The position numbers and the translations under genes are program-made. The notes below the pieces were generated by a model that saw only the letters and a program-made list of their open reading frames with translations, had not been told where the DNA came from and made no database searches. Positions 1-41,927 of a stretch of 41,927 bases of DNA are shown here, piece after piece. Each line of letters starts with the position of its first letter. Within the stretch, counting starts at the first letter, position 1. The stretch is from Sulfurimonadaceae bacterium (GTDB taxonomy: Bacteria > Campylobacterota > Campylobacteria > Campylobacterales > Sulfurimonadaceae): positions 5,217 through 47,143 of the forward strand of contig JADGEC010000012.1 in assembly GCA_016744575.1 (NCBI GenBank), given 5' to 3'.

Positions 1-13
1 AGTTCGCCTCTGC

Positions 14-745
14 TTAACTCTCCTCATCCTTGACATATTTGCTGCCGCCGATGACGATGGAGATATCACCTTCGTTCCAGTAGATAGTACGCCATACCTG
101 ATAGTAGATATGAAATACGACCCAGACGATCAACCACCACATCGTATAGTGATGCGAGATGCGTACATCCATCAGACTTCCACCGCTGACAGGGATCGTC
201 CAATCCGTGATAAAGTGCAGCATCCACGGCCACCATGATCCGATGGAACTGACCCCTGCTCCAAGTCCATGTACATATAACTGTAATCCAGTCAAGAGCA
301 TCCAGGCCAGCAAAAGATGAAAGATCGTAAAGTAGACAGCATTGAAACTGTCCAGATAGGATGAATCAAACTTTTTTCGACGGTTCAAGGTCACCAGATT
401 TAAAAATACCTCGAAAAACTCCCTGATGTTCCCACCACTTGGAAGGTCTTTCTCATACGGTTTTTTCTCCAAAAAACGTGTCGCAAACGAGAGATAGAAG
501 ACGATGATCGACGTCACATCAAAGATGATCGCGACGATGAAGTGTCCCCAACGGTTCCACGCCATGACATACTTATCGACCGCACCATCAGCCATAAAGG
601 TCTGATAATAGGGGTGCGCGATATAGAGTCCCGTCGCTATAGCGACTATCATGGAAGTGACATTGACCCAATGGATGGTACGCATCGTACCATTCATACG
701 TTCTACTTTTTTGTATCCAGGTCTCATCTTGGACTCCTTAGACAC
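14..745 (-). CDS. hydC: Ni/Fe-hydrogenase b-type cytochrome subunit (HydC)
   Basis: Membrane cytochrome b that takes electrons from the periplasmic HydAB dimer and passes them to the quinone pool. The 243-residue protein has four hydrophobic helices. Conserved histidines sit at H25 (first helix), H68 (second helix), and H198 and H212 (last helix). This is close to the spacing of the di-haem ligands described for Wolinella HydC. It is the last gene of hydA-hydB-hydC, and its start overlaps the end of hydB by 8 bp, implying translational coupling. The gene is complete. Its last codons (Glu-Glu-Ser) form a GGAGAG stretch that could serve as a ribosome site for a following gene, such as a maturation protease, but that gene would lie outside the window. 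Identification is secure from family pattern and context. Confidence 0.93.
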   Translation of the reverse strand: MSKESKMRPGYKKVERMNGTMRTIHWVNVTSMIVAIATGLYIAHPYYQTFMADGAVDKYVMAWNRWGHFIVAIIFDVTSIIVFYLSFATRFLEKKPYEKDLPSGGNIREFFEVFLNLVTLNRRKKFDSSYLDSFNAVYFTIFHLLLAWMLLTGLQLYVHGLGAGVSSIGSWWPWMLHFITDWTIPVSGGSLMDVRISHHYTMWWLIVWVVFHIYYQVWRTIYWNEGDISIVIGGSKYVKDEES

Positions 746-2516
746 TGCACTGCGTATCTATCTTGTAGACACCGAGCTCTTTACCCTTCGTGTCGACTAC
801 ATGTACGGCGCAAGCAATACATGGATCAAAACTATGGATAGTACGAATTATCTCCAGTGGCTGCTCCGGATCAGCCACTTTAGTACCAATAAGGCTGGCT
901 TCATAGGCACCCATCCGCCCTTTATAGTCACGCGGTGCTGCGTTCCAGGTCGAGGGTACGACCGCTTGATAGTTGGCGACCTTTCCATCCTCTACTCGTA
1001 ACCAGTGTCCGAGGGAACCCCGTGGTGCTTCTGCCAGGCCCATGCCTTTGGTCTTGACGCTTACTTTTTCAAAATCAAACTCTGTCCAAGTGCTGAGATC
1101 ACCACTTGCAGCATTATGTGCCAACTCATCTACCCACTCAAGCATCACATCTGCCATCAGGACTGTCTCTACGGCTCTTGCAGCCGTTCTGCCCACTGTA
1201 CTGAACAAGACAGAGACAGGAAGGTTACCGCGGGTCAGAAAATCTGTCACATACTTAGTGATACGTTCATCCTTTCTCGCCACACCGATGATCATCCTGG
1301 CCAATGGACCGACTTCCACCCGGGTATCGTTATAGATAGGTGACTTGATCCAGCTGTACTTCTCATCAGTCTTGAGATAAGCGATGCCATCTTCACGTTT
1401 GTCCAGACCGGTGAACTTAGGTATTGTCTGCCCATCATAAGGATGAAGCGGTTCAGTTCCTTCATACCATGCATGCGTCACATCTTCTGCGATCTTCTCA
1501 GGGTCCACCTCTTCGACCTTACTAAGGTCTCCATTGTAGACGATCCCTGTCGGAAACAGCAGTGCCGACTTATAAAAACCAGTATCATCCAAACGGAAGT
1601 CTCCGTAACTCATAAAGTTAAGCAATCCACCACCGGTGCCGCCGACCCCTTTACCCTGCATCAACTCAGTGAACGTCGCACTCGAATCTGTCGCTTCATC
1701 GGCATACATCGTCCCTGCCATATAGACATCAGGCAGATAAGCCTGTTTGACGAACTTCGTAGAGGCCAGAAGCAGCTGCTTGAACAGCGCGATACGTGCC
1801 GGATTTTGAATATCCTGGACACAGGTCACCCCGCCAACGACAATGGATTGTGGATGCGGGTTCTTGCCGCCAAAGATCGCCTGCATCTTTGCCATATCAC
1901 GCTGGATATCCAAGGCCTGTAGATAGTGTGCGACTGCTACGAGGTTCTGTTCTGGCGTCAACTTATAGTGTTCATTACCCCAATATCCGTTACCAAATAT
2001 CCCCAGACGACCCTGTTTGACAAACTTCGCGACACGCGCTTGTATCTCTGCGAATTGACTTTCACCGTCTATGTAAGGAAACTCTCCTGACACTTCTGCC
2101 CATTTTCTAGCCTCCTCAGCTGTATCTTTCGGATTCGCAGAAAGTGCAGAGACGACATCGACAAAATCCAAAGCATGCAGATGGTAGAAATGCACTAGGT
2201 GGTCATGCACATACAAGGCACCCTGTATCAGGTTACGGACAATACGAGCGTTCTTTGGGATGGTGATATCGAAGGCATCTTCGACCGCTTCGATGGAACG
2301 CTGATAGTGTGTCCCGGTGCAGACTCCGCAGATACGCATAGCTAAAAGCCCGCAGTCTCTAGGGTCACGACCCATCAAGATCGTCTCAATACCACGAAAC
2401 ATCGTCGATGAACTGTAGGCATCGATGATGGTGTTGTTCTCATCGATGACAGCTTCTATCCTCAAGTGTCCTTCTATCCGTGTGATCGGATCGACTACTA
2501 TATGTTTCTTGCTCAT
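738..2516 (-). CDS. hydB: [NiFe]-hydrogenase large subunit (HydB)
   Basis: Catalytic subunit of a group 1 membrane-bound, periplasm-facing uptake hydrogenase that oxidises H2. The N-terminal nickel motif is R61-I-C63-G-V-C66 with H70. The C-terminal motif is D564-P-C566-I-A-C569-A-V-H572. The four Cys (63, 66, 566, 569) are the expected Ni/Fe ligands. A 20-residue tail follows H572, as expected for a precursor cut by a HydD-type endopeptidase after nickel insertion. There is no signal peptide of its own, so it should cross the membrane by hitch-hiking on the Tat signal of HydA. Its start overlaps the end of hydA by 4 bp (ATGA type) and its end overlaps hydC. At 592 residues the length is normal for the family. 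No maturation genes are in the window. Confidence 0.96.
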   Translation of the reverse strand: MSKKHIVVDPITRIEGHLRIEAVIDENNTIIDAYSSSTMFRGIETILMGRDPRDCGLLAMRICGVCTGTHYQRSIEAVEDAFDITIPKNARIVRNLIQGALYVHDHLVHFYHLHALDFVDVVSALSANPKDTAEEARKWAEVSGEFPYIDGESQFAEIQARVAKFVKQGRLGIFGNGYWGNEHYKLTPEQNLVAVAHYLQALDIQRDMAKMQAIFGGKNPHPQSIVVGGVTCVQDIQNPARIALFKQLLLASTKFVKQAYLPDVYMAGTMYADEATDSSATFTELMQGKGVGGTGGGLLNFMSYGDFRLDDTGFYKSALLFPTGIVYNGDLSKVEEVDPEKIAEDVTHAWYEGTEPLHPYDGQTIPKFTGLDKREDGIAYLKTDEKYSWIKSPIYNDTRVEVGPLARMIIGVARKDERITKYVTDFLTRGNLPVSVLFSTVGRTAARAVETVLMADVMLEWVDELAHNAASGDLSTWTEFDFEKVSVKTKGMGLAEAPRGSLGHWLRVEDGKVANYQAVVPSTWNAAPRDYKGRMGAYEASLIGTKVADPEQPLEIIRTIHSFDPCIACAVHVVDTKGKELGVYKIDTQCSV

Positions 2517-3757
2517 TTTGATTCTCCTGATTCGTCATCACTTTTTTTACCCGCTGCCAGACTTGCCGCAGCATGAATACCAATACCGATACCTGCTGCA
2601 GTAAGCAGACCCAGTCCAAACTCATCGACTGTCTTCTCGACACCACCTGTCGGTGCTTTGATCTTCGCATCAGCCATAGGACGCTCGTAAGCATACTTAT
2701 CCCAGAAGTCCGGTTCAGAACAGCCAATACATCCTCGTCCGACACCGATCGGCCAGTTGACCCCCTCGTTATAACGGACGATGGAACAGTTGTTAAACGT
2801 CATCGGACCCTTACAACCCATCTTATAAAGACAGAAGTTGTTCTTCGCACCGACATCACCCCACTCTTCTACATACTCACCGGCATCAAAGTGTGCACGA
2901 CGCTCACAGTTGTCATGGATACGATAACCAAAAGCGAACTTAGGACGTAAGAGTGAATCAAGTTCCGGCACCTGTCCAGTCAGGATATAATGAAGGATGA
3001 CTCCGACCATATTGGCCGGATTGGCAGGACATGCCGGGATGTTGATAAGAGGTTTTCCTTTGACTACATCCATGACACCGACTGCACCTGTAGGGTTTGG
3101 CGAAGCTGCCGGAATACCACCAAATGTCGCACATGAACCGACAGCCACCACGGCCGCTGCACCTTCAGCCGCGCGAAGCAGATGGTCATGGAAGGTCTCA
3201 CCACTAGCACCTATTGTCCCGTAATGACCTCCCATAGCCATAGGGATGGCCCCTTCTACAAATAGAAGGTACTTTCCGAAGAAGTGTTCCATCGCTTCAT
3301 CCATCTGTTTCTCAGCCTGATGACCTGAAGCTGCCTGAAGTGTCTCATGAAACTCTAAAGAGATGATGTCCAGGACGATCTCATCGATCTTTGGTCCATC
3401 AGAGCGTAAAAGTGCTTCTGAGTTTCCGGCACAGTCTTGTAGTTCCAGCCATATCACTGGTGCCCTGTTCATCAACATCGCGGCATCTGCGACCAGCGGC
3501 GTAAAAGATGATGGCAGCATCAACATCGCAGTCGTAGCACTGACCCACTTCATGAAATCACGGCGATCGACACCTTGTGTCTCCAACATCTCACTGATAT
3601 CTACTCGGTTATTGACAGGTTGTTCCGCCTTCAACTCATCTAACCGTGCTTGACACCTTGCAAAAAGTTCCTTGTAATAAGTGTCACCTCTATTTGTGTC
3701 TACCCGCGAACTTTTTGATGTAAAAAGCTTTTTTACCCCTTCGATCCTGTCAGACAT
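2513..3757 (-). CDS. hydA: [NiFe]-hydrogenase small subunit, Tat-exported (HydA)
   Basis: FeS electron-transfer subunit of the HydABC uptake hydrogenase. A Tat motif (R65-R66-D-F-M-K) followed by a hydrophobic segment gives export with HydB. About 64 residues precede the motif, a long n-region. The start is supported by AAGGAG seven bases upstream of the ATG. Distal-cluster ligands are H281, C284, C309 and C315. The medial cluster has C324, C343 and C346. The proximal cluster has C109, C209 and C243, but the second Cys of the usual CxxC is Asn112 (codon AAC; local sequence C-A-G-N-S-E). The C-terminus has a weakly hydrophobic Gly/Ala stretch (about 380-402) that may contact the membrane near HydC. 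First gene of hydABC; a possible TetR-type operator lies 20 bp upstream of the start codon. Identification is secure, while the Asn is unusual. Confidence 0.95.
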   Translation of the reverse strand: MSDRIEGVKKLFTSKSSRVDTNRGDTYYKELFARCQARLDELKAEQPVNNRVDISEMLETQGVDRRDFMKWVSATTAMLMLPSSFTPLVADAAMLMNRAPVIWLELQDCAGNSEALLRSDGPKIDEIVLDIISLEFHETLQAASGHQAEKQMDEAMEHFFGKYLLFVEGAIPMAMGGHYGTIGASGETFHDHLLRAAEGAAAVVAVGSCATFGGIPAASPNPTGAVGVMDVVKGKPLINIPACPANPANMVGVILHYILTGQVPELDSLLRPKFAFGYRIHDNCERRAHFDAGEYVEEWGDVGAKNNFCLYKMGCKGPMTFNNCSIVRYNEGVNWPIGVGRGCIGCSEPDFWDKYAYERPMADAKIKAPTGGVEKTVDEFGLGLLTAAGIGIGIHAAASLAAGKKSDDESGESK

Positions 3758-3776
3758 GCCCTACTCCTTCTATAAA

Positions 3777-3790
3777 TGAATGAATGTTCA
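3777..3790. promoter_or_regulatory. Possible TetR-family operator upstream of hydA
   Basis: The 14-bp site TGAATGAATGTTCA has matching ends (TGAA/TTCA) and resembles the TGAATGA-type half-sites bound by many TetR/AcrR regulators. It lies between the likely -10 and the ribosome site of hydA, where bound repressor would block transcription. A TetR-type gene sits two genes upstream. I did not find a second copy in front of that gene, which weakens the case. Confidence 0.3.
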
Positions 3791-3998
3791 GTATCTTATC
3801 AACGTATAACTTAATCTAATGTTATTATGAGTCACTAGATTAGAATTTTTTATATTACTAAACAAACGGTATATCACTTTAATCATAATATTTATTTATA
3901 TGTTAAAAATTGTTCGTATGCAAGTAAGATGAGTATAGTTCCTATATATAGGGAAGTATGCCATCAGGTCGTAAGAAAATCGGAGATATAATAAGCGT

Positions 3999-4019
3999 AT
4001 CGACACTTAAGATGTCGAT
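3999..4019. other. Hairpin downstream of the soluble hydrogenase large subunit
   Basis: Perfect 7-bp inverted repeat ATCGACA / TGTCGAT around a 7-base loop (CTTAAGA), about 50 bp past the stop codon of the HupV-like gene. No T-run follows on either strand, so it is a weak terminator candidate or a protein-binding site. A third TGTCGAT occurs at 4059-4065. Confidence 0.3.
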
Positions 4020-4067
4020 TGCTCTAGAAGGTATTATTTAGAGAAAAAGTGAGAAAAGTGTCGATGC

Positions 4068-5369
4068 CTAATGCGTAGTACAGACAGAGCAGACATCAAA
4101 GGTACGAAATATGAAAAGTGCCTCTTGCTTGGATGTGTTCTTCCCCATCATAGCCAGTTGGGCAGGTGTAGGGTCTTCTTTGATACTGCTTCCAATATTC
4201 CACTGGGTGGGGGTAATGATCTCGTAATCCATGATGATACCCTCGCGCATCTCCACACGGTGGATCAATGGACCACGTGGAGCTTCTACGATACCCACTC
4301 CTTTACCAGAGATCTTCCTAATATCTCTGGGGACTATCAGCGAGTCATCTGACAGTGTAAGTGAACCTACCATCTCCTTCGCACGCTCTAGAAGGATTCC
4401 CGTCTCAAAGACGCGGGCCATCACCCGACTGTAGGCACTGTCCTTAAATCGCCGATGCATGTTCTTTATCAGAGGGACATTCGTCGACATAGCCCGAGAG
4501 AAGGGACCGGTCTCAAAATATTTACCTTTATATTGAGCATTACGCGCATATGACTTTTGCGAGGGACTATAGGAAGCGACCGTACTGACATGCTTCTCAT
4601 GGACAGGGTACTGCCTTGTCTTGAGCACCTTTGCAGGATGTGTGAAGGCATGGTCTCCCAAGACGATAAACTGGTCACTGGCAAATCCGATCTGATGCAT
4701 ATTCGCCTGTATCAAACCACTTTCTATCCTACTGATATCACTATCATAGGCATTAAAGTCGCGGCAGGACTCAAAGGTCAGAAATTCGTCCAAAGTAGTC
4801 CCTAAAGACTCTTTTTCAAAGAAGCTTATCAGCTCATCGATATGTCCTTCCGCCTTGATCCGCTCCAGATGGGTGATGTCACATGTCACACCGCCTGGCA
4901 GCATATAAGACGAATGCGGCCATTGTCCGGCAAAACCTGCTAATGCCTTTGTCGCCAGAGATGCGGCAAACGCCCCTTTCAATGGTGTCAATGGAGCCTC
5001 TGAACCTGTGAGTCTTGCGAGTTCAGGCATGATGACAAGGTAGATCCACTTAAAGTGGTTTTGTATCATCTCCAAGATCAGTGTCAGTTCACGGATCGCT
5101 TCTGCTTTTGGTGTCAGTGTCACCGCTTCATTCGCATCAGCATAAGCGGCTTCCAGAGCACGGGCACTAGCCATCAGATGCGCATGTCCGCAGATTCCAC
5201 ATACTCTGGGTGTGATGACAAGTGCATCCATCGCAGGCTTACCTTCAAGGATCGATTCCATGCCTCTAAAGTGGGGAAATGCGATCGTCGCAAAATCCAC
5301 CTTCTCTTCTTTCATATCAAAGAATATGGAAGCTTCACCCTCGATCTGGTCGATCAGCTCTCTAGTCAT
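4068..5369 (-). CDS. Soluble/sensor-type [NiFe]-hydrogenase large subunit (HupV-like, group 2)
   Basis: Catalytic large subunit of a second hydrogenase. The N-terminal motif is R55-V-C57-G-I-C60 with H64. The C-terminal motif is D425-V-C427-S-V-C430-T-T-H433, and the stop codon follows H433 directly. There is therefore no C-terminal peptide for a maturation protease to remove. This is typical of H2-sensing HupV/HoxC proteins, and some related soluble group 2 uptake enzymes may share it. At 433 residues it is shorter than HydB. There is no signal peptide, so it is cytoplasmic. Its start overlaps the end of the small-subunit gene by 8 bp. Cotranscription with a TetR-type regulator favours a sensing role, but in Campylobacterota such enzymes have also been annotated as cytoplasmic uptake hydrogenases (HupSL), and sequence alone does not decide. 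Confidence 0.88.
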   Translation of the reverse strand: MTRELIDQIEGEASIFFDMKEEKVDFATIAFPHFRGMESILEGKPAMDALVITPRVCGICGHAHLMASARALEAAYADANEAVTLTPKAEAIRELTLILEMIQNHFKWIYLVIMPELARLTGSEAPLTPLKGAFAASLATKALAGFAGQWPHSSYMLPGGVTCDITHLERIKAEGHIDELISFFEKESLGTTLDEFLTFESCRDFNAYDSDISRIESGLIQANMHQIGFASDQFIVLGDHAFTHPAKVLKTRQYPVHEKHVSTVASYSPSQKSYARNAQYKGKYFETGPFSRAMSTNVPLIKNMHRRFKDSAYSRVMARVFETGILLERAKEMVGSLTLSDDSLIVPRDIRKISGKGVGIVEAPRGPLIHRVEMREGIIMDYEIITPTQWNIGSSIKEDPTPAQLAMMGKNTSKQEALFIFRTFDVCSVCTTH

Positions 5370-6258
5370 CTATCAATCTCCCCTCTAATCGTTTGATCTT
5401 AAAAGTCTTGGCGACACCGGCCATCGTCAGATAGGCGCGTTTTGAGATGCCAAGCGGTACATCTGCGGGTATCGACATGTTTGTCTTTGTCACAAAAAGG
5501 TCTCTACGTGGGAAATCAGGTTCAGTACATCCAAAACATGGAGAGCCAGAACGTGTCTTGGAACTCACCTCGTTCCATAATATATGGTTACACGAAGCAT
5601 GAGTCATCGGCCCTCTGCAGCCCTGGGCATAATAGAGACAGCCCTCTTTGACTCCAAACTGCTTGGAATCCACTTTCCATTCAAAATACTCGTTTCGTGT
5701 GCAGCCATGATGCGCAAGGTCACTATAGAGTTCTAAAGGACGGTGTAGTTCATCTGTCTGTATTTTATGTCCGTCAGCGATCATACTCAATGTGTACCCT
5801 AACCATTCAGGATGGATAGGACAACCAGAGAGATTGATCACCTTCTCGTATATAGGACGTAATGGCCCAATCTGCTCTGTCCCATCAAAGATAAGGCCAG
5901 AATTTCGTTCAGGAGCCGACGCTTTGAACATACCACCAAAACTAGCACAACTGCCAGCACTGATTATGAAGTCTGCTTGAGTACCGTAATGCTCAAGCAG
6001 ATCTGATAACAGTACATCACAGCGCCGCATCAATGGGTCATAAGCACCTTCAAAGACAAACACATCACACGCTTCTTTAAGCGTATATATCTTGTCTTGA
6101 GTCGAAGATGAAGGTAACGAAGGATGGTAGACGATCTCATACCTTGATAACAACTGTGGAAGATACGAAAGGTTTAAGAAAGAGTGCGTGTTGCCGTTAC
6201 AGGTAACACCCTGCAGCCAGATAAGTCGGAGCTTTTGCTTAGATGACTCGGAGCGCAT
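5362..6258 (-). CDS. Soluble/sensor-type [NiFe]-hydrogenase small subunit (HupU-like, group 2)
   Basis: FeS subunit partnering the HupV-like large subunit. It has no Tat motif, so it is cytoplasmic. I chose the ATG at 6258 (298 residues); an in-frame ATG at 6288 would add ten basic residues and lie deeper inside the regulator gene. Neither start has a strong ribosome site, and coupling to the upstream gene (20 bp overlap) is likely. In 298-residue numbering, proximal ligands are C20, C104 and C146. The position of the usual second Cys is Asn23 (T-C-N-G-N-T-H-S). Distal ligands are H183 or H184, C186, C207 and C213; medial ligands are C223, C241 and C244. The same Asn substitution occurs in HydA of this window. 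Second gene of the regulator-small-large operon. Confidence 0.87.
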   Translation of the reverse strand: MRSESSKQKLRLIWLQGVTCNGNTHSFLNLSYLPQLLSRYEIVYHPSLPSSSTQDKIYTLKEACDVFVFEGAYDPLMRRCDVLLSDLLEHYGTQADFIISAGSCASFGGMFKASAPERNSGLIFDGTEQIGPLRPIYEKVINLSGCPIHPEWLGYTLSMIADGHKIQTDELHRPLELYSDLAHHGCTRNEYFEWKVDSKQFGVKEGCLYYAQGCRGPMTHASCNHILWNEVSSKTRSGSPCFGCTEPDFPRRDLFVTKTNMSIPADVPLGISKRAYLTMAGVAKTFKIKRLEGRLIDD

Positions 6259-6847
6259 TATAGATGTTATCCGAGATCGGCGCTTCATAAGTGTTCAAAG
6301 GTTCTGGCAGTATCTTCTCGCCAAAAAGAAAGACCATTCCGCCAAGGTATCCCATAAACAAGCCAAAGGCACTGAAAAAATCCTGATCACGCAGATCTCC
6401 GGAACTCACACCATCGTCAAAGAATATCATCATCTCGGTGACAAAAGAGGAGACACATATGATCCCTTCGCAGCCATCTCTAAACACTTCACGATTAGAA
6501 AGGTAGATACGTAGGAAATACTCTATCATCTCCGGACGCTCTTCCGCTATCTTGAAGTACATCGTGACGATAGCTGCGATCTTCTCTTCGGTAGTCAAAG
6601 GACCTTCATTGATCGCTTTGATCCTATCGCCTAAGTAGGTAGAGATATATAAGATAAGTTCTTTGGCCAGGGTCTCTTTAGAGCTGAAGTAATTATAGAA
6701 GTTCCCCACACTCATCCCAACCTTTTCAGCAATGTCCGGGATAGTCGTAGCATGAAAACCCTCTTTAGAGAAGAGCGAGAGTGCCGCTGAGATGATGTTT
6801 TCTTTTCGTTCCGCTTTTAATCTTCTTGCCAATACAACTACTTTCAC
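6239..6847 (-). CDS. TetR/AcrR-family transcriptional regulator
   Basis: The 202-residue protein has a typical TetR N-terminal helix-turn-helix at about residues 12-60. It shows the A-A-L-S-L-F-S-K-E-G-F pattern, then T-T-I-P-D-I-A and V-G-N-F-Y-N-Y-F-S-S-K. The rest is a helical ligand/dimer domain with no recognisable ligand signature. It is the first gene of an operon with the HupUV-like hydrogenase, overlapping the small-subunit gene, and lies upstream of hydABC on the same strand. By context it may control hydABC or its own operon. This is inference; classical H2 sensors signal through a histidine kinase and an NtrC-type regulator, neither of which is present here. Confidence 0.88.
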   Translation of the reverse strand: MKVVVLARRLKAERKENIISAALSLFSKEGFHATTIPDIAEKVGMSVGNFYNYFSSKETLAKELILYISTYLGDRIKAINEGPLTTEEKIAAIVTMYFKIAEERPEMIEYFLRIYLSNREVFRDGCEGIICVSSFVTEMMIFFDDGVSSGDLRDQDFFSAFGLFMGYLGGMVFLFGEKILPEPLNTYEAPISDNIYNALRVI

Positions 6848-7142
6848 TGATCTGTCTCACATACCTGACGGTAAAGACCAAAACGATCCTCATAGACGAC
6901 AAGTACATAAAGTATCAAGGCTTTTCTATTTGAAGTATATTCTACTACAGATCGACTGATGAAAAGCAGGGACTGCAAGAATAAGTAAGAAAAAGTGTGA
7001 TACAGCTTTATATATTATATTTAGTTACTTTACATTGTTTTATATTTAGGATATACTTCAATGTTGCATATTATTTATGTTGGTTATTTTTAGTTCATAA
7101 AAGTGGCCCAATTAGAATAATCTATTATATGGAGGATATTAT
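6848..7142. promoter_or_regulatory. Divergent promoter region
   Basis: 295 bp between the TetR-type gene (minus) and the deacetylase-like gene (plus), with no ORF. The part from 7000 to 7130 is very AT-rich with several TATA-like hexamers. A strong GGAGG at 7131-7135 precedes the ATG at 7143. I could not assign operators. Confidence 0.4.
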
Positions 7143-9785
7143 ATGAATAACACTAATCTAAGGCCTTTGTCTTTTGTGACATTAGCTTTGTTATTGAGTG
7201 CCAGCAGTGCCTTTGGAGACATCACCCTTGATGGGGTAATGGATGACTGGAGTGCTACTGAGCGCATCAACCTTCCACAAGACCTTCCGCCGATGATGGC
7301 TGAAGGCGATGCTGTCTATGGGAAGTATGAGAACGCTGCTTATATGTTTGCCATCGAGACTTCCGGTACAGCCATCGGGCCTGAGACGACGTTCTGGCTG
7401 AACACAGACAATGACAAAAACAGTGGTTATCAAGTCTGGGGATCTTATGGCGGCGCTGAATACTACGTCAATATCCACGCTGATGGTCAGCCCTATCTTT
7501 ACAGAGGCGATCCTTTTGGCGAGTTTGTCACGGGTCCATTGTCCTATCAGTTCAGTGCAGACAACACCGTTCTGGAGTTCTCTGTACCAGCAGACCTGAT
7601 CGGCTCTCCACAAGGGAAGATCAGTCTCATCGGTGATATCAACAATGCGGCCTTCTTTCCAGCGAACTACGGTTCAGGACAGTTCAAAGTCGCCAATGAG
7701 ACAATAGCACTACCACCACGTACTGACTTCAGTAAACGAGTAGGTATTGTCTATTCACAGACTAGTAAGACTCACTTCTTCGATGCAGAGCTACCTATAC
7801 AGAAAGCATATTCACAACTGTTTATGTCCATGCAGCATCAATCCATGATGGCGGGTATCCCTTTTGACCTTTTAAGTGAGGAGGATCTTACTGATATCTC
7901 CAAACTTGTCAACTATGATGCTCTGATATTTCCTTCGTTCGCTTCTGTCCCAACGGATAAGTCTGAAGCAATACACGATACGCTCTATCAGGCAGCTTAT
8001 CATTATGGTATAGGAATGATCACGGCCGGTGACTGGATGACCAATGATTCTGATGGTGTCTCCATAACTGGTGATGCCTACCGTCATATGAAGCAGATCC
8101 TAGGGATCGGCCGTGTGACAGGAGAAGGTCCGGTCTCTATCACGCTCAACGCCGGAGACATCACGCATCCTGCGATGCAGGATTATACTACAAACGAGAG
8201 TGTCTACGAATATGGTAACAACCACTGGTACAGCTATTATGCCGCCGTAAGTAACTCTACGACGTCACTACCAGTCACTGCTTTGGCGACACAGACGGTC
8301 ACTGGTAGCAATCCAGGTACTTATGATGCTGTTCTAGCAGATACTACAGGTGGTCGAAATGTGCACTTCAGTTCCCTGGAGTTCATGGGTGATACCAACT
8401 TGCTATGGTCTGCCCTTCAATGGTCAGTCTATGGTGATGATCGACCGGTAGCACTGAAGATGGGACGTGAGAACAGTCTATTCGTCTCACGAAACGATAT
8501 GGACCAGTCTCAGGAGATCTATGAAGTAAAAGAGAACGATGGTGCCCTGCTGCCTATCTTAAAGTATTGGAAACGTCGGTACAGTTTTGTAGGTAGTTAT
8601 TATATCAACATCGGTAACAACCCACCTGATCAGCGGACAGACTGGAACTACTCAGCACCTCTATATAAGAAATATATCACGCTGGGTAATGAGATCGGGA
8701 CACACTCTTTCACGCATCCGCATGATACGAACGAATTGACTCCTGCGGGTATCGAGTTCGAGTTCAAAGACTCAATGGACATCATCAGCGAACAGCTGAA
8801 TCCGACATGGCGAGGTCAAGACATCCGTGGTGGCGCAGTACCAGGTGCTCCAGAGGGAACTGAGACCTCGAAGGAGATCATGCAATACCTTGATTATCTT
8901 ACCGGTGGCTATTCCAGTGTCGGTGCAGGTTATCCGGGTGCGTTTGGTTATCTGACACCAGATTCGGACAAAGTATATCTTAGTCCGAACATGTCATTTG
9001 ACTTCACCCTCATCGAGTTTGGAGTCCCGGTCTATGATGAGAACAGCGGCCAGTGGGTACCGCATAAACTGACAGCTACAGAGGCACAACAGTATTGGGT
9101 CGATGAGTACAAGAGCCTGATGAGACATGCATCACAGCCTATCATCCATTGGCCATGGCACGATTATGGTCCAACGACTGGTTCAGCTGCGGGAGGAGTA
9201 TACAGCTTCTCGATGTTTGACAATACGATATCGACTGCTTACCGTGACCATGCGGAGTTTTTGACATCTGCTGATGTCGCACAACGTATCAAGGCATTCA
9301 AAGAGTCCAAAGTAAGTATGACTCAGAACGGGACATCTACGACGGTACAAGTCGATTCGACTAGTGCAGGTAAAGCTTCTATTGAAGTGGACTTGCTAGC
9401 TGGCAACAAGATACACAGTGTTGACAACTGGTATGCCTACAATGCTGAGCGGGTGTTCCTGGATAAAGATGGTGGAGAGTTCACCATCAATCAGGCATCC
9501 AATCAGGCAAACGTGACACATATTTCATCATTGCCGATGCGTGCTGATCTACTCACTGTCACAGGAGACGGAAACTATCTCGACTTCACGTTTGAAGGAG
9601 AGGGAAAGGTGCGAGTACATCTCGCGAAGAACAAAAGAAATTACAGGTTTAGCGGGGCTGACAGAGTCAGACGCGTTAATAGAAACACTGTAGACCTTGA
9701 GTTTAGAGGTTTTGGTGTACACACAGTCTCGATCAAAGCTAAAAGTACCAATAATTGGTATTCATGGTATTGGTGGAGACGATAG
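7143..9785 (+). CDS. Secreted polysaccharide deacetylase-like protein (NodB fold, CE18/Agd3-like architecture)
   Basis: 880-residue exported protein. Residues 1-25 are a signal peptide. Residues about 26-185 resemble a CBM9/DOMON-type beta-sandwich (D-G-V-M-D-D-W start). Residues about 197-435 look like an alpha/beta Rossmann-type or GATase-like region. Residues about 440-690 resemble a polysaccharide deacetylase: N451-D452-M-D454 at the usual Asp motif, H521-S-F-T-H525-P as the metal-binding motif, and I-H-W-P-W-H-D around 668-674 as a late catalytic-His region. Residues about 745-870 form another beta-rich region. The last nine residues are the odd W-Y-S-W-Y-W-W-R-R. A strong GGAGG precedes the ATG. 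The arrangement recalls fungal Agd3 (family CE18), which deacetylates a biofilm galactosaminogalactan; that match is from memory. A c-di-GMP enzyme gene follows on the same strand, supporting an exopolysaccharide role. Confidence 0.75.
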   Translation: MNNTNLRPLSFVTLALLLSASSAFGDITLDGVMDDWSATERINLPQDLPPMMAEGDAVYGKYENAAYMFAIETSGTAIGPETTFWLNTDNDKNSGYQVWGSYGGAEYYVNIHADGQPYLYRGDPFGEFVTGPLSYQFSADNTVLEFSVPADLIGSPQGKISLIGDINNAAFFPANYGSGQFKVANETIALPPRTDFSKRVGIVYSQTSKTHFFDAELPIQKAYSQLFMSMQHQSMMAGIPFDLLSEEDLTDISKLVNYDALIFPSFASVPTDKSEAIHDTLYQAAYHYGIGMITAGDWMTNDSDGVSITGDAYRHMKQILGIGRVTGEGPVSITLNAGDITHPAMQDYTTNESVYEYGNNHWYSYYAAVSNSTTSLPVTALATQTVTGSNPGTYDAVLADTTGGRNVHFSSLEFMGDTNLLWSALQWSVYGDDRPVALKMGRENSLFVSRNDMDQSQEIYEVKENDGALLPILKYWKRRYSFVGSYYINIGNNPPDQRTDWNYSAPLYKKYITLGNEIGTHSFTHPHDTNELTPAGIEFEFKDSMDIISEQLNPTWRGQDIRGGAVPGAPEGTETSKEIMQYLDYLTGGYSSVGAGYPGAFGYLTPDSDKVYLSPNMSFDFTLIEFGVPVYDENSGQWVPHKLTATEAQQYWVDEYKSLMRHASQPIIHWPWHDYGPTTGSAAGGVYSFSMFDNTISTAYRDHAEFLTSADVAQRIKAFKESKVSMTQNGTSTTVQVDSTSAGKASIEVDLLAGNKIHSVDNWYAYNAERVFLDKDGGEFTINQASNQANVTHISSLPMRADLLTVTGDGNYLDFTFEGEGKVRVHLAKNKRNYRFSGADRVRRVNRNTVDLEFRGFGVHTVSIKAKSTNNWYSWYWWRR

Positions 9786-9961
9786 ACGTTCAAAGGACTG
9801 GAGAGCTAAACGCTCTTCAGCTCTACTACTTGATACCTTAGACGATAAGATAGTCACTGTACTATTACGATTCAAGACATTCCCCAAAACAGAATATCAT
9901 TTACTTAAATACCATAGCTCCATTATGCTATTATGCATAAACATAATGATAAGGTAAGATA

Positions 9962-12900
9962 ATGGCTATGTATTGCAGAAGGCTTCTGCTATCACTACTA
10001 CTTTTTCTCACAATACCATTATCTGCCAACGACTCAACTAAGACCGACACCATCTCCTTACAACTAAAATGGAAACACAGCTTTCAGTTCGCCGGTTTCT
10101 ACATGGCAAAAGAGAAAGGTCTCTATGCTGATGCGGGTCTAGATGTCTCCGTCAAAGAGATAGGTTCAGAAGTCGATCTTGTCGCAGACGTACTATCCGG
10201 TAGATCGACTTATGCTATCTCAGACTCTGCTCTGATACTTGACAGGATGCAAGGCGCTGATGTCGTAGCACTCAGTGCTATCCTTCAACGTTCTCCTGTC
10301 GCTTTGATGGTCTTAAGTTCCTCTGGTATTGAAAAAGTCGAAGACCTACAGGGCAAGCGGGTGATGATAGACTCTACTTCTGCCCAAAATGTCTCTATCA
10401 TGGCTATGTTAAAAAGTCGTCTCGGTGAGGCTACGTTCGATATTGTACCGATGTCCTATGATATCGATGAGCTCATCAAAGATCGGGTCGATGCCTTTAC
10501 AGTCTATATTGCCGATCAGCCAATGACACTTGAAGCCAGAGGCATCAAATACAGACTGCTCGATCCGACAACACACGGGTTTGATTTCTACGGCGATATG
10601 CTCTTTACCTCCTCCAAAGAGCTCTCTACACATCCGAGGCGTGTCAAAAAGTTTGTCGATGCCAGTACCAAAGGATGGGAATACGCTTTTGATCATATCG
10701 ATGAGACTATCGAAGTGATCTTAAGACATTACGACTCGCAGGGTCTTTCAGCTGAGAAACTACGTAAAGAGGCCCTGGTACTCAAAGCGTTAAGTAAGAT
10801 CGATCTTGGCGTGTTTGGAGAATTAGACCCGATCAAGATCATGAATATTGCCAACATCTTCGCTGTACTCGGCATGGCAGGTGATCAAGAGCGATTACAT
10901 GACTTTATCTTTCGACCTGAACAGATCGTCTTAAAAAGTGCACACAAAGAGTTCCTGGCAGAACATCCACAGATCAAGGTATCGTGTATGTCACACCTCG
11001 AACCACTAGAGTTCACCAGTGATGGCAGCTGCCAGGGCTTCTCTCCAGACTTAGTCCGTCTCATTGCCGACAAAGTCGGCCTGGACGTAGTATTTGAACC
11101 TTATGATGATCACGTGAATATCCACAAAGCACTATTGACACGTGATATTGATATCATGCAATTAGCGTCTGATCTGATATTGAACAGGTTCTATGCAACA
11201 CTCAGCAGCTCTTATTTTGACATCAACACCGTCATCGTCACACAAAAAAGCAGAGACGATATCCATACTATCGATGACCTTACTGACAAAAGAGTAGCAC
11301 TGCTAAAAGATTCCCTGATCACCAAGGGTGCAAAGCTGCGCTATCCAACTACAAATATCGTCGAATTCGATAACGTGAAGAGTATGCTCGAAGCAGTCGC
11401 CTTTGGTAAAGTCGATGCCATGGTCAATGAGCACCGGATCGTGACCTACATGATGCACAAGCACGCTTTTGGTGACCTGAAGATCACCGGACGTATCGAT
11501 ACTTCCAAGATCATCCAAGAGCTCTCTTTCGGTATCAGAAACGACTGGCCAATACTCAACGAGATATTTGATGAAGCTTTGAACACCATCAGCGAAGAGG
11601 AGATACTCGCACTTGAACAAGAGTGGTTTCATAAATATTTACGACCTGATGGACCAACAGAACATCTTCAATTGAAGTTTGAAGAAGATGAGAAGAGTTA
11701 TCTGCAGGAGAAAAAGAAGCTCACAATGTGTCTCCCCTCAAACATCCCACCATTTGTCATCTATGAAGAGGATAAGCTAAGCGGGATGGCTGGTGATTAT
11801 GTTGGGTTTTTTGAAGAGAGAATGAATATACGTATTGAACCTGTCGCGAGCGATAACACGTCTGATTACATCCGTTCCGTGATCGATGGCGATTGCGATC
11901 TCTATATCGTCTTACAAAAGAGCCCCCGCTTTAAAGATCTTGTCTTATTGACAAAGCCCTATTTCGATGACCCACTCGTCATAGTCACAAAGGTAGACGA
12001 ACCATTCATACCAGACCTGCATGCTATTGACGGAAAAAAGGTCGGAGCTATTCAAGGGACTGTCATGAAAGATGCCATGGAGAACAGTTATCCAGAGCTG
12101 GACATGATCGGTGTCGAAAGTATATATCAGGCTCTAAATAGTGTCCTTAATGGTGAACTATACGGTTTTGTCTATCCTATGGTCGTCTTGAACCACATGG
12201 TCCAAACAGAGTACCCTGGCCAGTTACGTATCTCAGGAAGGTCCGATAAAAGGTTCAGCGGGAGCATAGGTGTTCGTAAAGACGATCCAATCCTGCATGA
12301 GATCTTTGAGAAAGTCATCTTGGACATGACACCCGATATCAAAAACAATATCTATGCCAAGTGGGTCTCTGTGAAATACGAGCGGGGCTACGACTATGCT
12401 CTGTTATGGAAAGTCGCTGCTGCCTTCACACTTCTGCTGATCATCGTCTTGTTTTGGAACCGCAGGCTCATCATCCATCGCCGGGAGATCGACGCTAAAA
12501 ACCAGGAACTTGAAGCAGAAAAGCTGAAAGTAGATCATATCGCTTACCATGATCACCTCACCGGTCTCTCCAATCGCGTCGCTTTAAGCAGGATACTTGA
12601 GCATGCCATCAATGTCGCTCATCGTCGTCATGACCTTTTGGGACTTCTCTTCATAGACCTTGACCGTTTTAAGATCGTCAATGATACGCTGGGACACCAT
12701 GTCGGCGACGAGATGCTCAAGGTAGTCGCCAAAAGGCTCGAAAGCGTCATCCGTGATGCCGATGTACTTGCACGTGTTGGCGGTGATGAGTTCATCGTCT
12801 TGTTAGAAGGGATGAAGCATCAGGACGAAGCTGCACTAGTCTCAGAGAAGATATTAAAAAGTATCAAAGAACAAATACATGTCGACGAGTATGAATTAAA

Positions 12901-13822
12901 TACGACTGCAAGTATCGGGATCGCACTTTATCCTGATGATGGTGAGGATATAAACAGCTTGATCAAGAATGCCGATAGTGCTATGTATCTGGCAAAAGCA
13001 GAGGGTAAAGACAGTTACCGCTATTATACAAAACATCTCTCTGATGAGGTACATGAGCGTCTCACCTTGGAACACTATCTACGCCATGCTCTTGAGAAAG
13101 ATGAGTTCTCACTGGTCTTTCAACCCCAGTATGATCTGGCTACACACAAGATCATCGCCGCAGAAGCACTATTACGTTGGGACCGTCACGAGCGCGATGT
13201 CATCACACCGAACAGATTTATACCAATAGCTGAAGACAGTGGCGTGATCTTGGCTATTGGAGAGTGGGTCTTTATCAATGCCTGTAAAGAGTTCTTGAAG
13301 TGGCGATCATTGGGACTGGATATAGAACAGATCTCTATCAATGTATCAAGTGTACAGTTTAACCAAGAAGATGTCGTCGAACATTTCAAGACGATGATCG
13401 AAGAGGTAGGCATCGAAGCAGGGTCAGTAGAACTTGAGATCACGGAACGCTATGTGATGGAACACACCAAACAAAATCAGGACATCCTTGATGAATTGAG
13501 AGATATCGGGTTTAAGATATCGATCGATGATTTCGGTACAGGCTACTCATCGATGAGTTATCTGAAGACCCTGCCGCTAGATACCATCAAGATCGACAAG
13601 TCGTTCATCGATGACATCCCGCATGGACCCAATGATGTTGCTATCACAAAAGCTATTTTGGTACTTGCCAAAAGCCTTGAGTATACCGTTGTGGCCGAAG
13701 GCATCGAGAACATCGATCAAGAACACTTCCTAAAAACACATCAGTGTGATATTGGTCAGGGATATCTTTTCAGCAGACCACTGACACCTCAGGCATTTAT
13801 AGCCTTTTGTTCGCGATCATAA
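9962..13822 (+). CDS. Membrane GGDEF-EAL protein with three periplasmic solute-binding domains
   Basis: 1286 residues. A signal peptide (1-23) is followed by an NMT1/THI5-like binding domain (about 32-310; L-Q-L-K-W-K-H-S-F-Q-F-A-G-F-Y pattern). Two SBP_bac_3-like domains follow (about 335-560 and 585-800), then one membrane helix (about 813-832), then GGDEF and EAL domains. The cyclase site is G940-G-D-E-F944, with an RxxD inhibition site (R931-D934) five residues before it. The phosphodiesterase motif starts E1068-A-L, and later D-D-F-G-T-G-Y and A-E-G-I-E elements are intact. Both activities may therefore exist. The periplasmic part should sense small molecules, perhaps pyrimidine-like and amino-acid-like compounds; ligands are unknown. 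An AAGGT precedes the ATG. Its end is only 15 bp from the convergent neighbour, with no clear terminator between. Confidence 0.92.
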   Translation: MAMYCRRLLLSLLLFLTIPLSANDSTKTDTISLQLKWKHSFQFAGFYMAKEKGLYADAGLDVSVKEIGSEVDLVADVLSGRSTYAISDSALILDRMQGADVVALSAILQRSPVALMVLSSSGIEKVEDLQGKRVMIDSTSAQNVSIMAMLKSRLGEATFDIVPMSYDIDELIKDRVDAFTVYIADQPMTLEARGIKYRLLDPTTHGFDFYGDMLFTSSKELSTHPRRVKKFVDASTKGWEYAFDHIDETIEVILRHYDSQGLSAEKLRKEALVLKALSKIDLGVFGELDPIKIMNIANIFAVLGMAGDQERLHDFIFRPEQIVLKSAHKEFLAEHPQIKVSCMSHLEPLEFTSDGSCQGFSPDLVRLIADKVGLDVVFEPYDDHVNIHKALLTRDIDIMQLASDLILNRFYATLSSSYFDINTVIVTQKSRDDIHTIDDLTDKRVALLKDSLITKGAKLRYPTTNIVEFDNVKSMLEAVAFGKVDAMVNEHRIVTYMMHKHAFGDLKITGRIDTSKIIQELSFGIRNDWPILNEIFDEALNTISEEEILALEQEWFHKYLRPDGPTEHLQLKFEEDEKSYLQEKKKLTMCLPSNIPPFVIYEEDKLSGMAGDYVGFFEERMNIRIEPVASDNTSDYIRSVIDGDCDLYIVLQKSPRFKDLVLLTKPYFDDPLVIVTKVDEPFIPDLHAIDGKKVGAIQGTVMKDAMENSYPELDMIGVESIYQALNSVLNGELYGFVYPMVVLNHMVQTEYPGQLRISGRSDKRFSGSIGVRKDDPILHEIFEKVILDMTPDIKNNIYAKWVSVKYERGYDYALLWKVAAAFTLLLIIVLFWNRRLIIHRREIDAKNQELEAEKLKVDHIAYHDHLTGLSNRVALSRILEHAINVAHRRHDLLGLLFIDLDRFKIVNDTLGHHVGDEMLKVVAKRLESVIRDADVLARVGGDEFIVLLEGMKHQDEAALVSEKILKSIKEQIHVDEYELNTTASIGIALYPDDGEDINSLIKNADSAMYLAKAEGKDSYRYYTKHLSDEVHERLTLEHYLRHALEKDEFSLVFQPQYDLATHKIIAAEALLRWDRHERDVITPNRFIPIAEDSGVILAIGEWVFINACKEFLKWRSLGLDIEQISINVSSVQFNQEDVVEHFKTMIEEVGIEAGSVELEITERYVMEHTKQNQDILDELRDIGFKISIDDFGTGYSSMSYLKTLPLDTIKIDKSFIDDIPHGPNDVAITKAILVLAKSLEYTVVAEGIENIDQEHFLKTHQCDIGQGYLFSRPLTPQAFIAFCSRS

Positions 13823-13837
13823 GAGTTAGCGTGCACT

Positions 13838-16768
13838 TTATTTTGACCTCAACAACTTCTCGATCTCTTCTGCCGGCATTGGTCTTGCATAGAGATAACC
13901 CTGTATATTAGGACAGCCATTTTCCAGCATAAAATCTCTTTGTCCCTCAGTCTCTACCCCTTCGGCCACTATTTCGAGGTTCAGACTCTGTGCCAAGGCT
14001 ATCACTGCTCTGGTGATGGCAGCATCCTCTTCATCACCTGGAAGATCACGGACAAAGGATTGATCTATCTTAAGTTTATCGATAGGCAGTCGTTTGAGAT
14101 AGGAGAGGGATGAGTAACCTGTCCCAAAATCATCCAGGGCCAAAGAGATGCCCATCTTGCTGATCTCATGCAGTCTGGCAATAGAGGTCTCTGGCTTTTT
14201 CATCATCTCACGTTCTGTCACTTCCAGCTCGATGTTCTCCATACTACAGCCACTCTTCTCGATCATCTCAAGCAATATGCTGAGCATCTCTTTCTCCTGA
14301 AGCTGTTTGATAGAGAGATTAAGAGCTATCTTTCCGGGATGATATCCCAACTCATACCACTTTTGCATCTGTGCCATAGCGGTCTCCATCACCCAGTGGT
14401 CAAGTTCGACTATCAGACCTGTCTCCTCCGCCAACGGCAAGAATCGATTTGGCGCGACCAGACCCAGTTCAGGGTGTTCCCAGCGTATGAGCGCTTCCAT
14501 GCCGATGATACGTTCACTCTTGGCATCTATCTGCGGCTGATAATAGACTATGAGTTCCTCGTTATCTACTGCACGCCTTAGGTTTGACTCCATCAATACC
14601 CGCTCAAAAGCCAACTCTGTCATCTCCGCTGTATAGAACTGGTAGCTGTTACGTCCTTCGTCTTTAGCACGGTACATAGCTGCATCAGCATTTTTTATCA
14701 GAGTCTGCACACTCTCTCCATCTTGAGGGTAGAGACTGATACCGATACTTCCGGTAAGGAATAGATGGTGTTCATCGATCAACATAGGAGCTTTCATCGC
14801 TTCGATGATCTTCTCAGCCAGCAAGACTGCAGACTGCGGGTCTTGTAACTTCTCCATGATAAGCATGAACTCATCACCACCCATACGTGCAAGTGTATCC
14901 TCCTCTCGTACACTTGCCTGTAGACGATGGGTAAAGTTTTTAAGGACCTCATCACCAACATCATGTCCTAGTGAGTCATTTATCTGTTTAAAATGATCCA
15001 GATCGATAAAGAAGACTGCTATCTGCGCTTTATTACGTTTAGCTTTATAGATAGCCTGTCCGAGACGGTCATTGAAAAGGACCCGGTTGGGAAGTCCCGT
15101 CAAGGCATCATGATGCACCTGGTGCGCCAGGATCTCTTTTTGCTCTTTTAACGTCTGTTCGACTTCTATCTGAGTAGTCACATCAAGGATAGTACCGATG
15201 ATCTCTATAGGCATACCCTCTTCATCATAAGTCAGTTCCCCTATCTCATGGACATATCGGAGCGTCCCATCTTTTTGAACTATCTGATGCACGATGTCAT
15301 AAGGTCTAAGCTTATCTCCAAGACAGGCAGTGATCGCTTCATTGACTCGCACCTGTTCACTCTCAGGCAGATAACTCAGATAACGTTCATAAGTAGGTGC
15401 AAGACTCTGTACCTCTTCTCCAAAGATACGATACACCTCATCACTCCACTGCAGGTCATTTGTGAGAACATCCCATTTCCAGCTTCCCAGATGTGCGATC
15501 TGTTGCGCTGTTGAAAGGTATTTCTGACTCTCCTGAAGTCTAAGCTCAGCCTCTTTTTGTTCAGTGATATCCGTATGGGTACCTATCATCCGAACAGGGG
15601 TACCTGCTTTATCAAACCTGACAACACCTCTAGCCAATATCCAGACCCAATGACCCTTTTTATGTCTCTGCCTGAACTCGACCTGATAAAGATCTTTTTG
15701 CTTAGAGAACACACTCTCAAGCTCATGCTCCGCCATTACCAGATCATGCGGATGAACACTCCTTCTCCAGGTCGCTATGACATCTTGCAGTTCATTATCC
15801 TCGTAACCGATGATCGCTTTCCATCTTGGAGAGAAATAAGCATCATCACTGAGTAGGTCCCAGTCCCAAAGACCATCGTTACTACCCGTAAAGGCATAGT
15901 CCATCCGCTCTTTATAAGTGACCAGGTCAGCTTCTTTACGTTTTATCTCAGTGATGTCTTGGGTGATACCTACGATCCCTGCTACTTCGTCTGCACTGTC
16001 TATCAGCGGTATCTTGGAGGTCAGAAGATAGTGAGAGATCCCCTCTATACTCTTTTCTTGCTCTTCAAGATTAAGTATCGGTAGTCTGGAGGTAATGATC
16101 TTTTGATCGTTTTGCCGATATCTATCAGCATAGGTCTGGATGTTCAGGTCGATATCACTTTTACCTATGACATCGTCAAAGTCCTTTAGGCCCTTCTCTT
16201 CCAAAAAGGCCTTATTGCCTCCTTGGTAGAGTGAGTCTCTGTCTTTCCAGTAAACGGAGAAAGGGATCGTATCGATGATAGTACGTATTAGGTTACGCTC
16301 TTGTGCCAGCTCAGTCGTCCGATTGACGACTTCATCCTTAAGTCTTATCTTCAGATCATAAAGCTCACTGTTCACCTCCTCTAGCTTTTCATCTAGAAAC
16401 AGTGGTCGTATCGATTTTTTGATCTTTTTTAGCAGTTGAAGATGATCTATGGGTTTTAACAGATAAGTATCGATATCTAGATCAATAAAACGTACAAGTA
16501 CCTCACTCTCATACAAGGCCGTTATGACGATAACGGGAATATCACTTCTCTCTTCACGGATCTTTTCGAGCATGTCCAGCCCATTGAACTCTCCCGTCTC
16601 TATATCTGTGATGATCAGGTCAGGCGTATACCTTTTAAAGAGTTCATACCCTTCAGTAGCATCTTTAGCAGTATAGAGGGTCTTGACCTGCTTACGCAAA
16701 AAAAAGTCGATCTCTTCCAAGATATCGACATCACCCTCTACATAAAGCAGAGTCAATGTATCTAACAT
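13838..16768 (-). CDS. Response regulator with REC-PAS-PAS-PAS-GGDEF-EAL domains
   Basis: 976-residue cytoplasmic c-di-GMP signalling protein. The receiver domain (1-115) has phospho-acceptor D55, T83 and K105. Its N-terminal acidic pair reads V-E11-G12-D13, so the usual second acid is Gly. A helical linker (125-155) leads to three PAS domains at about 155-275, 285-405 and 415-535; the second and third have PAC-like I-T-E or V-T-T ends. The GGDEF site is G630-G-D-E-F634 with an RxxD inhibition site at R621-D624. The EAL domain begins around 720 and has intact E-A-L-I-R-W and D-D-F-G-T-G-Y motifs. No histidine kinase gene is nearby. It faces the other GGDEF-EAL gene, but the two are not similar outside the output domains. 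Confidence 0.93.
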   Translation of the reverse strand: MLDTLTLLYVEGDVDILEEIDFFLRKQVKTLYTAKDATEGYELFKRYTPDLIITDIETGEFNGLDMLEKIREERSDIPVIVITALYESEVLVRFIDLDIDTYLLKPIDHLQLLKKIKKSIRPLFLDEKLEEVNSELYDLKIRLKDEVVNRTTELAQERNLIRTIIDTIPFSVYWKDRDSLYQGGNKAFLEEKGLKDFDDVIGKSDIDLNIQTYADRYRQNDQKIITSRLPILNLEEQEKSIEGISHYLLTSKIPLIDSADEVAGIVGITQDITEIKRKEADLVTYKERMDYAFTGSNDGLWDWDLLSDDAYFSPRWKAIIGYEDNELQDVIATWRRSVHPHDLVMAEHELESVFSKQKDLYQVEFRQRHKKGHWVWILARGVVRFDKAGTPVRMIGTHTDITEQKEAELRLQESQKYLSTAQQIAHLGSWKWDVLTNDLQWSDEVYRIFGEEVQSLAPTYERYLSYLPESEQVRVNEAITACLGDKLRPYDIVHQIVQKDGTLRYVHEIGELTYDEEGMPIEIIGTILDVTTQIEVEQTLKEQKEILAHQVHHDALTGLPNRVLFNDRLGQAIYKAKRNKAQIAVFFIDLDHFKQINDSLGHDVGDEVLKNFTHRLQASVREEDTLARMGGDEFMLIMEKLQDPQSAVLLAEKIIEAMKAPMLIDEHHLFLTGSIGISLYPQDGESVQTLIKNADAAMYRAKDEGRNSYQFYTAEMTELAFERVLMESNLRRAVDNEELIVYYQPQIDAKSERIIGMEALIRWEHPELGLVAPNRFLPLAEETGLIVELDHWVMETAMAQMQKWYELGYHPGKIALNLSIKQLQEKEMLSILLEMIEKSGCSMENIELEVTEREMMKKPETSIARLHEISKMGISLALDDFGTGYSSLSYLKRLPIDKLKIDQSFVRDLPGDEEDAAITRAVIALAQSLNLEIVAEGVETEGQRDFMLENGCPNIQGYLYARPMPAEEIEKLLRSK

Positions 16769-17022
16769 CCATCATCCTTACATACGCTAAATATTAGTAA
16801 CATTATATCACTTATTTTAATCATATCAGCTTACATGCTCTTCTTTTGCTCTGTAGGTCTTCAAAAATCGTAAGTGTCACAGTGTCACAAGGTCGCAGGA
16901 GAAAAGAGTAGATAGTGATTTTCTAGCTGAAAGGGGAAGTACAGATCTGCTATCTTTTTAGTCTATGCAGATCATACTGTGGTCATATCTAAAGCTGGCG
17001 TATCACCAAGCTCACTTTACCT
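16769..17022. promoter_or_regulatory. Region between the c-di-GMP regulator and mscS-like gene
   Basis: 254 bp upstream of the REC-PAS-GGDEF-EAL gene and downstream of the MscS-like gene, both minus strand. It contains two abutting copies of GTGTCACA (16874-16881 and 16882-16889), a possible regulator site. It also has a perfect 7-bp inverted repeat GATCTGC/GCAGATC with a 16-base spacer (16944-16973), and an imperfect hairpin near 16991-17012 just past the mscS-like stop. None has a T-run typical of a terminator. Confidence 0.35.
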
Positions 17023-18573
17023 TTAATCCTCGTCCGTATCACCATCCATCTGCTTGACATCCACTTTTTTCGCAGACTTACTGGTAAAGTCTACTTCCAC
17101 ATCCCCTCTCTTTGGTCCTTCTATTGATGTACTCTCTGAGATAAGGTGGACATCACTCTGAGGATAAGGGATAGAGATACCCTCTGCATCAAAGCGCTCT
17201 TTGACACTTCGGGTCACTTCCCAATAGACTGTCCAGTAATCAGCTGTCTTTACCCATGGACGACAGATGAAGTTGACAGATGAATCTGCTAGTTCATGGA
17301 CTTTGATCGTCGGTTCAGGGGCTTGTAGCACCAGTGGATGCTCTCCAAGTACCTGTTCCATGACGTCTTGAGCCTGCGCTATATCATCATCATAGCCAAT
17401 ACCAAAGGTCAGATCCACACGTCGTTCATCACTATGGGTCACATTGGTGATGATATTGCCCCAGATGGAGTTGTTAGGGACGATCATCAGTCTATTGTCT
17501 GCTGTCATGATACTCGTCGACACTAGTGTCATCGACTGGACAGTCCCCATGATACCAGCGACATCTACGACATCGCCGATATCATAAGGACGGTAGAGCA
17601 TGATCATCAATCCGCTGGCAAAATTACTAAGAGTACCTTGCAAGGCAAATGCGACAACGAAACCTGCAGCACCGACCATAGCCATGATAGGTCCCACATT
17701 GACCTCGAGTGCTGCTAGTGCGACCAGAAGACCAATAAGCATCACCACTTTATGGATGATATTGGCGATGAAATCGTTTAACAGGTGTGAGTTACTTGGA
17801 GAGAGGGCAAGTGCTCTTTTGGCCCCTTTGCTTAAAAGCTTACTGACAAACATGGCAACTAAGATTATAACGATGAACTTGGCTATGTTAATAAGCCATT
17901 GAAGACCACCGTCTTCAGACATCACCCATGCAAAGAGACTTTTCCATGCAGTCTTTGCGTCGGTCACTTCTAAAGTGATGCCGCCTACTGTGTCGATATA
18001 GCGACGGTAAGGGAGTACCTCAGCCAGCTCTTTACCGTTCTCATCACTACCTATCTTCTCATTGATGTTTTTCAAGACTGTATCAAGACGATCGACACTT
18101 GCCTCTCTTGCTGCACGCTCTTTTAGCAGCGCTTCGAGAAGTGCTGCTTTTTCTTTTTCCACTTGTCCCATCTTCTGCTGGACTTCTTCTCTCTCTGCTG
18201 ATGCTGTCTGATTCGTATCGAGTGATCTCAAGGCATCTATCTCGGTATTCTTCTCTTCTACAGCGAGCTTGATCTCATAGACTTTTTTAGCGTCTTCTTT
18301 GAGAAGCTCCAACCAGCCGTCAGCCTCTACAAAAAGTTCATCACTGGTCATATGTCTGACCATCAGATGCAGCTTCTCCGGTGATACAGAAGGATCCTCA
18401 GTACTGATCGCAGAGGAGGTCTCTGAAGTCGATTCGGCGGCGACCAGAGGTAAGGTGAAGATAAATATCAGGCTAAACTGTAGAAGAAGAGAGGAAAAGA
18501 TCATCTGTCTTGTACTTTTAGTACTGACTTTCTCTGTGTTTGAAAGAGTTCGTCCATCTTTGTGAAAATACAT
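17023..18573 (-). CDS. MscS-family mechanosensitive ion channel
   Basis: Inner-membrane channel of the small-conductance family, expected to release solutes on osmotic down-shock. I chose the ATG at 18573 (516 residues) because AAAGAG lies about eight bases upstream. An in-frame GTG at 18606 would give 527 residues but has no ribosome site. A hydrophobic export segment near residues 24-45 leads to a periplasmic region with a charged coiled coil. Three membrane helices follow. The last is the pore helix with the G-A-A-G-F and A-L-Q-G-T-L pattern. The beta domain then shows I-G-D-V-V-D-V and T-A-D-N-R-L-M-I-V-P-N-N. The long periplasmic N-terminus makes it larger than E. coli MscS. It appears to be a single-gene unit; the structured repeat element lies upstream. 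Confidence 0.92.
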   Translation of the reverse strand: MYFHKDGRTLSNTEKVSTKSTRQMIFSSLLLQFSLIFIFTLPLVAAESTSETSSAISTEDPSVSPEKLHLMVRHMTSDELFVEADGWLELLKEDAKKVYEIKLAVEEKNTEIDALRSLDTNQTASAEREEVQQKMGQVEKEKAALLEALLKERAAREASVDRLDTVLKNINEKIGSDENGKELAEVLPYRRYIDTVGGITLEVTDAKTAWKSLFAWVMSEDGGLQWLINIAKFIVIILVAMFVSKLLSKGAKRALALSPSNSHLLNDFIANIIHKVVMLIGLLVALAALEVNVGPIMAMVGAAGFVVAFALQGTLSNFASGLMIMLYRPYDIGDVVDVAGIMGTVQSMTLVSTSIMTADNRLMIVPNNSIWGNIITNVTHSDERRVDLTFGIGYDDDIAQAQDVMEQVLGEHPLVLQAPEPTIKVHELADSSVNFICRPWVKTADYWTVYWEVTRSVKERFDAEGISIPYPQSDVHLISESTSIEGPKRGDVEVDFTSKSAKKVDVKQMDGDTDED

Positions 18574-18673
18574 ATAATGCTCTTTTGTCAGGGAGTTTCT
18601 CGACACTTATGGAAGAAAAAGTATCAAGGGATAGTTCTTGTGAATGATAACATATAAAATAGCAGTCTACGAC

Positions 18674-18994
18674 TAGCGGTCATGAAATACCAACCTCCGC
18701 TAAGGGGTACTTCTTTAAATAAGAGAGAAGCTATGAGCTACAAGGCAGGTCTTTGCACCCCAGGAGCACTTTGTCGCTTCGCTTGGGCGCAGACTAACTG
18801 GTTAATCCAAAATGATCTAACGAAGTAGATGATGGCTTATCTCTTACCCGAAGGGCGAACATAGTGTGTCATATTGCTTCGTTAGAGATCCTTGAAGCTA
18901 CCAGTAGCTCCTGCGGACTTCTGCCTTGCACTCTAACACACTATGCTCGTTTAAAGCAGCACTCCTTATCGGGGGTTGGTATAAGCTACCGCTA
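18674..18994. repeat. Structured non-coding element with imperfect inverted-repeat ends (MITE-like)
   Basis: About 321 bp. The left arm (18674-18725) and the reverse complement of the right arm (18994-18946) share TAGCGGT, TACCAACC, an 8/10 match around CCGNTAAGG, and CTTTAAA after short mismatched stretches. Inside are nested perfect pairs: TCTAACGAAG/CTTCGTTAGA (18816-18825, 18877-18886), CATAGTGTGT/ACACACTATG (18860-18869, 18936-18945), GTTAGAG/CTCTAAC (18881-18887, 18931-18937), and a tight hairpin AGCTAC/GTAGCT (18896-18909). There is no coding potential and no clear target-site duplication. It could be a transposase-less mobile element, a dispersed genomic repeat or a structured RNA. 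A search for other copies in the genome would decide. Confidence 0.6.
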
Positions 18995-19978
18995 TTTTCT
19001 AAACCGTATCATCTTGAAGCGCTCACCAAGCATATCGGGCATAATAAGCATCTTCGCTTTCTCAAGTTCTTGTTTGTAGATCTTCTCTTCGACGTTTTTC
19101 TGTAACATCTCCAGCAGGTCCAAAAGACCCATATTTATGAGGGCTGTCATCTGCGCTTTTAGTTCGATGAACTTGATGCCAGTCTCTTCAAAAGCATCCT
19201 TGACATGCGCAAAGGTGACATCATAGGTGATATCTGACTTTCCAAAAGCTTCACGGCGGCCCAGCTTCTCATCAAAGAGCGGCAGGACTTCATGTTCTTG
19301 ATAGACACGGATCGAAAAATCAGGCCGGGCTTGCATCTCACCATAATCAAAACTCATAAACTCAAATCTCTCCGCAGCTTTTGCCATCTCAGCAGCAAAA
19401 GCCTCATAACCTACCGCGATCTCACCCCGGTCCTTATGATATTTCTCAGCTTTGCCACTCACCCAGATATCATCGACATCAAACTCGATCTTATCACCCT
19501 CCATCCGTGCTGTCTTACCTTTGTAGAACAGTTCACATGGAAAAGCATCAAAGATCTCATTGGCGATAAAAAAGGCGTTTGGAACATCCATCTCAGCAAG
19601 TGAATGGTAGTGAATGATCTTGACAGCATCACCAAATGAGTCAAAGAGGTAAGCACGCTGCTGCTCCTGAAGCGCATCAAAGCGTTCGACGATGGAGAAC
19701 TGCAAGGTCTGCAGCAGCTCTGGACGAAGTGTATAGATGAACTCTATCATATCTGCCAGGAAATAGCCGTGATGGGCTCCTATCTCGCAGATGACACTCT
19801 CTTTAGTCAAAAAACCCTCATCTATTAGCGAGATGATATGTTTTCCTACCGTACCACCAAAGAACTTTGATGTACTGACCGCTGTATAGAAGTCACCGGT
19901 TTTCCCGATAGCCTTATAAGTACTATAGTAACCGTCGTCCCCATAGAGCCAGTCACCCATATAGTCACTAAACGTCAT
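18992..19978 (-). CDS. MidA/NDUFAF7-like SAM-dependent methyltransferase (DUF185)
   Basis: 328 residues. The SAM-binding motif is C-E65-I-G67-A-H-H-G71, and the family's later N-E-I-F-D-A-F-P-C-E-L-F segment is at about 139-150. The eukaryotic relative NDUFAF7 methylates an arginine of a complex I subunit; bacterial targets are not known to me, so the substrate is left open. It is the last gene of a long minus-strand operon, and its start overlaps the end of the TolC-like gene by 11 bp. Its TAG stop is formed by the first bases of the inverted-repeat element, so the natural C-terminus may have been changed by insertion. The protein ends M-I-R-F-R-K. Confidence 0.85.
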   Translation of the reverse strand: MTFSDYMGDWLYGDDGYYSTYKAIGKTGDFYTAVSTSKFFGGTVGKHIISLIDEGFLTKESVICEIGAHHGYFLADMIEFIYTLRPELLQTLQFSIVERFDALQEQQRAYLFDSFGDAVKIIHYHSLAEMDVPNAFFIANEIFDAFPCELFYKGKTARMEGDKIEFDVDDIWVSGKAEKYHKDRGEIAVGYEAFAAEMAKAAERFEFMSFDYGEMQARPDFSIRVYQEHEVLPLFDEKLGRREAFGKSDITYDVTFAHVKDAFEETGIKFIELKAQMTALINMGLLDLLEMLQKNVEEKIYKQELEKAKMLIMPDMLGERFKMIRFRK

Positions 19979-21266
19979 CAGTCAACTTCTCATAAAGACC
20001 CAGCAGTTCAAGCTGTTTGTCGAGCTCATAGATCTTTTTGTTTATCACTTCGATCTTCTCCGAGTTTTTCAATGTCGCTACATCATAACTGGTCTTGTAA
20101 CCTGCCGCATAGAGCTCTTGGGTCTCTGCCAGCAGTGTCGCATATAAGTCACGGTTCTCCTGCGACAAGGTCATCTTCTTGTCAAAGTTAGTAAGGTTTT
20201 GCATCACCTGATCATACAATGACTTGAGTTCACGCTTTTTATCATCTATCTGTACCAGTGACTTGAGATGACTGATACGGGCCGCCTCATAATCATTAAT
20301 ACTGTTGATGTCCAGTGGCATCGAGACATTCAGCCCGTAACGATAGTAATCAGTCTCTGGTGACGAGGCGTTCTGCGGTGCCCCATTGATAAAGAAGACG
20401 GACTCGTTCTTCTGCCAATTATAACTTGCCTGAAGGCTTACCTTTGGAAGATATTTTGCCAAGGTAGTATGTTTATTGTAAAGATCTCGCTCACTCTGAC
20501 TAGTGATAAGGTCTATGTCTATATTGTTCTCAAGGAACTGCTGCTCATCCAAAAAGCTCAGATGCGGTATCTTCGCCTCGTTATGATCGAGATCACTGAT
20601 ACTCTCAAACTTAGAGACAAGGCGCTCTCTGTTCGTCTCAAGGTCATACAGAGCCTGCGTGACAACGTTCTTCTCTATAATAGCATTGTTCAAAAAGCCA
20701 GAATCAAGCTGTCCGTTAAGGTACTGCTCACGCTTCTGTTCAAGGTTTATCTCTGAGTTGTCGATCTGCAACTGCTGCCTTTGTATCGTCAGCGTGGACT
20801 GTTTGATCTGCATCAGCAGTTCGACAGCCTGTTTGATCAACATCCGTTTTTGCTGGTCGATGGAGTAGTTGGAGAACTCACGTGATGCATTGGCGTACTT
20901 GACACCAAAAAAGATCCCGCCGCTTTGAAAGATAGGTTGATCGATCGTGATAGCAGCGTTTTGACCCTGCGTCTCGGGTGCGCCGAGTTCATTGAACATA
21001 TCCTGTCTGCTCAACGTATAGTTCAGGCGTATAGGTTGTATCCAGAGGTCACGTAGTTTCGCGCTATCTTCTTCGACTTTTAGATAGTCATACGTAAATT
21101 CCTGACGTTTAAGCCCGGAAAGATAACTCTCTAGTGACTCCCCTACTTCTGTTTTACTCTGCGACCGTGCCTCAGTAGAGAGTACATCTGGCTCCTTCGC
21201 ATCAAGCGAGACGAGTAGAAGACTAGAGAGAAGCGACAGCTTGAGCGAGGCGTTCAAAACCTTCAT
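19968..21266 (-). CDS. TolC-family outer membrane efflux protein
   Basis: Outer-membrane channel-tunnel protein, 432 residues from the chosen ATG at 21266. That start has AAAGG nine bases upstream, whereas an in-frame ATG at 21275 directly abuts the same motif. A signal peptide (about 1-23, ending L-D-A-K) is followed by two long helical, coiled-coil halves with the repeat pattern of the OEP family (for example around 90-200 and 310-425). It probably pairs with the RND pump and periplasmic adaptor encoded upstream in the same operon, although an aminotransferase and a molybdoenzyme lie between. The start lies 44 bp inside the aminotransferase gene, a long overlap that suggests coupling. Confidence 0.88.
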   Translation of the reverse strand: MKVLNASLKLSLLSSLLLVSLDAKEPDVLSTEARSQSKTEVGESLESYLSGLKRQEFTYDYLKVEEDSAKLRDLWIQPIRLNYTLSRQDMFNELGAPETQGQNAAITIDQPIFQSGGIFFGVKYANASREFSNYSIDQQKRMLIKQAVELLMQIKQSTLTIQRQQLQIDNSEINLEQKREQYLNGQLDSGFLNNAIIEKNVVTQALYDLETNRERLVSKFESISDLDHNEAKIPHLSFLDEQQFLENNIDIDLITSQSERDLYNKHTTLAKYLPKVSLQASYNWQKNESVFFINGAPQNASSPETDYYRYGLNVSMPLDINSINDYEAARISHLKSLVQIDDKKRELKSLYDQVMQNLTNFDKKMTLSQENRDLYATLLAETQELYAAGYKTSYDVATLKNSEKIEVINKKIYELDKQLELLGLYEKLTDDV

Positions 21267-22401
21267 CGATCTCATCCTTTGTGATAGTAAGTGGCGGTAG
21301 AAAACGCAGGGTATTTCTTCCCGCTTTTAGTACCAGTACACCCTCTTTATGGGCATTGTCTATTATCGCACTCAGTGTCTCAGCGTTCTTGACACGCAGC
21401 CCGCGCATCATACCAAAACCCACGCTTCCGGTAAAGAGGAAGCGGCGTGGCTCATAGAAGCCTTGAAGCGCTTGTTCAAAATAGATGAACATCTCATCAA
21501 GTCTACCACTCTCCTTAAAGCTCTCTAACTCATCAAGCACTGCGTTCGCTGCAGCCGTAGAGAGATAATTACCCCCAAATGTCGATCCATGATCACCTGC
21601 GCCCAATACCTCTTTTTTAGATGTCATCACGACGCCGATAGGCACACCACCGCCAAGTCCTTTAGCCAGTGTGATGATATCAGGTTCGATCTCATACAGG
21701 TTCGATGCCAGGAACTCGCCGGTACGGTAGACACCGGTCTGGACCTCATCGACGATGAGCAGGACATCTCTTTTTTTAAGCATGCTCGAGAGCGCCTTGA
21801 CCTTTTCACGCTCTAGTGGCTGTACTCCGCCTTCACCCTGGACAAGCTCTATCATCACCGCAACAGTATGATCATCAATAAGGCCCTCTATCTCATCCAT
21901 ATCCTTAGCATAGACAAAACCATCCGGGAACGGGCCGAAATAGTTATGCATCGACTCCTGTCCTGTCGCTTTGACCGTGGTGATGGTACGGCCATGGAAG
22001 GAGTGCTCCAGGGTGATGATCTTGTAACGTTTCGGTGTACCGTCTACTTCACCATACTTGCGGGCTATCTTGATAGCACCTTCGTTGGCTTCGGCTCCAC
22101 TGTTTCCAAAGAAGCACTTCATATCATAGCCGCTCTGCTTAACGATGCGACGAGCACACTCTGCTTGTGGCTCTATCAGATAGAGATTTGAACTATGCGT
22201 TATCTTACTGACCTGATCACAAATAGCCTTACTGACATTGGCATTACCATGTCCGACACTCACTACCCCGATGCCGGAGGTAAAGTCTATATAGCTTTTC
22301 TCTTTATCGTCTTTTAACGTAGCACTGCTGCCGGAGACAAAACTTATATCTCTACGGGCATAAGTCGGAAGGACATACTGCTGATCTAATGCTTTTAACA
22401 T
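21223..22401 (-). CDS. argD: Acetylornithine/succinyldiaminopimelate-type aminotransferase (ArgD family)
   Basis: PLP-dependent class III aminotransferase, 392 residues, the normal family length. The PLP lysine is K247 in T-L-A-K-G-L-G-G-G. D218 in V-D-E-V-Q-T-G should contact the PLP nitrogen. The phosphate-binding segment G99-N-S-G-A-E-A-N-E is present. The likely reaction is N-acetylornithine plus 2-oxoglutarate in arginine synthesis, possibly also the lysine-pathway reaction. Ornithine or other omega-aminotransferases of this class look alike, so the exact substrate is inferred. It sits between a molybdopterin oxidoreductase (7 bp overlap) and a TolC-like gene (44 bp overlap). No other arginine gene is in the window. 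Confidence 0.87.
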   Translation of the reverse strand: MLKALDQQYVLPTYARRDISFVSGSSATLKDDKEKSYIDFTSGIGVVSVGHGNANVSKAICDQVSKITHSSNLYLIEPQAECARRIVKQSGYDMKCFFGNSGAEANEGAIKIARKYGEVDGTPKRYKIITLEHSFHGRTITTVKATGQESMHNYFGPFPDGFVYAKDMDEIEGLIDDHTVAVMIELVQGEGGVQPLEREKVKALSSMLKKRDVLLIVDEVQTGVYRTGEFLASNLYEIEPDIITLAKGLGGGVPIGVVMTSKKEVLGAGDHGSTFGGNYLSTAAANAVLDELESFKESGRLDEMFIYFEQALQGFYEPRRFLFTGSVGFGMMRGLRVKNAETLSAIIDNAHKEGVLVLKAGRNTLRFLPPLTITKDEIDEGFERLAQAVASL

Positions 22402-24134
22402 ATTTCTACCTTTACTTTATTATCCTGATAAATGGCGTTCTCACCCTCGTAACTCAGTTTTGCAGGTGTCAAATAGTTGACTCCCGGTGTTCCCGAATAG
22501 ATAAGCAGACAGTCCTGACGCACTCTGACATCATGTCTTGCGGTCAGTTCCACGCTACCAGTATCTGAGATGATACGAAGCTGCTGACTATCGAGAAAGC
22601 CTGTCTGAGGGTGCACATGGACATAAGGCTCATTTGTGAACTGTGAGTTAAGACTTTTGGGACTCTTAGCCGTGACAAGGAACATATCGTTTTCCATGTC
22701 TGCATCAAGGTCGATCTCTTCAAGAAAAAGGAACTGATCATCATCAGTCTCAAAACCTTCCGCATAGGGGATCGGGTCACGTCCTTGTACTTTGACGATC
22801 CCATCTCTTTGCTCTCCAAAGGAAGCGAAATGCTCCAGGTAGAACGCCTCATCTTTGAGCTCGATGGAAAGATCACGGCATAGTCTTGCTGAGAGCTCAT
22901 ACTCACTAATACCGCCAACAGCTTCCATCATCTTCGGCATCTTAGCCAGTGCATCATGTCCATAAGAAGTACGTATATCACTCTTCTCCAGAAATGTCTT
23001 CGCCGGTATGACCAGATCCGCACGCTGTGAGGTCTCGTTCTCATACAGACCGAAATAGACGACCTCATCAACAGACTTCAACCGCTCTATGACACGCCCG
23101 GTATCTGGCAGTTGGTTCAGAGGATTGGCCCCCTGGATAAAGACCAGTTCATATGCGGAAAAATCTACCGTAGCCTTGGGCAGACGTTTTGCCTTAACAT
23201 CAAACGGTGTCTCTATGCCCTCTAAGGAGCTGCCCAGAAAACTCACACCACAGCCCTTTTTTCCATGAAGCCCAAGAAGGACTCCAACTGCATCGATAGC
23301 ACGGATGACATCGGCACCGTTACGATACTTCTGCACGCCTACACCTGCGAGGATGACGACCCTTTTACCGCGGATGATCTCCAGTACATTACCAATATCA
23401 CCAAGAGTGAGGTCTATCTCTTCAAGTGCCGCTTTGATCCGTATGGTCTGCGTCAGCTCATAAAAATCCTCATACTCTTCGGCAAACTCTTCCAGGAACT
23501 CTGTATCTTCAAGCCCTTCGATCATGATAAAACGCGAGAGCATCATCGCCAGCTGCAGGTCACCATGCGGTCTTATCTGTAAAAAGAGATCAGCCTGCTC
23601 TGCCATCCTGGTCCGAACTGGGTCGATGACAATGATCTGCTTATCTTTTAAGAACGGAAGGATGTGCGAATTGGTCACATGCGGGTTACGTCCCCAGACG
23701 ATGACCACTTCTGCTTTATCGATCTGCTCCGGTGAGAGTGCATAGTTCTTTCCACGTCCTTCTATAAGACCAGCTTCCCCCGCCCCATCACAGAGTGAAC
23801 CCTTTGTAAGTGTCGCACCATAACTGGCAAAGAAATGATCACTTACCTGCTGCATCATCCCAAAGTTTCCGCTTCCTCGATAGTGCAAGACGTTAGAGGG
23901 AGTACAGGCACGTAACTTCTTAGACAAGATATCTACTGCCTCATCCATCGTGATCGCCTCTCCTTTGTAACGAGGTTCCATGATACGCGGATGCTTATCA
24001 TAATGGTTTAGATGCGGACAGAGATAACCACCGGTGTAAGGGTGTTCTTTATTTCCACGAAGCTTTCCCTTCTCATCGACTACGATGCTACAGGCATCAT
24101 AACAGTCCAGTGGGCAAGCCGTCTCTCTACTCAT
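22395..24134 (-). CDS. Molybdopterin-dependent oxidoreductase (DMSO reductase superfamily)
   Basis: 579 residues. An N-terminal [4Fe-4S] motif is formed by C7, C11, C15 and C39. The molybdopterin domains follow, with segments such as V-V-I-V-W-G-R-N-P and V-I-D-P-V-R-T-R. C115 in K-G-S-L-C-D-G-A-G-E is a candidate Mo ligand. A C-terminal dinucleotide-binding beta-barrel domain starts around residue 470. It has no Tat signal, so it should be cytoplasmic. No partner FeS or membrane subunit is adjacent, which makes the electron partner and substrate unknown. It is wedged between the efflux adaptor gene (8 bp overlap) and the aminotransferase gene (7 bp overlap). It is shorter than nitrate reductases or formate dehydrogenases. 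Confidence 0.88.
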   Translation of the reverse strand: MSRETACPLDCYDACSIVVDEKGKLRGNKEHPYTGGYLCPHLNHYDKHPRIMEPRYKGEAITMDEAVDILSKKLRACTPSNVLHYRGSGNFGMMQQVSDHFFASYGATLTKGSLCDGAGEAGLIEGRGKNYALSPEQIDKAEVVIVWGRNPHVTNSHILPFLKDKQIIVIDPVRTRMAEQADLFLQIRPHGDLQLAMMLSRFIMIEGLEDTEFLEEFAEEYEDFYELTQTIRIKAALEEIDLTLGDIGNVLEIIRGKRVVILAGVGVQKYRNGADVIRAIDAVGVLLGLHGKKGCGVSFLGSSLEGIETPFDVKAKRLPKATVDFSAYELVFIQGANPLNQLPDTGRVIERLKSVDEVVYFGLYENETSQRADLVIPAKTFLEKSDIRTSYGHDALAKMPKMMEAVGGISEYELSARLCRDLSIELKDEAFYLEHFASFGEQRDGIVKVQGRDPIPYAEGFETDDDQFLFLEEIDLDADMENDMFLVTAKSPKSLNSQFTNEPYVHVHPQTGFLDSQQLRIISDTGSVELTARHDVRVRQDCLLIYSGTPGVNYLTPAKLSYEGENAIYQDNKVKVEIC

Positions 24135-24957
24135 CTTTAAGCTCTACTTTCAAGAGTCTTGAGAACTGTTTGGGTGCATCGATGACGATCTCGGCCCGAT
24201 AACTCGACATATGTGTCGCATCGGCAATATTCCAGAGTCTGTCGATCTTATAGCTGCTCTTCTCACCATTTAGGTAGATGACCTTCTTCTTTGCACTGCC
24301 CATGTCTGCAGCGTTAAGATAGATAGTCAGTTTTGCCCGCTTGATATCGGCTACCTCGGCTAATGGTGTGGAAGGATTCACGACCTGTCCCTCTTTGACC
24401 ATGAGATGGTACAGTACGAAACCCGGTGCACTTAGATGCTTATCTTTGATGCTTCGTTTGAGCTGGGCCTGACGAAGTTCAAGGTCATTGATCTGTAGTC
24501 TCAGGTTTTCCATCTCTTTTTGTGTAGTGACATACTGGTTTCTAGTCGCTACAAGATCATAGAACTCCCGGTCTTTCTCAACAGTGGATTTGATCTTCAG
24601 ATCTTTCACACGGTCGTAGTTAAGCTCTTTTTTCTCCAGCATCTGCGCATAGTTCTCTACGATCTCTTCACTCAGCTTCAAGGTGTTTTGAAGCAGTTCG
24701 ATCTTCGCATCACTCTGCTTCAGCTCCACACCATCAAGTTCATCATCTATTTCGATATAACTCTTTTTTCCAAGCTGGTGCCCTTCACTCTCTTCATCGA
24801 CATACGTGACCAGACCAGAGACATTCGAAGCTATGGTACGTATCTCATAAGGTTCTACCTTGGCATAGTACTCTTTTGCCATCAGAGAGAAGAGTGGCAG
24901 AAGAAGTAGTATCATCATCTTGTTCACATTAGACCTCTTGGTATTGTTTTTGTGCAT
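24127..24957 (-). CDS. Periplasmic adaptor (membrane fusion) protein of RND efflux system
   Basis: 276 residues. A hydrophobic export segment is at about 14-27, and AGGA eight bases before the ATG supports the chosen start. The protein has half-lipoyl segments (about 40-75 and 175-200; S-A-P-G-F-V near 177), a long helical hairpin (about 78-172), and a beta-barrel region near 205-270. It is shorter than most HlyD/AcrA-type adaptors, and the C-terminal membrane-proximal domain seems reduced. It should link the RND pump encoded 28 bp upstream to the TolC-like channel downstream. It is the only adaptor in the cluster although there are two RND genes, so it may serve both. Confidence 0.82.
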   Translation of the reverse strand: MHKNNTKRSNVNKMMILLLLPLFSLMAKEYYAKVEPYEIRTIASNVSGLVTYVDEESEGHQLGKKSYIEIDDELDGVELKQSDAKIELLQNTLKLSEEIVENYAQMLEKKELNYDRVKDLKIKSTVEKDREFYDLVATRNQYVTTQKEMENLRLQINDLELRQAQLKRSIKDKHLSAPGFVLYHLMVKEGQVVNPSTPLAEVADIKRAKLTIYLNAADMGSAKKKVIYLNGEKSSYKIDRLWNIADATHMSSYRAEIVIDAPKQFSRLLKVELKDE

Positions 24958-24985
24958 TTTACTATCCTGTCACTTTAGTGTAGCT

Positions 24986-27900
24986 CTAAAAAGAGCTTTT
25001 GATCTGCGCTTTATCCTCTGTCTCTCTCTTCTCAGTAACACGCTGATCTCGTTCTGGACGGATCTTATTCACCATCGCATAGAGTGTCGGTAGATAAAGC
25101 AGGTTGATAATAGTTCCCCAAAGTAGCCCAAAACCAAGTGAGATGGCCAGTGGTTGCATGATCTTTGCTTGACCCGTTGCAAAGAATATCAGTGTCGAAA
25201 GACCGATAAAAGTCGTGATAGAGGTGATGATGATCGGTCGCAGACGCTGTTTCGCACGTTTATAAAAGGCTTTGGTGTCGTGCGTCCCATGCAGGAAATC
25301 GAGCATGATGATACCATCATTGATCACGACTCCAGCAAGGCCAAGCATGCCTATGACCGATGGCATCGTGATGTGCATATCCATTATGAGATGACCAAAG
25401 AGCGCTCCGACAATAGAGAACGGGATGACTGAGAGGATCATCAACGCATATTTTATCTTTGGAAAGATAAGCAAGAGCAGTATCAGCATCAAAAACAGTG
25501 CCACACCGACCGCTCGAAGCATATCATCACGTAGCTGTTCGTTCTTCTCTTTCTCCCCAAGGATATCGACGACGATCCCGCTTGCTTCTATCTTCTCAAT
25601 AGCTGAGGAGAGTTGTGCCAGGACCTCACTTGAGGTGATCTTGCCTTTATTGATGTTCGCACTGACCGTTTTGACGATGTTACCGTTCTCTTTGACGATC
25701 ATCTCGTAATCTTTGACCTGAATAAAGTCTACTACCTCATCAAGCTGTATAAAGCGTCCATCTCCCAGAGGAAAGTCAAAATCTATCAACTTGGAGAGGT
25801 GGTCTTTATCGCTGAACTCTGTCGTGATCTCTATGACACCATCATCATCAAAACTCAATGCTTTACGATTACCAAGAAAATAACTACTTAAGGTCGATGC
25901 GACACGCCCCTCTGTCAAGCCAAGCTGCTCACCATAACTGTTGATCTTGATCTTGTACTCTGTCTTTCCATAACGGGCATTGTCTACGACCTCATTGACA
26001 TGCTCGATAGTAGCAAGTTCAGATTTCAGTGTCTTGACCGCTTCGACTACTGTCTCATCGTTACTGCCAAGTAGATTGATCTCGATCTCTGTCTTGATCA
26101 TTCCCACCTTACGCTCCATCAGAGCAAACTCTACAAAATCGTATTTCTCATAATACTTCTCCATGATTCCACGTACCCGTTCAGCTATCTCATAGGAGTA
26201 GAGTGTCCGTGTCTTGGTGGGATCATCAAACTCAAAAGAGAGATCGAGTATGGGATTGATATATTTGTTAACAAAATTGGTATCTACCATCTCATGCAGG
26301 TTCATGGTGATGAAGAACATATTACTACCGTCGACCCACTCCCGGGCGAGGTTCTTACGATTTCCACTGAGCTGTACGATACTGTCTATAAAGAGCTCCT
26401 CTTTATGCTCCAAGATCTCGGCAGTGATCTCTTCAGCGACAGCGTAAGTCGTCTCCAGCGAGGTATTGATGTTCAGCTTCCCTGTGACATAGAGTTTATC
26501 CGAGTCAAAAGAGGGAAAGAACTGAAAGTTCTGAACCTTCAGTACTCCAAATGTCATCAAAGGCACGATTATAAAGAACAGTAGCAAGGTGACTAGCTTA
26601 AAACTCAGCATCAGATGCAGTAGGCGCTCATAATGGCCTGTCAGCCAGGACCAGTCTCGCGACTTGCTCTTCTTTTGTAAAAAGGTCTTTGCATGTAGCG
26701 GCAGAAAGAAAAAACTTTCCAGCAGTGAGCCAAACAGGACCATGATGACCACTACAGGAATGAGTTTAATAAAGAGCCCCATCTCTCCACTAAGCATGAA
26801 CATCGGCATAAAGGCGACTACAGTAGTCAAGGTCGCCAAAGTGATCGGCAACATCACTTCCTGAACACCAGTCAATGCTGCATCAGCTGGCTTCATCCCC
26901 TCGTCGATATGCCGCTGGATGTTTTCCGACACCACTACCGCATCATCAACAGCTATACCCACGACCAGAATAGCCCCGATCAGCGAGACCAGGTTAAGAG
27001 AATACCCCATATGGTAGATAAAGATCAGTCCTATGATGAAAGAGAACGGTACCCCCATCGTCACTATCAGTGCTGTATTACGATTAATAAGCAGGTACAT
27101 GGTCAAGAAGATCAGGATCAGACCCAAAGTAAGATTGGAGATGATGATATCAAGACGGTTCTTTACCGGGACAGAGTTGTCATGATAAAGCTCGAAATCT
27201 ATATCTTGATACTGCTCATCATAACCCGCCCTCTTCTCTTTCATAGCTTTAGAGAGTTTAAACGAGTCTCCAGTCATATCCTTGGAGATACTCAGCGTCA
27301 ATGATTTTGTACCATTATAAGATGAGATGGTGACATCCTCAGGATGGTAGATCCTGACAGTAGCAATATCACTTAAATAGAGATAGCGCCCGCCTATACG
27401 CAGCAGTGTCTTCTCCCATGCCTCGACATCCTCTTTACCATTGACCGTAGAGACAAAGACAAACTGGTCCTTATCGTCGATGTTACCTATAGGGAAAGTG
27501 TAGGAGAGCTCTTTGATGGTGTTGATGACAGCTGAGGGGTCGAGTCCATACGCCTTAATAGTCTCCGCATCGATCTTTATCTCGATCTTCTTGTCCGAGT
27601 CCCCAAAGATAGCGACCTCACTGATATGCGGCATCTTTAAGATCTCACTCCGGATCTTCTTTGCTTCACCCAGCAGCTCATCGAAACCAACACTCTCTGA
27701 TGAGATAGCCAGTTTTATGAGATCACGATTATGATCGAGTAGTCTTGCGATGGGCTCTTCCATATCTGAGGGCAGATACTGTCGAACATTCGCGATAGAG
27801 TCTTTTACCTTATCAAGCACACGATCTGCGTCGGCATCCTCATCAAGCGAGAGGATAATACCAAACTTTCCAGGCATGATGACAGTGTCGATATCGCTGA

Positions 27901-28132
27901 CCCCTGTGACGGAACCTACATCGTCTTCGATGTCACGCACGGCCATCTTATCGAGTGTGGTAGCACTACTTCCTGCGTAACCTCCACCAATGGCGATCTT
28001 GTTGAGCATCATATCCGGAAAAAGTTCTTTGGGGATGTTGATGTAAGAGTAGATACCACTGACAAGTAAGAAGAGAAGTAGGACATGGTTTAGATGGGTG
28101 TTTTTCAGAAAAAAAGCTATCAATGTGTTCAT
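24986..28132 (-). CDS. RND-family efflux transporter (second tandem copy)
   Basis: 1048-residue inner-membrane proton-driven exporter. The pattern is RND-like: one N-terminal helix with L-F-P-D, a large periplasmic loop, a six-helix block with V-D-D-A-V-V-V in TM4 (the two Asp of the proton relay), a second loop, and a final six-helix block. In TM10 the position of the AcrB relay lysine reads Asn in V-I-N-D-G-I. Other RND branches, with V-V-N-D-S-type sequences, also lack this Lys. An AGGGT lies about six bases before the ATG. It is closely similar along its whole length to the upstream RND gene, so the two arose by duplication. Substrate unknown. It has its own copy of the promoter block at 28145-28202. 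Confidence 0.92.
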   Translation of the reverse strand: MNTLIAFFLKNTHLNHVLLLFLLVSGIYSYINIPKELFPDMMLNKIAIGGGYAGSSATTLDKMAVRDIEDDVGSVTGVSDIDTVIMPGKFGIILSLDEDADADRVLDKVKDSIANVRQYLPSDMEEPIARLLDHNRDLIKLAISSESVGFDELLGEAKKIRSEILKMPHISEVAIFGDSDKKIEIKIDAETIKAYGLDPSAVINTIKELSYTFPIGNIDDKDQFVFVSTVNGKEDVEAWEKTLLRIGGRYLYLSDIATVRIYHPEDVTISSYNGTKSLTLSISKDMTGDSFKLSKAMKEKRAGYDEQYQDIDFELYHDNSVPVKNRLDIIISNLTLGLILIFLTMYLLINRNTALIVTMGVPFSFIIGLIFIYHMGYSLNLVSLIGAILVVGIAVDDAVVVSENIQRHIDEGMKPADAALTGVQEVMLPITLATLTTVVAFMPMFMLSGEMGLFIKLIPVVVIMVLFGSLLESFFFLPLHAKTFLQKKSKSRDWSWLTGHYERLLHLMLSFKLVTLLLFFIIVPLMTFGVLKVQNFQFFPSFDSDKLYVTGKLNINTSLETTYAVAEEITAEILEHKEELFIDSIVQLSGNRKNLAREWVDGSNMFFITMNLHEMVDTNFVNKYINPILDLSFEFDDPTKTRTLYSYEIAERVRGIMEKYYEKYDFVEFALMERKVGMIKTEIEINLLGSNDETVVEAVKTLKSELATIEHVNEVVDNARYGKTEYKIKINSYGEQLGLTEGRVASTLSSYFLGNRKALSFDDDGVIEITTEFSDKDHLSKLIDFDFPLGDGRFIQLDEVVDFIQVKDYEMIVKENGNIVKTVSANINKGKITSSEVLAQLSSAIEKIEASGIVVDILGEKEKNEQLRDDMLRAVGVALFLMLILLLLIFPKIKYALMILSVIPFSIVGALFGHLIMDMHITMPSVIGMLGLAGVVINDGIIMLDFLHGTHDTKAFYKRAKQRLRPIIITSITTFIGLSTLIFFATGQAKIMQPLAISLGFGLLWGTIINLLYLPTLYAMVNKIRPERDQRVTEKRETEDKAQIKSSF

Positions 28133-28144
28133 ACATACCCTATC

Positions 28145-28202
28145 GCATTCAAAATGACAGTATACTCGGTATTTGCTAGGTATTGATAAACAAAGAATCG
28201 AT
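28145..28202 (-). promoter_or_regulatory. Promoter block of the second RND gene (shared with the first)
   Basis: On the minus strand this block runs from ATCGAT through the palindrome AGTATACT (28159-28166) to GAATGC. It matches the block before the first RND gene (31498-31545) except for point changes and an extra 11 bp that repeats AATACC. TATACT may be a -10 hexamer. The conserved upstream part may be a -35 or a regulator site. Confidence 0.5.
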
Positions 28203-28284
28203 TTTTATCTAATGATCTTCAGATGACTCTAAAAAGGACTTTTTGAAGTACCATTGATCTAAGATGGCAAACGAACAAGCACCC

Positions 28285-28356
28285 CTCTTATGCTTTGAAA
28301 TAGCATAGAACAGACCTGCTCCGGGTCGCTTATCTCAAACTTTCGTCATCTAATAT
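28285..28356. repeat. Dispersed intergenic repeat, copy 1
   Basis: Lies between the two RND genes. It shares AAGCACCC, TCTTA, a GCATAGAA hairpin arm, CCTGG-like and AAACT/TCATC blocks with 32559-32644 in the same order, at roughly two-thirds identity by eye. It contains the hairpin TATGCT-(7)-AGCATA at about 28290-28308 and GACC/GGTC at about 28313-28326. Function unknown. Confidence 0.4.
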
Positions 28357-31300
28357 TTATTCGCTTAGATCAATCGTATTAAAAGGGCCCTTATTCTTTT
28401 GTCCATCAGGCTCGATCTTGTTTACCATCGCGTAGAGAGTCGGTAGATACAGCAAGTTTATAACGGTTCCCCACAGCAGTCCAAATCCGAGTGCTATAGC
28501 CAATGGCTGCATCACCTTTGCCTGACCAGTCGCAAAGAAGATCAACGTAGAGAGGCCGATAAACGTAGTGACCGATGTGATGATGATCGGTCGCATACGC
28601 TGTTTCGCTCGTTTATAAAAGGCCTTAGTATCATGCGTCCCATGCAGGAAATCAAGCATGAGTATCCCATCATTGATCACGACTCCGGCAAGGCCAAGCA
28701 TACCGATGACCGAGGGCATCGTGATGTTCATATCCATGATAAGATGACCCAGCAGTGCTCCAAAGATAGATAAAGGTATCACTGAGAGGAGCATCAAAGC
28801 ATATTTTATCTTTGGAAAGATGACCAGTAATAAGATCATCATCAAAAACAGTGCTGTCCCTACGGCATTTATCATATCGTCTCTCAGACGCTCACTCTGC
28901 TCCTGTTCACCATGGATCTCGACAGTGACTCCCTGTACCTCGATCTCTTTTATTGTCGATGCCAATCCTGACATGACTTTAGAAGCAGTAGTATTGGCTT
29001 TATCTATGTTGGCACGCACTGTCTTGACGATGTTACCATCACTTTTAAACATCACCTCATGATCTCTGCTCTGGAAAATATCGACCACCTCATCAAGCTT
29101 GACAAAGCGACCGTCATCTAAAGCAAGTTCAAAGTCCGTCAGTCTATTTAGATCATCCTTATCGCTAAAGAGCGTTGTGATCTCAATGGTCCCCTCATCA
29201 TCAAAACTCATCGCTTTTCGATTACCAAGGAAATAACTGCTCAAGGTCGACGCGACATACCCTTCACTCAAGCCAAGTCGCTCTCCATAACTGTTTATCC
29301 CTATCTTATACTCACTCTTGCCATAGTTCAGACCATCGACTACCTCTGTCACATCATCAATAGACTCCAGAGAAGAGCTTAACGCTTTCACGGCGCTTTC
29401 TATCTTGTCAACAGTGTTACCATGCAGGTCTATGTCTATATCTGTACTTATGATCCCGATATTTTGAGACATGACGCCTAACTCGTCAAAGTGGTACTTA
29501 CCCTTATACTTCTGTACGGTCTCACGTAACTTGTTCTCGATCTCATAAGAGAAGAGTCTCCGTGTTTTATCTTGATCGTCAAAGTCGAAAGAGAGATCGA
29601 GGATGGGATTGATATACCTGTTCACAAAATTGGTATCGACCATCTCTTCAAGCGTGATCGTATGATAGAACATATTACTCCCATCTACCCAATCTCCCGC
29701 AAGGTCTTTACGAAACCCATTGATCTGCCAGACATTTTTAATTGCAAGCTCTTCTTTGTGTCTTAAGATGTCGGCTGTGATCTCCTGAGCAATGAGATAA
29801 CTTGAGGCTAGCGAGGTATTGACATTTAGTTTTCCAGTGATCAAGATCGTATCGGTATCATGCTTGGGGAAAAACTGAAAATGCTGTACCTGATATAATC
29901 CGAACGTCATCATTGGGAGAACAATAAAGAAAAAAAGTAGTGTTCTCTTCTTATAAGTAAGCATCTTATGAAGTAGCCGCTCATAATGATCAGACATCCG
30001 ACTCCAGTCACGAGAAGTAGCTCCTCTCTTTAAAGAGTTCTTGGCATGTAGGGGTAAGAATAGAAAGCTTTCAAGTAGTGAACCAAATAAGACAAGGATG
30101 ACAACGACCGGGATCAACTGCATGAAGCGCATCGTCTCACCACTTAACATAAACATCGGGATAAATGCAGCCACCGTAGTCAAAGTCGCCAAAGTCACCG
30201 GCACTATCATCTCTTTGGTACCCGTCATAGCCGCATCGTATGGCGCCATCCCTTCATCGATATGGCGCTGGATGTTCTCCGACACGACAACCGCATCATC
30301 TACCGCGATCCCCACTACCAAGATGGCTCCGATCAGCGAGATCAGGTTGAGCGAATAACCCATATGGTAGATGAATATAAGACCTATTATAAAAGAAAAC
30401 GGCACTCCAACTGTCACGATGATAGCTGTTTGCCGATTGATAAGTAGATACATCGTAAAAAAGATCAGTATCAGCCCTAAAGTAAGATTGGAGATGATGA
30501 CATCGAGACGCTCTTTCACAGGGACAGAAGTATCATGAAAAAGTTCTAGATCGATATCCTGGTACTGACTGGCATAAGCTTTTGTCTTCTCCTGCAAGAG
30601 TTGCGATAACTTGAACGCATCTGCACGCTTATCTTTTAAGACCTTGAGAGTCAACGTCCTTTTGCCGTTAAACGATGAGAGGATACTATCTTCAGGATGA
30701 TGGATGTTGACAGTGGCAATATCATGAAGATACAGATGCTTCTCACCTATGCGTAGCCGTGTCTCCTCCCAGGCATCAGCATCTTTTTTACCATTTACAG
30801 TCGAGATGAATATAGCGTTGTGCTCATCATCGATATCACCTATGGGGAAAGTGTATGAGAGCTCTTTTATTGTCCGTATGACATCTGATGGATCAAGAGC
30901 ATAAGCTTTTAACGCTTCAGCATCTATCTCGATCTGGATCTTCTTATCTGACTCTCCAAAGATCTCTACGGCACTAATATGCGGTATCTTTAAAATATCA
31001 CTTCGGATCTTTTTGGCTTCTACCAACAAAGCCTCAAACCCTATCTTCTCTGATGATATCGCCAACTTGATAAAGAGAGGGTTGTCATCTGAGAGACTAG
31101 CGATGGGTTCATGCATGTCTGCTGGTAAGTACTGACGGACATTGACCAGAGCATCTTTGACTCGCTCTAGGACTCCAACTGCCTCACTATCATCCTCAAG
31201 GCTAAGTCCGATGACAAATGTACCTGACCTGACAACACTGTCAATGCTCTTAACACCATTGACAAGTCCTACACTATCTTCTATCTGGCGAACCGCCATC

Positions 31301-31485
31301 TTGTCCAGTGACACGGCACTGACTCCATTATAAGCACCAGTCACCATGATCTTTTTGACAGCGACATCAGGAAATAGTTCTTTTGGAATATTGATATAAG
31401 AGTAGATACCACTTAAGAGAACAAAGAGAAGTAAGAGGTGGTTTAGATGGGTGTTTTTCAGGAAAAACGCTATTGTTGTGTTCAT
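28357..31485 (-). CDS. RND-family efflux transporter (first tandem copy)
   Basis: 1042 residues from the ATG at 31485. This start matches the start of the paralogue exactly (M-N-T-x-I-A-F-F-L-K-N) and has AGGGA upstream. A longer frame back to 31596 would run into cheV and is rejected. It has the same topology as the neighbouring copy: the V-D-D-A-V-V-V relay pair in TM4, and I-N-D-G in TM10 in place of the AcrB lysine. Both large periplasmic loops have diverged more than the membrane parts, which suggests different substrates. There is no own adaptor gene; the adaptor and TolC-like genes follow the second RND copy. It is divergent from cheV, with a shared 109-bp promoter region. Confidence 0.92.
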   Translation of the reverse strand: MNTTIAFFLKNTHLNHLLLLFVLLSGIYSYINIPKELFPDVAVKKIMVTGAYNGVSAVSLDKMAVRQIEDSVGLVNGVKSIDSVVRSGTFVIGLSLEDDSEAVGVLERVKDALVNVRQYLPADMHEPIASLSDDNPLFIKLAISSEKIGFEALLVEAKKIRSDILKIPHISAVEIFGESDKKIQIEIDAEALKAYALDPSDVIRTIKELSYTFPIGDIDDEHNAIFISTVNGKKDADAWEETRLRIGEKHLYLHDIATVNIHHPEDSILSSFNGKRTLTLKVLKDKRADAFKLSQLLQEKTKAYASQYQDIDLELFHDTSVPVKERLDVIISNLTLGLILIFFTMYLLINRQTAIIVTVGVPFSFIIGLIFIYHMGYSLNLISLIGAILVVGIAVDDAVVVSENIQRHIDEGMAPYDAAMTGTKEMIVPVTLATLTTVAAFIPMFMLSGETMRFMQLIPVVVILVLFGSLLESFLFLPLHAKNSLKRGATSRDWSRMSDHYERLLHKMLTYKKRTLLFFFIVLPMMTFGLYQVQHFQFFPKHDTDTILITGKLNVNTSLASSYLIAQEITADILRHKEELAIKNVWQINGFRKDLAGDWVDGSNMFYHTITLEEMVDTNFVNRYINPILDLSFDFDDQDKTRRLFSYEIENKLRETVQKYKGKYHFDELGVMSQNIGIISTDIDIDLHGNTVDKIESAVKALSSSLESIDDVTEVVDGLNYGKSEYKIGINSYGERLGLSEGYVASTLSSYFLGNRKAMSFDDEGTIEITTLFSDKDDLNRLTDFELALDDGRFVKLDEVVDIFQSRDHEVMFKSDGNIVKTVRANIDKANTTASKVMSGLASTIKEIEVQGVTVEIHGEQEQSERLRDDMINAVGTALFLMMILLLVIFPKIKYALMLLSVIPLSIFGALLGHLIMDMNITMPSVIGMLGLAGVVINDGILMLDFLHGTHDTKAFYKRAKQRMRPIIITSVTTFIGLSTLIFFATGQAKVMQPLAIALGFGLLWGTVINLLYLPTLYAMVNKIEPDGQKNKGPFNTIDLSE

Positions 31486-31497
31486 ATATTCCCTGTA

Positions 31498-31545
31498 GCA
31501 TTCAAAGATGACAGTATACTCGGTATTGATATATAAAGTATCGAT
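31498..31545 (-). promoter_or_regulatory. Promoter block of the first RND gene
   Basis: The minus strand has ATCGAT, TATCAATACC, the palindrome AGTATACT (31513-31520) and TTTGAATGC before the start codon. The same series, with 11 bp inserted, precedes the second RND gene. Conservation in non-coding DNA between paralogues points to a functional promoter or operator. The cheV promoter must lie in the same 109 bp. Confidence 0.5.
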
Positions 31546-31594
31546 ATTAACCACAATTTCGCTATGATTATCACATATAAACACAAGGAATCCC

Positions 31595-32545
31595 ATGTCA
31601 CTGCTTGATCATGTCGATGCGGCAACCAATCTAGCCAAGAACAATGAGCTTCAACTGCTTGTCTTCAAAGTAGATGATACGGATGCAAGTTCCTATTATG
31701 CCATCAATGTCTTCAAGACGAGAGAGGTCGTCGAAGCTTCGAGACACCACATCACACAGCTCCCTTCAGCCCATCCTCTGCTGGAAGGAACAATAGTACT
31801 CCGTGGTACCCAGATCCCTATCTTGAACCTTCCCAACTGGCTAGACATAGCGCTTACTCCTGCGAAGATAAAAAAATCCAACATCCTCATCTGTGATTTC
31901 AACGGTATCCTTATCGGTCTACGTATCATGTATGCTTTTCGGGTCATCAAGCGTAACTGGTCAGAGATGAACGCACCAGATAGTTATCGAATGGGTGAAG
32001 AAGGTCTGGTCATGAACGACACTCGCCTGGAAGATGGTAGTCTATGTCTTATCCTTGATTATGAGAAACTGCTCGCCGACGTCATTCCTCAGGCTATGGT
32101 CGACCCGAAACTCTCACCATCTAATATCGCTAATGCCACTATTCCTGAAAGACTACATAATGGGACTGTACTCATAGCTGAAGACTCAAAGACAGCGCAA
32201 CGACATCTACGTCAGATATTTGAGAACTCAAAGATACGGTATCAGATATTTGACAATGGGAAACTGCTCATCGACCATATCTTTGCTATGCCTGACCCAA
32301 GCATCATCCCTGCGATAATCACTGACATCGAGATGCCTGAGATGTCAGGTTTCACCGTCTTGCAAAAGCTCAAAGCCGATAGCAGCACACAGGATATACC
32401 AGTGATAGTCAACAGTTCCATGACCGGTGATAACAACAAACGTGAAGCAAAACAGCTTGGAGCAGATGGTTTTATAGATAAGACGAAGAGTCACGACATC
32501 CTCCCTCTTATCATCAAAGTGATGAGTGATGCTCAAGAGAGCTGA
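31595..32545 (+). CDS. cheV: Chemotaxis protein CheV (CheW-REC)
   Basis: 316 residues. The CheW-like domain (about 15-165) couples receptors to the kinase CheA. The receiver domain (about 190-316) has acidic residues E196 and D197 and phospho-acceptor D244 in I-I-T-D-I-E-M-P-E-M-S-G. Phosphorylation by CheA is expected to modulate receptor coupling or adaptation; several CheV copies are common in Campylobacterota. An AAGGAA a few bases before the ATG supports the start. It stands alone, divergent from the RND genes, with no other chemotaxis gene in the window. Confidence 0.94.
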   Translation: MSLLDHVDAATNLAKNNELQLLVFKVDDTDASSYYAINVFKTREVVEASRHHITQLPSAHPLLEGTIVLRGTQIPILNLPNWLDIALTPAKIKKSNILICDFNGILIGLRIMYAFRVIKRNWSEMNAPDSYRMGEEGLVMNDTRLEDGSLCLILDYEKLLADVIPQAMVDPKLSPSNIANATIPERLHNGTVLIAEDSKTAQRHLRQIFENSKIRYQIFDNGKLLIDHIFAMPDPSIIPAIITDIEMPEMSGFTVLQKLKADSSTQDIPVIVNSSMTGDNNKREAKQLGADGFIDKTKSHDILPLIIKVMSDAQES

Positions 32546-32853
32546 TCCCCGCTAGAAAAAGCACCCTCTTACTCTTTCATCCTATACTATGAGATGGCAT
32601 AGAAATGCCCTATCCTGGATCATTCGTCTTAAACTATTTCATCCCTTACTTATCTCATCTTAGTCAATAGTATTGCTTGCACTCTATTCTTTTATCTTTC
32701 CACTAAGAAATGCCAAGACAATATAAGGTGACTACGCTATTTTTGGGATCTCAAAAGTGATGTTCATGCAGTATGTACGATAAAGAGTAAGGGAAGTCGG
32801 AAGATCGCCAAAGCACCAACTTGGTGCCTTGGGCAAAAAGTAGGGCTTGAAGC
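32546..32853. other. Intergenic region between cheV and oadB (convergent ends)
   Basis: About 308 bp with no credible gene. It holds copy 2 of the dispersed repeat (32559-32644), a strong hairpin at about 32808-32834 (GCACCAA/TTGGTGC core, flanked by GCC/GGC), and the possible oadB terminator at 32835-32856. Confidence 0.5.
32559..32644. repeat. Dispersed intergenic repeat, copy 2
   Basis: Matches 28285-28356 in ordered blocks (AAGCACCC, TCTTA, GCATAGAA, CCTGG, AAACT, TCATC) with a 10-bp length difference near the middle. It holds a small hairpin GGCAT-AGAA-ATGCC at about 32595-32608, in the same place as the hairpin of copy 1. Confidence 0.4.
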
Positions 32854-32856
32854 CTA
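32835..32856 (-). terminator. Possible intrinsic terminator of oadGAB
   Basis: On the minus strand the hairpin AGGCTTCAAGCCCT overlaps the oadB stop codon and is followed by AC and five T. The stem is short (4-5 bp with a bulge). The larger hairpin beyond may help. Confidence 0.4.
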
Positions 32857-34182
32857 GTTGTTGAAGATAGAGAGAAGTACACCGGCCGCGACTGCAGAAC
32901 CGATGACACCTGCGACGTTTGGACCCATAGCATGCATAAGCAGCATATTGGTTCGGTCATACTCCATACCGACTTTGTTTGAGACACGTGCTGCCATCGG
33001 GACAGCAGAGACACCAGCTGAACCGATCAGCGGGTTGACTTTGTGACCTGGGAACATGTTCATGATCTTCGCCATGATGACACCAGCTGCCGTACCTGCA
33101 GAGAACGCAACGATACCAAGTGCCAGAATACCCAAGGTATCTGCTACAAGGAACTGATCTGCTGCCAGTTTTGAACCGACACCAAGACCAAGGAAGATCG
33201 TGACGATGTTGATCAATGCGTTCTGAAGTGTATCAGAAAGACGATCGACGACGCCTGACTCTTTCAAGAAGTTACCGAACATAAACGCACCGATAAGTGG
33301 TGTCGCATCAGGTAGGACCAAGATAGCCAACGAAAGTACCATGACTGGGAAGACCAACTTCTCAAGACGTGACACGTGACGTAAAGTCGTCATCTTGATC
33401 TTACGTTCAGCGTCCGTAGTCAACGCTCTCATAATAGGAGGCTGGATGATCGGGACCATCGCCATATATGAGTACGAAGCGACTGCGATAGCACCAAGTA
33501 GTTCTGGCGCCAACGCTGTCGCGATAAAGATCGAGGTCGGGCCATCAGCACCACCGATGATCGAGATCGCAGAAGCCTGCTGGATCGTAAAATCAAATAC
33601 ATCTGTGTACTGTGACAGTGCTACCGCACCGACGAGTGTACCAAAGATACCAAACTGTGCAGCCCCACCAAGCAGTGCTGTCTTCGGGTTCGAGAGCAGT
33701 GGACCGAAATCGGTCATCGCCCCAACACCCATGAAGATGATAATAGGGAAGAGCTCATTCGAGAGTCCTGCCGCATAGATGACACCCAAAAAGCCGTGTG
33801 GCCCAGCGATCTCGGCGATAGGGATGTTCGCCAACAGACCACCAAAACCAATTGGCAGCAGCAGCAGTGGTTCGAAACCTTTTCTGATCGCTAGCCAAAA
33901 CATCAAGAACGTGATCAAGATCATGATGACACGTCCCCAGCTTTTATGGAAATCGCTCATGTGCTGACCGGTCGCACTTAGCTCTTCAGGATCAGGACTT
34001 ACCAAGGCGACAATACCTGTCGACTTTAGAAAGTTACCTACCATCTCGCCCATAGTCTGAGACTTATATGTCTCTTCTTTATGAGTAGACATAGCCTCTA
34101 CAGGAGCTGCAGAAGCCATCAATGATGAAACAGCTCCAAAAAGCATCAGAGCCGCTAAAAGTTTAAGGATAAAGTTTCTCAT
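32854..34182 (-). CDS. oadB: Sodium-pumping oxaloacetate decarboxylase, beta subunit (OadB)
   Basis: 442-residue membrane carboxybiotin decarboxylase that couples CO2 release to Na+ export. Family segments are visible: [22 protein letters not shown], and L-G-L-G-V-G-S-K near 315-325. Many hydrophobic helices are present. Compared with the typical subunit it has an N-terminal extension of some 60 residues. This begins with a signal-like helix (1-25, ending A-S-A-A) and a polar stretch before the first conserved helix. It follows oadA after 5 bp and is last in oadG-oadA-oadB. A possible terminator overlaps its stop codon. Confidence 0.93.
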
Positions 34183-34187
34183 AGGTA

Positions 34188-36005
34188 TTAGCCTACGACT
34201 GCGACGACTTGGCCTTCGACGACTTTGTCGTTAACATTGACGTTGATCGACTTGACGGAACCAGCAATTGGTGCTACGACATCGATCTCCATCTTCATAG
34301 ATTCCAAGATCATGATTACATCGCCTTCAGCGACAGCTTGACCTGGGTTAGCGACGACTTTCCATACGTTACCTGGAAGTAGTGCTTTGATCTCTTCACC
34401 AGCTGCAGGAGCAGCTGCCGGTGTAGGAGCGGCTGCGGCTGCAGGAGCGGCTGCTGCCGGAGTCACCTCGATGTTTGCATCACCCTCTGCTACCTGTACG
34501 CTAAATGTCTCACCGTTTACTACTACTGTATAACTTCCTGCTGCCATTCCTGTGTTCTCCTCTGATTTGACTATTGTGCTTTCTTTCGCTGCTTCCATCT
34601 CTGAAAGTTTTCTTACATTGACTTCACCTTCACCTTTAAGGAAGGCAATACCTTTCTCGTCGCACGATGCGGCAATAAAGACATTTTCCTCTGTGATAGC
34701 GATCTCCTCTTTCTCAAGGCGCTCTACCCAGCAGGCGATGGTCTTCTTCTCATCTTTATCTGCAATATCGATCGCGTTCTCTGTCGTAGGAGCAAGTTTC
34801 AACTGCTCCTCTGCCAGTTTGACGACTTCTGGGTCCGGAGCAATAGGTGTCTTTCCAAAATAACCAAGGACCATCTTTCCATAACCCGGTGCGATCTTCT
34901 TCCATGGTCCCATCAAGACATTGTTAAGTGCCTGTTGAAAATAGAACTGAGAGACCGGTGTCACAGACGTACCGTAACCACCTTTCTCTACCACTTCACG
35001 CATCGCAAGGATCGCATCTTGGAACTTGTCCATCATGTTGTTATCGCGTAGCATCTGGGTATTGGCTGTTAGCGCACCCCCTGGCATAGGTGAGAACGGG
35101 ATCAATGGCTCGACTCTTGTAGCTTCTGGCGGGATGAAGTAGTCATGCAAACACTCTTGCAGTTTTTGCTCATACTTTAAGATCTTGACAGTATCAAATC
35201 CAAAGTCATAGTTCTTACCTTTTACTGCATGCATCATCGTAAGTAGGTCTGGCTGAGAAGTACCACCTGATACTGGAGCGGCTGCCGCATCAATACCATC
35301 TGCACCTGCATCCAGTGCTGCGAGGTTCTGTACGACACTGATACCAGCTGTCTCCTGCGTATGTAGACGGATATGTGTATCATCAGGAAGAAGCTTACGA
35401 GCCATCTTGATAGTCTCGTACACTTTTTGCGGATTCGCTGTCCCTGTCGCATCTTTGAAACAGACTGAGTGGTAAGGGATCCCTGCATCAAGGATATCAC
35501 GAAGCGTCTTCTCATAGAAGTCCACAGTATGTGCACCTGTACATCCCGGAGGAAGGTCCATGATCGTGACGACGACTTCATGGTTTAGACCGTGATGAGC
35601 GATACGCTCACCAGAGTACTTAAGGTTCTCGACATCATTGAGTGCATCGAAGTTTCGGATAGTAGTCGTACCATGCTTTTTGAAAAGCTTGGCATGAAGG
35701 TCTACCATCTCACGGCTTCCTGTATCGAGCATGACCGTGTTGACACCACGTGAGAGTGTCTGAAGGTTCGCATCCGGTCCGACGACTGCACGGAAACGGT
35801 CCATCATATCGAATGCGTTTTCGTTCAAGTAGAAGAATGGGACCTGAAAACGTGCGCCGCCCCCAAACTCAAAGTGTGTGATACCTGCCTCTTTCGCAGC
35901 TTCAACCGCTGGAAAGAAGTCGTCCATCAGGACACGACCACCAAAAACGGACTGAAATCCGTCTCTGAAAGTCGTATCCATCAAATCGATAAATTTTTTA
36001 GCCAT
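34188..36005 (-). CDS. oadA: Sodium-pumping oxaloacetate decarboxylase, alpha subunit (OadA)
   Basis: 605-residue biotin-dependent carboxyltransferase. An HMGL-like TIM barrel starts [10 protein letters not shown], with the H-T-Q-E-T-A-G motif around residue 215. A conserved carboxylase domain is at about 290-460. A flexible Ala/Pro-rich linker (about 505-535) leads to the biotinyl domain with K571 in E-S-M-K-M. It transfers the carboxyl group of oxaloacetate to biotin, and OadB then releases it as CO2. The barrel is shared with the B subunit of two-part pyruvate carboxylase, but oadG and oadB as immediate neighbours favour the Na+ pump. Gaps to both neighbours are 5-8 bp, so the three are one operon. 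Confidence 0.94.
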
Positions 36006-36013
36006 CTTAGTCC

Positions 36014-36250
36014 TTATCTGTTTTGATTGTGATGCATAAGTGCTGCTGCTATAGCGGCTATCTTATTATTGTTGCTTGGTACCGGTTCTGCCTTTGGAGT
36101 AGATGGTGCCGCAACTGGCTCAGGAAAATATTTGTGAACAACATACGATAAGAGGATCATCATACCGATCAATGTGATGAGAAAGATAAAGACCGTCCCC
36201 ATCCCTAAAGCCATAAACTTTAGACCTTCAAAAACAAGATTTGTTTCCAT
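36014..36250 (-). CDS. oadG: Oxaloacetate decarboxylase gamma-chain-like subunit (OadG)
   Basis: 78-residue protein with one membrane helix (about 14-38), an M-A-L-G-M-G-T-V-F-I-F start typical of the gamma chain, a Pro-rich linker, and a C-terminus rich in His, Asn and Arg (M-H-H-N-Q-N-R). The gamma chain holds the alpha and beta subunits together and binds a metal, usually through C-terminal residues. It is the first gene of the operon, 8 bp before oadA. Confidence 0.85.
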   Translation of the reverse strand: METNLVFEGLKFMALGMGTVFIFLITLIGMMILLSYVVHKYFPEPVAAPSTPKAEPVPSNNNKIAAIAAALMHHNQNR

Positions 36251-36541
36251 TACATACCTTTATAGTCAAACATACTCGTAATAATAGTATAAAGATGTTT
36301 AAAGAAGATTTCACAGTGAAAAGCTCTAATTACTTTTCTTAAGAATGTTACTTTATGAGCGTTATCGAGCTGCTATAAAACATCCTATTTGTCCAGTAAA
36401 CATCTGACAATCCTTATATATTACATTGGAAAGGAAAAGAGCTCTGCAGCTGTTACTCAACTAAATGATGTAGAGGTGCCCGTTAAGCTTTTTTTGTTAC
36501 AATAACATCATTAAATATCACACAAAAAGAGGCTTTAGTCT
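36251..36541. promoter_or_regulatory. Divergent promoter region of oadGAB and ppa
   Basis: 291 bp without a gene. Toward ppa, TTACAATAACA near 36497-36507 is a likely -10, and AGAGG precedes the ATG at 36542. Toward oadG, the AT-rich part from 36280 to 36300 holds TATACTATTA on the minus strand. No clear operator seen. Confidence 0.4.
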
Positions 36542-37057
36542 ATGAACCTAGATGCGATCGGTTACGGTGAGAACCCAGACAGAGTAAAAGCTATTATTGA
36601 GATCCCTTTTGGCTCAAACATCAAATACGAAGTCGAGAAAGAGAGTGGTGCTGTCGTACTCGACCGTGTCATGCACTCTGCGATGTTTTACCCAGTCAAT
36701 TATGGTTTTGTCAATAAGACACTTTCTCAAGATGGGGACCCTGCCGATATCATGATCTTGACTGAGTACCCTATACAAGCAGGTGCAGTCCTTGACTGTC
36801 GTCTTGTCGGTGTACTTATCATGGAAGATGAGAGTGGTATTGATGAGAAACTACTAGCAGTCCCTACTTCCAAGATCGATCCTACTTATGACGAGATCAA
36901 AGACCTCGAAGATATCCCAAGACACACCCTTGCCAAGATCAAAAACTTCTTTGAGACGTACAAGATGCTTGAGCCTAATAAGTGGGTCAAAGTCAAAGAC
37001 TTCCAAAACAAAGCAGTTGCGACTAAAATCTTACAAGATGCGATCGACAACGTATAA
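36542..37057 (+). CDS. ppa: Inorganic pyrophosphatase
   Basis: Soluble family I enzyme that hydrolyses pyrophosphate and so drives biosynthetic reactions. At 171 residues the length fits bacterial hexameric enzymes. The signature D-G-D-P-A-D-I (about 65-71) carries the metal-binding aspartates. Conserved segments I-E-I-P-F-G-S-N, Y-P-V-N-Y-G-F and later K-F/K-N-F-F-E-T-Y also fit. It has its own promoter. The next gene begins three bases after its stop and is probably cotranscribed. Confidence 0.96.
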   Translation: MNLDAIGYGENPDRVKAIIEIPFGSNIKYEVEKESGAVVLDRVMHSAMFYPVNYGFVNKTLSQDGDPADIMILTEYPIQAGAVLDCRLVGVLIMEDESGIDEKLLAVPTSKIDPTYDEIKDLEDIPRHTLAKIKNFFETYKMLEPNKWVKVKDFQNKAVATKILQDAIDNV

Positions 37058-37060
37058 TAG

Positions 37061-37351
37061 ATGATATCGGGTATCTACGAACAGGATCTGATCGCCTATA
37101 TGCTTTTTGGAATCATCTTGAACTTTCTTTTCTCTATGCTCTTTGGTCTCTACATGAGCAAAAACATCGGTCTCGAAGAGATGATGATGAGCAAAGGAGA
37201 AAAGGAGCAGCCATGGTGGATGATACTGGCACTTATCATCCCTTTTGTCAAGATGCTGATAACACTTTACCGAGTCGCCATATTACAACTCTATTTTCTC
37301 AACGAGGGTCACTCACATAAAGAGTACTGGGTCTATCTCACCAGCGATTGA
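37061..37351 (+). CDS. Small membrane protein of unknown function
   Basis: 96 residues with two hydrophobic helices (about 8-31 and 51-75), separated by a polar loop with M-M-M-S-K-G-E-K-E-Q-P-W-W. I do not recognise the family. The start codon is 3 bp past the ppa stop with no own ribosome site, so translation is probably coupled to ppa. A membrane role cannot be narrowed further. It converges with the SNase-like gene, and the two stop codons are about 4 bp apart. Confidence 0.7.
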   Translation: MISGIYEQDLIAYMLFGIILNFLFSMLFGLYMSKNIGLEEMMMSKGEKEQPWWMILALIIPFVKMLITLYRVAILQLYFLNEGHSHKEYWVYLTSD

Positions 37352-37368
37352 CCGGTTACTCCGGTGAG
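37337..37368. terminator. Possible bidirectional hairpin at convergent gene ends
   Basis: ACCGG-TTACT-CCGGT at 37351-37365 overlaps the stop codons of both converging genes. An outer pair CTCACC (37337-37342) and GGTGAG (37363-37368) offers an alternative fold. There is no T-run, so termination is only a suggestion. Confidence 0.3.
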
Positions 37369-37865
37369 CTGTAAAGACTTGCTGCGCACTTGTTCCATAA
37401 CATCTCTCCCCAAATACCTTTTTGACCTGAACGACCACGATACTGAGCACGTTCAAGGCGATGTTGCCATAGCTCTGAGATACCAGATGGGACCTTCATA
37501 GCCAGACCCTCTTCCAATAGCAGTTCAGCATAACTACGTCTTCCCATCGCAAATACGATACAACTTCCATCTTTTATCTCCAGATGATAACGTTGATACT
37601 TTTTAAGTCTGTTTTTTGCAAAGTCGTATACCTGTGGATGTGTACGATAGAACTTTTTCACAACACCTTTACACTCGCCTCCAAGTTGGCTGTGCTCTGC
37701 GAGTTCCTCTAATGTCTCTACACCATAAAGTTCGCAGCGATAAGGGGTCTGTTCTATCACGAAGTCCAGATAACGGTTGTCTTCAATACGCATCAACATC
37801 CCAAGTAGAGGTTGAGCAGCCTCAAGTGCCAGGACCAATGACAATATAAGTATCAGATATTTCAT
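37356..37865 (-). CDS. Exported SNase-like protein, probably degenerate
   Basis: 169 residues with a signal peptide (1-17). The C-terminal half resembles the thermonuclease/SNase fold (A-E-L-L-L-E-E-G-L-A, then R-L-E-R-A-Q-Y-R-G-R-S-G-Q-K-G-I-W-G-E). The N-terminal part lacks the usual D-G-D-T metal motif. It instead has L-D-F-V-I-E-Q-T-P-Y and L-Y-G-V-E-T-L-E-E-L, so catalysis is doubtful. It has three cysteines outside the signal peptide. It may be a periplasmic binding or scaffolding protein. Promoter presumably lies in the AT-rich region to its right. Confidence 0.6.
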   Translation of the reverse strand: MKYLILILSLVLALEAAQPLLGMLMRIEDNRYLDFVIEQTPYRCELYGVETLEELAEHSQLGGECKGVVKKFYRTHPQVYDFAKNRLKKYQRYHLEIKDGSCIVFAMGRRSYAELLLEEGLAMKVPSGISELWQHRLERAQYRGRSGQKGIWGEMLWNKCAASLYSSPE

Positions 37866-38256
37866 GATAGCAATAGTAACACGATTAAGTTCAAGCCACC
37901 CTTCTGTTTACTTTTAATATTTTTTATTATCTAAAAACGGTTAACAAATAAAATATTATCAGATATCAACAATATTATTATGCTTTGTGTTACTTTTTGT
38001 AAATAAGAAGGTAACAAATCTACCATTTTAGAGAAGATATCGTCAGGAAATCGCTTAATATCTTCCATAATCACCCGTTATTCCGTAAAATATAGCATAC
38101 TCTTTGCTTTAAACTTAAAGACGATAGTGCGGTATACAGGTTCCTACAGGAGTTCTGTATTACTTTTTCTTAACCTAACCATTTAACAAATATATATTGT
38201 TGTAATGGGTTTCAGATTTGCCTATTATTATGCATCCTTATTATATGGAGTATTAA
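37866..38256. promoter_or_regulatory. AT-rich divergent intergenic region
   Basis: 391 bp without a credible gene. It has an imperfect hairpin with GTTAC/GTAAC ends at about 37988-38014. It also has a perfect 8-bp inverted repeat GAAGATAT/ATATCTTC at 38033-38040 and 38058-38065. It should carry promoters for both flanking genes. The strongly AT-rich composition is unlike the flanking genes. Confidence 0.4.
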
Positions 38257-38778
38257 TTGAGACTATTTACCATTTTATTATTATCATCTTTATCACTTTT
38301 CGCAATCACGCCAGAGCAACTGCAAGTCCTGCAGACTGTTCGAGACATAGCCCGTACTATCCCCGACAGGACAGGTGAGACCTATGAGAACACACTAAGT
38401 GCCATCTGTTTGACAGAGAGCAGTGCCGGTCGTGATCTTATTGGTGACTTCAAAGAGGATGTTGCCATCACCAAAGCATCTCTGGGAGTACTACAGATCC
38501 AGGTCGCGACAGCCCGTTACATCAGCGACCGTGTCGATGATCTCTCATGGATAAAAGGGATCTCTGATGCCCAACTCGCAAACAAACTTCTTGTAGATGT
38601 CAAACTCTCAGCACAGATAGCTGCACACTATCTCTCTTTATTACAAAAACAGCGCGGCAGATACTTCAATATTGTCAGCGGCTATAATGGTGGCATGGTC
38701 AACTACCCTTATTACGGTCGTGTCATGAAAAATATGCGACTTGTAAAACGGCTTGTCGCTCAGGGAGTGATCACCTAG
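38257..38778 (+). CDS. Lytic-transglycosylase-like exported protein (TTG start)
   Basis: 173 residues. A signal peptide (1-16, ending L-F-A) is followed by a goose-lysozyme/SLT-like fold. The catalytic-type acid is in I-C-L-T-E-S-S-A-G-R-D. Then come A-S-L-G-V-L-Q-I-Q, A-A-H-Y-L and V-S-G-Y-N-G-G, all in SLT order. It should cut or bind peptidoglycan in the periplasm. The start is TTG at 38257 with GGAG seven bases upstream. No ATG occurs before the signal peptide, so TTG is well supported. Family assignment is by motif order only; it is small for a transglycosylase. Confidence 0.75.
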   Translation: MRLFTILLLSSLSLFAITPEQLQVLQTVRDIARTIPDRTGETYENTLSAICLTESSAGRDLIGDFKEDVAITKASLGVLQIQVATARYISDRVDDLSWIKGISDAQLANKLLVDVKLSAQIAAHYLSLLQKQRGRYFNIVSGYNGGMVNYPYYGRVMKNMRLVKRLVAQGVIT

Positions 38779-38785
38779 GAGTCTG

Positions 38786-38791
38786 GTATAA
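38786..38791 (+). promoter_or_regulatory. Possible -10 box upstream of the small membrane ORF
   Basis: A perfect TATAAT lies just after the transglycosylase-like gene and 24 bp before an AGGAG (38815-38819) in front of the small membrane ORF. No clear -35 seen. Confidence 0.35.
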
Positions 38792-38823
38792 TCATATGAG
38801 CAGAACCACCTTCAGGAGCAGTC

Positions 38824-38991
38824 ATCAAAGAGTATAAACTGAAAGTCACCCTCACTATACTTAGTGCGACGATCTTCGCACTTATCCTTATTTTGCTTGC
38901 TTTCATCATCCCTCTGAAAAAAGATGTCACCTCCTTTGAGAGAGCACCTAAAAATACACTTGAGAAAGTCTCACAAAGCGCTAGACAGTAG
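38824..38991 (+). CDS. Small single-helix membrane ORF without a usual start codon
   Basis: Too short for ordinary gene calling. 55 codons encode a basic start (I-K-E-Y-K-L-K), a strong membrane helix (T-I-F-A-L-I-L-I-L-L-A-F-I-I-P) and a charged tail ending S-A-R-Q before TAG. A TATAAT and an AGGAG lie in good order upstream. However, the frame, open from an upstream TGA at 38796, contains no ATG, GTG or TTG. ATC at 38824 is four bases after AGGAG; CTG at 38839 is too far. An ATG at 38795 opens a 14-codon ORF in another frame that overlaps the AGGAG. Options are a rare AUC start, a frameshift, a sequencing error or a decayed gene. Confidence 0.4.
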   Translation: MKEYKLKVTLTILSATIFALILILLAFIIPLKKDVTSFERAPKNTLEKVSQSARQ

Positions 38992-39063
38992 CACTCTTCT
39001 CTTTTTATAAACTCGTACCTATATCAACTGGCAGTAAAAGTATTTTTTGAAGTAAACTGTAGC

Positions 39064-39116
39064 GATCTGTCATATTTTGACCTGTCATGCCACTGTTAGG
39101 TCATAATGTGCAGATC
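39064..39116. other. Imperfect inverted repeat upstream of the Y-family polymerase gene
   Basis: Arms of about 20 bp with outer GATCTG/CAGATC (39064-39069, 39111-39116) and inner GACCT/AGGTC (39079-39083, 39098-39102) surround a 14-bp centre. It lies about 110 bp before the polymerase start. It could be an operator or RNA hairpin. GATCTGC/GCAGATC also occurs at 16944-16973. Confidence 0.35.
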
Positions 39117-39228
39117 TATACAGCAGAGTCTATATGAGATGTTCCTCCAAAGAGTCGCTAAATAGCATCAGCCAACACGGTATTTTCGCTACTAGACATG
39201 AGAGTATCGATGAACTGGAGAAACAGTC

Positions 39229-40497
39229 ATGTTCATCCACATAGATATAGATAGTTTTTTCGCCTCAGCAGAGCGTAGTGTCGATCCTGGGCTAAAAAAC
39301 GTCCCAATGGCGGTAGGTAGTAGAAGCAACCTGGAGATATTTAACAGAGAACGTACCAATATTCGTTTGATGAATGATAACAGTGGAGCCTTTGTCACTC
39401 CGGTCTTTTACAGCGACAAAGAGAAAAGTTTCGACTCTGTCTTTATAGATAAGATAGATGGACAGAAAAAGATACGAGGTATCATCACTACTGCCAGTTA
39501 TGAGGCAAGAGCATTCGGAGTAAAGACAGCTATGCCTATCGCTCAGGCCCTACAGCTCTGTCCACAGCTCATCATCGTCCCTTCACACTATCCACTCTAT
39601 CACAAGCTTTCACACTATTTACATCGTTTTCTTCAGACAAAGATCCCACTTCTGGAGCAGTACAGTATAGATGAGTTTTTTGGCGATCTGAGTGGATGGA
39701 TAGATGACAGGGATGTCTTGGAGTTTTCAAAAAGATTACAACAGGAGATACTCGAGAACTTCGATATCCCTGTTTCCATCGGTATCAATCAAAGTAAATG
39801 GATCGCAAAAGTCGCTACAGATTTCGCAAAACCTTTTGGTGTCTATGAGGTCAAGGATATCGATAGCTTTTTACATAACAGATCATTAAAAGAGTTTCCA
39901 GGTATAGGAAAAGGATTTCAAAGACGACTCGAGGGGTATGGTATCAACAGACTCGGAGAGATCAAAGCACGAAAGGCACTCTTCTACTCCTGGAAAAGGC
40001 CAGGTATTCAGCTCTATCATCGTATCACAGGTACTGATAATGAGCCTATCACTTCCAAGAGAGATCGTAAATCCATAGGGATAAGCCGGACCTTCGACGC
40101 ACTTCGCGACCCTGACGAGCTCAGACGCCGTATCATGATAATGGCCCGCCATATCGTCTACATAGCCATAAGCATAGAGGCTAATCCCACGACCTACTAT
40201 TTAAAAATAGATTATGAATATGGTGTAAAAGTAAAACAAAGCAGGACTCTAGACCGACTTTTTAGTGAGACTCTTTTCAAAATTGAACTTGCTCAGATGT
40301 ATGACATCATCGCACAGCCCGAGGCTGCAGCACTTAAACTCTCACTCAGTGTCTCAAACTTCACAAGTAATCATCTACGGACACTCTCTCTACTACATCT
40401 CGAAGAGGACCAAAAACGACTCCGACTGACCAAAGACCTCCAAAGCCTTAGAGAGCGATTTGGTCTCGATATCATCAAAAGTGGCAGCGAGTTATAA
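39229..40497 (+). CDS. Y-family DNA polymerase (DinB/Pol IV-like)
   Basis: 422-residue translesion polymerase. Catalytic acids are D6 and D8 in H-I-D-I-D-S-F-F-A-S-A-E, plus D148 and E149 in Y-S-I-D-E-F-F. The steric segment T-T-A-S-Y-E-A-R is at about 88-94. Palm, thumb (helix-hairpin-helix F-P-G-I-G-K-G near 235) and little-finger domains follow. Between the first beta strands (after G30-S31) and R83 there is an insertion of about 50 residues compared with DinB, where the two parts are nearly adjacent. The C-terminus shows no obvious clamp-binding peptide. GGAG eight bases before the ATG supports the start. It stands alone, without UmuD- or ImuA-like partners. Confidence 0.9.
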   Translation: MFIHIDIDSFFASAERSVDPGLKNVPMAVGSRSNLEIFNRERTNIRLMNDNSGAFVTPVFYSDKEKSFDSVFIDKIDGQKKIRGIITTASYEARAFGVKTAMPIAQALQLCPQLIIVPSHYPLYHKLSHYLHRFLQTKIPLLEQYSIDEFFGDLSGWIDDRDVLEFSKRLQQEILENFDIPVSIGINQSKWIAKVATDFAKPFGVYEVKDIDSFLHNRSLKEFPGIGKGFQRRLEGYGINRLGEIKARKALFYSWKRPGIQLYHRITGTDNEPITSKRDRKSIGISRTFDALRDPDELRRRIMIMARHIVYIAISIEANPTTYYLKIDYEYGVKVKQSRTLDRLFSETLFKIELAQMYDIIAQPEAAALKLSLSVSNFTSNHLRTLSLLHLEEDQKRLRLTKDLQSLRERFGLDIIKSGSEL

Positions 40498-40526
40498 CAA
40501 AAAGATCTGAGAATAGTCTCGTGTCT

Positions 40527-41396
40527 TTATTCAGTGACCTTCTTGTAGATGCCCTTTGCCGTACCAGCCATGACGATCATCGGAGTAGCGCCCATAGTCA
40601 TCCCTGCTCCGGCTGCTTCACCCATATAACCGGCCAGGTCTTCGATGACCTTCATCATCTTACTGTCTCCACCAAGCCCCTTGACGATCTCTTTACCACG
40701 CACAGAACCATTTTCACGAGCCTGTTCAAGCTGATTGTTTAAGGTATTTAATGCTGAGACGATCGTATCGGTCGTACTCTCAAGCTGCTCTTGCGCAAGA
40801 TCTGTCATCATCGTATCAAGGCTCTCTTCTTTACCCTTTTGAGCTGATTCAGATCTTACTGCCACCTTTTTCTGAGTACCTTTAGGTACTGCTTCAGGCT
40901 CATCTTTTGCTGTAAGTACCTTACGCTCAGTATCTTTTGTCTTGGTAGATAGTGTCGTTGAAGCTTTGGTCGTACTCTTGGTCACTTTCATAGTTTTTTT
41001 ACTTTTTACAGTAGCTGAATTGGGTTTGGGCGTCTTCGAGACAGTATCGACCTTCGCAGTCGACGCCTTACTCTGATCATCAAGTTCGGCAGATGCTGCA
41101 CTGCTGCTTAAAAGATCGATGACATCCTGGCGTTTGAGATCATCATCAAACATCGGACTTGTGCCGATGATCTGCCCGTTTGTCGCTTTTAGATTAAAAT
41201 AGGCCTTACCGTTTTTAGCCGTTTTACGTTCATAACGTTTCTCGGAAGAGGCATTTTTTTTGACGGAGTCAATACCGTTTAAAGCACTGGCTCTTGCTTT
41301 ATAGTTCTCACTCTTTAAGAGGATCTTTCCCTCATCATCTGTAAAACGAAATAAGAAAGGTTCGTGTGCTTCACTCTTTTTTAACAAGACTTTCAT
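40527..41396 (-). CDS. DUF1508 (YegP-like) protein with long low-complexity linker
   Basis: 289 residues. The N-terminal 90 residues carry two YegP-type units. The first has F-R-F-T-D-D-E-G-K-I-L-L-K-S-E-N-Y and A-L-N-G-I-D-S-V-K-K-N-A. The second has A-Y-F-N-L-K-A-T-N-G-Q-I-I-G-T-S. Residues about 90-190 are a Ser/Thr/Lys/Ala-rich, probably disordered linker. The C-terminal 100 residues contain a helical part (Q-E-Q-L-E-S-T-T-D-T-I-V-S-A-L) and a Gly/Ala/Met-rich amphipathic stretch (G-Y-M-G-E-A-A-G-A-G-M-T-M-G). Function unknown; DUF1508 proteins have been proposed as stress-related. AAGGAG before the ATG supports the start. Confidence 0.8.
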   Translation of the reverse strand: MKVLLKKSEAHEPFLFRFTDDEGKILLKSENYKARASALNGIDSVKKNASSEKRYERKTAKNGKAYFNLKATNGQIIGTSPMFDDDLKRQDVIDLLSSSAASAELDDQSKASTAKVDTVSKTPKPNSATVKSKKTMKVTKSTTKASTTLSTKTKDTERKVLTAKDEPEAVPKGTQKKVAVRSESAQKGKEESLDTMMTDLAQEQLESTTDTIVSALNTLNNQLEQARENGSVRGKEIVKGLGGDSKMMKVIEDLAGYMGEAAGAGMTMGATPMIVMAGTAKGIYKKVTE

Positions 41397-41851
41397 CTAC
41401 TCTCCTTGATTTTACTTTTAAAGAGTCTATCATCAGTAAAGTTAAGATTATGTTAAGCTTAGTCAATTTATAAAAGCTTGTTGATATTAGATCTCCTTAT
41501 CTAACACTATCCTACATAATACGCTGTCTATAGTTTTAAAAAATAGAAGTCGCCCACTTGCCAGTTTAGTAGCCATCTTCAATATGGGCTATCACTTGGC
41601 TAAAATAGTGATTTTATTGAGCTATATATATCTACAAAGTACTCCTTACCCGATCTTTCAACAATGAAAAGACCCTTATTCACGCTTTCAAGGGTACATT
41701 GATGTAATTGACAAGCATTTGTTAGATAATCATGAAAGGAGAGATCGCATGACATGAATAGAGCCCAATGTGATTGATCTCTGTGTTAGAAAAAGGATCA
41801 TACTATTGAGATAATAGACCTGTCACCGAACTTGGGAGTACAAGAGAATAG
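41397..41851. other. Gene-poor intergenic region
   Basis: About 455 bp with no convincing gene. It holds a 6-bp hairpin ACCCTT/AAGGGT (41672-41677, 41690-41695) and a GGAGAG followed by a two-codon ATG-ACA-TGA (about 41740-41757). A 29-codon minus-strand ORF near 41480-41575 has no ribosome site. I assign no function. Confidence 0.4.
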
Positions 41852-41927
41852 CTATTTAATTGAAATCTCATCAGAGACCTCTAAGCTCTCTTCATCGCTA
41901 GTAGTATCACCTTGCTCGCTATAACTC
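41852..41927 (-). CDS. C-terminal end of a minus-strand gene running off the window (partial)
   Basis: From the right edge an open minus-strand frame encodes an acidic tail (S-Y-S-E-Q-G-D-T-T-S-D-E-E-S-L-E-V-S-D-E) and ends at TAG 41852-41854. Its composition looks like the disordered end of a real protein, but 24 codons are too few to identify a family or exclude chance. Confidence 0.35.
   Translation of the reverse strand, partial: SYSEQGDTTSDEESLEVSDEISIK

Follow-up and report, generated by a model that had tools for sequence, protein, structure and literature searches.

A densely folded intergenic stretch at 18674-18994 (321 nt) of the window, the whole 41,927-nt stretch of DNA analysed here, raises the question of whether it is a mobile element, a structured nucleic acid or both. 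A preliminary description had taken it for a nested-palindrome element that ended in TAGCGGT, filled the whole gap between its neighbouring genes, and might be either a mobile element lacking its own transposase or an RNA or DNA element with a structural role in this lineage. The best explanation of the results below, with a probability of about 0.7, is a non-autonomous MITE-type element that is mobilised in trans and carries a folded payload common to several types of terminal inverted repeat (TIR).

Limits of the element

The nested inverted repeats were confirmed: a pair with 33-nt arms (85%) and two pairs of 22 nt (82%) were present along with others, and the fold of the 321-nt stretch had z-scores of -6.4 on the plus strand and -7.9 on the minus strand, with none of 100 shuffled sequences equally stable. 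The limits, the outer ends and the filling of the gap as first described had to be revised. The gap between the mscS-type and Methyltransf_28 genes (18607-18991) is 385 bp long, of which the element takes 294 bp. A genome of the same genus (G001) lacked the element but had the two genes in the same order, at DNA identities of 89% and 83%; the orthologous locus after the methyltransferase stop reads AATAGCGGTATCACTTTTGCCGCT, a host hairpin without the element. Because that hairpin is intact in G001, TAGCGGT and ACCGCTA are the two halves of a host hairpin that the insertion has separated, and they were ruled out as the ends of the element; the TAG is the stop codon of the methyltransferase gene. 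The boundary TACC...GGTA, in turn, was the end point of two copies in the same genome (C6 and C4) and of a G001 copy (91%). The true limits are 18688-18981, a length of 294 bp. A TIR-like remnant lies about 70 bp away at the G001 locus, and therefore the region may have held an earlier copy. The features of the locus, with the evidence for each, were as follows.

17023-18606, minus strand: mscS-type channel gene (PF00924)
18674-18680, plus strand: host TAGCGGT, outside the element; one half of a terminator-like hairpin that the insertion interrupts (G001 orthologue)
18685-18687, unstranded: AAA at the left target-site position, a degenerate form of TNA (sequence; flanks of sister copies and empty sites)
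18688-18981, unstranded: whole element (MITE), TACCAACC...GGTTGGTA, 294 bp (ends of copies; G001 empty site)
18688-18719, plus strand: left TIR (inverted pair of 33 nt, 85%; same TIR in other copies of its own genome)
18718-18847, plus strand: hairpin arm 1, whose tip contains an additional nested part of about 33 nt (51.0 bits with covariance model R1, E 6.5e-10)
18741-18746, plus strand: CAAGGC half of the internal-loop motif, arm 1 (AAGGC invariant in 42 non-redundant arms)
18755-18791, plus strand: GCACCCCAGGAGCACTTTGTCGCTTCGCTTGGGCGC module in the tip of arm 1 (also elsewhere in the genome without arms)
18819-18825, plus strand: AACGAAG half of the internal-loop motif, arm 1 (AACG and final AG invariant in the 42 arms)
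18847-18855, unstranded: mini-hairpin CCCGAAGGG that links the two arms (sequence; most two-arm elements have a CCC-NNN-GGG linker)
18855-18951, minus strand: hairpin arm 2, with the correct fold on the minus strand (R1: 88.2 bits, E 7.1e-19)
18877-18883, minus strand: AACGAAG half-motif, arm 2 (sequence; 42-arm alignment)
18923-18928, minus strand: CAAGGC half-motif, arm 2 (sequence; 42-arm alignment)
18950-18981, minus strand: right TIR (same 33-nt inverted pair; copies of its own genome)
18982-18984, unstranded: right target-site position, TAA (sequence; flanks of sister copies and empty sites)
18988-18994, plus strand: host ACCGCTA, the other half of the hairpin, overlapping the methyltransferase stop codon, outside the element (methyltransferase reading frame ends at 18992; G001)
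18992-19978, minus strand: Methyltransf_28 gene (PF02636)

Copies, body plan and target sites

The genome that carries the window, a draft of 228 contigs, had three near-complete copies of the element together with fragments (C6 at 93%, C4 at 80%, several partial copies and short TIR-only palindromes). All copy and genome counts are lower bounds: a DNA search with the element gave at least 25 matches in this genome and the covariance model of the arms at least 23 at E values up to 1, while DNA-level matches were present in at least 11 of 60 genomes, its own included. Of 397 genomes from the phylum, at least 51 were positive with the arm model; they belong to the family of the window and to several further families within its order, so that attribution to a single lineage was too narrow. 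The pattern of the arm tip occurred at no fewer than 104 loci in named GTDB genomes, with labels that, among the matches listed, were mostly Sulfurimonas, Helicobacteraceae and other Campylobacterales. No match to a plasmid-borne repeat and no viral carriage of the arm tip was found. Orthologous sites were often empty in related species.

Full-size members had one plan, consisting of a TIR, a hairpin arm, a linker of CCC, loop and GGG, a second arm in inverted orientation and the closing TIR. Their length was about 265-300 bp overall, mostly 264-274 bp and about 294-300 bp for the type found in the window. At least ten unrelated TIR sequences bounded this plan: TACC(A), AAGTGCCTGAC, AAGTACCTATCC, AAGTAAGAG, GGGCACCTCTAAAAAC and TTGARMCCTCTGAACAA, further types with TTGCCATCCTAG, TTACCGCACCAA, GACTTCTTGCAA, TAACTGACC and TCACTACCAG, and others.

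Three target-site patterns were distinguished. The TACC type of the window had a 3-bp TNA at both flanks and also in three empty sites; in the window copy itself the right flank is TAA and the left flank a degenerate AAA. The GGGCACC type had perfect 4-bp duplications of varied sequence in 17 of its 27 copies. The TTACCGCACC and GACTTCTTGC types had TA at both flanks in all 17 resolved full-size copies, and the AAGT type also had a TA target, with clean empty sites for two loci (L089 and L140); the TA pattern may reflect either a duplication of 2 bp or an insertion between T and A that duplicates nothing, and both fit the data. Since the target sites differ with the type of TIR, more than one type of transposase probably moved elements with the shared core.

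The window element is short, without coding capacity and bounded by terminal inverted repeats, as MITEs are, and copies of the family are found at many separate sites, where the target is duplicated. The element moves between sites. The proposal of a transposase-less mobile element was borne out by these copies, by the empty sites and by the target duplications.

Several smaller or partial forms were also seen. Short copies of 48-55 bp consisted of TIRs only and had perfect 4-bp duplications. At five loci (L065, L062, L378, L379 and L350) there were TIR-to-TIR palindromes of about 31-70 bp, which are either minimal elements or internal deletions; two of these palindromes had perfect 4-bp duplications. 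Solitary GGGCACCTCTAAAAACCC ends of 17-18 bp, with no partner end, lay near genes at L250, L255, L258, L263 and L257:342 and are possibly footprints of excision or deletion. A TIR-bounded palindrome at L257:759-1158 (G070 C25), with CCCGGATTTTGCATTAG ends and TTAA on both sides, lies within the linker of a GGGCACC element and is a nested insertion. Finally, the 35-38 nt module GCACCCC..TTTGTCGCTTCGCTYGGGCGC in the tip of arm 1 (18755-18791 of the window) also occurred on its own in the same genome (G000 C210, C14, C11, C53 and C219; L011-L013, L015 and L020) and at L035 (G011), there apparently within a coding region. The module has the look of another dispersed repeat, smaller than the element.

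Autonomous partners

A viral contig yielded, by chance, an IS5-family element that has GGGCACCTCTAAAAACCC ends and the flanks CTCT...CTCT, and its transposase was used as a lead to insertion sequences in G071 and G226. In G071, MITEs and a 1252-bp IS5-family insertion sequence had the 16-bp end GGGCA(C/T)CTCTAAAAAC in common; the transposase of this insertion sequence scored 275 bits to NF033581. The complete genome G226 gave 12 transposase matches, most of them in IS5-family copies of about 1232 bp with the TIR TTGAACCCTCTGAACAA, which is also the TIR of another MITE type. Two sister TIR types therefore bound IS5-family insertion sequences of 1.23-1.25 kb with an intact transposase. The TIRs of the MITEs were about 33 bp long and those of the insertion sequences about 17 bp, a difference that weighs against the preferred explanation. 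The flanks of the TTGAACCC IS5 copies in G226 (L383-L397) showed no plain duplication: the left flank was mostly T or G and the right flank mostly A, G or C, as was likewise the case for AAGT-type MITEs.

For the TACC type of the window, no autonomous partner was found in its own draft genome, and no IS5_3-type transposase exceeded the cut-off in 22 genomes. Pairs of TTACCGCACC TIRs at the spacing of an insertion sequence were absent from a complete genome in which ten copies, nearly identical, were present, and a search of 26 genomes for such AAGTGCC pairs gave only single ends near ordinary genes (G131, G115, G126 and G124), beside which no transposase was recognised by eye. These negative results for the TACC and TTACCGCACC types also weigh against the preferred explanation. 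Model R1 had no match in ten IS5-bearing stretches at E values up to 10; derivation of the family by internal deletion of an IS5 element was rejected on this result.

Structure and strand of the arms

Covariation was analysed in 42 arms that were picked by sequence motif and thinned to less than about 85% similarity. Compensatory double changes were present at 33 of the 36 arm pairs, 96.8% of the cells were paired compared with 66.8% in shuffles, and the covariation score was 0.855 against 0.249 for shuffled and at most 0.166 for slid alignments; the shuffles keep shared ancestry, and the pairing and covariation figures are not probabilities. The compensatory base changes exceeded chance, as expected of a structured RNA, and the suggestion of a structured RNA or DNA element held in this respect. 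Only AAGGC and AACG-AG (AAGGC/AACGnAG), which lie in the internal loop, were invariant in the 42 arms. This motif was the only sequence common to the different TIR types, and R1 found arms in full-size MITEs of several of them. The arms are conserved by pairing and by the invariant motif. Rfam gave only chance-level matches for the window element and seven other loci, and a known Rfam family was rejected, there being no match at the gathering score.

The search of the host genome and its relatives, the covariance analysis and the comparison with relatives that the preliminary description had proposed thus returned multiple copies, compensatory changes and the empty G001 locus, and not the single copy without covariation or conserved boundaries that it had named as the contrary outcome.

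The two strands of an arm were not equivalent. In the thinned set, read on the strand of its own motif, the outer stem had 73 G.T against 5 A.C oppositions, and counted by arm the balance was 38 to 0; in the outer stem of 150 arms the ratio was 234 to 22. The two arms of the same elements, each in its own motif orientation, had G.T:A.C ratios of 75:12 and 61:2. A single strand that folds tolerates G.T, which becomes A.C on the complementary strand, and the asymmetry therefore marks the strand selected to fold. Mismatches in the TIRs were balanced (61:67), a weak control, since mirror symmetry predicts balance anyway. The best-folding strand reads 5'-CAAGGC...AACGMAG-3'. For arm 2 of the window, the predicted RNA fold was -45.4 kcal/mol in the sense and -31.8 kcal/mol in the antisense orientation. 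The asymmetry fits RNA and single-stranded DNA alike, and the high share of G.T leans toward RNA.

The orientation of the arms was plus, minus in all 58 two-arm elements, and therefore the first arm met on either strand is one that folds correctly. This strand-specific inverted doublet resembles REP doublets (PMC3116915) and would fit a mobility like that of REPINs, in which the inverted arms would be recognised strand-wise in single-stranded DNA by a tyrosine (HUH) transposase or similar and the TIRs would serve only as a closing stem. The arm motif as the sole sequence common across TIR types, and the several TIR types for which no autonomous partner was found, point the same way. We nevertheless consider this unlikely: the termini have clear target patterns of 2-4 bp, two TIR types match IS5 DDE elements, and the TIR-only copies of 48-55 bp have perfect 4-bp duplications, although these could also result from later internal deletion.

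An equally improbable account holds that these are ordinary MITEs with a passive, functionless hairpin interior. Template switching at imperfect palindromes can create compensatory changes without selection, repairing imperfect stems and so mimicking covariation (PMC8794818), and stable stems are common in MITE transcripts (PMC10969869). Template switching, however, should not yield an excess of G.T over A.C, here seen in both arms, or an invariant unpaired motif such as AAGGC/AACGnAG, nor does a passive interior predict one arm plan under unrelated TIRs. These features argue for a folded payload.

Genomic position of the copies

The window copy is intergenic, and none of 64 assessable copies lay inside a reading frame. 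Among 63 copies, 32 (51%) were between divergent genes compared with 28% expected from intergenic length (p = 1e-4), and 4 (6%) were between convergent genes compared with 20% expected (p = 0.004), reading frames being called for these counts by a simple, crude procedure; many copies were within 60 nt of a gene start. The bias could result from insertion preference or from selection. Retention of the copies by the host for control of neighbouring genes, as promoters, terminators or mRNA-processing sites, would account for these positions but is very unlikely, in that orthologous sites are often empty in related species and a preference for AT-rich promoter DNA would give the same bias.

A copy in 16S rRNA genes

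Intervening sequences (IVSs) in the rRNA genes of Campylobacter and Helicobacter have been known since the 1990s. In the complete genome G290, a relative of the window element was inserted in all three 16S rRNA genes (L320-L322). It is 270 bp long, with the TIR TCACTACCAG and one arm at 63.8 bits with R1.

L320:1534-1803: G290 element, inside the 16S rRNA gene at L320:218-2023

Compared with the Rfam model of 16S rRNA, a 7-nt loop near model position 210 was replaced by 272 nt. The site is in helix 10, where Campylobacter 16S intervening sequences occur. The three rRNA loci were near-identical over 2.5 kb, so a single insertion probably spread by gene conversion. Because it sits in 16S rRNA genes, at least this copy must be transcribed. 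At 19 further loci from other families there was no overlap with rRNA (0/19), and rRNA was rejected as a common location of the family.

Interpretation

In the preferred reading, that of a MITE-type element with a folded payload, transposases that recognise the TIRs would mobilise the members in trans, and the core formed by the arms would be a payload that now lies between the TIRs of several transposon types. Less certainly, the payload may work in single-stranded, folded form, most likely as RNA within transcripts that read through the element, and the mirror-image layout may ensure that, in both directions of insertion, an arm that folds correctly comes first. The interior of MITEs is usually taken as leftover sequence of an insertion sequence. 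One interior conserved by pairing and strand under at least ten TIR types in several families implies a selected function.

A wider reading is put forward tentatively: a selfish module of structured RNA or single-stranded DNA may spread inside MITEs from transposon families that are unrelated, its mirror-image form exposing a correct arm first from either side, with the rRNA IVSs of Campylobacter and Helicobacter as members. Complete genomes with near-identical copies and, for two types, IS5 partners provide a workable experimental system.

The family is apparently undescribed in Campylobacterota. In the portion of the literature retrieved on MITEs in Epsilonproteobacteria, only work on Thiomargarita surfaced.

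Comparison with known systems

The family resembles IS5-derived bacterial MITEs in that its members are small, gene-less, TIR-bounded, intergenic and multi-copy, with AT-rich target sites of 2-4 bp, and two of its TIR types are shared with IS5-family insertion sequences. It differs in its interior, which is not a remnant of these insertion sequences, is common to unrelated TIR types and is constrained in structure on one particular strand.

REPINs, which are REP doublets in inverted arrangement mobilised by RAYTs, likewise have two inverted hairpins, one per strand, with compensatory changes and an extragenic location (PMC3116915), and REPs of the GTAG/CGTC kind, 20-40 bp long, have been reported in Sulfurovum (PMC3733652). 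The arms described here are about 97 nt long rather than roughly 20-40 nt, and have a bulged invariant motif different from the GTAG foot. Moreover, REPINs are not known to make a target duplication, whereas this family has TIRs, 4-bp duplications and TNA and TA patterns, and the sister TIRs with an autonomous counterpart are of the IS5 type. By analogy, the family would work like REPINs in its strand logic and depart from them at its target sites.

ERIC and Correia elements are also short, imperfect, intergenic palindromes with a TA target, each with one type of TIR. Transcripts that carry them undergo RNase processing (PMC10969869). Unlike this family, they are not known to contain a core of two arms whose invariant internal loop recurs under several TIR types. 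The attC sites of integrons are strand-specific imperfect hairpins with conserved unpaired bases. The arms may work like them in this respect; they differ as inverted pairs between TIRs, and no cassette array was seen here.

A parallel to the G290 copy is found among rRNA IVSs, which lie inside rRNA genes and have paired ends, as this relative does and the window copy does not. Structured IVSs occur at helix 10 of the 16S rRNA in several Campylobacter species (PMC12453555), the position of the G290 insert, and the paired ends of that insert close internal stems, as do those of Helicobacter fennelliae IVSs, for which a 355-bp example has a 24-bp closing stem formed by complementary ends (PMC3335488). 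The IVSs of these genera, compared here by description and not by sequence, differ in being reported from rRNA genes only. A 122-bp part of the H. fennelliae IVS resembles an insert in the 23S rRNA of another species in opposite polarity (PMC3335488), which would be expected of a mirror-symmetric mobile element. The G290 copy hints at the origin of the unexplained inserts in Campylobacterota 16S genes, and by tying the family to the IVSs of Campylobacter and Helicobacter it makes their origin directly testable.
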